The position numbers and the translations under genes are program-made. This document shows, piece by piece, positions 1-64,000 of a stretch of 64,000 nt of DNA. Below the pieces are notes generated by a model. It was not told the origin of the DNA. It did no database searches and saw only the letters and a program-made list of their open reading frames with translations. The stretch is taken from contig NZ_OK052578.1 of the NCBI RefSeq assembly GCF_019933155.2, positions 1 to 64,000 on the forward strand. Reading direction: 5' to 3'. Source of the DNA: Metabacillus dongyingensis (GTDB lineage: Bacteria > Bacillota > Bacilli > Bacillales > Bacillaceae). The stretch's first letter is position 1. Each line of letters opens with the position of its first letter.

Positions 1-3000
1 TTGAACAGAAAAAACGTTAAGAAAGGTTTATATGTTCTGACCTGTTCGGCATTACTGGCAGGAATCTTATATAATCCGACTGCTCAAAAGGTTTCTGCCG
101 AATCACAAACAAAAACTGCAACCGACTTCTTCACGTCATTTGAGGAAGAGAATCCACAGCCGACCTGGCAAAACCTGGTAGAAACCGATGCAAAAGGAAA
201 AAAAATGTCCCTAGGTATTGATGGTAACATTCAATACGATGGCATTCAGGGTGATATTACACATAAAGTGGTGAAAGCAACCGCCAGCGCAAATAACCCG
301 CCGAATGAAACGGATGAAAAATTAACGGACAGAGATGTGAACACGAAATGGCTAGCTTTTGAACCGACAGCATCAATCGAACTAAAGCTTTCTGAACCTG
401 AGACTGTTGTAAAATATGCTTTAACTTCTGCTAATGATGCTGATGGCAGAGACCCAAAAGATTGGACACTTTCAGGCTCAAACGATGGTGAGAATTGGGT
501 AAACCTGGATAAGAGAACGGATGAAGTCTTTAATAAGCGTTTTCAGCGAAACCTTTATGAATTCGAGAATGAAAATAAATACTCCTATTACCGGATTGAT
601 ATTACTAAAAACGCTGGAGATGATATTACACAACTTGCAGAAATTGCCCTCTCCAACGGAATTGACGTACCACCACCACCTCCTGCAGACATGAAATCAG
701 AAATAAGTGATGGCCCGGCAAGCTCATATACTGCTAAAACGAAAGCTGGATGGACAGGGACGAAAGCGTTCACCTATGCCGGTACTCATTTAACGGATCA
801 AAGAGCATATTCCTACAACAAAGTGTACGATGTAAATCTTAAAATCACCCGCGATACTGAACTTTCATATTACATTCATCCGGAGTTTACAGACAGCGAA
901 CAGACGGATTATTCAAGCACATATGCATCGGTAGACCTTGTGTTTACAGATGGGACCTATCTTCACGATCTTGATGCGGTGGATCAGCATGGCATCAAGC
1001 TTAATCCACAAGATCAGGGGAAATCGAAAACACTGTATGTCAATCAGTGGAATTACAAAGAATCCCATATAGGTGAGGTAGCTGCAGGTAAAACGATTGA
1101 CCGGATTCTCGTAGCTTATGATAATCCTAAAGGGCCTGCAGCCTTTAAGGGCACTGTCGATGATATAAATATTACTGGAAATCCAGTAAAGAAAAAGTAC
1201 ACTAGTCTTACGGATTATGTGGATATTTTGAGAGGAACTCAATCAAACAGTACTTTCTCAAGAGGAAACAATTTTCCTGCTGTAGCGGTGCCTCATGGAT
1301 TTAACTTCTGGACTCCTGCAACAAATGCAGATTCCACAAGCTGGCTCTACAGCTATAATCAAAATAATAATGCGGATAACCTTCCGGAAATTCAGGCATT
1401 CTCTTTAAGCCATGAGCCAAGTCCATGGATGGGTGACCGCCAGACGTTCCAAGTGATGCCGTCTAATTCTACGGACGCAAAGCCTAGCGCGAATAAGAAA
1501 GCACGCGCATTAGCGTTTAAACATTCAAATGAAATCGCAAAGCCTCATTATTACAGCGTAAAATTCGAAAACGGCATTCGGACGGAAATTTCGCCGACCG
1601 ATCATGCGGCCATGCAGCGTTTCACATTTACAGGTGATACCTCAAGCCTTATTTTTGACAATGTCAATAATAATGGCGGCTTAACGATCAATGCAGATAC
1701 AGGGGAAATCACAGGCTATTCTGATGTGATAAGCGGCAGCCTTTCTGCAGGAGCCACCCGGATGTTCGTTTATTCTAAATTTGATAAACCGTTTATTGAC
1801 AGCGGTAAGCTTTCTGGAGAAGGCAGAGATAATGTTACTGGGTTCATCCGCTTTGATACAAAAGGAAAAAGTGATAAGGCCGTCACGATGAAGATTGCAA
1901 CTTCGCTAATTTCTGTGGAACAAGCTAAGAAAAACCTGGAACAGGAAATCAAGTCTTCAGACACGTTCGAAATAATAAAAGAAAAAGCGCAACAGAAATG
2001 GGAAGATAAATTAAAAATCATTGAAGTCGAAGGCGCAAGTGAAGATCAATTAGTCACTTTATACTCAAATATGTACCGTCTATTCTTGTATCCAAACTCA
2101 GGGTACGAAAACGTGGGTACAGCGAAAAACCCTGAATATAAGTATGCAAGCCCGTTTTCCCCAGCATCCGGACAAAACACACCAACAGAAACCGGAGCTA
2201 AAGTTGTAGACGGTAAAACGTATGTGAACAATGGTTTCTGGGATACGTACCGGACCACCTGGCCGGCCTACTCTCTATTAACTCCTACGAAGGCTGGGGA
2301 GATGATTGACGGATTCGTCCAGCAATACAGGGACGGAGGCTGGATTTCAAGATGGTCCTCCCCTGGTTATGCCAACCTTATGGTAGGAACTAGTTCAGAT
2401 GTGGCATTTGCGGATGCTTATCTTAAAGGGGTCAAAAATTTTGATGTGAAAAGCTTCTACCAATCAGCTGTCCGAAACGCTGCAGTTGTAAGCCCAAGTC
2501 CAGGTACGGGTCGAAAAGGAATGGCTACATCCGTGTTTGATGGCTATACCAATACCTCTACAGGTGAAGGAATGTCTTGGGCTATGGATGGATATATCAA
2601 CGATTATGCTATTGCAAATCTTGCAAAGGCACTTGATAAGCAAGCAGACAAAAAAGACCTATATTTATCTAATTATCAAGCTGATGCTAACTATTACCTC
2701 AGCCGAGCCCAGAACTATGTCAATATGTTCAATCCAGAAGTAGACTTCTTCATGGGAAGAAATGCATCAGGTGAGTGGCGATCAACGGCAGAAGAATTTG
2801 ATGAGCGTGAATGGGGCGGGGATTACACAGAAACAAACGCCTGGAATATGGCCTTCCATGCACCTCAGGATGGGCAAGGACTTGCTAACCTTTATGGTGG
2901 TAAAAAAGGATTAAGCAGCAAGCTTGATGAGTTCTTCAATACGCCAGAAACAGGATTGTTTGCTGGTCACTATGGCGGTGTCATTCATGAAATGAGGGAA

Positions 3001-4236
3001 GCGAGAGATGTCCGTATGGGAATGTATGGACACAGCAACCAACCATCTCACCATATCATGTATATGTACAATTATACTGCAGAGCCTTGGAAGACACAGG
3101 AGAAGGTTCGTGAAGCATTGGACCGCCTATACATTGGAAGTGAAATCGGGCAGGGATATGCTGGTGATGAAGATAATGGCGAGATGTCCGCATGGCAGAT
3201 CTTCAGTGCACTTGGTTTCTATCCGTTGAAGATGGGTAGCCCGGAATATGCCATAGGGGCACCTTTGTTCAAGAAAGCGACGATCCATTTAGAGAATGGG
3301 AAAAAAATCGTTATCAACGCACCAAAGAACAGCAAGGACAATAAATATGTCCAACGCTTAAAATTAAATGGCAAAAACCATACCAAAAATTACATTATGC
3401 ACACTGACCTGTCTAATGGTGCAAGACTCGATTTTGACATGGGCTCCAAGCCTTCGAAGTGGGGCAGCGGAGAAAAAGACATACCAAACTCCATCACTCC
3501 TGGTAATACCGATGGATCATCCTTATCACCAAAACCATTGAAAGACCTGACGAAGCCAGAACCAGGAAGTGCAACAGATGGAGAAAACAATAGAGTAGAT
3601 CCGTTATTCGACAATACCTCTCAAACGAGAATGACGTTTAACAGTCAAAACCCGTCTGTTCAATATCAATTTAAGGCAGGGAAGCAACAGGCCAAAATGT
3701 ACACCTTTACTTCTGGAGCAAGCCTTACCAACGATGCTAATTCACAGGCAGCAGACCCAAAAAGCTGGGTGGTAAAAGGCTCGAATGATGGCAAGTCATG
3801 GACTGTCCTTGATGAAAGAAAAAATGAAAAGTTCGAATGGCGTCTCTATACCCGCGCCTTTACGATTAAGCATTCTGGAAAATTCGCTTTTTATAAGGTG
3901 GAAATTACTGAAAATGGCGGCCATTCAAGTACTTCATTGGCAGAACTAGAGTTTCTCGGAAAGGACCTTTCTTCCGATTTTGATATAATCCAAAAAGCGA
4001 TGGATGATTTTGCAAAAACCGATGAATTGAAAGGGAAGCTGAAGGATCTTTTGGATAATGATTTAAAGCTTTCAAAACAGAGTTATACAGAAAAAGACGA
4101 CAATCAAAAGAGTGTCAAATATTTGGATCATTTCCTAAAGCATTTGCACAGTAAGTCATCACAAAGCTACATTTCAAAAAATGCTAAAAAGAAATTAGAT
4201 GCAGATGCACGTGCTTTAATGATTTCTTTGAGGTAA
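1..4236 (+). CDS. Secreted GH92 family alpha-mannosidase with discoidin-like domains
   Basis: This is a large exported glycoside hydrolase of family 92, whose members are calcium-dependent exo-alpha-mannosidases that trim mannose from glycans. Residues 1-33 form a signal peptide (basic start, hydrophobic core, cleavage near VSAE). Residues about 85-220 are an F5/8-type-C (discoidin) domain. The GH92 core spans about 380-1130; diagnostic stretches are GGWISRWSSPGYANLM near 779, HSNQPSHHIMYMYN near 1011 and GDEDNGEMSAWQ near 1056. A second discoidin-like domain lies at about 1200-1320, followed by a charged helical tail. The TTG at base 1 gives a complete signal peptide, so it is the likely start, although its ribosome site lies outside the window. 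The linkage specificity (alpha-1,2, -1,3 or other) cannot be read from sequence alone. A terminator follows. Confidence 0.9.
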   Translation: MNRKNVKKGLYVLTCSALLAGILYNPTAQKVSAESQTKTATDFFTSFEEENPQPTWQNLVETDAKGKKMSLGIDGNIQYDGIQGDITHKVVKATASANNPPNETDEKLTDRDVNTKWLAFEPTASIELKLSEPETVVKYALTSANDADGRDPKDWTLSGSNDGENWVNLDKRTDEVFNKRFQRNLYEFENENKYSYYRIDITKNAGDDITQLAEIALSNGIDVPPPPPADMKSEISDGPASSYTAKTKAGWTGTKAFTYAGTHLTDQRAYSYNKVYDVNLKITRDTELSYYIHPEFTDSEQTDYSSTYASVDLVFTDGTYLHDLDAVDQHGIKLNPQDQGKSKTLYVNQWNYKESHIGEVAAGKTIDRILVAYDNPKGPAAFKGTVDDINITGNPVKKKYTSLTDYVDILRGTQSNSTFSRGNNFPAVAVPHGFNFWTPATNADSTSWLYSYNQNNNADNLPEIQAFSLSHEPSPWMGDRQTFQVMPSNSTDAKPSANKKARALAFKHSNEIAKPHYYSVKFENGIRTEISPTDHAAMQRFTFTGDTSSLIFDNVNNNGGLTINADTGEITGYSDVISGSLSAGATRMFVYSKFDKPFIDSGKLSGEGRDNVTGFIRFDTKGKSDKAVTMKIATSLISVEQAKKNLEQEIKSSDTFEIIKEKAQQKWEDKLKIIEVEGASEDQLVTLYSNMYRLFLYPNSGYENVGTAKNPEYKYASPFSPASGQNTPTETGAKVVDGKTYVNNGFWDTYRTTWPAYSLLTPTKAGEMIDGFVQQYRDGGWISRWSSPGYANLMVGTSSDVAFADAYLKGVKNFDVKSFYQSAVRNAAVVSPSPGTGRKGMATSVFDGYTNTSTGEGMSWAMDGYINDYAIANLAKALDKQADKKDLYLSNYQADANYYLSRAQNYVNMFNPEVDFFMGRNASGEWRSTAEEFDEREWGGDYTETNAWNMAFHAPQDGQGLANLYGGKKGLSSKLDEFFNTPETGLFAGHYGGVIHEMREARDVRMGMYGHSNQPSHHIMYMYNYTAEPWKTQEKVREALDRLYIGSEIGQGYAGDEDNGEMSAWQIFSALGFYPLKMGSPEYAIGAPLFKKATIHLENGKKIVINAPKNSKDNKYVQRLKLNGKNHTKNYIMHTDLSNGARLDFDMGSKPSKWGSGEKDIPNSITPGNTDGSSLSPKPLKDLTKPEPGSATDGENNRVDPLFDNTSQTRMTFNSQNPSVQYQFKAGKQQAKMYTFTSGASLTNDANSQAADPKSWVVKGSNDGKSWTVLDERKNEKFEWRLYTRAFTIKHSGKFAFYKVEITENGGHSSTSLAELEFLGKDLSSDFDIIQKAMDDFAKTDELKGKLKDLLDNDLKLSKQSYTEKDDNQKSVKYLDHFLKHLHSKSSQSYISKNAKKKLDADARALMISLR

Positions 4237-4290
4237 TTAAGAATTAAGAATATCTTAATGACCATCCCATTTACTTAAGATGATTTTATG

Positions 4291-4357
4291 ACCTCCATGC
4301 ATGCAGTATTAACAGCCTAAACATTGGGGCTTTAATACTGTTGCTTGGAGGTTTTTA
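4291..4357 (+). terminator. Rho-independent terminator of the GH92 gene
   Basis: Long hairpin: ACCTCCATGCATGCAGTATTA pairs imperfectly with TAATACTGTTGCTTGGAGGT, followed by TTTTTAT. It lies about 55 bases after the GH92 stop codon. Confidence 0.75.
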
Positions 4358-4816
4358 TCTATATTCTAATCTCGTTCTACTTAACATTATTTTTGAAAAC
4401 ATTTAATATGTTGTTGTTATTTTTAATATATATGTAAATATATATTTCAACATATAAAATATTTGTTTTCTTATTTAAGTAATATATTAAGAGCTAAGAC
4501 ACAGGATTTTTAAAATCCATAACAACAGCCTATAATATAGGGGATTTGGCTATGCATATGATAAAAAAGTATTTAACCTAATCCAAGGAAAAACCTGTCC
4601 AAAATGAATTTGATTTTATTTTGGATACACTGCAAAGAGAAACACTTGCTGCATTAGTATCGAACCATACAGGTCTGATACTAGTAATGTTGAGGTGAAA
4701 AATGAAAATGTAAAGCAGTAAAATATAAATATTAAAGCCTTACAACATAGCATATAGGTGTACCCCGAAAGTAACTAGTTAGTTAAATATAAAATAGGAG
4801 TGGACGTTTTGTTAAC
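4358..4816. other. AT-rich intergenic stretch without a convincing gene
   Basis: About 460 bases, very AT-rich. A reading frame at about 4573-4698 encodes protein-like sequence (QNEFDFILDTLQRETLAALV) with no start codon and a stop just upstream, so it may be an old gene remnant; I do not recognise it. Confidence 0.4.
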
Positions 4817-4845
4817 TTGACACTTACCTATTAGTAAGTTATTAT
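4817..4845 (+). promoter_or_regulatory. σA promoter with embedded TetR-type operator (decayed copy)
   Basis: TTGACA at 4817-4822 and TATTAT at 4840-4845 are separated by 17 bases. The spacer holds the palindrome ACTTACCTATTAGTAAGT (4822-4839), identical to the operator in front of the intact TetR gene at 14273-14290. The downstream gene is destroyed, so this is probably a leftover autoregulated promoter. Confidence 0.7.
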
Positions 4846-4851
4846 CCATTC

Positions 4852-5098
4852 ATGGAAAACCGAAAAAAATCTTCGATTTAGCATTAAAGTTAATCCAACA
4901 AAGTATTCATTATCTTTGAGAAATAGGGGGATTTAGGGTTAGCTATTACAAAGTGTCTTTCTAAAAGCTTGGAGGGCTTTTTATTGACAATTAATAATTC
5001 GCCGGTATCGGCGGATTAGAAACTTAAGCAGTTCATTCAGCAACAGGCTGAACGGTTCAGGTGTAAAACCGGTTCTTAAAAACTCGTGAGAACCGGTT
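4852..5098 (+). pseudogene. Decayed duplicate of the TetR-family regulator
   Basis: The start (ATGGAAAACCGAAAAAAATC) matches the TetR gene at 14303, and the internal stretch CAGTTCATTCAGCAACAGG matches its central part. The middle is rearranged and the C-terminal half is missing. The end keeps a terminator-like hairpin, AACCGGTTCT / AGAACCGGTT at 5067-5098, corresponding to the hairpin at the end of the intact gene. The remnant is about 250 bases against 564 in the intact gene, with several in-frame stops. It lies upstream of an MFS exporter, which suggests that an ancestral TetR/exporter pair lost its regulator. Confidence 0.8.
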
Positions 5099-5108
5099 AT
5101 TGCGAAAA

Positions 5109-5126
5109 ACTTATCTACTAGTAAGT
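5109..5126. promoter_or_regulatory. Second TetR-type operator upstream of the MFS exporter
   Basis: ACTTATCTACTAGTAAGT is a near-palindrome matching the operators at 4822, 14273 and 14890. It sits about 160 bases before the exporter start, so the remaining TetR protein might still act here; this is inference. Confidence 0.6.
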
Positions 5127-5284
5127 TAGAAAACTAATGATGGGTATAAGTTTAATGGGCGTTTTGAATGTTTACATTTTTGTTCCATTATCGACCATAA
5201 TAAAAATTTTGTGTAAGTATTAATTGATTATAAAAAAATTTATTAAGGTAATTAATAAAATTATAGAAAGTAGGGATTACTGTA

Positions 5285-6457
5285 ATGAAAAGGATGCTAT
5301 TGGTTTCTCTTTTGATGTCGAGTGGGGCTACCTTTATTACTCCATTATTTCCTTTGTATAGTGAGACTTATCAACTAAACAGTTTGCAAATCACGATTTT
5401 GTTTGCCATTTATGCTGCTTTCCTGTTGCCGACTTTGCTTGTCACTGGAAACAAAGGTAGCACTTGGGGATTAAAAAGGGTTGTTCGCAGCAGCATATGG
5501 ATCTCTATTATATCTACCTTGTGCTTCCTGGGAAGCATAGATGACTGGATGCTCTATGTCGCCAGGTTACTGGAAGGCATCGCTTACGGAGCCTTTACGG
5601 GTACAGCTGTTGCTTTTCTCATGAAGCAAACTCCTCCAAATAAAGTGAGCACAGCTCTCAAGTTATCAGGAGTCACGATCCTCGTTGGTTTTGGTCTGGG
5701 ACCAGCTATCGCAGGATTAATCTTGCAATATTTACAGCTTCAGCCACTTCGATTGCCATTTTGGATTCTGCTCGCTCTGCTCATCATTTCGCTCATTATA
5801 CTGGAAACAATACCAAAAGATGTTGTTTCCCTTGAGCAAATACGTGTAAAAACGAAGATAACACTTGGTGTACCTAGCAATATTCGTTCTCATTTTTGGT
5901 CAATGGTCGGATTGCCTATCTTCACTGTTTTCACAATACAAGGAATAGCGTTTTCCCTTATTCCTACTTTCGTCAAAAATGTCATTCACACGTCTAATCT
6001 CTCTGTTTCTGGATTGATCATTTTCGTGCTTCTCAGTGGAGCTGCTTTAGCACAGTTCATACCTTGGCCGAGTCATCCAGTTACACGTATCCGATTGGGC
6101 ACCCTGCTTCTTGCGATCGGGTCATGGATTATTGTTTCTTCTGGTTTTACATCAAGTTTGCCATTACTCTGGACAGGAATTTTCATCCAGGCTATCGGCG
6201 GCGGATGGACTTTTCAAACTGCATTACGATTTGCCGGACAGTTACCGGAACCAGAAGCACGGCCACGAGTCATTTCGGCTTTTTATTTTTGCGCTTACTC
6301 TGGATTTATCGTTCCGGTTATTGGAGTCGGAGCGCTTACTCAATTTTTCAATTTGAACCTTTCGCTGATCGTGCTAAACTTGTTTGCGGCACTCATTGTT
6401 GTTTATGTGCTGATGTATTCCGTCAAATTTAATCGCGATTTTTCGGGAAGTGAGTGA
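5285..6457 (+). CDS. MFS transporter, probable drug/sugar exporter type
   Basis: A 390-residue major facilitator with about 12 hydrophobic segments and no signal peptide; length and TM spacing fit a 12-TM exporter. The N-terminal segment (SSGATFITPLFPLYSETYQL), the short loop with GLKRVVRSS, and GRLLEG-like VARLLEGIAYGAFTG at about residues 95-110 are typical of drug:H+ antiporter-type MFS proteins. The substrate is not deducible. The ATG start is preceded only by a weak AGTAGGG site. A destroyed TetR gene and an intact TetR-type operator lie upstream, suggesting former or continuing repression by that family. A strong terminator follows. Confidence 0.8.
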   Translation: MKRMLLVSLLMSSGATFITPLFPLYSETYQLNSLQITILFAIYAAFLLPTLLVTGNKGSTWGLKRVVRSSIWISIISTLCFLGSIDDWMLYVARLLEGIAYGAFTGTAVAFLMKQTPPNKVSTALKLSGVTILVGFGLGPAIAGLILQYLQLQPLRLPFWILLALLIISLIILETIPKDVVSLEQIRVKTKITLGVPSNIRSHFWSMVGLPIFTVFTIQGIAFSLIPTFVKNVIHTSNLSVSGLIIFVLLSGAALAQFIPWPSHPVTRIRLGTLLLAIGSWIIVSSGFTSSLPLLWTGIFIQAIGGGWTFQTALRFAGQLPEPEARPRVISAFYFCAYSGFIVPVIGVGALTQFFNLNLSLIVLNLFAALIVVYVLMYSVKFNRDFSGSE

Positions 6458-6594
6458 TTCGTCACTGGTGTGTCTAAAGCAACTTTATATGTGGAAATTA
6501 GAAAGAAACGTGCAAACAACCTAGAATAATTGTTGCACATAATGAATGACTCAACTATATTTTTACTATAATTAACTTCAAAAAAATCTATGCG

Positions 6595-6620
6595 AGAGCT
6601 GCTGAGGGCAGCTCTTTTTT
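6595..6620 (+). terminator. Terminator of the MFS exporter gene
   Basis: Perfect 8-bp stem AGAGCTGC/GCAGCTCT with loop TGAGG followed by TTTTTT. Confidence 0.85.
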
Positions 6621-6656
6621 ATGTGTACTTAAACTATGGGGGCCCTTTAAAAAAGG

Positions 6657-6694
6657 TGCTTTTATTATAACGGGTTCTGTTTTGAAGTACAAAC
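6657..6694 (+). repeat. Left arm of an inverted repeat enclosing three small genes
   Basis: ACGGGTTCTGTTTTGAAGTA is the reverse complement, with a few differences, of bases about 8569-8606. The pair encloses the 1.9-kb block of minus-strand exported-protein genes. Confidence 0.6.
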
Positions 6695-6817
6695 TTCTAA
6701 TAAACAAACAAAATTGTAGAGTTATTTGCAGGAAAATAAACAATTAAATTTGTATTAAAAATGGTCAGTGGCTGATGTGCCCCTGACCATTTTTTTATGG
6801 CGATTACTTCAATTAAA

Positions 6818-6837
6818 GCCCCCTTTAATGGAATAAC
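6818..6837 (-). repeat. Short direct repeat copy 1
   Basis: GCCCCCTTTAATGGAATAAC is identical to 7400-7419. Each copy lies just downstream of a small minus-strand gene; a degenerate copy occurs near 8318. The function is unknown. Confidence 0.6.
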
Positions 6838-6862
6838 ATTAATGCATAATTTCTGTAATCCT

Positions 6863-7291
6863 TTAATGGTACCTAAACCAAACAAACCAACCTTGCTTCT
6901 TACTTTTTGCTAAAAAAATTTGACCCTGACTTGAACTTGCTCCTTTAGAAAGTGGAAATTCTAAACGTACTAGCCAAGACTTATCAGCAATACGTTTACC
7001 GCAAAAATTTTTAGCCATACCGTAATAATTCTCTTCCTCTTCATTTCCCCCCACATTTAAAAAAGGAAGTGCCGATAAGACTTTCCACTGTGAATAGATA
7101 TCAGGGTAAATTCCTACCTCATAAGTCTCAGGAATAAGTGTTTTTAACGCATTAACCACATCGTTCTTATCCTTAATTGATGTATCTTCTAACTTATCCA
7201 ATTCTGGACATTCTTTTGGTTGAGCACTTACTGAAATAGATGCTGGATTTAAAAGTAGCAGTAATAAAGTAAAAACGACTGATTTCTTCAT
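6863..7291 (-). CDS. Hypothetical secreted protein
   Basis: 142 residues with a clear signal peptide (MKKSVVFTLLLLLLNPASIS, cleavage near VSAQ). The mature part is about 118 residues, contains two cysteines (KECPELD and NFCGKRI) that could pair, and ends WFVWFRYH. It resembles the many small secreted proteins of unknown function in Bacillus; I recognise no domain. The start ATG has a good upstream site (AGAGGTGAATT). It is first in a line of three same-strand small genes for membrane or exported proteins. Confidence 0.65.
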   Translation of the reverse strand: MKKSVVFTLLLLLLNPASISVSAQPKECPELDKLEDTSIKDKNDVVNALKTLIPETYEVGIYPDIYSQWKVLSALPFLNVGGNEEEENYYGMAKNFCGKRIADKSWLVRLEFPLSKGASSSQGQIFLAKSKKQGWFVWFRYH

Positions 7292-7399
7292 AATTCACCT
7301 CTTTACTAATATTTCACATTAGAAAAGAAGTTATTATTCAGCCGTAACAAACTTGAGGAGACCTTACTAAATAAAGAGGGTATGTTTTGTTCCGCAAAC

Positions 7400-7419
7400 G
7401 CCCCCTTTAATGGAATAAC
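7400..7419 (-). repeat. Short direct repeat copy 2
   Basis: Identical 20-mer to 6818-6837, overlapping the 3' end of the small membrane protein gene. Confidence 0.6.
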
Positions 7420-7601
7420 CTAAAAGCAAATGCGATTGCATAAAGCGGTACTCCGACAATTAACATTCCAGCTAAAAGGTAACATATACTTTTGAAAATA
7501 AACTTAATGAAATCATAGATTGCACCAGACAAATCATCAATAAACTTGTTCACATTCACACCCACCAACTCTATTTTTTCATATGTCATATTGTTCAGCA
7601 A
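7407..7601 (-). CDS. Hypothetical small membrane protein
   Basis: 64 residues: a soluble N-terminal half and one strong transmembrane segment (ICYLLAGMLIVGVPLYAIAF) near the C-terminus. The TTG start is next to a GGGAAGGA site; an in-frame ATG four codons later is an alternative. No family is recognised. It lies between the secreted protein and the lipoprotein on the same strand. Confidence 0.5.
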   Translation of the reverse strand: MLNNMTYEKIELVGVNVNKFIDDLSGAIYDFIKFIFKSICYLLAGMLIVGVPLYAIAFAFRLFH

Positions 7602-7680
7602 TCCTTCCCTTTACTTCCATTCACCCTCAATTGCTGAATAAAAAAAGCCACCTAATTATGGGGACTTTTGCATTTCTTAC

Positions 7681-8193
7681 TTAATACTCCATTGAATCGG
7701 CTGTTTTAACTACATCTTCAATCGTGTATTCCTTCTCAATTTTGTCCGATTTTATCAGCATAATTGAATAATATAAACCGTCTTTTTTCCATCGGATTTG
7801 TTTGGTATTTTTATTATCACTTTCAATTAATGCCTTAGTGCCGTTCTTTAATTTAACAGTCTTGAATTGTTTATCATCAGAAGACCAAGATGTATTTTTA
7901 TTGTGATGAGTGGTGATATGAAGATTAACGCCAACTCCGTCACCATATATAAACTCCGTATGAACAATATCTCCCTTCGGATCTTCAGGAGGATCTCCTG
8001 CGTAGGTTAAAACAACATTTTTGGGTTTAAACGGCAATTCACTAGGAGCTCCTAATTTTTCTTGAACACTTTCAGAAAGCTGATCAGCAACTTCTTTTAC
8101 TTTTGGGTATTCATCTTTTAATTGTTCAACAGCACCATTACCATTACACGCTGTTAGGAAAAGGATTAAAATTGTAGTAACAATTTTTTTCAT
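7681..8193 (-). CDS. Hypothetical lipoprotein
   Basis: 170 residues. The N-terminus is a lipoprotein signal (MKKIVTTILILFLTAC) with the lipidated cysteine at about residue 16. The mature protein is charged and soluble, with a region rich in beta-strand-like sequence (VVLTYAGDPPEDPKGDIVHT) and no recognised catalytic motif. The ribosome site AAAAAGGAGGTC upstream of the ATG is strong. It is probably anchored on the outer face of the membrane; the role is unknown. Confidence 0.7.
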   Translation of the reverse strand: MKKIVTTILILFLTACNGNGAVEQLKDEYPKVKEVADQLSESVQEKLGAPSELPFKPKNVVLTYAGDPPEDPKGDIVHTEFIYGDGVGVNLHITTHHNKNTSWSSDDKQFKTVKLKNGTKALIESDNKNTKQIRWKKDGLYYSIMLIKSDKIEKEYTIEDVVKTADSMEY

Positions 8194-8568
8194 TTAATGA
8201 AGACCTCCTTTTTCTATATTTTACCATACAAAACTGAACCTGCCAGATCAATTAACCTTATTCCATTATCTGGACCTTATGTAGAAGAATTTTTGAATCA
8301 GCTTATTCCGTTAAACTGCCCTTTAATTGAAGATTCTGTTCTCTGTATTTTATCATACATACTACCTTTATTTTCCTTTTTTATGTGCCTTAAATGTATA
8401 AGAAATTGCATCCCATAATTTGAGGAACAGAAAGTTCTGTCATCTGCATTTTAGGGTGCATTTTGTATTACAAATTATGAAGATTTATCGGCAAAAACGC
8501 CGTTAATTCAAGAAAAAAGGAGTGACAAAATCAATACGATTTGGCACCCCTTTTGATGTGTAATTTTT

Positions 8569-8606
8569 AGTTTTGTACTCGAAAACAGAACCCGTTACTT
8601 TTATTA
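8569..8606 (-). repeat. Right arm of the inverted repeat paired with 6657-6694
   Basis: Contains AAAACAGAACCCGTTA, the reverse complement of TAACGGGTTCTGTTTT at the left arm. The two arms lie 1.9 kb apart in opposite orientation. Confidence 0.6.
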
Positions 8607-8862
8607 CAGCTTTTCGCATTTTCCAATCTTCAACAATCGGGCACAATCCCAATTTAGGGTGTCACAATGTCTTTCACACTTAATCCATTCGTGTTTCTAC
8701 TATTATATAGTCGTAAGGCTTCTTCTCTATTCTTTCTTGGTTGTGAAGGACGACCCATGTGTTTACCTATCGATTTTGCTCTTTCTCTGCCTTCAGTTGT
8801 TCAACAATTCCTTATCATTTAGTTTTCATAATACAGATTATAAACAGCAAATATATTTTAAT

Positions 8863-8886
8863 AGAGCAGTGAGAACTGCTCTTTTC
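8863..8886 (+). terminator. Isolated terminator-like hairpin
   Basis: AGAGCAGT-GAGA-ACTGCTCT followed by TTTTCG. No intact plus-strand gene precedes it, so it may be the end of a lost gene. Confidence 0.55.
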
Positions 8887-9518
8887 GATTGTTGAAAGTC
8901 TGATGTCAGCTGCTGCTGTTGAATCACATAAGATGTTCCATTACAAATATAGTTGTTTAATAACGCTGTTAAGGGATAAGAAAAACAAATCGTTAGTAAT
9001 AGTAAAAAGCTTATTTCTTATATGGACCGCTCATCCTTTATTATCCATTTATATTCTTGATTGATACGATCAAAAAAGTTGTATTGTTAACAATTCAGAA
9101 TACTAATACTATTGTGTCTAGTAGTTTATAAATTTTAAAGGAGGGATTTTAATCAAGTTGTAAACTATTTAGTAGATTTAACAAATTTAATATTGAGAGG
9201 AGTTCACACCATCTTAGATCCTGGCTTTCTCTCTTCGGAATTTTGCTATTGGTTAATTGGAAGGAACAGGTTGAGTATGAGAATGAAAGATATCAGTATA
9301 GGCAGCGATGTTTTACAAATTAGGAATTGATTTATTCAGGAATATTTGAACTAAGAGGCAGTGTGTTTTCTATTAAAACAGATATTTGTAGACAAATAAC
9401 TATCTAGTATTAAAAAATGCTGGCTGGCTAGTAAAAGAAGAAAGTGAATGGTTTTAATTTTCAGAATTTATAGTAATTTAAATGATGTGTTTATAACGTT
9501 TATAAAAGGAGGATTCAA

Positions 9519-12500
9519 ATGAAAGGGTTAAAAAGGAGAAAACGGAATTTAGTAGCTTTTTTGATGATTTTTCTTTTACTAGGAACAATCTTTCCTCTAA
9601 AAGGCGGTGCGGTTCAAAACGGAGGATCGAATCCAACCCCAATGGAAGGAAAGGTGGATCCGAAGGTCATACAGGCCTTTGAAAAAAACAAGTACACGAC
9701 TGTGATTGTAGAGTTGAAAAACCAAGCGGATGTTGGAAAAATCGCTAATCAAGCTCGGGAAGAGGCTAAGAAAGTGAAGGCTACCCGCTATCAAGAGAAA
9801 CTCCGCGTCCGTTCAACTGTCGTGTCAGGACTACAAACGAACGCTGAACAAACACAGTATCATATCAAGAATTTTATCCGTCAAAAGAAAGCTGAAGGCA
9901 AACTGAAGGATGATCAATCTTACTACATCGTAAACGCGGTTTCATTTACATCCACAAAACAAGTTTTGCAGGAAATAGCAGCCTTTCCGGAAGTCAGCCA
10001 TATTTACTTAAACGAACGGCACGCTTTGCCTAAACCGAAGGCATCTGAAGTCCAAAAAGTAACAAGTGAGCTACCTTGGAACCTGGAAAAAATTCAGGCA
10101 AAAAAAGCATGGGAAAATGGGTTGGATGGATCGGGCGTAGTGGTCGCAACGCTTGATACTGGGGTGGACGTAAACCACCCGTCGCTTAAGAAGCAATACC
10201 GAGGACTCAATGCGGATGGCACCTTTACACACACCTTCAATTGGCTGGACTTGGTTGGGGATAGTCCTGCTCCAATTGATTCACTTGGACATGGTACACA
10301 TGTGACAGGGACAATGGTTGGCTATGACCCGGAAACAGGCACGCGTACCGGAGTAGCTCCGGGGGCACGCTGGATTGCAGTTAACGCATTTTCAGAAAAC
10401 GGCGCGCTGGATACAGACTTGCTAAAAGCAGGAGAATGGCTTCTCGCCCCACTGGATGAAAAGGGAACTCCTCATCCAGAGATGGCACCGGACATTATTA
10501 ATAACTCATGGAGTAGCAGTTCTACCTTGAATGACTGGTTTCGATCGGTTGTGAAGGCATGGACGGCTGCCGACATTACACCGGTTTTTGCCGCAGGAAA
10601 CGACAGCAATTTGACGCCCGTCGGGCCAGGTTCTATAACCAATCCAGCTAATTATCCTGAAGCCATTGCAGTTGGCTCAACGGATTCAGCCAACCGAATC
10701 TCATGGTTTTCCTTAAGGGGGCCTTCTCCCTATGGCGGCAGTGAAATAAAGCCGGATTTGGTTGCACCAGGGGAAGATGTTCTTTCAACCCTCCCAAATA
10801 ACGAATACGGGTTGTCAAATGGGACCTCCATGGCTGCACCACATGTGTCAGGCGCCATTGCCATCTTAAAGCAAATGCAGCCAAACATGCCGATCGACAA
10901 GCTTAAAGAAACCTTGTATGCCGGATTGATTCCGTTATCCGATTCAAACTATCCATCTTCCCCAAATGACGCCTATGGGAGAGGTATTCTTGACCTGACA
11001 TGTATGGTTAAGAGCGGTTCTAACGGCGTCGGCAGTCTAGTAGGAAAAGTAGGTTATAAAGCTGTCGATAAAAAGAAACCAGCAGCAAGCCATGAGCCTT
11101 TTCCATATGCTTATGCTAATGCGCCTTTAAAACTCTCTGTACAAGCCTCTGACGATTTTGCAGTTTCCGCGGTGGAACTTCATTACCAAGTCGACAGAGC
11201 ACGAGAGCAAACATCAAATGGCACACTTTTTAAAGGCAACTTTAAAAGCGGTTCCTATTCCAGTGAACTCCCTTTAGAACAAGTAAGGGGGAAAGAAATT
11301 ACGTATTACTGGAAAATTACGGACTATGCAGGAAACAGTACGAAAACCGTCCCTGTTCGCCTACCCCTGAAGGAAGGGCTGTCGGTCGGGTATGCAACAG
11401 ACTTTGAAACAGCGCCTGTAGGGTGGTACAGTACCGGTAGAAACAGTTCGTGGAATTGGGGAAAGGTCCTGACGCCCGTCCTGAAAGTGCCTTCTGGGAC
11501 CAATGCGTACGCAACCGCGAACCCTGACTGGAGAAATACCGATGTGAACTGGAGTTATCACAATAACGAGGATTCCATGCTAACTATGCCTCCTATCCAA
11601 GTCAAGAAAGGAAAAGCGGTATTCCTTAACTTTAAACAGACCTTTGGCAAACCGACTTTATTCAAAGGGACGGATGATTACGGTCAAGTGCTCGTTTCTG
11701 AAGACATGAAGAACTGGCATGTGGCTAAAACAAACGAAGAGCATTTAGAGACAAAATGGGAAGCCATTTCTGTCGACTTGTCTTCCTTCTCAGGGAAAAC
11801 GGCTTATGTAGCTTACCGTTTCCATTCGGACAGTGCGGTTACAAATTTAGGGTGGTACTTAGATGATGTTGCCATAGAAGCCAAGCCTTCCGGCGACGTA
11901 TATCACCCCTCCCAATCAACGACTGCATTTGAACCACTAGGGGAGGCTGCAAGGCTGCAAGGCACCCACGAAAAACAAGTTCTTATCCCACTTAGCGCGC
12001 AAATACAGATTGTTGAAAATGGAAGGCTTTTACCGACCGATCCAACAGATGGCAGCTTCAGCATGAAGATGCCATCCGATGAATACCACCTGCTGGCCGA
12101 GGCCTATGGCTTTAAACAAAAGATTCAAACGGCGAGAGTAACGAAAGATGCATCGACCAATGTAAATATACAGTTATCCCCATTAGATAAAGGCGTCGTC
12201 AAAGGAACAGTCAAGAACAGCAAATCCAAAAAAACGATTAAGGGAGCAACGGTGAAACTCATTGAAGACTCCGCTGTCGCCCCGGTAAGAACAGGTGCAA
12301 ACGGCAAATACTCGCTTAACCCTTTTATAGGAACATATACGCTTGAAGTGAGTGCCCCCTATTTTCATACCTACCGGGAACGGATTGAAATTAAGGGCAA
12401 TTCCATCCGATCAATTGATGATATACACTTAAAGCCTTATATCGGTACAGAAGATGAAATCAGCTATGATGATGGCTCGGCTGAAAATGTCTTGTTGGTC

Positions 12501-12968
12501 TCTGGTGCGGACGAGGCCGCAGTAAAAATGTCATTGAAGGATGGACAGGAACAAGCATTGCTGACCGCCGGCCTGTTTTATATCGACCCACGCTGGCATA
12601 ATCCGGGCGGGGAAAATTTTCAAGTTGATGTATATGATGCCACTGGACCTGAAGGAGGGCCTGGAAAGAAGTTAACGGAATCCATTGCTGCAAAATCGGA
12701 TGTCGTTCCTGGCTGGGTCAGAGTAGATCTTAGCCCTTACTCCATTTACGTACCGAAGGAATATTTCCTTGTATTCAGCACCCAATATCCAGATCCATAT
12801 GTGCCGACCCTTGGTTTTGATCTGAACAGCCCGTTCTCAGACCGCTTTTGGAAGCTTTACAAAGGCGAGTGGCTTAAAGTAGAGGAAGGGTCGGTGATTG
12901 GACCATTTGCAGCAGGTTTAGATGCAGCCAATCCGATGATTCGCTCCGTCGTTTCATATGAAAAATAA
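9519..12968 (+). CDS. bpr: Bacillopeptidase F-like secreted subtilisin (S8 family)
   Basis: 1149-residue extracellular serine protease. In order: signal peptide (1-32), inhibitor I9 propeptide (about 50-170), subtilisin catalytic domain with Asp near 213 (ATLDTGVDVNHPS), His near 258 (GHGTHVTG), oxyanion Asn in INNSW and Ser near 435 (NGTSMAAPHVSG). These are followed by a bacterial immune-inhibitor/MAM-like beta domain starting near YATDFETAPVGWYS, a carboxypeptidase regulatory-like domain (GTVKNSKSKKTIKGATVKL) and a C-terminal beta domain. B. subtilis Bpr is longer (about 1430 residues), so this is a shorter relative. The ribosome site AAAGGAGGATTCAA is excellent. The gene stands alone between non-coding stretches. 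Confidence 0.85.
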   Translation: MKGLKRRKRNLVAFLMIFLLLGTIFPLKGGAVQNGGSNPTPMEGKVDPKVIQAFEKNKYTTVIVELKNQADVGKIANQAREEAKKVKATRYQEKLRVRSTVVSGLQTNAEQTQYHIKNFIRQKKAEGKLKDDQSYYIVNAVSFTSTKQVLQEIAAFPEVSHIYLNERHALPKPKASEVQKVTSELPWNLEKIQAKKAWENGLDGSGVVVATLDTGVDVNHPSLKKQYRGLNADGTFTHTFNWLDLVGDSPAPIDSLGHGTHVTGTMVGYDPETGTRTGVAPGARWIAVNAFSENGALDTDLLKAGEWLLAPLDEKGTPHPEMAPDIINNSWSSSSTLNDWFRSVVKAWTAADITPVFAAGNDSNLTPVGPGSITNPANYPEAIAVGSTDSANRISWFSLRGPSPYGGSEIKPDLVAPGEDVLSTLPNNEYGLSNGTSMAAPHVSGAIAILKQMQPNMPIDKLKETLYAGLIPLSDSNYPSSPNDAYGRGILDLTCMVKSGSNGVGSLVGKVGYKAVDKKKPAASHEPFPYAYANAPLKLSVQASDDFAVSAVELHYQVDRAREQTSNGTLFKGNFKSGSYSSELPLEQVRGKEITYYWKITDYAGNSTKTVPVRLPLKEGLSVGYATDFETAPVGWYSTGRNSSWNWGKVLTPVLKVPSGTNAYATANPDWRNTDVNWSYHNNEDSMLTMPPIQVKKGKAVFLNFKQTFGKPTLFKGTDDYGQVLVSEDMKNWHVAKTNEEHLETKWEAISVDLSSFSGKTAYVAYRFHSDSAVTNLGWYLDDVAIEAKPSGDVYHPSQSTTAFEPLGEAARLQGTHEKQVLIPLSAQIQIVENGRLLPTDPTDGSFSMKMPSDEYHLLAEAYGFKQKIQTARVTKDASTNVNIQLSPLDKGVVKGTVKNSKSKKTIKGATVKLIEDSAVAPVRTGANGKYSLNPFIGTYTLEVSAPYFHTYRERIEIKGNSIRSIDDIHLKPYIGTEDEISYDDGSAENVLLVSGADEAAVKMSLKDGQEQALLTAGLFYIDPRWHNPGGENFQVDVYDATGPEGGPGKKLTESIAAKSDVVPGWVRVDLSPYSIYVPKEYFLVFSTQYPDPYVPTLGFDLNSPFSDRFWKLYKGEWLKVEEGSVIGPFAAGLDAANPMIRSVVSYEK

Positions 12969-13081
12969 AAATCGATAAAGCAGGGAACATGGAGAGAAAA
13001 ACGATTCACGTTCAAGTCAAATAGATTGTTGTACAGTTTGAAAATTTATTAAGTCAAAGGGAAAGTTATAGTTTGATTTGG

Positions 13082-13119
13082 GACAGTTCACATATTTAAG
13101 GATAGGTGAACTGTCTCTT
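13082..13119 (+). terminator. Terminator downstream of the protease gene
   Basis: GACAGTTCAC and GTGAACTGTC form a perfect 10-bp stem, followed by TCTTT. Confidence 0.75.
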
Positions 13120-13318
13120 TAATTAGAAATCAGATCGTTAGTTTTAGACTGTTTGAACTTTTCTATTATCTACTATCAAATGGAGTTCATAAACTTATTA
13201 AATCCTTGTTATGAAAAAAAGAATTTAATAGTAGTTTTGTAAAATATTTCGAATAGTATATTATATGTGTTTAACTTTAAAATGGATTTACAGATATCTA
13301 AGGGGCGTGTGGGGAATA

Positions 13319-14236
13319 TTGGAATTGAGACAATTAGAACATTTTATGGCTCTTTGTGAAGAAATGCAATTTACAAAGACTGCTGAAAAACTAAGAATTG
13401 GGCAACCTACTTTAAGCTACCAAATGAAAGCATTAGAAGACGAACTTGGTGTTCGTTTATTTGATCGTTTAGGGAAGAAAATAGCAATTACAGAAGCTGG
13501 TAAAATTCTCCTTGAACACTGCAAAAAGGTATTCGCTAATTTAGAAAGTGCTAAAGAACAAATAGAAGAGCTTCAAAATGTCAAAAGAGGAAAACTAGTA
13601 ATCGGAGCCTTGTCAGGAGATTTAAATCATATTGCATCCACTGTATTGTTGGAGTTTCATTCCATATATCCAGATGTACAAATACAGATTTTCTCTTTAG
13701 ATGATGTGGTTGAAAAGGTTATACAGAATGAATTTAATTTAGCCTTGACGCTTATGCCAGGAAAAGATGAAAGGTTAACAAATATTTCATTATACGAAGA
13801 AGAATTTTTCTTAGTCGTACCAAGGGATCATGTTTGGTCAGATAGAAATGCCATAGATTTTAAAGAGATTCAGCACATACCCTTAATATTAAATCCTAAA
13901 GGTCACTGTTTTAGGCAATCACTTGATGCTGCGTGCAGTGCTGAAGGAATTCAAATCCAACCAATCATTGAATCAACTGATTCAAAGTCAATATTGAATT
14001 TAGTTAAGAAAGGGATAGGGGCTACTATTATATCCAGTACACTTTTTTCTCTGGAAAATGAAGGGGTATTGAAGGCAATAAAGATTAAAAATCCAGCTAT
14101 TATTAGGGAAGTCACCATTGTGCACCATAAACAAAAATACATTGGGACAGCCGCAAAAGGTTTTATTGAATTATTGATTTCACATGTGAATAGAAGCAAT
14201 GTGGGTGTCTTTAATGATTTATTAGGTATTAAATAA
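13319..14236 (+). CDS. LysR-family transcriptional regulator
   Basis: About 305 residues from the TTG at 13319; the longer open frame upstream adds 18 residues with no family match, whereas MELRQLEHFMALCEEMQFTK is the classical LysR start. Residues 1-60 form the winged helix-turn-helix (TKTAEKLRIGQPTLSYQMKAL); residues about 90-295 form the periplasmic-binding-type effector domain (GKLVIGALSGDLNHIAS). It resembles CynR/CysL-type regulators; the effector is unknown. It lies directly upstream of, and in the same direction as, the TetR gene and Ohr array, so it may be part of the same stress-response neighbourhood. Confidence 0.85.
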   Translation: MELRQLEHFMALCEEMQFTKTAEKLRIGQPTLSYQMKALEDELGVRLFDRLGKKIAITEAGKILLEHCKKVFANLESAKEQIEELQNVKRGKLVIGALSGDLNHIASTVLLEFHSIYPDVQIQIFSLDDVVEKVIQNEFNLALTLMPGKDERLTNISLYEEEFFLVVPRDHVWSDRNAIDFKEIQHIPLILNPKGHCFRQSLDAACSAEGIQIQPIIESTDSKSILNLVKKGIGATIISSTLFSLENEGVLKAIKIKNPAIIREVTIVHHKQKYIGTAAKGFIELLISHVNRSNVGVFNDLLGIK

Positions 14237-14267
14237 TGAAATAATGTAATGCCTGTGAACTTTCAAC

Positions 14268-14296
14268 TTGACACTTACCTATTAGTAAGTTAATAT
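14268..14296 (+). promoter_or_regulatory. σA promoter with TetR-type operator in the spacer
   Basis: TTGACA (14268-14273), 17-base spacer, TAATAT (14291-14296). The spacer coincides with the palindrome ACTTACCTATTAGTAAGT (14273-14290), ideally placed for repression by blocking RNA polymerase. The TetR ATG begins only 6 bases after the -10 box, so the transcript may be leaderless. Confidence 0.8.
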
Positions 14297-14302
14297 GTGG
14301 AT

Positions 14303-14866
14303 ATGGAAAACAGAAAAAAACAAATCATAGATTTAGCAATAAAGTTAGTACAACAAAAAGGGTATGTAGGATTTAGCTATGATGACATATCTAAACAACT
14401 AGGCGTGACCAAGGCAAGTATCCATTATCATTTTGAAAAAAAGGAGGATTTAGGGGTTGCCATTACCGAACGGATTACTAATAGATTGCAAAACTCTTTG
14501 TTGTCAATTAAAGATTCTTCGGTTTCAGCAGAAGAGAAGTTAAAACAATTCATTCAACAACAGGCTGAACGGTTCGAGTTTACTGAAATATGCCCGATTT
14601 CATCTTTGCAGACGGATTATGAATCTCTGCCATATATTGTTCAAAATAAAATTAAGGAAGTCAGTAAATTAGAAATCTCAATTCTCAAAGAAATTGTTGC
14701 AGAGGCACAGAATGAAAGAAGCATAAATGATTCTGAAGACCTTCAGTTTTTAGCTGTAACTATATTATCCAGCATTAAGGGTGCATTATTATATCGACGT
14801 GTTCTGGGTGAGGATGTATTAGTCGATGTACTAAACCAGTTAGACCGTTTCTTAAGAAAATCATAA
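14303..14866 (+). CDS. TetR/AcrR-family repressor, probable regulator of the ohr array
   Basis: About 187 residues. The N-terminal helix-turn-helix is typical (GFSYDDISKQLGVTKASIHYHF); the C-terminal ligand domain contains a cysteine in the segment EICPISSLQTDYESLP, as in TetR relatives that sense electrophiles. I use the ATG at 14303 rather than a GTG two codons earlier; there is no Shine-Dalgarno site between the -10 box and either start. Palindromic operators lie in its own promoter and again at 14890 after the gene, ahead of the Ohr genes, so self-repression and control of the Ohr genes are likely. A decayed copy lies at 4852. Confidence 0.85.
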   Translation: MENRKKQIIDLAIKLVQQKGYVGFSYDDISKQLGVTKASIHYHFEKKEDLGVAITERITNRLQNSLLSIKDSSVSAEEKLKQFIQQQAERFEFTEICPISSLQTDYESLPYIVQNKIKEVSKLEISILKEIVAEAQNERSINDSEDLQFLAVTILSSIKGALLYRRVLGEDVLVDVLNQLDRFLRKS

Positions 14867-14880
14867 GAACGGTTTATTTT
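14844..14880 (+). terminator. Hairpin spanning the TetR stop codon
   Basis: ACCGTTTCTTA and TAAGAACGGT pair across the end of the TetR frame, followed by TTTATTTTAT. The decayed copy keeps a more perfect version at 5067-5098, so the structure is old and probably a terminator. Confidence 0.6.
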
Positions 14881-14889
14881 ATAAATAAA

Positions 14890-14907
14890 ACTTACCTTCT
14901 AGTAAGT
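14890..14907. promoter_or_regulatory. TetR-type operator ahead of the Ohr array
   Basis: ACTTACCTTCTAGTAAGT shares the ACTTAC / GTAAGT arms of the operator in the TetR promoter. It lies about 110 bases before the first Ohr start. Confidence 0.7.
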
Positions 14908-15020
14908 AAGCAGGTCGAACTTTTTTACGAGCCTTTTATTCAGCCTACCCGGTGAGCAAAAGCGGTCACCAGTATGGCTAGAGTATAAAATAATCCAATA
15001 TTCAAAGGAGAGTTTCAAAA

Positions 15021-15449
15021 ATGATTAAAATGGAAAAGAAATTGTACACGGCTACTGTAAACGTTCAAGGCGGAAGAGACGGCAAAGCGGTTTCCAGCGA
15101 TGAGAATCTTAATGTGGACTTGAGATATCCCAAGGAATTAGGTGGTAACGGAGCTGGAACCAATCCGGAGCAACTGTTCGCTGCAGGATTTGCGGCATGC
15201 TTTGAGGGTGCGATGGGTACTGTTCTTAGAAAAAAGAATATTAAAACCGAAGGTATAACAATTGCTTCTCAAGTTACGCTCGGCAAGGATGCGGAAGGCG
15301 GCTATGTCCTGGCAATTACTATGGACATCACTATTAAAGGCGTAGAAACAAGCGTGGCTGAGGAAATCGTTGCGGAAGCTCATAAGGTTTGCCCTTATGC
15401 TAAAGCAACTCACGGCAATATCGAAGTAATATCGAACGTAGTTGGTTAA
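15021..15449 (+). CDS. ohr: Ohr/OsmC organic hydroperoxide resistance protein, copy 1
   Basis: 142-residue thiol peroxidase of the Ohr subfamily, which reduces organic and fatty-acid hydroperoxides in the cytoplasm using lipoylated partners. The peroxidatic cysteine is Cys60 (FAACFEGA) and the resolving cysteine is Cys124 (KVCPYAKA); Arg19 (GGRDGKA) and Glu50 (TNPEQLFAAG) are the expected active-site partners. This copy has DENLN at 27-31 and AEGGY at 91-95, unlike the other three (DEKLN, ADDGY). The start MIKMEKK follows AAAGGAGAG. It is the first unit of a four-gene array downstream of a TetR regulator rather than the usual MarR-type OhrR, which is atypical. Confidence 0.93.
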   Translation: MIKMEKKLYTATVNVQGGRDGKAVSSDENLNVDLRYPKELGGNGAGTNPEQLFAAGFAACFEGAMGTVLRKKNIKTEGITIASQVTLGKDAEGGYVLAITMDITIKGVETSVAEEIVAEAHKVCPYAKATHGNIEVISNVVG

Positions 15450-15501
15450 TTAGCACAAAAAGAGTACAAAATAATCCAGTATAAAAAGGGGAGTTCAAAA
15501 A

Positions 15502-15930
15502 ATGATTAAAATGGAAAAGAAATTGTACACAGCTACTGTAAACGTTCAAGGCGGAAGAGACGGCAAAGCGGTTTCCAGCGATGAGAAACTTAATGTGGAC
15601 TTGAGATATCCCAAGGAATTAGGTGGTAACGGAGCTGGAACCAATCCGGAGCAACTGTTCGCTGCAGGATTTGCGGCATGCTTCGAAGGTGCGATGGGTA
15701 CTGTTCTTAGAAAAAGGAATATTAAAACCGAAGGTATAACAATTGCTTCTCAAGTTACGCTCGGCAAGGATGCGGACGACGGCTATGTCCTGGCAATTAC
15801 TATGGACATCACTATTAAAGGCGTAGAAACAAGCATGGCTAAGGAAATCGTTGAGGAAGCTCATAAGGTTTGCCCTTATGCCAAAGCAACTCACGGCAAT
15901 ATCGAAGTAATATCGAACGTAGTTGGTTAA
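15502..15930 (+). CDS. ohr: Ohr/OsmC organic hydroperoxide resistance protein, copy 2
   Basis: Second 481-bp unit. The active-site residues Arg19, Glu50, Cys60 and Cys124 are all kept, so the product should be active. It differs from its neighbours by LRKRN near residue 72 and by TSMAKEIVEEA near 110-120 (TSVAEEIVAEA elsewhere). Its own AAAGGGGAG ribosome site precedes the ATG. No terminator is visible between units, so the four genes are probably read from one transcript. Confidence 0.93.
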   Translation: MIKMEKKLYTATVNVQGGRDGKAVSSDEKLNVDLRYPKELGGNGAGTNPEQLFAAGFAACFEGAMGTVLRKRNIKTEGITIASQVTLGKDADDGYVLAITMDITIKGVETSMAKEIVEEAHKVCPYAKATHGNIEVISNVVG

Positions 15931-15982
15931 TTAGCACAAAAAGAGTACAAAATAATCCAGTATAAAAAGGGGAGTTCAAAAA

Positions 15983-16411
15983 ATGATTAAAATGGAAAAG
16001 AAATTGTACACAGCTACTGTAAACGTTCAAGGCGGAAGAGATGGCAAAGCGGTTTCCAGCGATGAGAAACTTAATGTGGACTTGAGATATCCCAAGGAAT
16101 TAGGTGGTAACGGAGCTGGAACCAATCCGGAGCAACTGTTCGCTGCAGGATTTGCGGCATGCTTTGAGGGTGCGATGGGTACTGTTCTTAGAAAAAAGAA
16201 TATTAAAACCGAAGGTATAACAATTGCTTCTCAAGTTACGCTCGGCAAGGATGCGGACGACGGCTATGTCCTGGCAATTACTATGGACATCACTATTAAA
16301 GGCGTAGAAACAAGCGTGGCTGAGGAAATCGTTGCGGAAGCTCATAAGGTTTGCCCTTATGCCAAAGCAACTCACGGCAATATCGAAGTAATATCGAACG
16401 TAGTTGGTTAA
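15983..16411 (+). CDS. ohr: Ohr/OsmC organic hydroperoxide resistance protein, copy 3
   Basis: Third unit and the closest to a consensus of the array (DEKLN, LRKKN, ADDGY, TSVAEEIVAEA). All catalytic residues are present. The leader between copies 2 and 3 matches that between 1 and 2 almost base for base, which supports recent unequal crossing-over. Confidence 0.93.
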   Translation: MIKMEKKLYTATVNVQGGRDGKAVSSDEKLNVDLRYPKELGGNGAGTNPEQLFAAGFAACFEGAMGTVLRKKNIKTEGITIASQVTLGKDADDGYVLAITMDITIKGVETSVAEEIVAEAHKVCPYAKATHGNIEVISNVVG

Positions 16412-16463
16412 TTAGCACAAAAAGAGTACAAAATAATCCAGTATAAAAAGGGGAGTTCAAAAA

Positions 16464-16892
16464 ATGATTAAAATGGAAAAGAAATTGTACACAGCTACTG
16501 TAAACGTTCAAGGCGGAAGAGATGGCAAAGCGGTTTCCAGCGATGAGAAACTTAATGTGGACTTGAGATATCCCAAGGAATTAGGTGGTAACGGAGCTGG
16601 AACCAATCCGGAGCAACTGTTCGCTGCAGGATTTGCGGCATGCTTCGAAGGTGCGATGGGTACTGTTCTTAGAAAAAAGAATATTAAAGCAGAAGGTATA
16701 TCAATTGATTCTCATGTTACGCTCGGCAAGGATGCGGACGACGGCTATGTTCTGGCAATTACTATGGACATCACTATTAAAGGCGTAGAAACAAGCGTGG
16801 CTGAGGAAATCGTTGCGGAAGCTCATAAGGTTTGCCCTTATGCCAAAGCAACTCGCGGCAATATCGAAGTAATATCGAACGTTGTTGGTTAA
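16464..16892 (+). CDS. ohr: Ohr/OsmC organic hydroperoxide resistance protein, copy 4
   Basis: Last and most diverged unit: IKAEGISIDSHVTLG replaces IKTEGITIASQVTLG, and ATRGN replaces ATHGN just after the resolving-cysteine helix. Catalytic residues are unchanged. The divergence suggests that this is the oldest copy or one that exchanged sequence with another ohr gene. Immediately after its stop the sequence changes to unrelated DNA and a truncated universal-stress gene, marking the right edge of the amplification. Confidence 0.93.
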   Translation: MIKMEKKLYTATVNVQGGRDGKAVSSDEKLNVDLRYPKELGGNGAGTNPEQLFAAGFAACFEGAMGTVLRKKNIKAEGISIDSHVTLGKDADDGYVLAITMDITIKGVETSVAEEIVAEAHKVCPYAKATRGNIEVISNVVG

Positions 16893-16970
16893 TCAGTGCA
16901 CAGGATTTCTTGGTCATACCCCACATTTTTTTTATATTGTTTTATTATAACGGTAGTCAGGGGCAGAACG

Positions 16971-17312
16971 AACGAAACCCATCTGCCTCTTTATGGCGGA
17001 GTATACCCTGTAAGTGCAGCTGGCACTCAAATTATTCAGGAAGAAGCAGAAAGAGCTGAAGAAGTTGAGATAGCTAAAGGTGAAGTTATATTCAGAAAAG
17101 CTAAAGAAGAAATATCTCCTGATATTAAGGTTACTACAGCTCTTTTAGATGGTGACCCGGCAGCATCCATTTGCGGGTATTCAGAAAAGAACAACATTGA
17201 CCTGATTGTTATGGGAAGCAGAGGACTTAGTGGCATAAAGAAATGGGTCTTAGGGAGTGTCAGCCAAAAAGTATTATCAGAGGCCACACAGGCAGTTCTT
17301 ATCACTAAGTAA
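16971..17312 (+). pseudogene. 5'-truncated universal stress protein gene
   Basis: From NETHLPLYGGVYPV to the stop codon this fragment is nearly identical in protein and DNA to the intact universal stress gene at 29773-30234. The first about 40 residues, including the start of the ATP-binding fold (KRILVAIDGS), are missing and replaced by unrelated sequence. The ATP-site motif GSRGLSGIKKWVLGSVS is present but the N-terminal half of the site is not, so a functional product is unlikely. An open frame extends upstream to 16896, but that part has no similarity to the family. Confidence 0.85.
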
Positions 17313-17509
17313 GCTAAAGAGTTCAAATGCTTGTATAGAAAAAAGGTTATTGTCTAAAAATAAGCTGATAAAAGACATCCTTTTTGATATTGATATTAAT
17401 TTTAACAATAAATACAAAAACAACACATATATTAACATATATTTATATGTTAATATTAAATTATAACTCATCTTGATTTTTTTCTCACAAGAACGCTAGG
17501 CTTACCCTG

Positions 17510-17534
17510 AAAAGCTCTTAAAAGGGCTTTTTTC
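17510..17534 (+). terminator. Weak terminator hairpin
   Basis: AAAAGC-TCTTAAAAGG-GCTTTTTT. It lies about 200 bases after the truncated stress gene. Confidence 0.5.
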
Positions 17535-17643
17535 ACGTTTTATTAGGGAAATCATACTCGAATATATATATTAATTTATATGTTTAAAAGAATGATAGAT
17601 TGGGAATCATATATATAAGGAAGAATATAGAGGAGGTAAAACA

Positions 17644-17778
17644 ATGTCAGAAAACAATTTAACGTTGTCTGAATTTGTTAATAAAGATCAATTTGAACTA
17701 AACGATTACCTTACATATTTGTTTCATCAATTTTATGGTAATGTTCAGGATCAGTCGGAAGATAAAATGGTAAAATAA
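17644..17778 (+). CDS. Small hypothetical protein, 44 residues
   Basis: A short frame starting MSENNLTLSEFVNKDQFELN is preceded by a near-perfect ribosome site (AGAGGAGGTAAAACA) and followed by a strong terminator, which makes it a good gene candidate despite its size. The product is acidic, soluble and without a signal peptide or TM segment. No family is recognised. Confidence 0.6.
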   Translation: MSENNLTLSEFVNKDQFELNDYLTYLFHQFYGNVQDQSEDKMVK

Positions 17779-17830
17779 TAGAATGACCAATAAAGTAAAC
17801 TTAAAGGGAAAAATAGTAAAGAAAATAGTA

Positions 17831-17879
17831 TAAGCGACCTTGTTATTCTAATTAGAATTAACAAGGTCGCTTATTTTTG
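17831..17879 (+). terminator. Strong terminator of the small protein gene
   Basis: AAGCGACCTTGTTA / TAACAAGGTCGCTT form a 14-bp perfect stem, followed by ATTTTTGTT. Confidence 0.9.
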
Positions 17880-18582
17880 TTATAAACTTTTTTTAATCTG
17901 TTTAGCCGATAGAGCACTTGTTTCCGGTAATCACCAAAGTTTTAAGGGCATTGAAAAAGGAGTACCTTCCTATATGCCGAGAAAAATATTGTAATATGGT
18001 ATTCATTTAATACCTTTATATATTTAATAAATGGGAGTTAATTGACCTTCTCAGTGTCATTCAACACCTTATTACAATTATTCTCCTATGTAATAAAGTT
18101 AGCCTGCATGAGGTATCGTAAGCTAGATAATTGATAAATGATAATATATATTTTATTATTTAAACATTCCTCGCAGTATATTTATCTGGCATGGCTGAAA
18201 TATTGCAATTTGACATCTCGAATTGTACGTTTCGCGAATTTCTGATTCAGTATAAAGAAACGGATAACCGAATGAGTATGTTCTTGGGATTCCATGATAG
18301 GCAGGAGAAGATGTATTTTAAACAAATAATCAAAAACTAAGATAGAAAGGCAGTTCAAGCACCAGTGTCTATTGCGACGCTAGTTCTTGAAATCATAGAG
18401 AGAATAAGTTGAAAATCCATTCTCATGAGAAATTATGGTTTCTAATTAAGTCATATTACATTTCTTCTAAAATACAAAAGAAAAGCTGAAGATGCTTCTG
18501 AAATTGTGAAATTTTGCAATAGGTTGTGAAAAAAGAAAAGTTTAATAGAATATAACTGTTTTTATAGAAAGGCGAGAAAAAC
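17880..18582. other. Non-coding stretch with a possible short frame
   Basis: About 700 bases of AT-rich sequence. A 49-codon frame at 18191-18340 (MAEILQFDISNCTFREFLIQ) has coding-like composition but no ribosome site, so it may be a gene fragment. The last 30 bases carry the ribosome site GAAAGGCGAG of the transporter. Confidence 0.4.
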
Positions 18583-19794
18583 TTGAACCAATTTACTGAA
18601 AAAAAACGATTACAACTTGCTTTACTTTTAGGATCACTTGCACTTTTAGGCCCTTTTACAATTGATATGTATTTGCCTTCATTCCCTACTATTGTAAAAG
18701 AATATAGTACGACTGCATCTTTAGTACAAATTAGTTTAACTACGTGCCTATTAGGTCTTGGTTTGGGGCAATTAATTATTGGTCCAATGAGTGACGTTCT
18801 CGGACGCCGTAAACCACTGCTTATTTTTCTCATCATGTATTTGCTAGCTTCCGTAGTATGTGCATTTGCACCGAATATTTATTTCTTCATCGGGGCCCGC
18901 TTTTTACAAGGCTTTGCAGCTGCAGGTGGACTAGTTATTTCAAGGGCCATTGTGCGTGATGTTTATAGTGGAAGGGAACTGACCAAGTTTTTTGCATTAT
19001 TGATGGCCGTAAGTAATTTGGGTCCTATTATTGCACCTATAGCAGGAGGCAGTATCCTCTCCTTTACAAATTGGACGGGAGTATTTATTGTATTGGCTTG
19101 TATTGGTATGGTTTTGTTTTTGATTATTTCATTGAAACTGGAAGAAACATTACCAATTGAAAAGCGTATTCCAAGTAACTTTATTCAAGTATTGAAGAAT
19201 TTTGGTTCCTTATTAAAAGATCGTCAATTCACAGGGTACGCATTTACTCAAGGTTTTATCATTGCAGGAATCTTTGCTTATGTATCTGGTATTCCTTTCG
19301 TCTATCAGAATATTTATGGTGTATCACCTCAAGTATTCAGTCTCTTATTTGGAGTGAATGGAATTGCCTTAATAATTGGAAGCCAGCTTGTTGGCCGTTA
19401 TTCAGATGTCATACCAGAGAAAACTTTTTTGAAGATAGGTTTAATTCTTTCTAACACAGCAGGTGCTGTATTACTATGGGCACTTCTTATAAAAGCACCG
19501 TTATTTGCTATTGCCATTCCTATATTCTTTTTAGTATCCTGCATCGGAATTATTGCTACGACATCTTTTTCATTAGCGATGGAATCACAAGGACATATTG
19601 CGGGAAGCGCTTCGGCACTATTAGGTGTACTCCCGTTTATACTTGGCTCATTAACAGCTCCACTCGTCGGAATAGCAGGAGAATATTCAGCCATTCCAAT
19701 GGGTGTCACTATCTTTTCAGCAAGCTTTATGGCCTTTCTATCCTATTATGGATTAGTCCGAAAAGCTTCTGTTGCTGTACAAACTTCAAGATAA
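18583..19794 (+). CDS. Bcr/CflA-family multidrug MFS exporter
   Basis: 403 residues, about 12 TM segments. The N-terminus (GPFTIDMYLPSFPTIVKEY) and the loop motif GPMSDVLGRRKPLL at about 67-80 are diagnostic of the Bcr/CflA branch of drug:H+ antiporters; motif C-like glycines occur near ISNLGPIIAPIAGG (about 148-160). The TTG start is 6-9 bases after GAAAGGCGAG. It presumably exports amphipathic drugs or metabolites across the cytoplasmic membrane; the actual substrate is unknown. The neighbouring aadK-like gene makes this a small resistance cluster. Confidence 0.9.
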   Translation: MNQFTEKKRLQLALLLGSLALLGPFTIDMYLPSFPTIVKEYSTTASLVQISLTTCLLGLGLGQLIIGPMSDVLGRRKPLLIFLIMYLLASVVCAFAPNIYFFIGARFLQGFAAAGGLVISRAIVRDVYSGRELTKFFALLMAVSNLGPIIAPIAGGSILSFTNWTGVFIVLACIGMVLFLIISLKLEETLPIEKRIPSNFIQVLKNFGSLLKDRQFTGYAFTQGFIIAGIFAYVSGIPFVYQNIYGVSPQVFSLLFGVNGIALIIGSQLVGRYSDVIPEKTFLKIGLILSNTAGAVLLWALLIKAPLFAIAIPIFFLVSCIGIIATTSFSLAMESQGHIAGSASALLGVLPFILGSLTAPLVGIAGEYSAIPMGVTIFSASFMAFLSYYGLVRKASVAVQTSR

Positions 19795-20658
19795 TGGTAG
19801 GGAGCTATCAAAACTTAGAAAAATGTTTGATTGTATGAATATGATTAAATAAAACATGTTTATATGAGCAGCCCACCCAAATTTACGGGCAGATGTACAC
19901 GGTAGAGCTGGAGATCGTTTTCTTAAATGGATACAATGGAGAATTTTAATAATATAACCCAATTTATTTACTAGACAACTTTTCTACCAAATAAAACTAC
20001 AAAATGAAAGAATATTGATATTCAACTACATTTTGAGGTTTTGTTTTATTGATTTGGCCTTTTCCTTACAGAAAGGCTTTTTTTGTGTCTATCCATATAC
20101 AATGTGCTGCTTCCATTATCTCCATTATTGAAAATAATGAGAAAGAAAGTGATTTTTTCATTCATTCATCAAACGGGGCTATAAATGAAGAACTAAGGGA
20201 ACCCAGATAAGATTGGAGTTCTCTTTTGTGCTGTCTTAGAGCATACCTTATAGGGCATTTTATAAAGAAGATATCGTTCATGAGGTTTATATTTCATTAA
20301 TGGGCGCAATTAAGCAACAAGAATTGTACTCTATCTTTATGTAAGGGCCATATTGTGGAGTAACTCATTTTAAAGATAAATGGATAATTTGATAGATTTT
20401 ATGGGCGGTTATGAAGAAAGTACATAAGGTAACTCAGCAGGTTAATAACACGTTTGGCGAAACTTAAAGAAGGAATTGGTGTGCATATGTTGAAATAACA
20501 AAGATATTTCTAAATTAAGAAAGGAAGGCTGGAATGAAAAAAAGATTTAATAAATTATAACCTATATTTAACGGGTTAGGGTTACATCATTCACGAGCCC
20601 CTCCATTGTGAATCAACTTTCCATTCAAAATTCATTATGACATGCGGAGGGATAATTA
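19795..20658. other. Intergenic region, mostly without signal
   Basis: About 860 bases. It contains a terminator at 20057-20084 and, just after it, a stretch at 20085-20135 (GTGCTGCTTCCATTATC) resembling 31184-31235 after another terminator, a possible diverged repeat. A frame near 19866-19952 (EQPTQIYGQMYTVELEIVFL) looks like a gene remnant. Otherwise I see nothing. Confidence 0.4.
20057..20084 (+). terminator. Terminator downstream of the Bcr/CflA gene
   Basis: GCCTTT-TCCTTACAG-AAAGGC followed by seven T. Confidence 0.7.
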
Positions 20659-21540
20659 ATGAGAAATGAACAAGAAATGATGGACCTAATAATAAACACT
20701 GCCATTGAAGATGAACGTATTCGGGCCGTATACATGAACGGTTCGAGAACCAATCCGAATGTTCCAAAAGATATTTTTCAGGATTACGATATTGTTTATG
20801 TGGTAACAGAAACTTCTACCTTCATAGAAGACGAGAATTGGATTAATCTATTTGGTGATTTGCGGATGGTTCAAGAACCAGATAAGCTTGATCACGGGAT
20901 TGGATTAAATATGAATTTCGAACGCCGATATGCATATTTAATGTTATTTACAGATGGCAACCGGATTGACCTAACACTTCAAACAAAAGAAACGGTGCTT
21001 GAAGAGTATGGAAAAGATAAACTTACGGTTCCGTTATTAGATAAAGATGAATTTTTACCATCAATCCCTTCACCATCAGATATAGACTATCATGTAAAAA
21101 AGCCAACCGAAGGCCAATTCGATAGTTGTACAAATGATTTTTGGTGGTGCTTACAAAACGTTGCAAAAGGCATATGGCGTGATGAGCTGCCATATGCAAA
21201 GCTAATGTTTAAATATACGACAAGAGAGTCTTTGGATGAGATGGTCAATTGGTGGATTGGAATTGAATATGATTTCCAAGTATCAACTGGGAAGATGGGA
21301 AAGTACTTCAAAAAATTTCTTCCCGAATCATACTGGGAAATGTATCAAAAAACATATTCCGATGGCAGTTGCGAAAATATGTGGGATTCTCTATTTATTA
21401 CCTGTGAATTGTTTCGGGCCTTAGCAAGAGATGTGGCAGAATCTCTTTCTTTCACTTATCCAGCTGATGACGATAAGAACATAACGGAATATCTGCATCA
21501 TGTAAAAAAATTACCTCCAGATGCAAAGGAAATCTATTAG
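20659..21540 (+). CDS. aadK: Aminoglycoside 6-adenylyltransferase (ANT(6), AadK-like)
   Basis: 293 residues, close to the 284 of B. subtilis AadK. Members transfer AMP from ATP to the 6-hydroxyl of streptomycin. The nucleotidyltransferase signature is at residues 28-47 (GSRTNPNVPKDIFQDYDIVY), with the metal-binding Asp pair in DYDIVY, and the family stretch NFERRYAYLMLFTDGNRIDLT at about 90-110 supplies the third acidic residue. The C-terminal helical domain (FWWCLQNVAKGIWRDELPYAK) is also typical. The ribosome site GCGGAGGGA is good. ANT(6) genes occur on Bacillus chromosomes and on mobile elements, so the plasmid setting is plausible. Confidence 0.92.
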   Translation: MRNEQEMMDLIINTAIEDERIRAVYMNGSRTNPNVPKDIFQDYDIVYVVTETSTFIEDENWINLFGDLRMVQEPDKLDHGIGLNMNFERRYAYLMLFTDGNRIDLTLQTKETVLEEYGKDKLTVPLLDKDEFLPSIPSPSDIDYHVKKPTEGQFDSCTNDFWWCLQNVAKGIWRDELPYAKLMFKYTTRESLDEMVNWWIGIEYDFQVSTGKMGKYFKKFLPESYWEMYQKTYSDGSCENMWDSLFITCELFRALARDVAESLSFTYPADDDKNITEYLHHVKKLPPDAKEIY

Positions 21541-21885
21541 TAAATGGACATTATTAAAGTTTAAGTTAAACATCGTAAATCAACTTCTTCTGTGTCCAAA
21601 GTTAAACTGCTGCTGGGAGCAAACCCTTCTGATGAAAATGGATTATTTGTGTCAACATGAGGTTTTACATCCCAAGCTATTAATGCAGCCAATAACCATT
21701 TCAAGCTTAAGGTTAACAAACCCAAATGATCAAAACTTTATTAGTTATCTGATGGAGTAGCCTCAGTTAATGACATATTGCTTGCTTTGAGTAAGAGACT
21801 ATGCTCGTATTATGGACGCTATGGATATAGCTATAAAACAACTAAAGAAGAAAAAGAACCTGTACTCTAGGTCTTCTGAAGAATA
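21541..21885. other. Gene remnants without intact frame
   Basis: Broken frames with coding-like sequence: KVKLLLGANPSDENGLFVST near 21598-21657, and a tail SVNDILLALSKRLCSYYGRY near 21765-21824, ending in a stop before the terminator at 21886. The tail faintly recalls the end of IS607-type serine recombinases, but this is too weak to call. Confidence 0.35.
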
Positions 21886-21917
21886 GAGGCATTGCGAATT
21901 CCGCAATGCCTCTTTTT
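21886..21917 (+). terminator. Strong terminator upstream of the σ54 regulator
   Basis: GAGGCATTGCG / CGCAATGCCTC, loop AATTC, followed by TTTTTG. Confidence 0.9.
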
Positions 21918-21947
21918 GTTCTTTAGCACACCTGATGTTGGATAAAG

Positions 21948-21964
21948 TGTCCATGTAATGGACA
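21948..21964. promoter_or_regulatory. Palindromic activator site, probable autoregulation
   Basis: TGTCCATGTAATGGACA is a perfect 7+3+7 palindrome, 100 bases before the regulator start and upstream of a TATAAT box at 22002. Related TGTC/GGACA palindromes precede the σ54 promoter at 23887-23923, so this is probably a binding site for the regulator encoded next to it. Confidence 0.7.
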
Positions 21965-22063
21965 GGTGTCTAAAAACAATACATTTTCTGAATATTTCGT
22001 GTATAATGAAGCCAACCTGGCAGATTGTTTTTAGGAAGGCTGCCGATTTTGGAGGTCTGAGAA

Positions 22064-23884
22064 ATGCTTTTAGATTATAAAAAAAATGCGGAAGCCAATT
22101 ACGATAAAGTGAAAAATGAAGAGCCGGTCTATAAATGGATGACATCTAATCCGATTACCTTGTTGGAATCCCAAACATTACGAGAGGCAATTACCCTGCT
22201 CGATACCCATAACATTGACGGGTTGCCTGTCATATCGCCGGACCGACATGTTATAGGACTGATTACAAAGTCTGGATTGATGAAATGCTTTGCAGAAGGA
22301 AGATCCCCAGATACGGTTGTTGCTGAAGTAATGAAAACGTCCATTGTGGTGATAGGGCCCAAACATTCGATTTCGGATGCTTGGAAAATTCCTGTTGGGC
22401 GCTTGCCTGTTGTGGATGAACAAGGGTGTCTAGTCGGGATTTTAACCAGGACAGATATTCTTCATTCATATTTTCATTGCCTGGCACAACTGCAAGAGAC
22501 TGTTCATACAGCAGAAACATTAAGTGTTATTTTGGAAAGCGCTTACGAAGGAATCGCTGTTATTGATTCAGCTGGTGTCGTTCATGAATTTAACGACGCT
22601 TATTGCCGTTTTATCGGAAAAAGCAGAGAAGAAGTGATTGGAAAGCATGTGACCGAGGTCATTGATAATACGCGCTTACATATTGTTAGTGTTACCGGAG
22701 TGGAGGAAAGAGGTTATATCCAGCGCATACAAGGTCAGGATATGGTCGTTCACCGAATTCCAATCCGAAAAGATGGAAAAGTAATCGGAGCAATCGGGAT
22801 GCTTATTTTTGAAGGGGTAAGCGAGCTATATAACATCTTAGGTCGTATGCAGGAATTATCGCGTAAAGTGGCAAATAACAATCTGCTTTCCCAGGAACAT
22901 CTCAAGATTAACGGGTATTTTGAAAGAATCATTGGAAACAGTAAAGCGATCCTTTCTGTAAAAAAGACTGCAAAGAAAGCAGCAGCCACTCCTTCTACAG
23001 TCTTGATTACAGGAGAAAGCGGCACGGGAAAGGAGCTTTTTGCTGAAGCGATTCATCAGTTAAGTCCTTTTGCGGAAGGTCCTTTTATCAGCGTAAATTG
23101 CGCGGCTATCCCAGAAAACCTGCTTGAAGCAGAGTTATTTGGCTATGAAGAAGGTTCATTTACAGGCGCGCGCAAGGGTGGAAAGCCCGGGAAATTCGAG
23201 GTGGCGCACAAAGGGACATTGTTTCTCGATGAAATAGGGGACATGCCAATGCCGATGCAGGCAAAAATTCTCCGAGTGCTGCAAGATCGCGGAGTGGAAC
23301 GTGTTGGCGGAGTATCGCTGCAGCAGGTGGACGTACGCATCGTCGCAGCAACCAACCGGGATCTCGAAGACATGGTCAAAAAAGGGACCTTCAGAGAAGA
23401 CCTGTATTACCGCCTGAATATTATCCGGTTGAACCTTCCGCCGCTGCGAGAAAGAAAAGAAGACATTCCCGCCTTGCTCTCGCATCACCTTGGCGCGTTT
23501 TGTGAAAAGTTCAGCATGCCTCAAAAGTTTTTATCGCCAGAAGCCATGAAATTACTATGTGAATACGGTTGGCCAGGGAATATTAGGGAGCTTCTTAATA
23601 CGATTGAAATGCTCGTCAGTTTATCAGAAAACCAGGAAATTACTGCAGACGATCTGCCTGTCCATTTTCTCAGCGATCCTATTTCAGCAGATTTGCCCAG
23701 CCAATTGGATACTAAGCAGAATGTGCTAGATGAATTGAAAGAAAGGATCTTGAGCAGTGAAAGAGATGCCATCATTAAAGCACTTTCTGAGACGAATGGA
23801 AATAAAGCGTCGGCAGCACGAAAACTTGGCATTCAGCGGTCAACTCTCTATGAAAAATTAAAAAAGTACAACCTAATGAGGTAA
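22064..23884 (+). CDS. σ54-dependent activator with CBS and PAS sensor domains
   Basis: 606 residues. Two CBS motifs at about 22-140 ([21 protein letters not shown] and [20 protein letters not shown]) probably bind an adenine nucleotide; a PAS domain lies at about 155-265. The AAA+ σ54-interaction domain at about 290-520 has Walker A GESGTGKE near 317, the σ54-contact loop GSFTGA near 365 (GAFTGA is canonical) and Walker B FLDEIGDM near 388; a Fis-type helix-turn-helix lies at about 563-603. It should activate RpoN-holoenzyme promoters, here almost certainly the operon starting at 24029, from palindromic sites at 23887-23923. The sensed ligand is unknown. Ribosome site GGAGGTCTGAGAA. Confidence 0.93.
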
Positions 23885-23886
23885 AG

Positions 23887-23923
23887 TGTCAGAAATTCGG
23901 ACATAATCCGGACATAAGTGTCC
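23887..23923. promoter_or_regulatory. Upstream activator sites for the σ54 operon
   Basis: TGTCAGAAATTCGGACA (23887-23903) and GGACATAAGTGTCC (23910-23923) share the TGTCC/GGACA arms of the palindrome at 21948. They lie 50-90 bases before the σ54 -24 box, a usual range for enhancer binding. Confidence 0.75.
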
Positions 23924-23975
23924 AGAACGGCGAACACTCAGAGGTGAAAACCGCCTATTTAACCAGATTTTTTAG

Positions 23976-23992
23976 TTGGCACGCTTCTTGCA
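23976..23992 (+). promoter_or_regulatory. σ54 (-24/-12) promoter
   Basis: TTGGCAC-GCTTC-TTGCA matches the σ54 consensus TTGGCAC-N5-TTGCA exactly, with GG and GC 12 bases apart. It lies about 35 bases before the first structural gene of the dehydrogenase operon. Confidence 0.92.
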
Positions 23993-24028
23993 TCATTATG
24001 TAGTAAGCAGATGCAAGGAGGGAAAAAT

Positions 24029-25225
24029 GTGAAAGAATTTTCAGAGTTTCGTATGCCTAAAGCTGTATTTTACGGTCAAAATTCACTCAGCCAGCTTGGC
24101 AGGCTAACAGCAGAACATGGAAGCAAGGTGCTTCTTGTAAGTGACCGGATCATGGAACAACTGGGCCATGTTAAACGCTGTATCGAGTATTTCGAACAGC
24201 ACAATCTAACTTTTGTCTCCTATTTGGATGTCAACAGTGAACCAACTGATCAGCATGTCACCGAGGCACTTCATCTTTGCATAAGAGAAAAATGTGATGT
24301 AATCGTGGCAATTGGAGGCGGCAGCTGCATTGATGCAGCGAAAGCGGTGGCTGTGCTCGCCACAAATGAGGGCTATATAGGCGATTTGGGAGGGAAAACT
24401 TCCATTAATAAAAATCCACTACCGCTGATTGCCATTCCGACGACTGCAGGTACAGGTTCAGAGGTAACAAATGTAACCGTTATCACTAATACACAGCTAG
24501 ATATAAAGATGATGATTAAACATCATGCCTTTCTTCCATCTGTGGCGATTGTTGATCCGACACTTACGCTTTCAACGCCGTCCCATGTAACAGCTGCAAC
24601 GGGGATTGATACCCTGTGCCATGCAATTGAGGCTTATATATCGCGCCTTTCCCAGCCGTTAACACAAAATATGGCGGCGGCAGCTATAGAAAGTGTCATG
24701 AAATACTTAAGAACTGCTTATCAGAATGGTAATGATCTCGAAGCAAGAGAGAAAATGGCAATTGCCTCAATGCAGGCAGGTCTTGCGTTTACCAACGCCT
24801 CTGTAACGCTGGTGCACGGGATGTCCCGTCCAATAGGGGCTTTATTCCATGTGCCTCATGGTATATCCAATGCAATGCTGCTTCCGGCCGTTCTGGAATT
24901 TACAAAAGAATATGCAATCGATTCATTGGCAGAACTAGGACGTATTATTGCACCAGATTTGAAAGCGCTATCGAACGAAGAGCTTGCTGATGTGACAATC
25001 AAGGAAATTAAGCAGCTTTGCGCTGATTTAAAGATTCCAAACATGAAGGCATGGGGAGTAGATGAAATAAAATTCGAACAGGTCGTTGAAAAAATGGCTA
25101 CCGATGCCCTTGCAAGCGGTAGCCCTGGCAATAACCCAAGGGTTCCGAAACTTCTGGAAATGATTGAGTTATACCAACATTGCTATAACTATGACTTTCA
25201 GCCATCTCAAACGATAAATTTATAA
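24029..25225 (+). CDS. Iron-containing alcohol dehydrogenase
   Basis: About 398 residues from the GTG at 24029. An upstream in-frame ATG (24011) lies just ahead of the ribosome site itself (AAGGAGGG at 24015-24022), so GTG is the better start. Group III metal-dependent alcohol dehydrogenase: NAD-binding [11 protein letters not shown] near 94, [12 protein letters not shown] near 135, metal ligands Asp and His in [10 protein letters not shown] near 191-195 and His in [10 protein letters not shown] and HVPHGISN. Relatives oxidise or reduce small diols, hydroxy acids and alcohols. It is first in the σ54-controlled operon, so it probably takes part in oxidation of an alcohol or diol substrate; the exact one is unknown. 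Confidence 0.9.
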
Positions 25226-25254
25226 ACACTTTTACTAATAAGGAGGATCATAAA

Positions 25255-26715
25255 ATGACTTCGAATACAGCTACTCAAATTCTAAAAAACTTTATTGGAG
25301 GACAGTGGTTGGCTTCCACTTCAGATAAAACAGAGACGGTACCCAACCCTGCGACAGGGGAAATACTTAGCCTTGTACCACTTTCAAACCGCGAGGATCT
25401 GGATCGGGCGGTCGCCATTGCAGAAGAAGCGTTCCAGACTTGGAAAACGACAGCCGTGCCAAAGCGTGCACGGATTCTGTTCCGCTACCAGCAGCTCCTC
25501 ATCGAGCATTGGGAGGAACTAGCCCGCCTGATTACTAAGGAAAATGGAAAAAGCTATGACGAAGCCTATGGTGAAGTGCAGCGCGGGATTGAATGTGTTG
25601 AATTTGCAGCCGGCGCTCCGACATTGATGATGGGCACTCAGCTTCCGGATATCGCAACTGGCATCGAATCCGGCATGTACCGCTATCCAATCGGAGTCGT
25701 CGGAGGAATTACCCCATTTAACTTCCCGATGATGGTCCCTTGCTGGATGTTCCCGCTCGCCATTGCATGCGGAAATACATTTATATTAAAACCGTCCGAA
25801 CGTACGCCATTACTCGCCAATCGATTGGCAGAATTATTTCAGGAAGCAGGGCTTCCGGATGGTGTCCTGAATGTGGTGCACGGAGCACACGAAGTAGTGA
25901 ACGGGATTCTTGACCATAAAAAAGTGAAAGCCGTTTCCTTCGTTGGCTCACAGCCGGTTGCAGAATATGTATATAAATCTGCTGCAGCCAACGGTAAACG
26001 TGTACAAGCTCTTGCAGGTGCGAAAAATCACTCGATTGTATTGCCGGATGCAGATCTTGACCTTGCCGTCACGAACATTCTCGGCGCTGCATTTGGTTCA
26101 GCCGGTGAACGCTGTATGGCTTGTGCGGTCGTAGTGGCAGTCGGTGAAATTGGGGATCAGCTTGTTGATTCTTTAGTGAAGGCAGCGAATGAAATCAAAA
26201 TTGGCAACGGGATCGAAAAAGGGGTATTTTTAGGTCCGGTTATCCGTGACTCCCATAAAGCAAAAACGATTCAATACATCGAAGCAGGTGAAAAGGAAGG
26301 AGCCCGCCTGATCCGCGACGGCCGCACCGATGAATCACCTAATGAAGATGGATATTTCATTGGGCCGACGATTTTTGATGAAGTGAAGCCAGGCATGAAA
26401 ATCTGGAATGAAGAGATCTTTGCCCCAGTGTTATCGGTCGTTCGAGTCAGCACACTTGAAGAAGCTATTGAAATTACCAATCAATCGGAATTTGCAAACG
26501 GTGCCTGCCTGTATACAGACAGCGCGAAGGCAGTGCGCCAGTTCCGCGATGACATTGATGCAGGAATGCTTGGCATTAACTTGGGCGTCCCAGCTCCAAT
26601 GGCTTTCTTCCCATTCTCAGGATATAAGAAGTCATTTTATGGGGACCTTCATGCAAACGGCCGTGATGGTGTCGAATTTTATACGCGCAAAAAAGTGCTG
26701 ACAGCACGTTATTAA
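25255..26715 (+). CDS. Acylating (methylmalonate-semialdehyde-type) aldehyde dehydrogenase
   Basis: 486 residues, the usual length for the MmsA/IolA branch. The family signature [17 protein letters not shown] is present near 255-271 and the catalytic cysteine lies in [13 protein letters not shown] near 284. [16 protein letters not shown] near 141-156 forms the oxyanion/NAD region. MmsA-type enzymes make acyl-CoA plus NADH from malonate or methylmalonate semialdehyde with decarboxylation. The neighbouring alcohol dehydrogenase could supply an aldehyde. The ribosome site AAGGAGGATCATAAA is strong; 29 bases separate it from the previous gene, so they are in one operon. Confidence 0.9.
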
Positions 26716-26741
26716 TAGACGATTAAAGGGGGAGAATCAGG

Positions 26742-28025
26742 ATGGCAAAGTTTTTAAAGATAGGGAAGAGCAAAGAAGAAATAGCTGCGTATGAAGCGCA
26801 AGTATATGAAACTGTGAAAAATTTAATTGGGGATATTGAAAAAAACGGCGATGCTGCCGTAAGGTCTTACTCTGAGAAGTTTGATAAATGGTCACCGGAG
26901 AATTTTAAGCTTTCACAGCAGCAAATCGCAGAAATCATCGCCTTAGTGCCCGAAGAAACAATCAATGATATCCAATTTGCACAGGAACAAATTCGGCGCT
27001 TTGCGCAAGCGCAAAGAGAAAGCATCAGAGACGTCGAGGTAGAAACGCTTCCTGGGGTAATTCTTGGACATAAAAATATCCCTGTTGAAAGCGTTGGCTG
27101 CTATATACCAGGCGGAAGATATCCGATGGTGGCATCCGCACACATGAGTATATTGACAGCAAAAGTAGCAGGTGTGAAAAGGGTGATCGGCTGTACCCCT
27201 CCAATAAACGGTGACATCCCTGCAGCCACAGTTGCAGCGATGTCATTAGCGGGTGCAGATGAAATCTATATCCTTGGAGGTGTGCAGGCAATGGCCGCGA
27301 TGGCGATTGGCACTGAAACGATTGGCTCAGTGGACATGCTTGTAGGACCGGGCAACGCCTATGTAGCAGAGGCAAAACGCCAATTATTCGGTCGTGTCGG
27401 CATTGACCTTCTAGCTGGTCCCACTGAAGTGCTGGTGATTGCCGATGAGACCGCGGATGCCGAGATGGTCGCTTGTGACATTTTAGGACAGTCCGAGCAT
27501 GGTCCAACCTCACCTGGGGCGTTGATCACGACTTCGGAAAAACTGGCTCTTGAAACGGTAAAAGAAATTGAGCGCCAGTTAGAGACATTAGAAACGGCAG
27601 AAGTGGCCCGTATCGCTTGGGAAGAAAACGGCTCAATTATTTTAGTAGATAGCCTGGATGAGGCTGTCGTGGAGGCTGATAAACTAGCTTACGAGCATGT
27701 AGAAGTGCTGACTGAGAACCCGCGTTACTTTTTGGATAAGATGAATAACTATGGTGCACTTTTCCTCGGTCCGGAAACCAATGTGGCGTACGGGGATAAG
27801 GTCATTGGCACGAACCACACCTTGCCGACAAAAGGAGCAGCCCGATACACAGGCGGCCTCTGGGTTGGTAAATTCTTAAAAACGTGCACATACCAGGAAT
27901 GTACTCCAGAAGCGAGTGTGTTCATTGGTCAATACGCTGAACGGCTATGCGGGATTGAGAATTTTGCCGGACACCGTGAGCAAGCGCTGCTTCGGGTACG
28001 CCGCTACAGTAAGGTAACAAATTAA
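26742..28025 (+). CDS. Histidinol-dehydrogenase-family enzyme, probably catabolic
   Basis: 427 residues, homologous over the whole length to HisD. Zinc ligands typical of the family are visible: Gln and His in [10 protein letters not shown] near 250-255, Asp in [15 protein letters not shown] near 350 and His in [10 protein letters not shown] near 414; the Glu-His dyad of HisD is present in YEHVEVL. No other histidine genes surround it. Family members outside histidine synthesis include HpsN, which oxidises 2,3-dihydroxypropane-1-sulfonate to sulfolactate by two NAD-dependent steps. The operon context with a GntP permease favours such catabolism of a C3 polyol or its sulfonate, but the substrate is inferred, not shown. 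Ribosome site AAGGGGGAGA. Confidence 0.85.
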
Positions 28026-28039
28026 CTGTCATTGAAAGT

Positions 28040-28064
28040 CTTGCCTGCCTTCACTGGAGGCAAG
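28040..28064 (+). other. Intercistronic hairpin
   Basis: CTTGCCT / AGGCAAG stem with 11-base loop and no T-run, between the dehydrogenase and permease genes. Such structures often protect upstream mRNA or lower downstream expression. Confidence 0.5.
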
Positions 28065-28117
28065 GCATCTATCACAAGTAAATTGACAGAATTTTCATGA
28101 ATTGGCAGGGTGACGAA

Positions 28118-29554
28118 ATGGAACTATTCATTATATTATTATCCCTAGGATTGCTAATGTTTGTCGCTTACAAGGGGTTTTCGGTTATATTATTCGCGCC
28201 TCTTTGTGCATTGCTCGCAGTTATGCTTACTGATCCATCGCATACTCTGCCATTCTTCTCAAATATTTTCATGGAGAAAATGGTCGGCTTTATCAAACTG
28301 TATTTTCCGGTATTCCTGCTCGGGGCTATTTTTGGAAAGCTTGTAGAAATGTCCGGGATTGCAGCATCTATCGCTAAAACGATCGTCCACTTCGTTGGTG
28401 CAAAACGAGCGGTGCTGGCTATTGTATTGATGTGTGCGATCTTGACCTATAGCGGCGTTAGTTTGTTCGTGGTCGCCTTTGCGGTCTATCCTTTTGCAGC
28501 AAACCTTTTTCGAGAAGCGAATATTCCGAAGCGTCTGATTCCGGGAGCAATCGCTCTTGGGGCACTTTCGTTTACGATGGACGCACTGCCGGGAACACCG
28601 CAAATTCAAAATGTAATCCCAACCACTTTTTTTAAGACAACCATTTACGCGGCACCAACCTTGGGAATTATCGGCGGGATCTTTGTCTTCGTCTTAGGGA
28701 TCTTATATTTGCAGTCGAGGGTCAAAAAAGCAAAGGCAGCGGGGGAGGGATACACAGGCTTTGTTCAGGCGAATGAAGAAATGGCAGCGACTGCTGAAAT
28801 GAAGCTGCCAACCCTTGATGTTCCTCCTGTAAAAGTGAGTCCATGGCGACAGGCTTTGGCTTTTGTTCCGCTTATTTTAGTAGGAGTGATGAACAAAGTC
28901 TTTACTGTTTCGCTGCCTAAATGGTATCCGAACGGCTTTGATTTTTCAGCGATCGGGCTCGACGCACTAGGCAAGATTGATTTGACAGCGGTAGTTGGCA
29001 TCTGGTCCGTTGAAATGGCATTAATCATTGGAATAATAGCAACGATGGCCTATAATTTTAAGGGAGTTGTCTTGAACTTCCAGACAGGAATAAATGCGAG
29101 CATCAGTGGCGCATTACTTGCAGTCATGAACACTGCTTCCGAATACGGGTTTGGAGGCGTAATCTCATCGCTTCCGGGTTTCGGCGTTGTCCGGGACGGC
29201 ATTTCTCATACATTCACAAATCCGCTCATCAACTCAGCGGTTACAACGAATGTGCTGGCGGGTATTACCGGTTCTGCATCCGGCGGCATGGGAATTGCGC
29301 TCAGTGCGATGGGTGATCAATACTACAAAGCTGCGGAACAGTTCAACATTCCATTGGAAGTCATGCATAGGGTTGTCGCGATGGCCTCGGGAGGAATGGA
29401 TTCCTTGCCTCACAATGGAGCTGTCATCACGCTGCTTGCAGTAACAGGATTGACTCACAAACAAGCATACCGCGATATTTTTGCGATCACCATTATAAAG
29501 ACAGTAGCGGTTTTCTTCGTCATTGCGGTATATAGTATGACAGGTCTCGTTTGA
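28118..29554 (+). CDS. GntP-family gluconate/organic-acid permease
   Basis: About 478 residues, 12 or more TM segments. Start at ATG 28118 (MELFIILLSLGLLMFVAYKG) after an AGGGTGAC site; the earlier ATG at 28097 adds 7 residues with no support. Typical GntP landmarks are GLMFVAYKGFSVILFAPLC at the N-terminus and the glycine-rich repeat GITGSASGGMGIALSAMG near 385-402. GntP permeases are H+ symporters for gluconate and similar hydroxy acids. As the last gene of the σ54 operon it presumably imports the substrate of the three dehydrogenases. A terminator follows. Confidence 0.9.
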   Translation: MELFIILLSLGLLMFVAYKGFSVILFAPLCALLAVMLTDPSHTLPFFSNIFMEKMVGFIKLYFPVFLLGAIFGKLVEMSGIAASIAKTIVHFVGAKRAVLAIVLMCAILTYSGVSLFVVAFAVYPFAANLFREANIPKRLIPGAIALGALSFTMDALPGTPQIQNVIPTTFFKTTIYAAPTLGIIGGIFVFVLGILYLQSRVKKAKAAGEGYTGFVQANEEMAATAEMKLPTLDVPPVKVSPWRQALAFVPLILVGVMNKVFTVSLPKWYPNGFDFSAIGLDALGKIDLTAVVGIWSVEMALIIGIIATMAYNFKGVVLNFQTGINASISGALLAVMNTASEYGFGGVISSLPGFGVVRDGISHTFTNPLINSAVTTNVLAGITGSASGGMGIALSAMGDQYYKAAEQFNIPLEVMHRVVAMASGGMDSLPHNGAVITLLAVTGLTHKQAYRDIFAITIIKTVAVFFVIAVYSMTGLV

Positions 29555-29611
29555 CGATCAGTGGAGCTGTACTTTATTAACAATCTGAAGCTGACAAGCA
29601 ACTATAATCAT

Positions 29612-29639
29612 AACCTTCTCTTTCAAGAGAAGGTTTTTT
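29612..29639 (+). terminator. Terminator of the σ54 operon
   Basis: AACCTTCTCTT / AAGAGAAGGTT perfect 11-bp stem, then TTTTT. Confidence 0.9.
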
Positions 29640-29772
29640 AGTGTTTATTTTTCCATCAGATAACTATTATTTACAGTTAAGGGCAATATGTGTTGGTTCT
29701 GAAGAGATAGGGTAAAGGTAATTAAATAAAGAAAAAATATGTCTCTATAATTCAGATCAAGGAGAGGTTGTT

Positions 29773-30234
29773 ATGATTTATAAGAGGATATTAGTAGCGA
29801 TTGATGGTTCAGAGGGCAGTAAGCAAGCGTTACAACAAGGCTCTGAGCTAGCAAGGAACAATGGGGCAGACTTGACGTTGATTTATGTTAAGAATGAAAC
29901 CCACCTGCCACTTTATGGTGGAGTATACCCCGTAAGTGCAGCAGGCACTCAAATTATTCAGGAAGAAGTAGAAAGAGCTGAAGAAGTTGAGATAAGTAAG
30001 GGTGAGGCTATATTAAGAAAAGCTAAAGAAGCAGTATCTCCTGATATTAAGGTAACTGCAGTCCTATTAGATGGTGACCCAGCAGCATCCATTTGCGGGT
30101 ATACAGAAAAGAACAACATTGACCTTATCGTTATGGGAAGCCGAGGACTAAGTGGAATAAAGAAGTGGGTCTTAGGCAGTGTCAGCCAAAAAGTATTATC
30201 AGAGGCCACACAGGCAGTTCTTATCACTAAGTAA
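29773..30234 (+). CDS. Universal stress protein (UspA family)
   Basis: 153 residues, typical single-domain UspA. The fold starts KRILVAIDGSEGSKQAL and ends with the ATP-binding motif G-x2-G-x9-GS (GSRGLSGIKKWVLGSVS, about 127-143). Members dimerise, bind ATP and help survival under starvation or oxidative stress. The ribosome site AAGGAGAGG is good. A 5'-truncated near-identical copy lies at 16971-17312, in the same direction, giving a roughly 340-bp direct repeat 12.8 kb apart. Confidence 0.92.
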   Translation: MIYKRILVAIDGSEGSKQALQQGSELARNNGADLTLIYVKNETHLPLYGGVYPVSAAGTQIIQEEVERAEEVEISKGEAILRKAKEAVSPDIKVTAVLLDGDPAASICGYTEKNNIDLIVMGSRGLSGIKKWVLGSVSQKVLSEATQAVLITK

Positions 30235-30266
30235 GTTCAACAGCATGGCTAAAAAATGAGTTAATA

Positions 30267-30299
30267 AGAACTCTCCTGATATCTGGAGGGTTCTTTTTT
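30267..30299 (+). terminator. Terminator of the universal stress gene
   Basis: AGAACTCTCC / GGAGGGTTCT stem with TTTTTT. Confidence 0.85.
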
Positions 30300-30453
30300 C
30301 GGTTAATTCTGAATTCCAATAATAGCGAAGAATGTATAATCCGCGCAAATTTTGCATTATTTTGTAAAGTAATTGAAATATAATTACAATATTGCTGTTA
30401 CTTAATGATGCTAATATTAAGAAAATAGCAAGTTAGTAATATGGGGGTAAAGC

Positions 30454-31116
30454 ATGAAAAAATTAATTGCATCGTTTGTCTTAACAGGCGCTTTATTAAG
30501 CAGTCCAGTTGTTGGTAGTGCTGCATTGGGTGATCAGACATTAAAAAGTGGGATGTACCATTCAGATGTAAAACAATTACAAGAATCATTGAAAAAAAAG
30601 GGTTACTTTACTAATAAATCAACAACAACATATTTTGGTCCTATTACAAAAAGCGCTGTTATTAAGTTCCAAAAAGCTAAAGGATTAAAAGCAGATGGAA
30701 TAGCAGGTAAAAATACATATAAAGCTTTAGGGAAGCAAGTAAGTCAGCCAATAGTAAAGAATAAGTCCAATATCGTGACTACTGCAAAAAAATATTTAAA
30801 TGTACCCTATGCTTGGGGCGGAATGTCTCCAAGAGGGTTTGATTGCAGCGGATACTTAAATTATGTTTTTAATGAAAGTGCAGGTAAAAAGCTTCCTAGA
30901 ACAGTAGCAGATATTTATAAGCAGGGGGTTAAGACTTCTTCACCTCAGGCAGGAGATTTAGTATTCTTTGAGACATATAAGACAGGGGCTTCTCACGCAG
31001 GTATATATTTAGGGAATAATCAATTCATACATAGTTCTTCTTCTAAAGGTGTAACTATTACGTCAATGAACAATTCCTATTGGTCTGAGAGATACTTAGG
31101 GGCTAAAAAATATTAA
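30454..31116 (+). CDS. Secreted NlpC/P60 peptidoglycan hydrolase with PG-binding domain
   Basis: 220 residues. Signal peptide 1-25 (cleavage near GSAAL); peptidoglycan-binding domain at about 28-92 (SDVKQLQESLKKKGYFTNKS ... DGIAGKNTYKAL); NlpC/P60 cysteine peptidase at about 105-218 with catalytic Cys in FDCSGYL near 132, His in SHAGIYLG near 181 and third residue in FIHSSS near 193. Such enzymes cut D-Glu-meso-DAP or similar bonds in stem peptides during wall turnover. The ribosome site is ATGGGGGTAAAGC. The gene is monocistronic with a terminator behind it. Confidence 0.92.
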   Translation: MKKLIASFVLTGALLSSPVVGSAALGDQTLKSGMYHSDVKQLQESLKKKGYFTNKSTTTYFGPITKSAVIKFQKAKGLKADGIAGKNTYKALGKQVSQPIVKNKSNIVTTAKKYLNVPYAWGGMSPRGFDCSGYLNYVFNESAGKKLPRTVADIYKQGVKTSSPQAGDLVFFETYKTGASHAGIYLGNNQFIHSSSSKGVTITSMNNSYWSERYLGAKKY

Positions 31117-31148
31117 AATAGGTTATATATCTATCCAAATTCTTTTAA

Positions 31149-31181
31149 ATGCTAATCATCAATTTGATGGTTAGCATTTTT
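31149..31181 (+). terminator. Terminator of the NlpC/P60 gene
   Basis: ATGCTAATCATC / GATGGTTAGCAT stem, loop AATTT, followed by TTTTT. Confidence 0.85.
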
Positions 31182-31462
31182 GTGTCTAACCTTAAACAAT
31201 GGTGCTGCTTTCTTTATCTTTATTATTGTAAATATGGGAAAACGCTAAAGGTTATTTTGGATAAAGATCTGTTCAATGCGAGAAGGGACGGACGCTGAAA
31301 AATTCCATCTCTTCAAAATGGAAGTACCAACCATTGTAGGTATAGTGGCTTCCCGTTATATAAAAAGTTATGCTTCCATGATCAGTAAAAGTGATCCGGA
31401 AAATAGCTTGTGGAGCTTGTGAAAGCATTAGACAAAACAAACTTAAGCATTACACGATTATA

Positions 31463-31502
31463 AAAAGAAAATCCCCGCCATGCTCATAATTGACGGGAAT
31501 TT
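31463..31502 (-). terminator. Terminator of the YflT-CsbD operon
   Basis: On the minus strand AATTCCCGTC pairs with GGCGGGGATT, followed by TTCTTTTT, just after the CsbD stop codon. Confidence 0.7.
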
Positions 31503-31508
31503 GATTTT

Positions 31509-31715
31509 TTAATATTGTCCCATTCTGCTATACCAGTCATCGTACTCACGTTCAGCATCTTCTTTTGTTTTTCCGTGTTTTTCCTGGATCTTTCCTATCA
31601 TTTTTTCACGGTTGCCCTGGGCCTGATCGTAATCATCATCCGTTAAGTTTCCCCATTGTTTTTGGGCTTCACCCTTAAACTGTTTCCACTTGCCTTCCAT
31701 AATGTCGTTTTTCAC
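31509..31715 (-). CDS. csbD: CsbD-family general stress protein
   Basis: 68 residues, very hydrophilic, matching CsbD in length and pattern: MEGKWKQFKGEAQKQWGNLT then DDYDQAQGNREKMIGKIQE. In B. subtilis csbD is σB-controlled; the biochemical role is unknown. It follows the YflT-like gene after 14 bases with its own AGGAGGAAG site, so the two form an operon. Confidence 0.9.
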   Translation of the reverse strand: MKNDIMEGKWKQFKGEAQKQWGNLTDDDYDQAQGNREKMIGKIQEKHGKTKEDAEREYDDWYSRMGQY

Positions 31716-31729
31716 TTTTAATCTTCCTC

Positions 31730-32257
31730 CTATTTTTTGGAATAAGAATCTTCATAACGATGAGCATTTGTAGAACGATACGTACGGAATGTATCGTTTA
31801 CCTGTCTGTGACGCTCTACTTCATTTGTTTCTACAAGAACAAGTATGTCACCGCCCTCTACGGCTTCCTCATATTCTTTCGCTTCTTTTTCAGGAATCCC
31901 TAAACCGACAAGAGCTCCAACTAGACCGCCTGCACCAGCACCGACTGCAGCTCCTCCTAAAGCAGCTGCGATTGGTCCAGCGGCTACAATCGGACCGATT
32001 CCAGGAATAGCGAGAGCACCTGCACCAAGCAGCAAGCCACCCAATCCGCCTAGAATACCTCCTGCACCAGCACCAACTGCAGCTCCCTCTGAAGCTTTTG
32101 ATCCTGTCTCTTCTTGAATGTGTTTTACTTCCTTTTTATCTTTTGCTATTACTGAGATCTCATTTTCACTGTAACCCTGGTGTCTTAATTCTTTAATCGC
32201 GTCAATTGCATCATCTTCTGTCCGGAAAACGCCTACTACTTTAGTATGCATATTCAT
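31730..32257 (-). CDS. YflT/YsnF-like general stress protein with glycine-rich zipper
   Basis: 175 residues. Residues 1-55 form the general stress protein 17M-like domain (KVVGVFRTEDDAIDAIKELR ... YSENEISVIAKD). Residues about 58-130 are a Gly/Ala-rich hydrophobic segment (GAGAGGILGGLGGLLLGAG and AALGGAAVGAGAGGLVGALV), probably membrane-associated glycine zippers. The C-terminus is charged. A σB-like promoter lies just upstream and CsbD is downstream, so a role in general stress tolerance is likely. Ribosome site AAAGGAGGAAG. Confidence 0.85.
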   Translation of the reverse strand: MNMHTKVVGVFRTEDDAIDAIKELRHQGYSENEISVIAKDKKEVKHIQEETGSKASEGAAVGAGAGGILGGLGGLLLGAGALAIPGIGPIVAAGPIAAALGGAAVGAGAGGLVGALVGLGIPEKEAKEYEEAVEGGDILVLVETNEVERHRQVNDTFRTYRSTNAHRYEDSYSKK

Positions 32258-32297
32258 CGACTTCCTCCTTTTTTTAGATGATAACTACATAGTTTTT

Positions 32298-32323
32298 GTT
32301 CCCTAAGGAAGATATAACTAAAC
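32298..32323 (-). promoter_or_regulatory. σB-type promoter of the YflT-CsbD operon
   Basis: On the minus strand GTTTAG (32323-32318), 14-base spacer, GGGAAC (32303-32298), close to the σB consensus GTTTAA-N12-14-GGGTAT. It lies about 40 bases ahead of the start codon. Confidence 0.75.
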
Positions 32324-32686
32324 TTTTTTTAGCACATTTGAGCTAAAATCACCATGGAGGCGGTCTTCTAGTTATCTTAATTCGCCGCTCCTCTGTCAAG
32401 GATGCAGCGGTAATCACCATTCCTGATTCTTAAATATATCGAATCGGTTTGCCCAGTGATTGTCATCCAGGCCAAATCTAAAACCATTGATGAGGCGACT
32501 GGATAACCTCTGTTTTAATCTGGACGCTGCAGAACAAAGTCCCAGGACTCTTTGACATTTTTTTATTAATTCGACTAGGTATAACTATGGAAGAATAAGA
32601 ATCTCACTTAGAAAAATTTAGAAGAATCATATTAATGAAATGCCGCGCATAAATTATATAAAACAATAAGAAAGTGCGGTGTTTTT
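32324..32686. other. Intergenic, nothing identified
   Basis: About 360 bases between the divergent stress operon and a small hypothetical gene. No strong hairpin or frame seen. Confidence 0.4.
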
Positions 32687-32968
32687 GTGTTTACAAATGC
32701 TGAATTGGTTAAGAGCGAAATGATTCACGGTAGGCAGTATTTGACGATTGGAGGGATATTTCATTCAATTAAGGATGTTGAATGCTATAACTGTAAACTA
32801 ATCGTTCATTTGGATAACAAAACTAATCGTAAATATTTAACAGATATGATTTTTCTTAATGTTATTTCAGGGTTATATGAATCGGTTAAAGGAATGTATG
32901 ATGAGGAATTTGAGGACGCAATAATGGATATTGCTATGAAACATGTATATCTAAAGAAAACTGCATAA
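32687..32968 (+). CDS. Hypothetical protein, 93 residues
   Basis: GTG-start frame with coding-like composition: a beta-rich N-terminal part (HGRQYLTIGGIFHSIKDVE), two cysteines in ECYNCKL and a helical acidic C-terminus (YDEEFEDAIMDIAMKHVYL). The ribosome site is weak, so the start is uncertain; ATG at 32720 is another option. Not recognised. Confidence 0.5.
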   Translation: MFTNAELVKSEMIHGRQYLTIGGIFHSIKDVECYNCKLIVHLDNKTNRKYLTDMIFLNVISGLYESVKGMYDEEFEDAIMDIAMKHVYLKKTA

Positions 32969-33151
32969 ACATAGGAAAATTAATATAATATCAGTTCTGG
33001 CTTTTCTGTTCATTTGAACTAGTATTCTTACTAACTATTCTTAACCGGCAGTGATAACGCTTGAATCAAAGATCCGGAGTTTGGTAGATTATTGTTCCCT
33101 AAGGCTACTATTGGGTAGAAAAATTATAAATAAATTAGATGATCATAATAA

Positions 33152-33331
33152 GAAAATGAGAATGATTCTGACCTGTCTGGATATGTATCTGTCGAAGGAA
33201 GTCCTAAAATTAAAGAGGGGAATATCGAATATATAGCTGCTTCTTCTGCTCAACGGAAACAAGTAATCGGAACTAACTTATCAAAAGTGCGCTTCATTTT
33301 CTTTTTGCTGAATTGGAGATTGAAGAAATAA
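33152..33331 (+). pseudogene. Unidentified gene fragment
   Basis: A frame without start codon encodes protein-like sequence (NDSDLSGYVSVEGSPKIKEG, then NIEYIAASSAQRKQVIGTNL) and ends at a stop at 33329-33331. Overlapping frames look random. It is probably the remains of a gene I cannot name. Confidence 0.35.
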
Positions 33332-33546
33332 AAATTTGTGTCGAAGCAACGAAGGAATTTCAATATTTTTTCTTACAATAACTAATTTTAGCCTTTATTA
33401 CACCATAACGTTTGACTGTACAGTTTTTGTAGTTGTATGATAAAAGCAATAGGGAACGGTTTTATATTAAATCCTTGTGATTTTTGAAGTTAGCGTTGAA
33501 CATACGCACCATATTAGTTAAATCCAAAACCGGAGGGATGATTAAG

Positions 33547-33660
33547 TTGAAAAATATAATTAAGAAATTAATAAGTGATCCAAAGGTACAAAAAGCAGTC
33601 AAAGAAAAGGTAGTACCATTGGTAAAAAAAGAAATTGAAAAAAGAAGAGGAAATAAATAG
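33547..33660 (+). CDS. Small basic amphipathic peptide, 37 residues
   Basis: TTG start 10 bases after GGAGGG; an ATG at 33538 abuts the ribosome site and is less likely. The product (MKNIIKKLISDPKVQKAV then KEKVVPLVKKEIEKRRGNK) is strongly basic and helical. The good ribosome site supports translation; the function is unknown. Confidence 0.5.
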   Translation: MKNIIKKLISDPKVQKAVKEKVVPLVKKEIEKRRGNK

Positions 33661-33832
33661 TCATTCACATTGATTAATGCAATTAGGGGGATACGTCTTT
33701 TCCATACTATTTACAAAAAAGGTATTTAGAAGAATAATAACTATCTCCAATTTAAAGGGGATTAATAATATACAAAGAAATGAAGCTAGATACATGTTAT
33801 AGCCATCGAATCAGTTAATATGTTATATAGCT

Positions 33833-33861
33833 TTGACTTTTTTTAAGAGGAAATTTATAAT
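33833..33861 (+). promoter_or_regulatory. σA promoter of the macrolide-resistance locus
   Basis: TTGACT, 17 bases, TATAAT. Transcription should start near 33868, about 35 bases ahead of the leader peptide. Confidence 0.85.
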
Positions 33862-33901
33862 AATCATTGTACTTTTAAACTTTAAGGAGGATTATTAAAA
33901 A

Positions 33902-33946
33902 ATGACACACTCTATGAGACTTCGTTTCCCATCTTTGAACCAGTAA
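33902..33946 (+). CDS. ErmDL-like macrolide-sensing leader peptide
   Basis: 14-residue frame MTHSMRLRFPSLNQ after a strong ribosome site (TTTAAGGAGGATTATTAAAAA). It is one residue different from the ErmD leader as I recall it (MTHSMRLRFPTLNQ) and contains the MRL motif on which macrolide-bound ribosomes stall. Terminator hairpins, further short frames, a macrolide exporter and an ABC-F gene follow, so it very likely controls them by attenuation. Confidence 0.9.
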   Translation: MTHSMRLRFPSLNQ

Positions 33947-34046
33947 TTTAATACATTCAAAGACTCTGTTTGTATATACAGAGTAAACGGGATCAGTCTG
34001 TCCTTTTTTAATAATCTTCATATCAAATACAATCATGTATTGTGAA

Positions 34047-34080
34047 GAAAGGCGGTTCGTTCTGCCTTTCTTTATTTTTT
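34047..34080 (+). terminator. Attenuator terminator 1 in the resistance leader
   Basis: GAAAGGC / GCCTTTC with TTTATTTTTT. It lies about 100 bases after the leader peptide; an upstream hairpin (ACTCTGT / ACAGAGT, 33963-33984) could take part in the switching. Confidence 0.75.
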
Positions 34081-34120
34081 GTGATTTCCTTTCTTTTTTA
34101 GCAAACGGGAGGTTTATTTG

Positions 34121-34141
34121 ATGACGGCTACCTTTGCTTAA
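34121..34141 (+). CDS. Second very short leader frame (MTATFA)
   Basis: Six codons after a good GGGAGG site and between two terminators. Such placement suggests a translated leader frame, but its length leaves the assignment uncertain. Confidence 0.45.
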   Translation: MTATFA

Positions 34142-34178
34142 TCCTTATCAAAAGGATGGGCCATTTTCCCTTTACTCC

Positions 34179-34219
34179 AAATCACAGGCAGATTGCCTGT
34201 GATTTTTTATTTTTTTAAA
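34179..34219 (+). terminator. Attenuator terminator 2 ahead of the mef-like gene
   Basis: AATCACAGGCA / TGCCTGTGATT perfect stem, loop GAT, followed by a long T-rich run. Confidence 0.9.
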
Positions 34220-34244
34220 AAAATAATTGGAGGGATATTATATA

Positions 34245-34265
34245 ATGATGCTATTTTTCTATTAA
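34245..34265 (+). CDS. Hydrophobic leader peptide MMLFFY
   Basis: Six-codon frame after GGAGGG. It resembles in size and hydrophobicity the leader of msr(D) (MYLIFM, from memory) and the frame MQFLLFY before the ABC-F gene here. A hairpin follows at 34287. Confidence 0.6.
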   Translation: MMLFFY

Positions 34266-34286
34266 TACTTTCTTTAGTTTTCAGCT

Positions 34287-34309
34287 CGTATCGGTGAAGA
34301 ATCGATACG
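34287..34309 (+). promoter_or_regulatory. Leader hairpin before the mef-like gene
   Basis: CGTATCG / CGATACG. The downstream GATAC could instead pair with GTATC at the ribosome site (AGGAGGTATC), giving a possible translational switch. The same CTCGTATCG...ATCGATACG element stands before the ABC-F gene. Confidence 0.6.
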
Positions 34310-34334
34310 TAAATTTTAGGAGGTATCAATTAAT

Positions 34335-35524
34335 ATGGAAAATAAAAACTGGAAACGAAAATTATTTGCAATTTATACAGGGCAGTTCTTTTCATTACTG
34401 AGTAGTTCTGCAGTTCAATTTAGTATTATTTGGTGGTTAACCGATACAACAGGTTCTCCTCTTGTATTAACACTGGCAGGGTTAGCTGGATTTTTGCCGC
34501 AAGCATTGGTTGGACCATTTGCTGGAACATTGACGGATCGTTACTCGCGAAAAATGTTGATGATTCTGGCTGATATGACTGTGGCACTTGGAAGTTTACT
34601 TTTATTTGCATCGATGTATTTTAGCGAACCAAGTATTGCATTAACCGTACTCGTTTTAATCATTCGTTCACTGGCAGCTGCCTTTCATATGCCGGCAATG
34701 CAAGCTTCAGTCCCACTGCTTGCACCTGAAGAGCATCTTACAAATGTTGCTGGCTGGGGACAGACGGTGAGTTCTGTGTCAAATATTGCAGGACCAGCAT
34801 TAGGTATGTCATTACTTGCAGTTCACTCGCTTGAATGGGTGTTATTGCTAGATGTTTTAGGTGCTTCTATTGCTTGTACTTCTTTGCTGTTTATTCGTAT
34901 TCCAAGAATGTCAATAACAAAAGACAGGGTTTCTAGTAGCTTTATTACTGAAATGAAAGAAGGGTATTTTGCGATTGTGGAGCATCCTCTTCTACTAAAG
35001 TTAACAATTGTAATGACAGTGGCAGCTGTCCTATATATTCCTCTCGGCACTTACTTTCCACTTATTACACGTAATCATTTTGAAAAAGGTGTAGTAGAAG
35101 CAGGGATAGTCGAGATTGCATTTGCGATTGGCTTAATAGTGGGGGGACGATAATAGGTGTCCTAGGAGAACGTTTTGATAAAATCAAAACAATGGCAACT
35201 GGGATGATGTTAATGGGCGTTGCATTATTCATTTCTGGTTTGCTCTCACCGTCACTTTTCTATGTATTTATTGTGCTGAGTGGTTTAGTTGGTTTATCTG
35301 GTCCATTATTTTCAGCTCCGTTCTATGCCTGTATTCAATCAGAAATAGAGCCGCATTTACTTGGGCGGGTATTCAGTTTTGCAACAAGTCTATCTCTGCT
35401 GGCGACACCAATTGGGTATGTGCTAGCTGGAGTATTTATGGAATTAACAAGTGTAGCCATACTATTTTCATTAACAGGTGTCTTAATTATTCTTAATGCA
35501 GTGGTAGCAATTAAGGCGAAGTAG
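34335..35524 (+). pseudogene. Mef-like macrolide efflux MFS protein, frameshifted
   Basis: The two frames 34335-35153 and 35154-35524 together match one Mef-type transporter of about 396 residues. N-terminal half: NWKRKLFAIYTGQFFSLLSS, GFLPQALVGPFAGTLTDRYS, AAFHMPAMQASVPLLAPEE. C-terminal half: GERFDKIKTMATGMMLMGVA, LGRVFSFATSLSLLATPIGY. The break is at a run of six G (35141-35146); a seventh G would restore VGGTIIGVLGERF. Mef proteins expel 14/15-membered macrolides by H+ antiport and work with Msr-type ABC-F proteins, which follow here. As read, the protein is truncated at 272 residues and unlikely to work; a one-base sequencing error is equally possible. Ribosome site TAGGAGG. Confidence 0.85.
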
Positions 35525-35537
35525 GAGGATGAAAACA

Positions 35538-35561
35538 TTGCAATTCTTATTATTTTATTGA
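35538..35561 (+). CDS. Hydrophobic leader peptide MQFLLFY before the ABC-F gene
   Basis: Seven-codon TTG-start frame, 9 bases after AGGAGG. It is followed at once by two mutually exclusive hairpins and the ABC-F gene, as expected of an attenuator peptide. It parallels the frame at 34245. Confidence 0.55.
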   Translation: MQFLLFY

Positions 35562-35607
35562 TACGAGCTTGAAATAGAAGCTCGTATCGATCATAGCTAT
35601 CGATACG
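35561..35607 (+). promoter_or_regulatory. Two mutually exclusive hairpins in the ABC-F leader
   Basis: Hairpin A: ATACGAGCTT / AAGCTCGTAT (35561-35587). Hairpin B: CGTATCGAT / ATCGATACG (35583-35607). They share CGTAT, so only one can form at a time, a hallmark of a ribosome-controlled switch. Confidence 0.7.
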
Positions 35608-35636
35608 AAATCATAAAATTTCGGGAGGTAGCAAAA

Positions 35637-37090
35637 ATGGAACAAATATGTTTTGAATTAGAAAATGTCGAAGTGACATATTTAGATAAAGAGATATTAA
35701 AGATTGAACGGTTAGCTGTACATCAATTTGACCGAATCGGTATCGTCGGTAAAAATGGTGCAGGGAAAAGTACACTATTAAAGTTAATTGCAGGTAAAAT
35801 TCAACCATCAAGCGGAAAGGTAAACCGTCACGTAGAATGTGGTTATTTTGAGCAACTTGAAGCTCCTGCTGCTGAAGCAGCTGATTTAGCTTTACTTGGA
35901 AAATTGTCAGTTCCAAAAAATTCAGAACAGCTTAGTGGTGGGGAGCAAACAAGGCTGAAGCTTGCGCAAATGTTTACTCATTATTACGAAATGTTACTAA
36001 TTGATGAACCGACAACACATTTGGATCAAAATGGCATATCCTTTTTAGTAGATGAATTACGATATTACTATGGAGCGCTTATGTTAATTAGTCATGACCG
36101 TGCGGTACTAGACGAGCTCGTCACAACTATTTGGGAAATACATGATGAAAAGGTTGTCATATATTCAGGAAATTACAGCGATTACATGGCACAGAAGCAG
36201 TTAGAACGTGAACAACAGAGTCAAGCTCATGAACAATTCATTAAAGAAAAGAGTCGACTAGAAAAAGCAGCGCAGGAAAAAATGAAAAAGGCTGAAAAAA
36301 TTGCTCAAGCTGGAAGCATGTCAAAAAAAGAAGCGAATGCAAAACCTAACAAAACGTTTATGACGAAATCAAAAGGGACGAGCCAAAAAGCCATGCAACG
36401 TGCTGCGAAAGCAATTGAGCATAGAATGGAAAAACTTCAAGAAGTTGAAGCTGTACAAGAGGAAAGGCAAATCGTGTTCCGCCAGTCAAAAAAATTGGAA
36501 TTGCATAATAAGTTCCCAATTATGGCAGACCGATTAATTCTCCAAATTAAGGATAAAGTGTTACTGGATGAAGTGAGTTTCCAGATGCCACTCGGTAAAA
36601 AAATAGCCATTACTGGTGCAAATGGCAGTGGTAAAAGGACATTGCTTCAACATATTGTTAATGATGGTGCGGGTTTAACCATTTCGCCCAAAGCAAAAGT
36701 TGGCTATTTCAGTCAAATGAGCTATCAGTTTACAAGTGATGAAACAGTATTACAATTTTTGAAAAGTCGCTCCGATTATGATGAAGGATTTTTACGAAGT
36801 GTTTTACATTCGATGCAGTTTGTCGGCACAGATATACTGAAAAGTGTGAAGTCATTAAGTGGTGAGAAGCGATTCGCCTCCAACTTTGTCAGCTGTTCTT
36901 AGGAGAATACAACATTTTAGTATTAGACGAACCAACCAATTTTTTAGATATCCATGCCATCGAAGCATTAGAACGATTTATAGCTGCATATGAAGGGACA
37001 ATCGTATTTGTATCCCATGATCAAGCGTTTATTAAAAATGTAGCAGACTTAAAGTATAATATTTTTGAGAAGAAATTGAATCAAGAGTAA
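35637..37090 (+). pseudogene. Msr/Vga-like ABC-F ribosomal protection protein, frameshifted
   Basis: Soluble twin ABC protein; ABC-F members bind the ribosomal E site and dislodge antibiotics. First ATPase: Walker A GIVGKNGAGKST near 40-51, signature LSGGEQTRLK near 100, Walker B LLIDEPTTHLDQ near 121. A lysine-rich linker at about 180-280 follows. The second Walker A reads ANGSGKRT, with Arg in place of the conserved Ser. The frame breaks near 36862: GGTGAGAAG would need one more G to give LSGGE, after which LGEYNILVLDEPTNFLDIHA and VFVSHDQAF continue to the stop at 37088. Without it the protein ends at residue 421, before the second Walker B. Ribosome site CGGGAGGTAG. Confidence 0.88.
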
Positions 37091-37259
37091 TTTTAAATTC
37101 TATGAAAAGCCGAGAGATAACCTCGTTGGTATCTATACTTGCCTATAAAAAAGACTAAAGGGTTAAAACAATGTTACTATATTTTTGGCCCTTACTGGCT
37201 CTTTTCTCAGGGCATTAGTTCAAAAAGAAGTACAAAAGAATCAAAACTTGAACCTTTTT

Positions 37260-37299
37260 GGGGTACGGAAACGATTCGCTGTTTGAGGGGTCACTCTGG
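37260..37299 (+). repeat. Left terminal inverted repeat of the Tn3-family element
   Basis: First 19 bases are identical to the inverted right end; the next 21 share GAGGGG-CAC. Preceded by TTTTT. Confidence 0.85.
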
Positions 37300-37319
37300 A
37301 AAATATAGTAATTTAAGAT

Positions 37320-37350
37320 AACCTATCTCCAATGATAGGTTTTTTATTTT
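37320..37350 (+). terminator. Terminator just inside the left end
   Basis: AACCTATC-TCCAAT-GATAGGTT followed by TTTTATTTT. Confidence 0.8.
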
Positions 37351-37400
37351 AGTATAAAATGAAGTTATCAAAAAATTTTTACAAAAAGAAGGGGTATAAA

Positions 37401-37620
37401 TTGCCGAGTATTCAGGATACCACCTACCCTAGAATCAAGAGCAACCTGACAGTTAAAGAATTAGATGAAGTTTATATACCACAACGAACAGAAATAGCTT
37501 GGACAGAGGCGAAATCTAAAGGAACCTTACAACAATTAGCTTTATTAGTTTTAATCAAATCCGTACAAAAGCTAGGATATTTTAAAAGAGTTGATGAGAT
37601 TCCAGAGGTGAAATCGTGGC
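37401..37620 (+). pseudogene. N-terminal fragment of a Tn3-family transposase (TnpA)
   Basis: Starting from TTG at 37401 with AGAAGGGG upstream, the frame reads PSIQDTTYPRIKSNLTVKEL then DEVYIPQRTEIAWTEAKSKG and LLVLIKSVQKLGYFKRVDEI, the DUF4158-type N-terminus of Tn3 transposases. After about 37620 the frame stays open to 37814 but leaves the family, where unrelated minus-strand sequence begins. The remaining about 900 residues of the transposase are absent. Confidence 0.8.
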
Positions 37621-37743
37621 ATACATTTCATCACGAAGTTTGGTGTAAATTTCCCATGAGTCCTCGTCCCACCATCTTGAATCCCATCGGTTCATCATCC
37701 ATCGAATTTTTTCAACTTCTAACATTCGAATTACTCCTTTTCA

Positions 37744-37872
37744 TTATATTGAGGATATACTTTTTTCTTTTGCTACAGGCACATCGAATGGAAGTTTCGG
37801 GGGTTTACGATTGAGATCAATACGATATTTCCCAAATCGGTTAACATGTGCCGTCACATAAGGGCTCAAATA
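37744..37872 (-). pseudogene. C-terminal fragment of a Tn3-family transposase
   Basis: On the minus strand the frame YLSPYVTAHVNRFGKYRIDL, then NRKPPKLPFDVPVAKEK, ends at 37744. This matches the conserved end of Tn3 TnpA (LSPY-T-HINRFG-Y-LDL). It is in opposite orientation to the N-terminal fragments on both sides. Downstream on the same strand, at about 37714, is the beginning of another small frame (AAAAGGAGT then MLEVEKIRWMMNRWDSRWWD). Confidence 0.75.
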
Positions 37873-37907
37873 AGGAATCAGTTCTTATTATTAAGGGAAT
37901 GTAATTT

Positions 37908-38027
37908 ATGAAACGAAATTGGAATAACAATGAGTTGATAGAACACTTTGGTGTAGCCCCAAGCGAAAGAAAACTAATTGGTAATAAAACAGGCGCAAGT
38001 CGTAAGTTTCCCATTCAAATGAGTTAG
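37908..38027 (+). pseudogene. N-terminal fragment of a second Tn3-family transposase
   Basis: MKRNWNNNELIEHFGVAPSE then RKLIGNKTGASR resembles the other common TnpA start (MKRNW-x-ELIEHF-x-L-P-E-x-x-L-x-GNK-G-TR). It is cut after about 32 residues; a stop follows at 38025. It differs from the fragment at 37401, so two different Tn3-type elements contributed here. Confidence 0.75.
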
Positions 38028-38187
38028 GCTCAAAATTACGTATAATAAGTAAAGAATTGCAGCAGTGCCTTTCTGAATTTTTCAGTGAGACACTTTCTCT
38101 TTATTTTACTAGAGCTGAAAATTATCGTATATTAGTGAAGAAAAGAATGTAAAAAGCATTTGATGTTTGGGAGGGAATTTGCAGAAA

Positions 38188-38943
38188 ATGAAACTTGATA
38201 CAAGTAAAGAGGCGGCACCCCTCTATATTCAGGTGAAGAATGATATCAAGAAGAAAATCGAAAACAAGGTTTGGAATCCAGGTGATAAAATCCCTTCTGA
38301 GTTAGAGCTTTGTAAAACCTATGACGTCAGTAGAATTACTGTTAGGGAAGCCATCAATGAATTAGTTTGGGAAGAGTACTTAGTGAGAAAAAGACCAACA
38401 GGTACTTTCGTATTAGATCAAAACGAGCAGATTGAAGAAAAAAATAACTATTATACGTATGTTAGAGGCTTCACCTTTGAAATGAATGAACTAGGTAAAA
38501 AAGCAACTACTAAAAGAGCAAAGATATCAATAGTCCAAGCAGACCAGCATGTTGCGAAGCAATTAAATATTTCCGCAGGGGAAAATGTATATGAGATAAG
38601 ACGGGTACGAGGTACCGAAAATAATGTAATGGTCTATTTTAAAACGTTTATTAAAACAACTGTAATTTTACCAACAGACCCAAAGGATTATTATGGATCG
38701 TTATCCAAAATGTTAAATGAAAAAGGTATTCACATTTCGAAGATTAAAGAATATCTAGAAGCAGTAAAGCCAACGGAAGAAGTAATAAGGGAATTAAATA
38801 TTGCAGAAGATACTCCAGTCCTAAAACGGGTAAAAAAAACTTTTTGTAAAGATATTGATTTTGCAGAATATACAGAATGCTATTATATTGGAGACCAATA
38901 TCGTTATTATATTGACCTTAATTCGACCAAGGAGAAATTCTAA
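38188..38943 (+). CDS. GntR/UTRA-family transcriptional regulator
   Basis: About 251 residues. Winged helix at about 1-75 (APLYIQVKNDIKKKIENKVW, then PGDKIPSELELCKTYDVSRI and TVREAINEL); UTRA ligand domain at about 90-245. I use ATG 38188; TTG at 38179 is only 3 bases from GGGAGGG. UTRA-type GntR proteins respond to sugar phosphates, amino acids or other small metabolites. Passenger gene of the Tn3-family element; the secreted metallophosphoesterase downstream is its most likely target, and two copies of a 16-bp motif (38989 and 39126) lie between them. Confidence 0.88.
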   Translation: MKLDTSKEAAPLYIQVKNDIKKKIENKVWNPGDKIPSELELCKTYDVSRITVREAINELVWEEYLVRKRPTGTFVLDQNEQIEEKNNYYTYVRGFTFEMNELGKKATTKRAKISIVQADQHVAKQLNISAGENVYEIRRVRGTENNVMVYFKTFIKTTVILPTDPKDYYGSLSKMLNEKGIHISKIKEYLEAVKPTEEVIRELNIAEDTPVLKRVKKTFCKDIDFAEYTECYYIGDQYRYYIDLNSTKEKF

Positions 38944-38988
38944 AATTTCAAAAAATGTATTGCAATAGATATTTTTTTTGGGTAATCT

Positions 38989-39141
38989 ATTGTCATAACA
39001 TTATGATGTCGAATAGCAGAGAACAAAAAATGCAGATAAAGGGAACTAGTCCATATTTTACAATGCGTTTGTTATTTTGAATATTCGTTAAATCCTGTCT
39101 ACACAGGATTTAAATTTTGAATTATATTGTTATAACATAAT
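38989..39141. promoter_or_regulatory. Two copies of a 16-bp motif, candidate GntR operators
   Basis: ATTGTCATAACATTAT (38989-39004) and ATTGTTATAACATAAT (39126-39141) differ at two positions and are nearly palindromic. Placed between the GntR gene and the phosphoesterase gene. Confidence 0.5.
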
Positions 39142-39250
39142 ATCAATATATCGATATTATAAAATGTTTACATTAGATTTAAACTCTATTAATATTTACC
39201 ACTTACCATTAAGCAGAAAAGCAAATTTTATTCTGAAGGGGGGTGAAATA

Positions 39251-39292
39251 ATGTTCGGCCGTTTGTTTGTAAAAAAGTTACACCGTTTATAA
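39251..39292 (+). CDS. Short leader-like frame (MFGRLFVKKLHRL)
   Basis: 13 codons after a very strong site (GGGGGGTGAAATA), 250 bases ahead of the phosphoesterase gene. It could be a leader peptide or chance. Confidence 0.35.
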   Translation: MFGRLFVKKLHRL

Positions 39293-39546
39293 AAAGGATT
39301 GATTAAAATATAGTACATATTTTATAAGAACATTGATAAATCAAGATTTATGAATATTTTTTATCGAACTTACTTTATTCTAAAAATGTGGTCAACATGA
39401 GAGGATTAAAGGATTTGATCAATCTTTTTTCAAAAAATAAACTACGTCGTTTTGATAGATCAATGTTCATAGCGTATTTTTAATCGAAATTTTTACAAGG
39501 CAACAAAGGGAGAAAGAAAAAATAAAAAAAATCAAGGGAGATGTTT

Positions 39547-42129
39547 ATGGTTACTTTAACGAAGTTTAACAACTCATTATTTTCATTTATCCTGATAGGT
39601 GGATTCCTACTCAGCATCAGTGTTGGCTATATGCCGGTGCATGCAGCAAGCGATGCATATAGTCTGACAGAAGCAGAAAGCTTTAGTTCCAAGTCGGGTG
39701 CCTACCTTAAAGTCGAAGCTTGCTCAGATGGTGGACAATGTATAGGAGGTACTAATGACAACCAGTATTTAGTATATAACAATATTGACTTTGGTAGCGA
39801 CGTTAATGGCGCTACGAAATTAAGTGCAAGACTTTCAGTTAAGGGATCAAATGCAGGAGGTAATATTGAAATCAGGCTTGACAGTCCGACAGGTCCTTTA
39901 GCGGGAACACTTAACGTCGCTGCTACAGCAGCGGACAACTGGAGTGTCTATCAGACTCAATCCACCGATATCGCCAATGTTACCGGAATTCATGATGTAT
40001 ACCTTGTATTCAAGGTAGCGGCAGGAAAAACATATGTAGCCAACCTCAACTGGTTTCAGTTTTCAAAGACATTGAACAGCATTGAGCTTACAAAACAACC
40101 AGCAAAGACTGTATACCGTATTGGAGAGAGCCTTGATATTACGGGTATGGAAGTCACTGGCACATATATTGACGGTTCGACTAGGGCGGAGGAAGTTAGA
40201 GCTTCCGACGTAAGCGGCTTCAACAGTTCCGCTGCAGCAGCCAGCCAGATACTAACCGTCACAGTACGCGGTAAAACAGTAACTTATCCAGTAGAAATAA
40301 AGCCAAAGACACTTACCAGCATCACAGCACCTGCAGCGATTACAGGTGTAGTAAACGGAACAGCGCCTACAGCGGTGGCCCTTGGACTGCCTAGCACAGT
40401 AGTACTTGTGACCGATGCCGGTAATGTAAATGCATCTGTAACCTGGGATATAGCTGATTCAGGCTACGATCCGTCCATAAAAACCGAGCAGAGTTTCACG
40501 GTTACGGGAACAGTAGATAAGCCTGCAGGGGTTACAAATCCGAATAATATAGAATTGTCAGCAAGCATCAATGTGACTGTTCTTGCTTCAACAGCACCAG
40601 AGAAGGATACCAGCTATAAATTCAGCTTTATGTCCATTTCTGATACACATTCATATGCACAAGGTGATAAGAACGATGTGACACTTAACAATGCATTGCA
40701 GGACGCAATTAGTAATAATGTACAATCTGTTAGCGTTGTTGGAGATCTTACTGAATATGGAACCGATGCAGAATATAATGCATTTATGAAAACAATGAAT
40801 AAATATCCTCAACTTGATCGTAACTATATTTTAGGGAACCATGATGTAAGGTGGATGGGAGGATTTGAAACTGCTAAAAACAGATTTTTGTCACATACTG
40901 GTATGCCAGGTGTTTATTATGATAAGTGGATAAACGGAAACCACTTCATCTATTTGGCAACGGAGGCTGATGATAAAGACAGTGCATATATTTCGGATAC
41001 CCAGATGAAGTGGTTAAGCGATAAGCTGGCGGAGAGTGCAAGTCTAGATAAACCGATATTTATCTTCCTTCATCAGCCGCTAGATAATACCGTATATGAG
41101 GAATATCCTTGGGATCCTTATCAAAGTGACGAGGTACAAGATCAAAAGTTAAAGGACATTATTGGAAAATATCCTCAAAGTGTTTTCATAACGGGACATA
41201 TACATTATCCTCTCACATTACCGGGTACTTTCTATAATAAACAGTACTTTACAATGATGAGAGATGGAGCTATCAAGGATTCAAGTCAAGGCTTGATTTT
41301 AGATGTTTATGCTGACAGGGTGGTAATACATGGAAGGGACTACTCGAAAAAAAGTACGGTAACTACCTGGACCATAAATAATTATACTGCGGATGCACTT
41401 GCAGCAGATAAACAAGTGCCTACCGCACCAGCCAATATCAAAACGAAAGTAGTAACAAACAAGATGGCCATTCTGTCTTGGGATGCAGCTACAGATAATT
41501 TTACGGGTAATGTAGGTGTTACAGGCTACGATATTTATAATGGAGATACACTGATTGGATCCACAACAGGGCGTACGAACTATAAAGTGACAGGACTGAA
41601 AGCAAATAAGACCTATCAATTTACTGTAAAAGCCAGGGATGCAGCAGGAAATGTTTCAGCGGCCAGCAGCCCATTAAAAGTTACCACTTTAGCTTTCGAT
41701 CCTGCTCCGGTAAATTTGGTTCTGAATAAGAAGGTTACAGCCAACGGAAGTGTGGCGGGATACGAACCGTCCAAGGCAGTAGATGGATCGGCTGAAAGCG
41801 GCCGAAAGTGGTCTTCCAATACGACCGGAGACAAATGGCTGATGGTCGATCTTAGACAAAATTATGATATATCCAGGTGGGTAGTAAAGCATGCAGGAGA
41901 AGGCGGAGATACCTTATCCCTGAATACAAAAAATTATAAGCTTCAGGGAAGCCTGGATGGAACTACTTGGACTGATCTGGATTCAGTAACCGGAAATGTT
42001 TCAAACAGCACAGACAGGTATATAACGAAATCCACCGCAAGGTATGTAAGGCTTTATATTACGACGCCGCAAAATTATGCGGAAACAGGAACAGCAAATA
42101 TTTATGAATTTGAAGTCTATGGGCGGTAA
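39547..42129 (+). CDS. Secreted multidomain metallophosphoesterase
   Basis: About 860 residues from ATG 39547 (MVTLTKFNNS), 6 bases after AAGGGAG; the ATG at 39541 touches that site. In order: signal peptide (about 1-34), CBM6-like carbohydrate domain (about 37-175), two bacterial Ig-like domains (about 176-350), calcineurin-type phosphoesterase (about 358-600) with metal motifs ISDTHSY near 365, VGDLTEY near 397, LGNHD near 428 and ITGHIHYP near 548, fibronectin type III (about 620-712), and an F5/8 type C domain (about 720-860). It probably acts outside the cell on a phosphorylated glycan or nucleotide. It is cargo of the Tn3-family element. Confidence 0.88.
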   Translation: MVTLTKFNNSLFSFILIGGFLLSISVGYMPVHAASDAYSLTEAESFSSKSGAYLKVEACSDGGQCIGGTNDNQYLVYNNIDFGSDVNGATKLSARLSVKGSNAGGNIEIRLDSPTGPLAGTLNVAATAADNWSVYQTQSTDIANVTGIHDVYLVFKVAAGKTYVANLNWFQFSKTLNSIELTKQPAKTVYRIGESLDITGMEVTGTYIDGSTRAEEVRASDVSGFNSSAAAASQILTVTVRGKTVTYPVEIKPKTLTSITAPAAITGVVNGTAPTAVALGLPSTVVLVTDAGNVNASVTWDIADSGYDPSIKTEQSFTVTGTVDKPAGVTNPNNIELSASINVTVLASTAPEKDTSYKFSFMSISDTHSYAQGDKNDVTLNNALQDAISNNVQSVSVVGDLTEYGTDAEYNAFMKTMNKYPQLDRNYILGNHDVRWMGGFETAKNRFLSHTGMPGVYYDKWINGNHFIYLATEADDKDSAYISDTQMKWLSDKLAESASLDKPIFIFLHQPLDNTVYEEYPWDPYQSDEVQDQKLKDIIGKYPQSVFITGHIHYPLTLPGTFYNKQYFTMMRDGAIKDSSQGLILDVYADRVVIHGRDYSKKSTVTTWTINNYTADALAADKQVPTAPANIKTKVVTNKMAILSWDAATDNFTGNVGVTGYDIYNGDTLIGSTTGRTNYKVTGLKANKTYQFTVKARDAAGNVSAASSPLKVTTLAFDPAPVNLVLNKKVTANGSVAGYEPSKAVDGSAESGRKWSSNTTGDKWLMVDLRQNYDISRWVVKHAGEGGDTLSLNTKNYKLQGSLDGTTWTDLDSVTGNVSNSTDRYITKSTARYVRLYITTPQNYAETGTANIYEFEVYGR

Positions 42130-42183
42130 CGATGATGTTCTGCCGCATAGAGGAAACGGATTACAGCATGACTTGAGTTATAA

Positions 42184-42519
42184 ACTCAAACGTTTTGGCA
42201 TACAAAGTGGGATAAATCTGTTGTTCTTTCCCAATCGATCACCTTAAATCTTGGAGGAACTTACGCAATCGATAAGGTCGCGTATTTACCAAGGCCATCA
42301 GGCATCAACGGAAATATTACAGGATATAACGTTTATGTAAGTACAGATGGAGTGACCTTTACTAAAGTTGCAAGCGGAACTTGGGCAAACAACAATTCGA
42401 AGAAATTAGCAACTTTTGATCCGACAGATGAATCATATGTCAAGCTCGAAGCAACGGCGGGTGTTAACGGCTGGGCATCGGCTGCGGAGATTAGCGTCCT
42501 TGTGAAACAGAAACTGTAA
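42184..42519 (+). pseudogene. Orphan C-terminal carbohydrate-binding (F5/8C-like) fragment
   Basis: A start-less frame reads TFWHTKWDKSVVLSQSITLN, then GGTYAIDKVAYLPRPSGING and ITGYNVYVSTDGVTFTKVAS, ending at 42519. It has the discoidin pattern and is distinct from the last domain of the preceding phosphoesterase. A stop lies just upstream, so it is the remains of another secreted carbohydrate-active protein. Confidence 0.75.
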
Positions 42520-42670
42520 AGAATTAGCTTCTAACTTAAAAGAATTTATTGTATTAAATTCTGAATTTGAAGATGAGATTGATGAGGATTAATAAACAAA
42601 CTTTTCAATACTAGCTAATAAAAAACTTATTAGTTATTCAAGGCTTTAATGGAGCAAATCAATTATTTAT

Positions 42671-42706
42671 GGACTGATCGATTTTTATCGTTCAGTCTAT
42701 TTTTTA
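42671..42706 (+). terminator. Terminator in the transposon's right part
   Basis: GGACTGATCGAT-TTTT-ATCGTTCAGTCT with ATTTTTTA after it. Confidence 0.8.
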
Positions 42707-42730
42707 TCAATAAGGTGCACCTTATTGATA
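42705..42730. repeat. Perfect 26-bp palindrome, candidate resolvase (res) site
   Basis: The half-site TATCAATAAGGTG is followed by its exact reverse complement. It lies about 85 bases ahead of the resolvase pseudogene, where Tn3-family res sites normally lie. Confidence 0.55.
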
Positions 42731-42813
42731 CTATCTTGGCTCCTTGATATCATTAGCTTGATAGACTCTCAATAACACTTATCAAAAATACATATTAAAA
42801 GAGGAAGAAATAG

Positions 42814-43383
42814 ATCTATGGATATGCCAGGGTAAGTACACAAGATCAAAATCTTGATACCCAAATTGAACAGCTTACAAAATTTGGAGTAGATGAAATT
42901 GTGAAGGAGAAAATCAGTGGTGTTTCTAAACAGAAGCAACAATTGGATGAACTTCTTTCCAAGATTGCTTCTGGTGATACCTTAGTTGTGACGCGAATGG
43001 ATCGGCTTGGTCGAAACACGGTTCAGTTGCTGTAATTAGTTGAACAACTTCGTGAAAGGAACATTCATTTTGTTATCCTAAACTTAGGAATTGATACAAG
43101 GACACCTACTGGTAAGTTCTTTTTAACGGTAATGGCAGCATTTAGTGAGCTAGATCGTGAAATGATTAAAGAAAAGCAACGTTCAGGAATAAAATTGGCC
43201 AAGCAAAAGGGCAAATATCGAGGAAGGGTAAAAAAATATACAGATAAACATCCAGGGATGAATCATGCTATGGAATTACGAAAAACAACAGATAAAACAG
43301 TAAAAGAGATCTGTGCAATTACAAAGGTAAGTCAGGCAGCGTTTTATCGTAAACTAAAAGAAATGGAAAAAAATAATTTATAG
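42814..43383 (+). pseudogene. Tn3-family serine resolvase (TnpR), broken
   Basis: Frame YGYARVSTQDQNLDTQIEQL, then DTLVVTRMDRLGRNTVQLL, stop, LVEQLRERNIHFVILNLGID, FFLTVMAAFSELDREMIKEK and a C-terminal helix-turn-helix (TVKEICAITKVSQAAFYRKL). The catalytic Ser (YARVST) and the arginines of RMDRLGR are present. Two defects: no start codon (stop TAG immediately precedes the frame at 42811) and TAA at 43033 where most relatives have GAA (LLELVEQL). Apart from these the 190-residue frame is intact. Confidence 0.85.
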
Positions 43384-43399
43384 TAATTGGAAATATTTT

Positions 43400-43439
43400 C
43401 ACACGTGGCCCCTTATTCCTCGAATCGTTTCCGTACCCC
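43400..43439 (-). repeat. Right terminal inverted repeat of the Tn3-family element
   Basis: Reverse complement starts GGGGTACGGAAACGATTCG, identical to the left end for 19 bases, followed outside by TTTTT. Confidence 0.85.
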
Positions 43440-43476
43440 TTTTTCTTATGATCATTTTTTTATCGTTAGCTCAAGA

Positions 43477-44010
43477 CTAACTGGTTTTAATATTAACAAT
43501 AAATCCATTGTCGTTAATGATTACATCTACTATCTCTGCTGTATTTCTTAGCGTATTATCGTATATAAATTGTTTATTTGAGGGAGTTGATTCCAGTTTG
43601 TTCAACAAAAACAATGAGCGTTCTAATGAATCGTAATCTCCCCTTATATGTAAACGTTCGCTTAGTTTTTCTTTATCTGCTCTTAATACGATATATTTCA
43701 ATGTTACCTGTAAATCTGATATATGTTTACAAAACCACTCAAGTTCATCTTCTACAACAAAGTCAATCACGACATTGAAGTCATGTTGAATAAAATTCCT
43801 CGTTAAAGCAAGGATATTCTCCCAAGTTAGACTTAAGCGGTCCTCCCATGATGCAACTGATCCGTGTTCAAACATATGTAGTATACAGTCACCCTCAAGA
43901 AGGACGCAATTTTTAACAGTTTGAGCAAGTTTTTTTGAAGTTGTTGATTTCCCAACCCCGAGCGGACCTGATATGAGATAAATTATATTTTTTTTGTTTT
44001 CATCTGACAA
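43477..44010 (-). CDS. P-loop nucleoside/small-molecule kinase-like protein
   Basis: About 177 residues from TTG at 44010 (MSDENKKNIIYLISGPLGVG), which lies 9 bases after GGGAGG; the ATG further upstream touches that site. Walker A is GPLGVGKST near residue 15. The pattern of a single P-loop, a helical middle (WENILALTRNFIQHDFNVVI) and an RLHIRGD lid-like arginine motif resembles small AAA-type kinases such as chloramphenicol phosphotransferase-like or adenylate-kinase-like proteins. The substrate is unknown. It abuts the right end of the Tn3-family element and may be an older resident of the plasmid. Confidence 0.7.
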   Translation of the reverse strand: MSDENKKNIIYLISGPLGVGKSTTSKKLAQTVKNCVLLEGDCILHMFEHGSVASWEDRLSLTWENILALTRNFIQHDFNVVIDFVVEDELEWFCKHISDLQVTLKYIVLRADKEKLSERLHIRGDYDSLERSLFLLNKLESTPSNKQFIYDNTLRNTAEIVDVIINDNGFIVNIKTS

Positions 44011-44387
44011 TTGTAACATCCTCCCTAACCCCAAATATTGATTAAAACATCTTATCATATATCCCACATAATTATATTGCCTCGTTAGATGCTAAATTAA
44101 CGTATGGTTTTTCCTTGTTTGACTAACGAGTGCGATTGCTTAACAAAGCGTAGCCTCTTCTCAAGTGAAGTTTTATGGATAAGGATCCATTAATTAAACT
44201 TTTTATTCAGCTAATCAGCAAATTATTGTTGGACGATCTTCAATTAAATAACGGCTTATCTTTAAGCGTCTTTACAGCGTTAGCTAAAAAAATTATATAG
44301 GTGTGAGCAGTTTTATTTATTTTTTTATACTATAGTATGGGACAAGCTTGGCTCAGGGAAGGATAGGAGTAAGGAGGCGATTAATAA

Positions 44388-44480
44388 ATGGCTACATTCG
44401 AAGTTCTGTCCTTGATGCTTAGTTTTGGCATGTTTGTAATCGCTGTTTTGAAATTTCACGATCAAGATAAGGATTCTTGA
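44388..44480 (+). CDS. Putative holin-like type I toxin peptide
   Basis: 30-residue frame with a perfect ribosome site (AAGGAGG, 9 bases spacing). The sequence (MATFEVLSLMLSFGMFVIAV then LKFHDQDKDS) has one transmembrane helix and a short charged tail, as in the holin-like toxin family of Bacilli, where such genes pair with an antisense RNA. A strong terminator follows directly. An antitoxin RNA was not identified. Confidence 0.75.
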   Translation: MATFEVLSLMLSFGMFVIAVLKFHDQDKDS

Positions 44481-44506
44481 ACACGCTGAAAATGCGTGTT
44501 TTTTTT
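44481..44506 (+). terminator. Terminator of the toxin peptide gene
   Basis: ACACGC-TGAAAAT-GCGTGT with eight T. Confidence 0.9.
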
Positions 44507-44984
44507 GTCCAATAAATGGTTCATCTCTACGTTTATGGAAGCATCATTATAATGAGACAGTGACAGTTTTTTTTCTTCATCATTGGCGTGCTCTATGAAA
44601 TGCTCCAATATTTTGAGAATCATAGTTTATTCTTGATTAGCCATCCACAAATTAGCTAATTCTGATGTCAACTTCTCTATTGTCTCCCTAACGCCTCCCT
44701 TTTAAAATCTTTAAAAAACTAAATTTGCTTGGTGACTAAGAAAATATATTAGGGAACACTAAAAGTCCTATCAGTTTATAAGGATTAATTTAAATTGGTT
44801 TGAATTACTGAGGGTTAGTTTTTAGTAAAAAACCTCCGATTATATAATGTAAGATTAACATTAAAATATTATCAATGTTAGCAATAGCAGATATGACATA
44901 TTTGTTGTTGTAGTATATATTATTATATATGTATATATATGTTAATTTTGAAATCTCCGTATTCAAAATGATAAAAAACTCTAA
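44507..44984. other. Intergenic region beside the toxin gene
   Basis: About 480 AT-rich bases without a coding frame. An antisense RNA or a replication-control element could lie here; no promoter/terminator pair was convincing. Confidence 0.35.
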
Positions 44985-46838
44985 TCATTTTAAGATTAGA
45001 GTTTTCTTGTTTTCCTTTAACCAATTAAGCATTTTTTGGTCATTATTTTTATTTTGTCGCTTATTCTCTTTCCTGATATATCGAGAGAGGGTAGAGTGAG
45101 AGATGCCTATATCCGTGGCAGTTTGACGAATACTCACATTCAGTTTATCTATCATTTCTTTCATCGCCTCAGGGGAAAGGGTAATTTCTTTATCCTCATC
45201 AAAACTATCATCATTGAACTTGAATGCTTGCTGAATAGGTTCACGATCTGATTTGTTCAGCGAAAATTCAATATCTACAGCAGCTGCTGTTTCATTTTGT
45301 GCAAGTTCTGAGAAGGGAGAAAAAGAAAGTTCAGCTGAATGTGTTGCCGTATTTTCCTGAGTCATTTGATACATGCTATTCATAATTTTTTCCTCTACAC
45401 TATAGCTCGTATCAGCCAAAAGGTTTTTTTGGTTTTCTTGTATCACGATGTCAGTCGGCAAAAGCAGCACACTTAACTTGGTCCAATAGTTTTTAAGCCA
45501 TCCCTTTTTGCCAACTTTCTCTTCGTGAATCTCTTCAGTGTATCCCCAGCTTTTTACAACATCATCTTTTTGAAGCTCATCTAATACCGTTTCAAATTTA
45601 TCCCTTACTTGAACTCCATTGTAACGCGATGAAATATCCATTACTTTAAGCAATGTAGCAACTTTAAATGGCTGCTGCAGGGAACGTTTAATCGTTCTAA
45701 TTTTCCATTGCAGATTCAAATACCTTGTTAATCGCTTTTGTTCTCTCTGTGTGTAATGACTGTACTGAAATACTTTAAGATCTAATAAGCCAATAGATCG
45801 GTTAGGTCCCACCAGATAAGGAGTAAGTATAGAAGTGGGTTTAACCTGAACCGCATAAATTCCTTTGGCTTCGCCTGATTTTTTATCATATGCAACTCTT
45901 ATTTTTCCAATTTCAAACATTCTTTGGAAATCTTTAAAGTTATAGAGTTCGTTTTCCTTCATTTCCTGAGTATTCAACACTTTTACCTTTTGATCCCCAA
46001 GAGAAATCCAAATACTTGAAAGCGCGGCAACTCGTTTCATAATGTTGAATCGATCTTCTTCTCGGAAGTCTATTTCTCTTCCGTTAGAGGACCGTTTCTT
46101 CAAGTTCCTTAATCTCAAGGCATCATTGCTGTGAAACTCGATATAACCGTCATTGCTTTTTGGTGTCACCATCCATAAATATGTAATTAAATCAAACAGA
46201 TCAGCTGTCATTTCATCCAATGAGTTTATCGTAGACCCAATCATTTCAAGCCACATGGCCTGCTGATCTGATGTTACTTCAGTAACATGGGATTCATAGG
46301 GTCTAAGTTCTGCCAGGCCTTTCACTTTTCCACGGTTGTCTATGATCTCGGTTGCCAAGTGTCCTGTCTCACTTTCTTTAAACTCTTTTTTCTTGGTAAC
46401 GATGTCTCTCATTAAATGATAGTCCATATCCATACTTCCATATATATAATCACGATTTAACGCTTCATCAATTTTTTCTTCGTTTACACTGCGTTTAATC
46501 TCATCATTAGGGTATTCATTTAAGAAATGACCGGCTAATAGTATCTTAATGGTATCTTTATATTGAGTTACCGCGTCTTTAATCATCTTTTTTGTTATAT
46601 GTTTTTCAGAGTACAATGTTTGAGTAAATAAGAAGAACAATGCTCGAAAGCTTGGCCTCATCTTTTCACTGGGAGATTGTCTCCTAAACTCTTCATCACT
46701 CATTTTATAGGCTTCCATTTTCCAATCTTCCAAAATATATGGCCGATCTTCAAATAAATACTTTGATTCTTCGAATATAACAATCTTTAATAATTCATAG
46801 TTCAGTATTAAGCGGTCTGATATGTCTTCATAATTCAT
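44985..46838 (-). CDS. Putative plasmid replication or iteron-binding protein with C-terminal HTH
   Basis: About 617 residues from ATG 46838 (MNYEDISDRLILNYELLK); an upstream in-frame ATG overlaps the ribosome site AAAGGATG. I recognise no characterised family by name. The body is helical and charged; the last about 60 residues form a resolvase-like helix-turn-helix (NVSIRQTATDIGISHSTLSR) followed by a basic tail. The gene is divergent from the RepS-type initiator, and the 1-kb gap between them is filled with iterons, so it plausibly binds them for replication control or as a second initiator; that is inference. Confidence 0.6.
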   Translation of the reverse strand: MNYEDISDRLILNYELLKIVIFEESKYLFEDRPYILEDWKMEAYKMSDEEFRRQSPSEKMRPSFRALFFLFTQTLYSEKHITKKMIKDAVTQYKDTIKILLAGHFLNEYPNDEIKRSVNEEKIDEALNRDYIYGSMDMDYHLMRDIVTKKKEFKESETGHLATEIIDNRGKVKGLAELRPYESHVTEVTSDQQAMWLEMIGSTINSLDEMTADLFDLITYLWMVTPKSNDGYIEFHSNDALRLRNLKKRSSNGREIDFREEDRFNIMKRVAALSSIWISLGDQKVKVLNTQEMKENELYNFKDFQRMFEIGKIRVAYDKKSGEAKGIYAVQVKPTSILTPYLVGPNRSIGLLDLKVFQYSHYTQREQKRLTRYLNLQWKIRTIKRSLQQPFKVATLLKVMDISSRYNGVQVRDKFETVLDELQKDDVVKSWGYTEEIHEEKVGKKGWLKNYWTKLSVLLLPTDIVIQENQKNLLADTSYSVEEKIMNSMYQMTQENTATHSAELSFSPFSELAQNETAAAVDIEFSLNKSDREPIQQAFKFNDDSFDEDKEITLSPEAMKEMIDKLNVSIRQTATDIGISHSTLSRYIRKENKRQNKNNDQKMLNWLKENKKTLILK

Positions 46839-46890
46839 TAAAAGTACCATCCTTTCTTTCTGATACTGATAGATCAAAACGTATATGTAA

Positions 46891-47834
46891 AAAATGCACC
46901 ACTTCACCTTTTATGTATACATATTCTGTTGCAAATAATAAAGATAATTAAATCAGTATAAGAAAACCGAGTTCTTCACCTTAAAATGCACCACTTCAGT
47001 AGCATTATAACAAGAAAATAAGCTCTTTTACATATTAAATGCACCAAATACCATACAGGTTCCGCCAAGAAAGCAATAAAATGCACCACATCTGCTTAAA
47101 AAGACATGATTTTCACCATAAACATCGGTTTTTTAGAAGACTATAATTATATTAAATGAATTTATAAAAGAAAATGCACCAGTTAGCATACAAGTTCCGC
47201 TAAGTTGTAAAAAATACTTAAGGATTTTTGGAAATAAAGTGACTAATTTAAAGAATACAGGTTGTATACATTCAGAAAATGCACCAGTTTTGAATTATAT
47301 TATGATTTACGGATAATTAGTGTTCAATTTGTCCAATAAAGATTACTCTATGTATGGTTAGAAATGGTCCAAAATGGTCCAAAATGATAATTTGAGCGGA
47401 ACTTGTATACAAAAATAAGATTAAAATGCACCAATTGTTTCTCAGATAACTCATAATCAGCGGAACCTGTATAGTAAACAAACCCCAATAAATCAGTCTT
47501 TATCACAGACACTTTTAAAAAATTAATATGAAATAGTGAAATTAAGTAAAGTAATTAAGAAATTTAAGCGGAACCTGTGTACAACAAATGCACCACCGCA
47601 TGCGTATGTTGAGCGGAACCTGTGTATAAATTTTTCACTCGAGTTTCTGTCAATCAATTGATAGATAAAGCTTTTCTATCTAGATTTTAAAAAGGATACA
47701 TGCTTCAAAATGGTGCATTTGATAAGAAAATGGTGCAAAAGTTGAGCGAAACCTGCATAACAAAAAAAATAAAACTTTTTTTATATCCCTTGGGGCCCTA
47801 GGCTCCAGGGGTATTTTTAATTTTGGTGCATTTT
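46891..47834. repeat. Iteron-rich divergent region with two repeat families (probable origin/control region)
   Basis: Family A, AAAATGCACCA: eight copies in the plus direction (46891, 46983, 47037, 47078, 47171, 47276, 47423, 47585) and three inverted (about 47711, 47731, 47824). Family B, AGCGGAACCTGTATAC: five in plus direction (47394, 47459, 47566, 47611, 47744) and two inverted (47053, 47187). Family A copies cluster toward the minus-strand gene, family B toward the RepS-type gene. This is typical of an iteron-type plasmid origin or copy-control region. Confidence 0.88.
47787..47816 (+). terminator. Attenuator-like terminator before the initiator gene
   Basis: CCCTTGGGGCC / GGCTCCAGGGG (11 pairs with G-U) with loop CTA and TATTTTT. 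It lies about 110 bases before the initiator start, as the transcriptional attenuator of Inc18-type rep genes controlled by an antisense RNA; the RNA itself was not identified. Confidence 0.75.
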
Positions 47835-47928
47835 GCTTAGAGAGCGGACTTTGGCAATATTCGATTTCGATATACTTATTACAGCAAAATATTCCAATAA
47901 ATTTAAGAGATTTGAGAGGGTGTTAGAT

Positions 47929-49488
47929 ATGGGAGAACATGAAGTTAAAAGAATGACAAAGAGCGTGGTTTCACCAGCTGAGATCATGCAATTCATGACC
48001 CATAACAGCCTGCTGCTCTACAAGAAGAAAGGGTCCCGTGCCCCATTAGATAGAATAACAGTGTATCAGAATACAGAAAATAAAAATCCGTACCGTAAAG
48101 GTGCGGTATTTGTGTCTCCAACAAAAGATGATCTCGTTGAGGGAAAAGGCTATGTAGTAACTTCCTATGAAACATTAGGGGAGAAGTATCAGCAATTATC
48201 TCACTGGACGCCAAACACATATCGAGGCGGCACCTATTATGATTTCAAAAAACGTATCATCAAAGGCCATAAACGAGAAAACTTAAAGCAAATCAATGTG
48301 ATTGGTTTTGATATTGATACAAAAGAAGTGGATCTTTACGGATTATATTTAGGCTGCGAAGAACTGAAACTACCCAGGCCGAACCTCCTTCTTGAGACAC
48401 CAAGAGGATATCAGTGCTTTTTTGTTTTAGAAACGCCTTTTTATGTACATAGTCAAAACGATTATAAGTCTTTGAGAGTAGCAGAACGCCTATCTGATAA
48501 TATTCGCAAAGCCTTATGCAAGTATGTTCCGATAGATTTGAATTGTGTTCCCTTTGGCTTTTACCGGATTCCTAAAGAAGATAACATTTTAGATTTCTAT
48601 GAAGAAACGGCTAACACAAACCTGCTTCTTTCTTGGTCAAAAACATTCGAGGAACAAGAAAAAAGGAAGTTTCTACGCGTTGTCTATAATAACAAGTCTT
48701 CATCAATGGATCTTTGCTCATCAGATTGGTACAAAGCATTGATCCAGGCAACATATATTGAAAAAGGGCATAACAGCGCGAGCCGCAACAATGCATTAAT
48801 GACTCTTGCACTTGCTAATTACGCGAGTGAGCGCTCTTTTGAAGAAGCTTATGATGAACTAGATCAATTTAATAGCTTTTTAGATTACCCATTAAGCAAG
48901 TCTGAATTTGAGAAAACGTTAAAAAGCGCCTACTCAGGTAAATACAAGGGCGTCAAACGCTCTTATGTAGAAGGTCTGCTTGAGCTGTGGTCTGATGGGA
49001 GTGCCAGGTTTCAGGGGAGAGAGGGCTGGTATAAATTTAAAAAGGAGCGTGAAGTTAGAGAACGATCTCATTATGATGAATGGGAAGAAGATATTATTAG
49101 ATACATAGAGGAGCATAAAAGCCCAGAAATGCCGTTTCTAGAGGGTTCTTTAGTTATGCTTGCTGAAACCTTTGGTATGGCCGTTTCTTCTTTAAAAGAG
49201 GTGATCAATCGTTCAAGCAGGCTTATTAAGAAAACCGTTGGCCGCGGCCGCGCAGCTGTAACAAAATTGAGCAGCAGGAGTATGCTGTTTAAAGGTTTGC
49301 TGCATATGCGTAAAAAGCAAACAAACCTTTACCAATCGACAGCTGGAACTTTAGTCGACAGTGTTTCCACAATAAGGCGAGAAATACAGCTAGTTATAAA
49401 CATGATCGACACACCATTTTCATCACAGGATGCAATAGACATATTTATTGATTCACGACCATTTTCACCGATAAAGAATACAAGCTGA
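47929..49488 (+). CDS. RepE/RepS-type theta replication initiator (Inc18/pXO2-like)
   Basis: About 519 residues from ATG 47929, 8 bases after GAGAGGG; the frame opens further upstream (47833) without support. The protein aligns by eye along its length with the pAMbeta1/pSM19035/pXO2 initiator family: SHWTPNTYRGGTYYDFKKR, GYQCFFVLETPFYVHSQNDY, LCKYVPIDLNCVPFGFYRIP, GHNSASRNNALMTLALANYA and GWYKFKKEREVRERSHYDEW are the landmarks. Family members melt an origin located just downstream of the gene and prime with DNA polymerase I. This makes the contig a plasmid or carries a plasmid-derived segment. Confidence 0.9.
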   Translation: MGEHEVKRMTKSVVSPAEIMQFMTHNSLLLYKKKGSRAPLDRITVYQNTENKNPYRKGAVFVSPTKDDLVEGKGYVVTSYETLGEKYQQLSHWTPNTYRGGTYYDFKKRIIKGHKRENLKQINVIGFDIDTKEVDLYGLYLGCEELKLPRPNLLLETPRGYQCFFVLETPFYVHSQNDYKSLRVAERLSDNIRKALCKYVPIDLNCVPFGFYRIPKEDNILDFYEETANTNLLLSWSKTFEEQEKRKFLRVVYNNKSSSMDLCSSDWYKALIQATYIEKGHNSASRNNALMTLALANYASERSFEEAYDELDQFNSFLDYPLSKSEFEKTLKSAYSGKYKGVKRSYVEGLLELWSDGSARFQGREGWYKFKKEREVRERSHYDEWEEDIIRYIEEHKSPEMPFLEGSLVMLAETFGMAVSSLKEVINRSSRLIKKTVGRGRAAVTKLSSRSMLFKGLLHMRKKQTNLYQSTAGTLVDSVSTIRREIQLVINMIDTPFSSQDAIDIFIDSRPFSPIKNTS

Positions 49489-49980
49489 AATTAATAAGCC
49501 AGTCTGCCAATACATATCTATATTCTCCTGCTGCTAGATTCTGCTGTATAGTCCTATACAGTTACCAAGCTATATTTAGAACTTTTTTATATTATAATAA
49601 TTATAAATTACTTCATGAATCATTGGCTATTTTTTACTGTTTTGGTATGTTACAAACTCATACCTTTAGGGTTTAAAATTAAAAATAAGTTTAAAGAAGG
49701 TAAGTTATATTGGGGATCACTTGAAGTCTGGAAATTTTCAACTCATTATTAGTAATAAGTTTTTTAGTTCATTTTATGATGAATATTATTGGGAAAATTT
49801 CATACAGCAAATATCAAAATAAGAACATTTGATCTCTAAACAGGAAAAAAGTCTCTTTCCATATATTTACCAATATGGTAGCATTAAGTAGTAAAAACTC
49901 TTGTAATTACTGTAGTAAAAGCTGTTATTTCAATATACAACATTAAATACAACTATGAATACCTGAAAAGTCAAGTGCAG

Positions 49981-50035
49981 TCCTGCTAAATGGTCACGGC
50001 ATGATGGAGAGTTTTTCCGTGACTATTTAGCTGGA
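49981..50035. repeat. Long hairpin, possible origin or transfer-origin structure
   Basis: TCCTGCTAAATGGTCACGG pairs with CCGTGACTATTTAGCTGGA with two mismatches and a 17-base loop. No T-run follows, so it is not an ordinary terminator. Confidence 0.6.
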
Positions 50036-50063
50036 CCTTAGATAACTAATCCACTTACCCATC

Positions 50064-50201
50064 TTAAATAAATATAGTGTGTAATGTGTGATGGTAGGAG
50101 TGTGTATGTTAGAGAGTAAGAGTAAGAGAGTAAGTAAGTGTAGTAGTAAGGAGGAGAGAGAGTGTGAGTAGTGTGTAGTAAGTGAGTAGTGAGAGTAAGT
50201 T
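50064..50201 (+). repeat. C-free, G/A/T-only tract with TAG/GAG-type repeats
   Basis: 138 bases without a single C on the plus strand, made of units such as GTAAGAG, TAGTAGTAAG and GAGAGTAAG. The purine bias and strand asymmetry are extreme for this window. Confidence 0.7.
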
Positions 50202-50375
50202 CAAGGGATGTAGTTCAAGAGATTCAAAGATTAAGTTCAAGTTCAGTAAAGGTAGAGGGAGCAGATAGGGTTTAGGAGCAGTGGGAATGTTCTTGGGGTA
50301 GTTTGATGCGGTGGATTTAAATGAGAAATTGTTGTATTAATTGAGAAACTTTTCAGTTTGGTTTTGAAGGGGTGA

Positions 50376-52993
50376 ATGGGTGTGAGGTTTCATTTGTTGC
50401 CGTTTTTGATTCCGAGAGAAGGTAAGGTTTATGAGTTAAGGACAACGATGGATGCTAAGATTTTGTATTTCAAGGATGAGACTGCCTGGACAACGATGCT
50501 AAGTTTTTTGACGCTCCCCTGGTATCGCAGATGGGTTAAGCAGGAATGGATCAGCTGGGAGATTGCTGCTACGAAAGATGAGATCCGGTACTTTGTCTGG
50601 GTCCCAGATGAACATATTGGAAGAGCGTTTAAAGCTAGTTTTATACCGAACATTCGAATGTAGAGATTGTGGAGGCCGATTATTACTCCGTTGATTTTAG
50701 CCGTCCTCACGCGGGTACTAAGCTATTCACCGAGAGTCATTGGACGATCCCCATAAAAACGTATCATAATGAAGTAGTGGATACTCAGGCTGAAATTGTA
50801 GAGTTTCTAGATGGTTTAGAAGAAGGCCAGGAGATTAACATGCAATTTCTTGTGCAGCCTGCTTATCATACTGAAAAGAGCTTTCGGGGAATTGTCCGCC
50901 AGTTTCATAAACAGGGTGAGTATGATGAGACACTCCAGAAGGATAATGAACTGTATTTATCCGCAATAGAGGGGAAGGCAACGAGGGTTCTTTCGAGGGT
51001 TGGCGTTAAAGTTGTTGCTTTTGGTAGAGACAACCGTGATTCCAAAGAGTTGATTAAGAGTGCTAAAGGGTCTATCGGTACTTTTTCAAGCGGACGGTTA
51101 AATCAATTAAAGGGACGTGAATGGTGGTGGTTCCGTACAATTCGGCCATTGTTTCGCTGGGAGTATAAGAATCGCATTTATTCCGTAGGGCCTATGAAGA
51201 AGCGAGTGATTTTAGGTTCTGAAGAGATGGCTGCTATAATGCGGCTTCCAAGCGAAAGAGTTCAGAAAAATAAACTCAACCGGCTAAAAATGCGCTCCAC
51301 GCCTCTTCCGAAAGAATTAAAGAATGTGGAATTTGATCCTTCTTTATCCGTTCGTCTAGGAGAACACCGTTATCACGGAAAGCAGACGGATGTCTTGTTT
51401 GATCTTGCAACCTTGCGTTATCATGCTGCTTTTATAGGAATGTCAGGTATGAAGAAATCAACTGCCATGTATAACCTTGTCGAGGATTTAATCAATCTTG
51501 AAGGTGCCGGCACTACAATAGGCGGTACCATTATCGATCCGCATGGTGACTTGTGTCAGGATATCGCTGCAAGGATTCCGCCGGAAAAACAGTATCTTGT
51601 CAGATACATTAAATTTTCAGAAGGCGAGTTACCGTTTAACGTTTATGATGTTGATTTTCAGGCGGCAGAAGATAAAATTGCCCAGACGGTTGCGGATGTA
51701 TTAAAAAGGACCTGGAAGGATTTTTGGGGTCCGAATATTGATGATAATTTCCTGAATGGCGGAATTGTTCTGCAGAGGTTAGGTGAAGCGAGTCTTCCGA
51801 ATTTGCAAAGGCTGCTCAGTGATCCTGACTACCGTGAAAATGTCCTGGAACGTCTAAATCGTGACGATCCTATCGAGAATGATCTTTATCTGTACTTTGC
51901 AAACCTGCAAGGGCTTCAAGATCGTGAACTGCAGGCAAAAACGAATTCAACACTCAATAAGCTGCGGAAAATCACCTTATCTGGCGTGCTGGGGAAAATG
52001 CTTCGCGCTAAAACGAATGGACTGCGCTTTCATGAAAGCATGGACCAGGGAATGATCAATCTGCTTGATTTATCTGAGCTTACAAGTGATGAGAAGAAGC
52101 TTATCGGTTCGATGTGTTTGACGTATGCAGAACTTGCCGGGAAAAGCAGGGCGGACACTCCCGTATCAGAACGTCACAAACTACCTTATCATTTTGTGAT
52201 GGTGGACGAGGCTCCAACCTTGATGGAACACAGCATAGATGCGATTGAGTCTTTTGCATCGGAGCTTAGGAAATACAAAACATCCATCATTTTAGGCATG
52301 CAGGGAATAAAAGATCAATTGCCGAGAGAAGTTGCGTCTGCTATATTCAGAAACTTCGGAACTTTTGTTTCTTTCCGGTTAGGAGAACCTGATGACGCCC
52401 AATATGTGAATCGCTCCATGTCGTCTGAAGTACTTCAAGAAACGGATTACCTTCAAGTTGAGCCTTATAACGCGTATATGAGAATGCAGGTTGGAAACGA
52501 GAGAACCCGGCCTTTTCTAATTCGTATGAAAGCACCTGGGCCTGCTTTGTATGCAGATTCAATTTCAGAGCTAAAGAAAAGAACAATTGCAGATGCAATG
52601 GAAATTGAAAGGCAGACTACTTTAGGGTCCTTGTTTAAGGAGAAACAAATTGAAGACGAAGAAAAAGCAACTTATGAACCGTACCTTGCTGAAGAAGGTA
52701 TACAAGATACCAGTCATCCTAATTGCCTGATAGACGAAGTCGCTGCAACAATTGAAGCATTTGGAGATACCCTGGAGTTAAAGTCATCTTATCAACAAAA
52801 TCATCACCCTAAAGAAAATGATAGATCGGAGAAATCAGCTGATCACATCGTTGAACTAAAAGAGAAAACCAAGCAGCATGAAACTTGCCCTTTAGATAGT
52901 GAACGATCTTCAAGTGAAAAGGAAGACGCGCAGAAAGAGAAAAAAACGGATGAGACAAAAAAAGTCATCAGCAACGATGACTTATGGGTGTAG
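50376..52993 (+). pseudogene. Conjugative transfer/HerA-type ATPase, one-base frameshift
   Basis: Frames 50376-50663 and 50669-52993 join to a single about 870-residue ATPase. The first part ends with ISWEIAATKDEIRYFVWVPD; one more T in TTTT at 50639-50642 gives FYTEHSNVEIVEADYYSVDF and continues in the second frame. The ATPase core has Walker A GMSGMKKST at 51437-51463, where Lys replaces the conserved glycine before the catalytic lysine, followed by TIGGTIIDPHGDLCQDIA and Walker B VMVDEAPTLM. TraG/VirD4/HerA-like enzymes couple DNA to type IV secretion. The first of a short conjugation operon. Whether the frameshift is real decides if it works. Confidence 0.8.
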
Positions 52994-53007
52994 CAGGGGG
53001 AGTAAAT

Positions 53008-53898
53008 ATGGCCAAAAGAATAACCGATTTAGAAGAAGAATTGTTTGTATCTTTGCATGATTTAGTATTTGTAGATGTTCAGTATTTAGAAAAATATATA
53101 TATGTTCATGAGGATAGAAAGCCTTACAGCAAGTACTGGATTTCAAAGCAAATGAGAGCGATGGAAGCAGAAGGCTATATCAAGTCATTCCCGGTTGCCA
53201 AAGCAGCCGTGCAAGGGCGAGACCGACTCGTTTATACGCTTGATACAAAAGGTGTTCAAGAAGTAAAAGAAATTCTAGGTGAAGCTGATTGGGATACAAG
53301 ATGGACACAGAGAACCCCAACTTATGTTTTTCATTCATTGAGGATGTCACATATACAGGCTGCCTATGCCTCGCAAAAAGATAATCAGTTTACATTTAAA
53401 GAGTTTTTCTCAGAACGCAGAGCCTTTCGCAATTATGGCGAAATCATCAAAGATAAGGAAGGAAAGAAAAAGCAATCTTCGACAACCGTGATACGTCCAG
53501 ACGGTGCTTTTACATTGGAGAGAGAAATAAACGGCCAGAAAGTGAAGTTTTTGTTTTTTGTAGAACTCGAGAGAAGCAGGCAGCGAGTGGATGTCACGTT
53601 AAACAAGATCAGACGCTATAACGAGTATGTTCAAAAAAGATCATTTGAAAATGATGAGATTTTTGGCGAAGGTGTACGTGTCGTCCGTGTATTATTCGTC
53701 TCGAATAACGATACTGAGCGCAATAAAATCATGGAAAACTCATTTAAAGCTGATTCTCGTGAAATCGAAAAAATAGGCGGCAGTTTATTGTTTGGAACTT
53801 ATGAGGACGTTATTGCAGATCCGTTCGGTCAGATCTGGAAAGCGAAAAATTCATCAGATTCCAATAAATTATACAGTTTATATAAAAAAGTTGAATAA
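53008..53898 (+). CDS. Replication-relaxation family protein
   Basis: About 296 residues from ATG 53008, after GGGGGAG; the earlier ATG at 52984 lies in the end of the ATPase gene. The N-terminal half is a winged-helix-like domain (PYSKYWISKQMRAMEAEGYI), the C-terminal half has a PD-(D/E)XK-like fold with FLFFVELERSRQRVDVTLNK. Such proteins are found with conjugation and plasmid replication genes of Firmicutes, where they are thought to take part in relaxation or initiation of transfer. It lies 15 bases after the transfer ATPase. Confidence 0.8.
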   Translation: MAKRITDLEEELFVSLHDLVFVDVQYLEKYIYVHEDRKPYSKYWISKQMRAMEAEGYIKSFPVAKAAVQGRDRLVYTLDTKGVQEVKEILGEADWDTRWTQRTPTYVFHSLRMSHIQAAYASQKDNQFTFKEFFSERRAFRNYGEIIKDKEGKKKQSSTTVIRPDGAFTLEREINGQKVKFLFFVELERSRQRVDVTLNKIRRYNEYVQKRSFENDEIFGEGVRVVRVLFVSNNDTERNKIMENSFKADSREIEKIGGSLLFGTYEDVIADPFGQIWKAKNSSDSNKLYSLYKKVE

Positions 53899-53950
53899 AA
53901 TACACTTCTAAAATGGTAGAGAAAAGATACTTGAGAGGAGGTGATAAGAG

Positions 53951-54271
53951 GTGGGCTACAAGGTGAAACGCGGTTCGACACCAACGGAGAGTTCCATAAA
54001 AGAGATGTTGTTAAGTTTTATTAAAAGACTTGCAGTCGTTATGATCATTATGGCCGTAATGGCGGCTATCGGTTATTTTCTTTTTCAATTTGCGTATGAT
54101 GCGTTTCCGGCTTTTGCAGCAGCTGCCGATGATGTCGTATTTTTTGTCAGAGGATTCTACGCGGAACACGGGGTCTGGGCAACACTCGGAATGTTTGGAT
54201 TCATCTTTATAGCGGTTTGGGCTTTTGGTGAAGAAGCAAAGAGAAAAGATCGCCAAGCAAGCCATGAATGA
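53951..54271 (+). CDS. Small membrane protein of the transfer cluster
   Basis: 106 residues from GTG after GAGGAGGTGATAAGAG. Two transmembrane segments (about 28-50, LAVVMIIMAVMAAIGYFLFQ; and about 76-96, ATLGMFGFIFIAVWAFGE) separated by an extracytoplasmic loop; basic ends. No family named; location between relaxation and TcpC-type genes suggests a small component of the conjugation machine. Confidence 0.65.
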   Translation: MGYKVKRGSTPTESSIKEMLLSFIKRLAVVMIIMAVMAAIGYFLFQFAYDAFPAFAAAADDVVFFVRGFYAEHGVWATLGMFGFIFIAVWAFGEEAKRKDRQASHE

Positions 54272-54375
54272 AATGATGAAATAGTAAAGACTCTAAAATG
54301 TTAAACCCCCTGCTTTTAATAGGGAGGGTACTTCACAGATTTTGAGAAATATAAGAGTTTAGTAGAGTTATAGCT

Positions 54376-55317
54376 TTGAAGGGAGGCACTATGAAAAAAC
54401 GTGAATACCCTAGAACAGTCTTATTTAAAAAAGTTATCAAAGGAATGTTTTGGACTGCTTTTATATTGGTATTGTTTCTGTCAGTAGTGGCAATTGAACG
54501 AAGTGGAAATGCCGGTGCGGGTGCAATACAGCATAAGCAAGATGAAGATGTAATGAAAGAAGATAATTTTGCTGCAGGCGTTGGTGCACAGTCTTTTGCA
54601 GAGAACTTTGCTGTTGAGTATTTCAATTGGGAGAATTCCGATGATGAAATAAAAAAACGAGCCGACCGCCTTCAGTCATTCCTTGCCAAAGGACTTGATG
54701 AACAGGCAGGTCTTACTTTTGAAGGAATGGAATGGAGCAGTGAGTTATCGGATTCACAAGTATGGAAAATAGAAGAAAAGTCAGAAAATACAGCGTTAAT
54801 TACCCTTCGAGTACACCACACCTTAAAGAAATCCATACCGCCAGATGCCAAAGCCGTTGAGCAAGCAAAGAAAGATAAAAAACCTCTCCCTAAGGCTAAA
54901 GAAGAAAAATCAGAACCATTTGAAAAGTATATTGTTATTCCAGTCAAAACTGATGGCAAATCATATGTTGTTCATAAGGTCCCTTATTTTGTCCCTCCAG
55001 CCAAAAAACCAGAAATCACATCAGACGCATCGATTAGTGAAGAAGGAAAAATCCAAGATTCGCAGCTTCAAGATGAAATTACTTCAGGACTCACTACATT
55101 TTTCAAAGTATATACCACAACAATTGGTAAAAAAATATCCATTTCACGTAAACAGGTTAAGAGATTGTCGATTTCTAAAGTGGTAAACAAGGAACAAATT
55201 CTTTTTCTAATAGATTTGGCATTATCAACTGGTGATGAGGACTGGTTTATCGAACTTTCTGCAAAGTTAAACTCAATGAGGAAAAAAGATGCAAGTTGGA
55301 TTAATCGGGTTAGGTAA
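54376..55317 (+). CDS. TcpC-like conjugation protein, C-terminus replaced
   Basis: The better start is the ATG at 54391 (MKKREYPRTVLFKKVIKGMF) after GAAGGGAGG; the frame opens at 54376. One N-terminal membrane anchor (about 17-38), then a TcpC/VirB8-type NTF2-like domain (FAENFAVEYFNWENSDDEIK, RADRLQSFLAKGLDEQAG ... SSELSDSQVWKIEEKSENTA). From about residue 245 family similarity ends and the sequence VVNKEQILFLIDLALSTGDE DWFIELSAKL resembles an IDEAL domain. The last residues overlap the start of the 6-phosphogluconate dehydrogenase frame. The second TcpC domain is absent, so the gene is probably a recombination product with chromosomal DNA rather than a normal TcpC. Confidence 0.7.
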   Translation: MKGGTMKKREYPRTVLFKKVIKGMFWTAFILVLFLSVVAIERSGNAGAGAIQHKQDEDVMKEDNFAAGVGAQSFAENFAVEYFNWENSDDEIKKRADRLQSFLAKGLDEQAGLTFEGMEWSSELSDSQVWKIEEKSENTALITLRVHHTLKKSIPPDAKAVEQAKKDKKPLPKAKEEKSEPFEKYIVIPVKTDGKSYVVHKVPYFVPPAKKPEITSDASISEEGKIQDSQLQDEITSGLTTFFKVYTTTIGKKISISRKQVKRLSISKVVNKEQILFLIDLALSTGDEDWFIELSAKLNSMRKKDASWINRVR

Positions 55318-56183
55318 AATGGGATTCAATTTGGGGAGATACCTCATTGACCATCATTGTGAAGTTGCTGCCTTTGATTTAAATCATCATGTAGTAGAAG
55401 AATTAGTGAAGTATGGAGCAATAGGAACTTCGAGTATGAAGGAGCTTATTGAAATGTTAGAAGCCCCTAGAATGATCTGGATTATGGTTCCTCATGCTGT
55501 TGTTGATTCCGTTATTGATGGGATCACTCCATACCTAAGTCAAGGAGATATCGTGATTGAAGCAAGTAATTCTCATTATAAAGATTCCATTCAACGGTAC
55601 CATCACTTAAAGCAGTATGGGATACGTTTTATGGATGTTGGTACGTCCGGAGGAGTAGAAGGTGCTGGTAATGGAGAATGTTACATGGTCGGAGGAGATG
55701 CTGAAGCATGGAATATTGCTGAACCAATCTTTCGCGACACAGCCGTGGAAAATGGGTATTTATATGCTGGAGAAGCAGGCAGCGGTCATTTCTTAAAAAT
55801 GGTCCACAATGGAATTGAGTATGGCATGATGGCTGCGATTGGCGAGGGATTTGAAGTATTGGAGAAAAGTGATTTTGATTTTGACTATGAAAAAGTGGCA
55901 AGAGTATGGAATAACGGCTCAGTCATTCGTTCATGGCTCATGGAATTAACAGAACATGCAATTTTCTAAAGATACAAATTTAGAAAAAATTAAAGGTATA
56001 ATGCATTCATCAGGAGAAGGAAAGTGGACAGTGGAAACTGCTTTGGATTTACAGGCAGCCACCCCTGTGATAGCCATGTCTCTTTTGATGCGTTACCGTT
56101 CTTTAGATAGTGACACCTTTACAGGGAAAGTGGTCGCTGCCCTTCGGAATGAATTTGGTGGACATGCAGTTGAAAAAAAGTAA
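55289..56183 (+). pseudogene. gnd: 6-phosphogluconate dehydrogenase (NAD-type), frameshifted near the end
   Basis: Two overlapping frames match one enzyme of about 297 residues like B. subtilis YqeC. NAD-binding GLIGLGKMGFNLGRYLID at the N-terminus; catalytic helix GSGHFLKMVHNGIEYGMM; second part SGEGKWTVETALDLQAATPV and FTGKVVAALRNEFGGHAVEK. The frame breaks at 55960: GCAATTTTC has one extra A against the expected GCATTTTCTAAAG (AFSKD). It oxidises and decarboxylates 6-phosphogluconate to ribulose 5-phosphate. As read the protein loses its last 70 or so residues. It lies next to the truncated conjugation gene. Confidence 0.88.
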
Positions 56184-56213
56184 GTTTGTTAAGAAATAGT
56201 ATTCTGTAGGAAT

Positions 56214-56245
56214 CCAAGGCTTTTTAAATAAGCCTTGGTTCTTCT
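56214..56245 (+). terminator. Terminator of the 6-phosphogluconate dehydrogenase gene
   Basis: CCAAGGCTT / AAGCCTTGG, loop TTTAAAT, then TTCTTCT. Confidence 0.8.
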
Positions 56246-56413
56246 CTAATAAGTACTAAACCCCAGTGTTATTCTTATTTAAATCAGTGAATTTCTTCAT
56301 CCAAATTTCCCCACAAATTCATCAATTCTAGAACATATTTTTATTTTAATTGACCACTAAAACGGTTCTAGTTAATATATATGTAATTTCCCACTGAATG
56401 GAGGGGTAAAAGA

Positions 56414-57961
56414 TTGAGGTTGTTATTAATTGAAGATGAGCCAGATTCCTTAATGGGAATGAAAAAGGCTATTGATTCTCTAAATGTTGAAGTAGAATTG
56501 CATACTTCAAATAATGCGGAAGATGCAAGAGAGGTCATTTTTAAACACTATCCTGAACTAATTATTACTGATATTATGCTTCCTGGTATATCTGGTCTTG
56601 ATTTAGTTGAAGAGGTTGTAAATAGTGACTACCAACCAAAGGTTATAGTTGTAAGCGGTTTCGATGATTTTGATTATGCAAGGAGAAGTATACGGTTCGG
56701 TGCAGTTGATTATTTATTGAAACCATATAGCACAAAGGAGTTTACAGAAAAAGTAAACAGGACTCTTTCAATGATAAAAGAGGAAAAAGAACAACTTCAG
56801 TATACTGAACAGCAGAAGTCATTTGAAGAGATTGGAACACGTTCTATGAGGGATAACTATTTAGTCGAATTTTGTTTAAAAAGAACACCTCTTGAGGAAC
56901 ATCTCTATCATAGACTGTGTTTATGGAATATTGATTGGATAGCGAATAAATCCTTCTCACTCCTTATTTTTGATGTAAAGGGCTATCCTGACGGGAAACC
57001 TTTTACAGAAGAAAATCACTTAAAGACTTTTGTGATAGGAAATATTATGCAAGATGTTATCCGAGATCATATGCACTCACTCCTTTTTAAAGACCCTAAA
57101 AATAGATGGGTATTATTAACAAATATTGAAGATTCTGAGGAAATAGCTAGGTCCATTCACAAAGAGGTAAAGGAATATCAAAATATCGAGTTAGCAATAG
57201 GAATTAGCACAAAAGTATCGTCATTTGAGGAGATGCATGCAGCATACAGCTCTACACTAAAAGAATTTCAAATAAGCTCTTTAACGAATCGCGAGGACTT
57301 TGCAAAAACTGATCATCTGATGTCTACAGATCTTACCGCTGCTAGCCATTTAGCATCATTAGTAATAAATAGGGATGAAGATAGCATTCGCCAAGTGTTA
57401 AAGGTTTTCTTTCAACAGGTCATATTACTTGATGGTCTTGGATCAAAAGACGATATCACACGAAAAACATTAAACTACTTGTCACAAATCCTTGCAAGTA
57501 TAAGTGAACAAACCTCAAAGGAGCTTAAAGATATTCCAATGAGTGTATGGGAAAAGGTTGATGAATGTACCACATTAGAAGAATATGAAGAGGTCTTATC
57601 TGAGTATTTAACGAGTGTGGGTCATGAGGTTTCAACACATGCTACCAATTCAATCATTGAAAGAGCCATTCAAATGATTCATTCTAGTTACATGGAGGAT
57701 TTGAGCTTACAAATAATCGCAGACGAGCTATCCTTACATCCAGTTTGGCTAAGTCAGTTGTTTAAAAAAGTAACGGGACAAACATATATGGATTTTTTAA
57801 CAGAGACGAGGATTAACAAAGCGAAAACACTCCTAAGAGAAACAAGTATGAAAGTATATGAGATAGCGGAATCTGTAGGCTATCAAAATCTACAGCATTT
57901 CGGTACTATTTTTAAAAAAAGAACAAGTCAAACACCCAAAGAGTATAGGTACGGAAAATGA
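56414..57961 (+). CDS. YesN-type response regulator (receiver plus AraC HTH)
   Basis: 515 residues from TTG after GGAGGGG. Receiver domain at 1-125 with acidic pocket in LLLIEDEPDSL, phosphorylated Asp near 53 (ELIITDIMLPGISGLDLV) and Lys near 104 (YLLKPYS). A central about 250-residue region is the variable part of YesN proteins. AraC-type DNA-binding domain at about 410-512 (LSLQIIADELSLHPVWLSQL, KVYEIAESVGYQNLQHFGTI). These regulators control carbohydrate transport operons. The kinase gene overlaps its stop codon by 4 bases, so the two are co-translated. Confidence 0.92.
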   Translation: MRLLLIEDEPDSLMGMKKAIDSLNVEVELHTSNNAEDAREVIFKHYPELIITDIMLPGISGLDLVEEVVNSDYQPKVIVVSGFDDFDYARRSIRFGAVDYLLKPYSTKEFTEKVNRTLSMIKEEKEQLQYTEQQKSFEEIGTRSMRDNYLVEFCLKRTPLEEHLYHRLCLWNIDWIANKSFSLLIFDVKGYPDGKPFTEENHLKTFVIGNIMQDVIRDHMHSLLFKDPKNRWVLLTNIEDSEEIARSIHKEVKEYQNIELAIGISTKVSSFEEMHAAYSSTLKEFQISSLTNREDFAKTDHLMSTDLTAASHLASLVINRDEDSIRQVLKVFFQQVILLDGLGSKDDITRKTLNYLSQILASISEQTSKELKDIPMSVWEKVDECTTLEEYEEVLSEYLTSVGHEVSTHATNSIIERAIQMIHSSYMEDLSLQIIADELSLHPVWLSQLFKKVTGQTYMDFLTETRINKAKTLLRETSMKVYEIAESVGYQNLQHFGTIFKKRTSQTPKEYRYGK

Positions 57962-59643
57962 AATTTAGAAAGGTAAGAATAGAAGATAATTTATTTAACA
58001 AAATGTTTGTCTTTATTGCCTTATCCATCATTATTCCATTAGCATTGTTAGGTTATTTATCATATGATCGATCTAAGTCTCAGTTAGAAACGGTTACCTC
58101 TAAGCTTCTTCAAGACAATATAGAATTGAATAAAAAGCAGGTTAATCGTTTATTAAAAGATGCAGAAGTTGAATCAGAAAAAATGGTAACATCTATCCAG
58201 TTACAGAAGCTATTGCAAAGTCATCCGCCAACATCTTATGAAGAAGAAAAAGCTTTTATCAATCGGATCAGTCAACTTATTGCCCAGTTAAAAGGGACGT
58301 ACGGAGTATATGTCTTTCCAAAACAAATGAAGTATTATCCAAATTATTTGGAGCTAATAAATGGAAATGATTTTAAGCCAAGTACGGAATTGATGTTAAA
58401 AGCCTTTGATTTGAAAGAAAAAGGGGTTTGGTACCATTATTGGGATGAATCTTCAAAGAAGCCAGTTTTTACTTATATAAGAGCGGTTCGTTCATCCTAT
58501 TATTACGAACCACTTGGTGTTATTGTTTTAAAAATTCCTGATTCATTTGTTCGAGAGGAATTAACCTTCCCTTCTTCTTTTAAAAACTATAAAACATTAA
58601 TTGTTGATCAAGATAAGAACATTATTTCAAATGAAAACTCAATGCTTTATAATGAAAAATTTGTACCAGAAGAGGATTGGAATACAGCTGAAACTCAATT
58701 AAATAAGCAGGGATGGAAACTAATCACTGCCCTGCCAAACAAAGAGATTACAGGAAATATTGAACAAATAAAAAACTTTACTTTGTGGATTGTAATGATC
58801 AGTATATTCATTATTTCGACCTATCTTGTTATTATTGTTCGTAATTTTACATTACCTATTAAGGATCTCGTCTCACATATGGAAAAAGTACGAAGTGGAG
58901 TATTGAAGCATTTCCGAATGGAAAGGTCTAGAAAAGATGAGATTGGTCAGCTTGTTGGCGGGTTTAACCAAATGATTACTGGAATGTCTGAACTTATTGT
59001 ACAAACAAAAAAGATGGAATCAGATAAGCGAAATTTTGAGCTTCAAACATTAAATCATCAAATAAATCCACATTTTTTCTATAATACATTAGATGCAATT
59101 AAGTGGAGAGCAGAAAAGGTAGATGAAAAAAATATTGCACTAATGGTAACGAAATTAGCTAACTTACTTCGATTCAGTTTAAATAATAATAACGAGTGGA
59201 CAACGGTTGAAAGAGAAATTGAGCATGCTAAGAATTATTTAGACATTGAAAAGCTAAGAAGTAATCGTTCATTTAAGGTATTTGTTCAGGTAGATCCAAC
59301 GATTTTAAAATTAAAAGTAATTAAGTTAATCCTTCAGCCAATCGTAGAAAATTGTATTAAGCATGGAATTAGTAACTTGCCAGAAGGTAAGGGGAAAATT
59401 CTGTTAACAGTTAAACGCATTGAACAGGACATTATCTTTATTATTGAAGATAATGGATCAGGACTGAATAGTAACAAATTGGACAAAGAAAGAAATTCAA
59501 ATCATGTGCATCATGGAATTGGATTAAAAAATGTTCATAAACGACTTCGACTTCATTTTGGAACTGAGTATGGAATAAAAGTTGATGAAGAGCATCATGA
59601 AGGCTTTAGAGTGATCGTGCGGCATCCAGTACATGAGGAATAA
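57958..59643 (+). CDS. YesM-type sensor histidine kinase
   Basis: 561 residues. TM1 at about 16-38, a large extracellular cache-like sensor, TM2 at about 270-292 (LWIVMISIFIISTYLVIIVR), HAMP at about 293-345, His_kinase domain with phosphorylated His near 367 (LNHQINPHFFYNTLDAIKW) and ATPase domain (ENCIKHGISNLPEG, IEDNGSGL). It belongs to the LytS/YesM class whose sensing often depends on a solute-binding partner. The ATG overlaps the regulator stop codon. The lipoprotein solute-binding gene follows after 24 bases in the same operon. Confidence 0.92.
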   Translation: MKFRKVRIEDNLFNKMFVFIALSIIIPLALLGYLSYDRSKSQLETVTSKLLQDNIELNKKQVNRLLKDAEVESEKMVTSIQLQKLLQSHPPTSYEEEKAFINRISQLIAQLKGTYGVYVFPKQMKYYPNYLELINGNDFKPSTELMLKAFDLKEKGVWYHYWDESSKKPVFTYIRAVRSSYYYEPLGVIVLKIPDSFVREELTFPSSFKNYKTLIVDQDKNIISNENSMLYNEKFVPEEDWNTAETQLNKQGWKLITALPNKEITGNIEQIKNFTLWIVMISIFIISTYLVIIVRNFTLPIKDLVSHMEKVRSGVLKHFRMERSRKDEIGQLVGGFNQMITGMSELIVQTKKMESDKRNFELQTLNHQINPHFFYNTLDAIKWRAEKVDEKNIALMVTKLANLLRFSLNNNNEWTTVEREIEHAKNYLDIEKLRSNRSFKVFVQVDPTILKLKVIKLILQPIVENCIKHGISNLPEGKGKILLTVKRIEQDIIFIIEDNGSGLNSNKLDKERNSNHVHHGIGLKNVHKRLRLHFGTEYGIKVDEEHHEGFRVIVRHPVHEE

Positions 59644-59667
59644 TAATTAGCTAAAGGGGGGAGATAA

Positions 59668-61053
59668 TTGACTAAGCACTATACTCTCTTGATTTTTATT
59701 ATTGTGAGTTCTATTATTTTAACCGCTTGCAGTCAACAATTAAGAAAGCAAGAAGAGGCTATAGAAGAAAATAAAGAAGTCGAAGTGAAAGAACAGATAT
59801 CCTTAAATGGTGTTTTTCTTAATACGACATGGGGAGAGTTAACCCAAAAGTTAGCGGAAGAATATGAGAACGAAACAGGAGTATCTGTCAATATTGAGTT
59901 AGTTGGGCGTGACATGATTTTTCAAAAATTAGCTCTTTCGATCGCTGGTAATGCTAATTATGACCTTTTTAATGTTGATTACAACTGGGTGCCGGAACTA
60001 GTCTCTACAAATAGCTTACTACCCTTAGAAACCTATATAGAAAAAAACAAAGTATATACGGAAGATTTTTTGCCAAGAGCACTAGCTCTTACACAATGGA
60101 ATGGAGAAAACGGTGGATATGGTGAGGGCGGCAATATATATGGATTGCCACAGACGATACACCCTCATATCCTTTGGTACCGATCCGATTTATTTGAGGA
60201 TGAAAAACTGAAATCAGAGTTTAAAGGGATATACGGGTATGACTTATCTCCACCCAAAAAAATGCAACAATTTCGTGATATGGCTAAATTTTTTAATGGA
60301 AAAATGGTGAACGGGAAAAAAATTTATGGCTGGGCTGGACAAGCTAGTGAAGGGTTTGGCAATGTGCATACATGGTTAACATTTGTCTATTCTAACGGCG
60401 GAGATGTCATTGATTGGAATAAGATGACCTCATCATTATCAACTCCAGAAGTCATAGAGGCGACAAAGACGTGGATTGACCTACTGCAATTCTCTCCTCC
60501 AGGTATAAATGATTATACCTTTTCAGAAGTATCAGCTGATGCTGCAGAAGGAAACGTTGCAATGGCTATTCACTGGTCTTGGGCAGCTGATAAGGTAGAC
60601 GATCGGGCCAATTCTAATACTGTTGGCCAATGGGAATTTGTCCAAACGCCTGCAATGAAATCATCTGTTCCACATCTTGCTGGCTGGTCAATTGTTATTC
60701 CTAGAACGTCAAAGTATCCAGAAGAAGCGTTTAAATTTATGGTTTGGTTAGAAAGTAAACAAAATGATGTCAGACAAGCTCAGATGGGTGGGGGAGATCC
60801 AGTCCGATTCTCTTCCTATTTAGTTCCAACTCTTAAGCAAGTGGAAGTTGCGGGAACTGATGTTAAGAAATTTCGCCGATACAAAGCAGTAAATGAAGCA
60901 ATGAAGACAGCAAAAGCTCGTCCATTTTTCCCACAGGAAGAACAATGGGAAAGTGTTGTAACCGGTTATTTACACGATGCCCAACTAGGGGAAATGTCAG
61001 TTGAAGAAGCATTAACGAAGGCTGATGAGGCTGTAAATAATTTGTTGAGATAA
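59668..61053 (+). CDS. Sugar ABC transporter solute-binding lipoprotein (family 1), likely co-sensor
   Basis: 461 residues from TTG after AGGGGGGAG. Lipobox LTAC with Cys21. The mature part has the family-1 binding-protein pattern (WGELTQKLAEEYENETGVSV, LALSIAGNANYDLFNVDYNW, GLPQTIHPHILWYRSDLFED, HWSWAADKVDDRANSNTVGQ, FKFMVWLESK). No permease genes accompany it, only the YesM/YesN pair upstream and a terminator after it. It is therefore probably the sugar-binding partner of the kinase, reporting a ligand outside the cell. Confidence 0.88.
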   Translation: MTKHYTLLIFIIVSSIILTACSQQLRKQEEAIEENKEVEVKEQISLNGVFLNTTWGELTQKLAEEYENETGVSVNIELVGRDMIFQKLALSIAGNANYDLFNVDYNWVPELVSTNSLLPLETYIEKNKVYTEDFLPRALALTQWNGENGGYGEGGNIYGLPQTIHPHILWYRSDLFEDEKLKSEFKGIYGYDLSPPKKMQQFRDMAKFFNGKMVNGKKIYGWAGQASEGFGNVHTWLTFVYSNGGDVIDWNKMTSSLSTPEVIEATKTWIDLLQFSPPGINDYTFSEVSADAAEGNVAMAIHWSWAADKVDDRANSNTVGQWEFVQTPAMKSSVPHLAGWSIVIPRTSKYPEEAFKFMVWLESKQNDVRQAQMGGGDPVRFSSYLVPTLKQVEVAGTDVKKFRRYKAVNEAMKTAKARPFFPQEEQWESVVTGYLHDAQLGEMSVEEALTKADEAVNNLLR

Positions 61054-61070
61054 TTATAATTTTTCCTCTT

Positions 61071-61094
61071 CCCTCAGATTTCTGAGGGTTTTTT
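61071..61094 (+). terminator. Terminator of the YesMN-binding-protein operon
   Basis: CCCTCAGA / TCTGAGGG with TTTTTTG. Confidence 0.88.
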
Positions 61095-61314
61095 GTTGTT
61101 TAAAACCTATAATTTCCAACCGAGAAAGTGTAAACACTCATCCCTACATCTACACTAAAAATGCATGGTGAAAGATTAATTTAACCATGTATTTTCGATT
61201 TTCAATAACCGGTAAGATATAACTAAGAAGTAAACAAGCAATACATTTCTTCAATACGAAAATGATTGCGTTTACAATTTCACATTAATAAGTTAATAGA
61301 AAAGAGAGTCTTAA

Positions 61315-62328
61315 ATGGTTAGAATCGTAGATGTTGCAAAGAAGGCAAATGTTTCCACTGCTACAGTCTCTAGAGTCATAAGTAAGCCTGATACTGTAAG
61401 AGAGGAAACAATTAACAAAGTATTAAGAGCCATTAAAGAATTAAACTATCATCCAAATGTTTTAGCTCGGCAGCTAAGGACGTCAGAAACTAAAACAGTG
61501 ATTGTTGTGATTCCAGATATATCTAATCCTTTCTTTTCAAAGGTTCTACGAGGAATAGAAAATCTTGCATCAGCTAATGGATATCAAGTTTTACTTGGTG
61601 ATGCTGGGAATGATAGTGAACAGGAAAGTCGGTATTTAGATATGCTCCGTCAGAAAAAAGCAGACGGTATGATCTTATTAACAGCAAAGATGAAAGCAGA
61701 GATTGTCGAAGAAATGGCAAATGAATTTCCTGTAGTACTTGCCTGTGAATATATTGAAGGCTCTTCTATTCCAACCATTTCAATTGACAATGTCAGCAGT
61801 GCAAGAAAGGCAACAGACTATTTAATTCAGTTAGGACACCGAAGAATAGGAACTATTTCTGGGCCACTTGATAGTGTATTAGGACAAGATCGATTAAAGG
61901 GTTTTTACCAGGCGATGGCAAGGCATAGCTTATCAATAGATCCAGTACTAGTACAAGAAGGTCATTTTAATTATGAAAGCGGATTTAATTTAATGAAGAA
62001 GTTTTTAGCGCTCAATAGAATGCCAACCGGAGTATTTGCAGCGAATGATGAAATGGCTTTGGGTGCCATTAGAGCCATAAGAACAATGAACCTTAGAGTA
62101 CCTGAGGACATCTCGGTTATTGGATTCGATGATATTCATTTTTCGTCTATTTTCGAGCCTGCTTTGACCACAATCTCACAACCAGCTTTTGAAATAGGTT
62201 CTAAAGCGATGGAACTATTAATCATGCTAATGGATAAAATGAAAATCGAGAAAAATCAATATATTTTAGATGACAGTCTTGTCATAAGAGAATCGTGCTC
62301 AAAGATCAATAAATCCTTACACCCTTAA
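61315..62328 (+). CDS. LacI-family transcriptional regulator
   Basis: 337 residues. HTH at 1-50 with hinge (VRIVDVAKKANVSTATVSRV, LNYHPNVLARQLRT), then the periplasmic-binding core (VIVVIPDISNPFFSKVLRGI ... GVFAANDEMALGAIRAIRTM, ISVIGFDDIHFSSIFEPALT). The effector is probably a sugar of the ABC system downstream. Operator-like palindromes TGTAA-N4-TTACA follow the gene (62329, 62411, 62507) and a half-site (GCGTTTACAA) precedes it at 61269, so it controls the ABC genes and perhaps itself. Confidence 0.92.
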   Translation: MVRIVDVAKKANVSTATVSRVISKPDTVREETINKVLRAIKELNYHPNVLARQLRTSETKTVIVVIPDISNPFFSKVLRGIENLASANGYQVLLGDAGNDSEQESRYLDMLRQKKADGMILLTAKMKAEIVEEMANEFPVVLACEYIEGSSIPTISIDNVSSARKATDYLIQLGHRRIGTISGPLDSVLGQDRLKGFYQAMARHSLSIDPVLVQEGHFNYESGFNLMKKFLALNRMPTGVFAANDEMALGAIRAIRTMNLRVPEDISVIGFDDIHFSSIFEPALTTISQPAFEIGSKAMELLIMLMDKMKIEKNQYILDDSLVIRESCSKINKSLHP

Positions 62329-62342
62329 TGTAATCGGTTACA
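62329..62342. promoter_or_regulatory. LacI-type operator 1
   Basis: TGTAATCGGTTACA, nearly palindromic, starting 1 base after the LacI stop codon. Confidence 0.7.
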
Positions 62343-62410
62343 AATATCAGTTCACTCATAACTTTTAAACTCAGTAAAAAGGGATGAAAAGTTTGTTTTT
62401 ATAAAGAAAA

Positions 62411-62424
62411 TGTAATGGATTACA
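62411..62424. promoter_or_regulatory. LacI-type operator 2
   Basis: TGTAATGGATTACA, same 14-bp layout as operators 1 and 3. Confidence 0.7.
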
Positions 62425-62506
62425 AAATTAAGAAAGAAATTAGATTTCATTCATTTTCTCTATAAGTTAAGAAGCGCTAATTTATAGCTTCGAATTGCGG
62501 TTGATT

Positions 62507-62520
62507 TGTAAACGATTACA
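62507..62520. promoter_or_regulatory. LacI-type operator 3
   Basis: TGTAAACGATTACA, 111 bases before the binding-protein start codon. Confidence 0.75.
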
Positions 62521-62617
62521 AACTTCTGCCAATTGAACTTTAAAGGAGGTGGTTGTAAAAAACGTTAGTTGTACCATACAAAAGATTAAACTACATGAAA
62601 AACATGGGGGTTCTGAA

Positions 62618-63784
62618 ATGAAAAAGAATCTATTATTTTCCGTATTAATGCTACTCGTTTTTAGCGTAATAATCGGATGTGGAAATAAGGAAGAAGCACA
62701 GACAACGGAAGGAAGCACAGAAAAAAATGAAAATTACCTTTCTGAATCAGGGCCACTAACAATAAATCCTGAGATTCCAGATATAGAAGTTCTAGATAAA
62801 GGACCAAATGGAGAACAAGCCGTTTCTGCAAAGTCTTTACAGTTAACCGAAGAAGAGCTTCAAAAAATTAAGGATGGTAATTATAAAGCAGCCATTGTTA
62901 TGCACTATTCAGGTACAGATTATATGAATGCGGCAGTTGGAGCGATGCAAGATACATTTGAAAAGATGGGAATTGAAGTTGTAGCTGTTACAGATGCACA
63001 ATTTAAGGCAGAAAAACAAGTTAACGATATTGAAACAGTTTTAGCAAAAAAACCAGATATTATGATTTCGGTTCCGGTTGACGCAGTATCAACTGCACCA
63101 GCTTATAAAAAAGCAGTAGAACAAGGCGTTAAGCTAGTATTCATGGATGGAGCAGCAGAAGGTCTTGAAGCAGGTAAGGATTATATCAGTATAGTTTCAG
63201 GAGATAACTATGGAAACGGTGCACTTGCAGCGGAGATTATGGCAGAAAAAATTGGTGGAAAAGGGAAAGTTGGTATCGTTTATCACGATGTGAACTTCTT
63301 TGTTACAAAAAACCGCTCAGATGCATTTGAAGCAACAATCAAAGAGAAATATCCTGACATTGAAATCGTTGCACAAGGTGGAATAACGGACCCGAATAAA
63401 GGAGAAGAAGTTGCTTCAGCGATGCTGACAAGAAACCCAGACATCGATGGTATTTTCGCTCCTTGGGATATACCAGCTGAGGGTGTTATGGCAGCGGCTC
63501 GTACAGCCGGAAGAGATGACTTAGTTGTGACAACAGTTGATTTAGGTACAAATGTAGCGATTTCAATCGCATCTGATGGAATCGTTCAGGGACTAGGTGC
63601 TCAATTACCTTATGATCAAGGTGTAGCACAAGCCATTCTTTCAGGATATGCCCTATTAGATAAAGAAGCTCCTCCTTATGTTGCTTCTCCTGCTATCGAA
63701 GTAACAAAAGAAAATGTTCTTGATGCTTGGAAATTAATATATGGGGTTGAAGTTCCTTCAACTGTTAAAGATGCATGGAAATAA
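62618..63784 (+). CDS. Sugar ABC transporter substrate-binding lipoprotein (RbsB-like)
   Basis: 388 residues from ATG 62618 (MKKNLLFSVLMLLVFSVIIG) with lipobox ending at Cys21. An earlier frame start at 62549 overlaps a strong AAAGGAGG site but adds 23 residues with no signal-peptide sense. The mature part is a periplasmic-binding type 1 fold (AAIVMHYSGTDYMNAAVGAM, DIETVLAKKPDIMISVPVDA, ISIVSGDNYGNGALAAEIMA, GIFAPWDIPAEGVMAAARTA). It probably delivers a pentose, hexose or sugar alcohol to the ATPase/permease encoded after it. LacI operators precede the gene. Confidence 0.9.
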   Translation: MKKNLLFSVLMLLVFSVIIGCGNKEEAQTTEGSTEKNENYLSESGPLTINPEIPDIEVLDKGPNGEQAVSAKSLQLTEEELQKIKDGNYKAAIVMHYSGTDYMNAAVGAMQDTFEKMGIEVVAVTDAQFKAEKQVNDIETVLAKKPDIMISVPVDAVSTAPAYKKAVEQGVKLVFMDGAAEGLEAGKDYISIVSGDNYGNGALAAEIMAEKIGGKGKVGIVYHDVNFFVTKNRSDAFEATIKEKYPDIEIVAQGGITDPNKGEEVASAMLTRNPDIDGIFAPWDIPAEGVMAAARTAGRDDLVVTTVDLGTNVAISIASDGIVQGLGAQLPYDQGVAQAILSGYALLDKEAPPYVASPAIEVTKENVLDAWKLIYGVEVPSTVKDAWK

Positions 63785-63857
63785 CAGATTAGTAAACAAG
63801 TGTATAGAGGCTATCAATTTCTTATAGCCTCTATAACCAAAGGAAGGTGAACAAACA

Positions 63858-64000
63858 ATGGATCAACCTATTCTTGAAATGAAGAATATAAATAAAGCGT
63901 TTAATGGTATTACGGTCCTAAACCAGGTCAACTTTTCAGTGAAAAAAGGAGAAGTACATGCCTTAATGGGTGGGAATGGTGCAGGAAAATCAACATTAAT
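63858..64000 (+). CDS. Sugar ABC transporter ATP-binding protein, partial (cut by window end)
   Basis: ATG 63858 after AAAGGAAGG. The visible 47 residues ([39 protein letters not shown]) contain Walker [10 protein letters not shown] and match RbsA/MglA-type sugar ATPases, which carry two ATPase domains. The rest lies beyond 64000. Confidence 0.9.

What the first reader, a model, noticed from the sequence alone, without database searches (positions are those of the whole stretch)
33833..35640. Chain of leader peptides and attenuators in a mef/ABC-F macrolide locus
The first leader (MTHSMRLRFPSLNQ) is nearly the ErmD leader, yet it stands before an exporter, not a methylase. It is followed by two terminators, a second short frame, a hydrophobic peptide (MMLFFY) before the exporter and another (MQFLLFY) before the ABC-F gene. 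The two hydrophobic frames each stand before a CTCGTATCG...ATCGATACG element, so a peptide-plus-hairpin cassette seems duplicated. Each gene may have its own ribosome-sensing switch.
Basis: partly seen in the sequence, partly recalled or inferred. Interest (0 to 1): 0.85.

Follow-up and report, generated by a model that had tools for sequence, protein, structure and literature searches.

The report
Stacked drug-sensing leader-peptide switches
Upstream of two damaged macrolide-resistance genes lies a chain of tiny peptides and RNA hairpins that in intact relatives looks like two or three successive ribosome-sensing locks, the last kind of which seems to open a gene's ribosome-binding site when the drug stalls a ribosome.

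Summary
In detail: an ErmD-type leader (MTHSMRLRFPSLNQ), two terminators, and hydrophobic leaders before the mef exporter (MMLFFY) and the msr ABC-F gene (MQFLLFY, TTG start), each followed by a CTCGTATCG...ATCGATACG element. It is a mef(F)/msr(G)-like branch of the known mef/msr operons, where such a first leader is expected. What goes beyond the streptococcal model is the msr cassette: in 31 of 46 loci read, a leader ending LLF[FY]-stop is followed by four segments that pair as 1:2 and 3:4 or as 2:3, segment 4 holding the Shine-Dalgarno. That is the layout of an ermC-like translational attenuator; streptococcal msrDL uses a terminator. Segment 1 lies within a stalled ribosome's reach in 30 of 31 rows. 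Before mef, the four segments are complete in 4 of 13 mef-msr loci found, partly lost in 2 (this window, L180), absent in 7; there the opening of the site is not shown by folding. In this window the usual 1:2 pairing before mef is lost and both gene frames are broken, so it looks like a decaying copy. The frame MTATFA is not conserved. The mechanism is inferred from comparison and folding; nothing was measured.

The parts
33833..33861 (+). promoter-like -35/-10 (TTGACT-17-TATAAT)
   Evidence: a TTGACTTTTT...TATAAT-like stretch stands at the same place in L115, L126 and L128 (read by eye)
33884..33890 (+). Shine-Dalgarno of leader 1
33902..33946 (+). leader 1, ErmD/MefAL-type MTHSMRLRFPSLNQ with the R-x-R arrest motif
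   Evidence: motif from PMC10314930
33999..34019 (+). conserved element complementary to the leader 1 Shine-Dalgarno and start
   Evidence: RNAalifold on 33 rows; MFE
34042..34075 (+). terminator-like hairpin T1
   Evidence: seen in L114, L115, L126, L128
34121..34141 (+). short frame MTATFA, probably not a gene
   Evidence: as a frame kept in 1 of 4 aligned relatives
34179..34205 (+). terminator-like hairpin T2
   Evidence: seen in L115, L126, L128, absent in L114
34245..34265 (+). leader 2 MMLFFY (MMMLLFY in L114, L115, L126)
34266..34284 (+). stretch where relatives have segment 1; here 1:2 is -0.3 kcal/mol, and it is predicted to pair with the mef Shine-Dalgarno instead (not more than its base make-up gives)
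34285..34309 (+). 2:3 hairpin of the mef cassette (the terminator scan also lists it)
34318..34327 (+). mef Shine-Dalgarno with the weakened segment 4 of the mef cassette
   Evidence: 3:4 -4.0 here against -8.9 to -10.6 kcal/mol in L114, L115, L126
34335..35153 (+). mef-type MFS exporter, N-terminal piece (frame broken)
   Evidence: NCBIfam MefB 9.5e-70, MefA 7.4e-66, scores below the curated cut-offs
35192..35524 (+). mef-type MFS exporter, C-terminal piece in another frame
   Evidence: NCBIfam MefA 7e-20, below cut-off
35538..35561 (+). leader 3 MQFLLFY, TTG start, LLFY-stop core
35562..35570 (+). segment 1 (UACGAGCUU)
35578..35591 (+). segment 2 (AAGCUCGUAUCGAU)
35596..35611 (+). segment 3 (GCUAUCGAUACGAAAU)
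35618..35632 (+). segment 4 with the msr Shine-Dalgarno (AUUUCGGGAGGUAGC)
35637..36902 (+). msr(G)-class ABC-F gene, frame broken near its 3' end; a Walker A residue that is invariant in 30 aligned relatives is substituted
   Evidence: NCBIfam ABCF_Msr_all 1.5e-196 (653.8 bits, cut-off 680), ribo_prot_ABC_F above its cut-off

Best explanation
The locus is a damaged copy of a mef(F)/msr(G)-like macrolide-resistance operon controlled by stacked leader-peptide switches. Lock 1 (whole operon): without drug, RNA polymerase stops at T1/T2; a macrolide-bound ribosome arrested at the R-x-R motif of the ErmD-type leader changes the fold so that transcription passes. [quoted passage not shown] That ribosome covers segment 1, so segment 2 pairs with segment 3 before segment 4 is made and the Shine-Dalgarno in segment 4 stays open. 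Without arrest 1:2 and 3:4 form and the gene is poorly translated. Shown by computation: the segments, their mutually exclusive pairings, conservation and geometry. Inferred: arrest, its drug specificity, capture during transcription, effect on translation. For mef the same layout exists in 4 relatives, but opening of the site is not shown. In this window the mef cassette has lost 1:2; what it does now is open.
For: 31 of 46 msr-type loci read carry the cassette. Both Leu positions of LLF are Leu in 31 of 31 rows while using 5 codons each; the picking pattern had required F[FY]-stop but not LL. Segment 1 ends 15 nt from the first base of the last sense codon in 30 of 31 rows, within the reach measured on msrDL (toeprints +31 to +33, sixth codon at +16; PMC10314930 section 8). 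On 39 rows (38 distinct): 1:2 paired in 96.8% of cells, 4 pairs changed on both sides, 0 of 500 shuffles reach the covariation score; 2:3 98.4%, 2 such pairs, 1 of 500 for the score; outer 3:4 helix 100%. Forcing 2:3 instead of 1:2 raises msr Shine-Dalgarno openness from a mean 0.39 to 0.81, by more than 0.3 in 31 of 39 rows. By eye no U-run follows the hairpins of the msr cassette. Of 40 genomes with a model hit (20 of 397 of the order, 23 of 398 of the class, 3 shared), 38 have it directly before an msr-type gene.
Against: No translation, arrest or expression data. Without forcing, masking the ribosome's footprint opens the msr site only from a mean 0.39 to 0.52, so capture during transcription is needed. 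In 8 of 39 rows forcing 2:3 opens it by 0.3 or less; in L118 it closes. In 3:4 part of the Shine-Dalgarno lies in an internal loop. 2:3 had no two-sided change in the first 31 rows; the outer 3:4 helix has one, with 51 of 500 shuffles as good, and one slid control still pairs 83%; a slid 1:2 has 5 pairs with two-sided changes, though only 29.7% of cells pair. The count of both 3:4 helices (463 of 468 cells) used anchors that fix most of those letters. Intact mef cassettes: openness of AGGAGG unmasked/masked is 0.75/0.71, 0.78/0.77, 0.51/0.75, 0.57/0.53, so no clear opening in 3 of 4. The terminator scan lists the mef 2:3 hairpin.
Confidence: 0.66

Rival explanations
1. The hydrophobic cassette is a transcription attenuator like streptococcal msrDL, one of its hairpins acting as a terminator.
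For: The published MsrDL switch works through an intrinsic terminator (PMC10314930, section 7); the leaders share the L-[LI]-F core. The scan lists the window's mef 2:3 hairpin (34287-34309) as terminator-like.
Against: At the msr cassette the only terminator-like site is on the minus strand, and by eye no U-run follows its hairpins. The phi1207.3 msrD leader, which has a GC stem with a T-run, lacks the CTCGTATCG element.
Confidence: 0.14
2. The hairpins mainly set mRNA stability or processing in a drug-dependent way, and the Shine-Dalgarno pairing is secondary.
For: The abstract of PMC4335068 reports leader-dependent mRNA stability for mef(E).
Against: Would not need three mutually exclusive helices with segments shared, nor segment 1 at a fixed 15 nt from the last codon in 30 of 31 rows.
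Confidence: 0.1
3. The short frames are not translated; the conserved RNA is a protein- or small-molecule-binding element.
For: Strong RNA conservation; no Rfam family matches the window.
Against: Leu at both positions in 31 of 31 rows with five codons each, including TTA/CTA exchanges; start codons differ (ATG 22, TTG 6, GTG 3) while the frame is kept.
Confidence: 0.05
4. The window's mef cassette is not just decayed but rewired: the stretch after the MMLFFY stop pairs with the mef Shine-Dalgarno itself and an arrested ribosome would free it.
For: Shine-Dalgarno openness 0.005 unmasked and 0.72 with the ribosome's footprint masked (same picture).
Against: Of 1000 permutations of the same 19 letters 145 close it as tightly, and their mean openness is 0.09, so base make-up alone explains it; one genome only.
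Confidence: 0.2
5. The frame breaks in mef and msr are assembly errors and the genes are intact in the strain.
For: One break lies by a homopolymer (sequence); a 97% identical protein of 484 residues is known from Metabacillus dongyingensis.
Against: Several separate defects: two frame breaks, a substituted Walker A residue, and the lost 1:2 pairing of the mef cassette.
Confidence: 0.3

Closest known systems
mef(A)/msr(D) operon with MefAL (MTASMRLR) and MsrDL (MYLIFM), Streptococcus
   Same: Order of genes; an RLR leader with terminator before mef and a short hydrophobic leader before msr; LLF[FY] lines up with L-I-F-M of MsrDL, whose L3 and I4 sense drug and F5 clashes with release factors (PMC10314930, passages and sections 7, 8)
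   Different: Here the msr leader is followed by a four-segment Shine-Dalgarno layout, not a terminator; some relatives add a like cassette before mef
erm(D)/erm(K) leader, Bacillus
   Same: Leader 1 differs by one residue from MTHSMRLRFPTLNQ (ErmDL as printed in PMC10314930); 81.6% identity over about 330 nt, reaching T2, with DNA before a predicted ErmD gene on a B. licheniformis plasmid
   Different: Controls mef/msr here, a methylase there
erm(C) translational attenuator (recalled, not fetched)
   Same: 1:2 plus 3:4 closed, 2:3 open, drug-arrested leader over segment 1
   Different: Arrest is expected at the stop codon of a 6-9 residue hydrophobic leader rather than inside a longer leader
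mef(F)-msr(G), Macrococcoides canis plasmid pMiCAN82a (L139)
   Same: Same gene classes; RLR leader and the msr cassette with MQFLLFF
   Different: No cassette before mef

Membership tests
mef/msr macrolide operon | mef-type MFS gene followed by msr-type ABC-F gene | tested here: met
   mef pieces match MefA/MefB and the ABC-F piece ABCF_Msr_all, all below the curated cut-offs as pieces; ribo_prot_ABC_F is above its cut-off; plasmid relatives annotated mef(F)/msr(G)
ErmD/MefAL-type leader attenuator | short leader with R-x-R arrest motif and Shine-Dalgarno | tested here: met
ErmD/MefAL-type leader attenuator | intrinsic terminator between leader and gene | tested here: met
   by sequence:
ErmD/MefAL-type leader attenuator | macrolide-dependent ribosome arrest and read-through | not testable with these tools
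   needs toeprinting and RNA assays
MsrDL attenuator (streptococcal type) | short hydrophobic leader with L-[IL]-F-x before the stop | tested here: met
   msr leaders:
MsrDL attenuator (streptococcal type) | intrinsic terminator between leader and msr | tested here: not met
   no plus-strand site at the msr cassette; compare L143
ermC-like translational attenuator (as a layout) | four segments with exclusive 1:2/3:4 and 2:3, segment 4 holding the Shine-Dalgarno | tested here: met
   msr cassettes:
ermC-like translational attenuator (as a layout) | same layout before mef in this window | tested here: not met
   1:2 -0.3 kcal/mol
ermC-like translational attenuator (as a layout) | 2:3 opens the Shine-Dalgarno before mef in relatives | tested here: inconclusive
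   four segments present in L114, L115, L126, L195; openness rises clearly in L126 only
ermC-like translational attenuator (as a layout) | drug-dependent translation of the gene | not testable with these tools
   needs a reporter

The most novel reading that the evidence does not exclude
The Bacillales msr(G)-class operons are layered AND-type circuits: a transcription lock read by one arrest peptide (R-x-R type, or a second unrelated type MAFLQ[LV]Y in 5 loci) and then a translation lock on msr, sometimes also on mef, read by another (stop-codon arrest at LLF[FY]), so that two different peptide sensors must agree before the resistance protein is made. The LLF cassette would be a portable module that stands before msr behind different partner genes (mef, a Mph-like kinase, an RlmA/TlrB-like methyltransferase) and was copied in front of mef.
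Probability: 0.32. Interest if true: 0.75.

Novelty: new variant of a known kind. Interest (0 to 1): 0.6.

Why it matters
Streptococcal mef/msr has two leaders that both act on transcription. If the Bacillales branch, including plasmid-borne msr(G), puts a translation lock behind a transcription lock and reads each with a different arrest peptide, one operon gives a test of why such sensors are stacked (leak control, or drug-class discrimination), and it offers natural MsrDL-like variants (LLFF, LLFY, LLFS, LLFL) for structural work on stop-codon arrest. The conserved cassette is also a searchable marker of likely inducible msr genes that protein annotation alone does not show.

Tried and rejected
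Considered and dropped: MTATFA as a leader (kept in 1 of 4 aligned relatives). The idea that an ErmD leader before an exporter is unusual (papers). The cassette as a general element: of 16 viral-contig pattern matches none scores above 18.2 bits with the model; one weak genome hit without msr (G451). Rfam: nothing at gathering score in the window. Plain equilibrium folding does not show the msr switch clearly. My first view that the window's mef copy is simply open was dropped, and confidence was lowered (0.72 to 0.66; novel case 0.35 to 0.32) because intact mef cassettes do not clearly open in 3 of 4. A pattern search for the MAFLQ leader found 1 genome of 348 and missed G345, a known carrier in that sample, so it says nothing on other contexts. 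Paper searches (listings only, apart from the two papers read in part) showed no description of the LLF cassette in their listings; leader words hit PMC4335068, PMC10314930, PMC8298421 and PMC8005064 only. The article that described mef(F)/msr(G) is recalled, did not appear, and was not seen; nor was the supplement of PMC10314930 that aligns msrDL variants. So 'not in print' is not claimed.

Selection and rows: upstream DNA was read in 46 loci: the window, 20 of the 80 named loci, and 25 stretches; 23 more named loci (L029-L045, L047-L051, L053) and L028 were only scanned with the model; L054-L089 were not examined. Of the 31 cassettes of A3, 24 were picked with a pattern requiring F[FY]-stop and a hairpin, 7 were added by eye; no locus had the hairpin pattern without the leader pattern. 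A5 left out 7 of the 31 (L015 out of register; L019, L026, L046, L116, L129, L137 near-duplicates or long loops) and added 15; L179, L181, L183-L190, L139, L140, L171, L172 were left out as near-duplicates or not needed. A4 holds 33 of 39 RLR loci (left out L017, L023, L024, L117, L124, L170), and one search had required R-x-R, a Shine-Dalgarno and a downstream motif. Among the 7 mef loci without cassette L139, L140 and L182 look near-identical upstream. The order and class samples overlap.
Full report
What is there. The window is the first 64 kb of a 362,158-base contig (C2) of a two-contig, 5.4 Mb genome. By its closest ABC-F relative (97%, Metabacillus dongyingensis) the host is a Metabacillus-like Bacillaceae; this is inference. 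Between 33833 and 36902 lie, in order, a promoter-like site, an ErmD-type leader, two terminator-like hairpins, a short frame MTATFA, the hydrophobic leader MMLFFY, a hairpin, a mef-type exporter in two pieces, the hydrophobic leader MQFLLFY, overlapping hairpins, and an msr-type ABC-F gene. Both genes are broken: the mef frame ends at 35153 with a C-terminal part in another frame, and the msr frame ends at 36902; one Walker A residue that is invariant in 30 aligned relatives is substituted. Relatives with full-length frames exist (of the loci measured, L114 has a short mef frame of 162 residues). Whether the breaks are real or sequencing errors cannot be settled here.

Lock 1. One search gave 42 matches in 39 loci (three loci with two starts) that carry an RLR leader with like RNA around it; the script required R-x-R, a Shine-Dalgarno and a downstream CTCTG/GTCTG motif, so part of the likeness is by choice. 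In 33 of the 39 aligned, the leader's Shine-Dalgarno and start pair with a conserved element about 110 nt downstream (window 33999-34019); RNAalifold gives 35 pairs, 7 with two-sided changes, with a small covariation term of -0.87 kcal/mol. The same module, 81.6% identical over about 330 nt and reaching T2, stands before a predicted ErmD gene on a Bacillus licheniformis plasmid. Transcription attenuation by such a leader is published for mef(E) (PMC4335068: abstract, section list, passages, sections 19 and 23 seen), which cites it for erm(K). So leader 1 is a known type in a known place.

Lock 2 before msr. Of 46 msr-type loci whose upstream DNA was read (window, 20 of 80 named loci, 25 unnamed stretches), 31 carry the same cassette. 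The 15 without it are at most 65.4% identical to the window's ABC-F over its first 322 residues; two carriers, L017 (63.0%) and L118 (65.9%), are that distant too. Leaders are MQFLLFF (7), MQFLLFY (6), MMTLLFY (4), MIMQFLLFF, MMMLLFY and MKMMLLFY (2 each) and eight others once. Both Leu positions are Leu in 31 of 31 rows with five codons each. Members found by the model read MWLLFL (L193) and MMTLLFS (L028), and L180 reads MQFLFFF by eye, so the core is not strict. After the stop come segments 1 (UACGAGCUU), 2 (AAGCUCGUAUCGAU), 3 (GCUAUCGAUACGAAAU) and 4 (AUUUCG(G)GAGGUAGC, with the Shine-Dalgarno). Folded apart, in the window 1:2 is -17.5, 2:3 -12.2 and 3:4 -13.0 kcal/mol; over the 31 rows the ranges are -12.7 to -20.7, -11.4 to -18.0 and -11.3 to -19.1. 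Pair counts on 39 rows, 38 distinct: 1:2 96.8%, four pairs with two-sided changes, 0 of 500 shuffles reaching the covariation score; 2:3 98.4%, two such pairs, 1 of 500 for the score and 26 of 500 for the number of pairs; outer 3:4 helix 100%, one such pair, 51 of 500. Slid controls pair 13-44% of cells for 1:2 and 2:3, though one slid 1:2 has five pairs with two-sided changes; for 3:4 one slide still pairs 83%. In the first 31 rows 2:3 had no two-sided change. So 1:2 has covariation; 2:3 and 3:4 rest mainly on conservation, as would be expected if each base serves two helices. A count over both 3:4 helices (463 of 468 cells) used anchors that fix most letters and is no independent test.

How it would work. 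Segment 1 ends 15 nt from the first base of the last sense codon in 30 of 31 rows (17 in one; L015 by eye), within the reach of a ribosome arrested with the stop codon in its A site, as measured for MsrDL (PMC10314930: outline with abstract, passages, sections 7 and 8 seen). L3, I4 and F5 of MYLIFM correspond to L, L and F. With 1:2 forced, mean msr Shine-Dalgarno openness is 0.39; with 2:3 forced 0.81; the rise exceeds 0.3 in 31 of 39 rows, and in L118 it falls. Without forcing, masking the ribosome's footprint changes it only from 0.39 to 0.52, upward in 31 of 31 rows, so the switch must be set while the RNA is made: 2:3 can form before segment 4 exists. By eye no U-run follows the hairpins of the msr cassette, and the scan lists none there on the plus strand. 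The streptococcal leader, read in phage phi1207.3, has a stem with T-run and no CTCGTATCG element.

Cassette before mef. Thirteen loci with mef directly before msr were found (window, L114, L115, L126, L128, L139, L140, L141, L168, L169, L180, L182, L191/L195). Four have all segments (L114, L115, L126, L195: 1:2 -10.9 to -21.1, 2:3 -11.0 to -13.3, 3:4 -8.9 to -10.6 kcal/mol; leaders MMMLLFY or MMTLLFY); segment 4 there is GGUAUCGAU(U), another sequence that again pairs segment 3. But 3:4 takes in only the end of AGGAGG, and its openness unmasked and masked is 0.75/0.71, 0.78/0.77, 0.51/0.75 and 0.57/0.53: a translational switch for mef is a likeness of layout, not shown by folding. Two loci keep only part: L180 lacks leader and segment 1 but has full-length mef and msr frames, and the window has lost 1:2 (-0.3) and weakened 3:4 (-4.0). 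In the window the stretch after the MMLFFY stop is instead predicted to pair with the mef Shine-Dalgarno (openness 0.005, or 0.72 with the footprint masked), which could be a simpler switch, but 145 of 1000 permutations of its letters close the site as tightly and their mean openness is 0.09. Seven loci have no trace (only 151 nt upstream seen in L140; L139, L140 and L182 look near-identical there). The model built from msr cassettes alone finds the mef copies of L126, L114 and L115 at 53-58 bits and the window's at 33.9, so the two cassettes are most likely copies. L129 and L131 show a further partial copy in tandem before msr without mef.

Elsewhere. With the model, 20 of 397 genomes of the order and 23 of 398 of the class (3 hits shared, samples overlapping) have a hit at E 0.001; of these 40 genomes 38 have it directly before an msr-type gene, G609 before a truncated start of one by eye, G451 (31 bits) before none. 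These searches used filters that lose weak matches. The 16 viral-contig pattern matches look like chance. None of 23 named loci with relatives of 33-46% identity has a hit at E 0.1, L028 (51%) has. So the cassette belongs to the msr(G)-like branch.

Chain. In 30 cassette loci other than the window, 17 have an RLR leader upstream, 5 a different leader MAFLQ[LV]Y (L010, L011, L127, L129, L138), 8 neither by this script (a 23-residue RLR frame at -2133 in L016 was set aside). In the 5, the region folds as 1:2 plus a terminator, and with the leader end masked segment 2 pairs the terminator's 5' half. Between lock 1 and the msr cassette stands mef, or a Mph-like kinase (L017, 3919-4830), or an RlmA/TlrB-like methyltransferase (L118, 2372-3289) (these two names are recalled from the look of the sequences, not from a family search), or no gene.

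Verdict. The sequence observation is confirmed. As an operon it is a damaged member of a known kind. The conserved LLF cassette as a translational lock on msr behind a transcriptional lock is a variant of the published mef/msr control, supported by comparison and folding, not by experiment. Papers searched are those; the article that named mef(F)/msr(G) was not seen, so prior description cannot be excluded.

Noticed in passing
L010 4717-4740; also L011, L127, L129, L138 upstream of the msr cassette: A different conserved leader MAFLQ[LV]Y-stop followed by a terminator whose 5' half can pair with an upstream segment; a candidate further arrest peptide.
   Followed up: partly
L118 2372-3289 and L017 3919-4830: The gene between the RLR leader and the msr cassette looks like an RlmA/TlrB-like methyltransferase or a Mph-like kinase instead of mef, so the operon partner varies.
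   Followed up: partly
L180 150-330 (G471): A mef cassette without leader and segment 1 but with the 2:3 hairpin; both genes have full-length frames.
   Followed up: partly
L129 2326-2402 and L131 about 2040-2085: An extra, partial hydrophobic-leader cassette in tandem before the msr cassette, without mef.
   Followed up: partly
window 37359-37814: Short frame with a weak DUF4158 match (25.9 bits, cut-off 27.4), perhaps a cut transposase N-terminus next to the resistance genes.
   Followed up: no
window 33999-34019: Conserved element complementary to the leader 1 Shine-Dalgarno and start in the 33 aligned rows; its part in the erm(D)-type switch is not worked out.
   Followed up: partly
L194 (G609): By eye, a remnant of segments 3 and 4 and the first codons of an msr gene, with no gene found behind it.
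   Followed up: no
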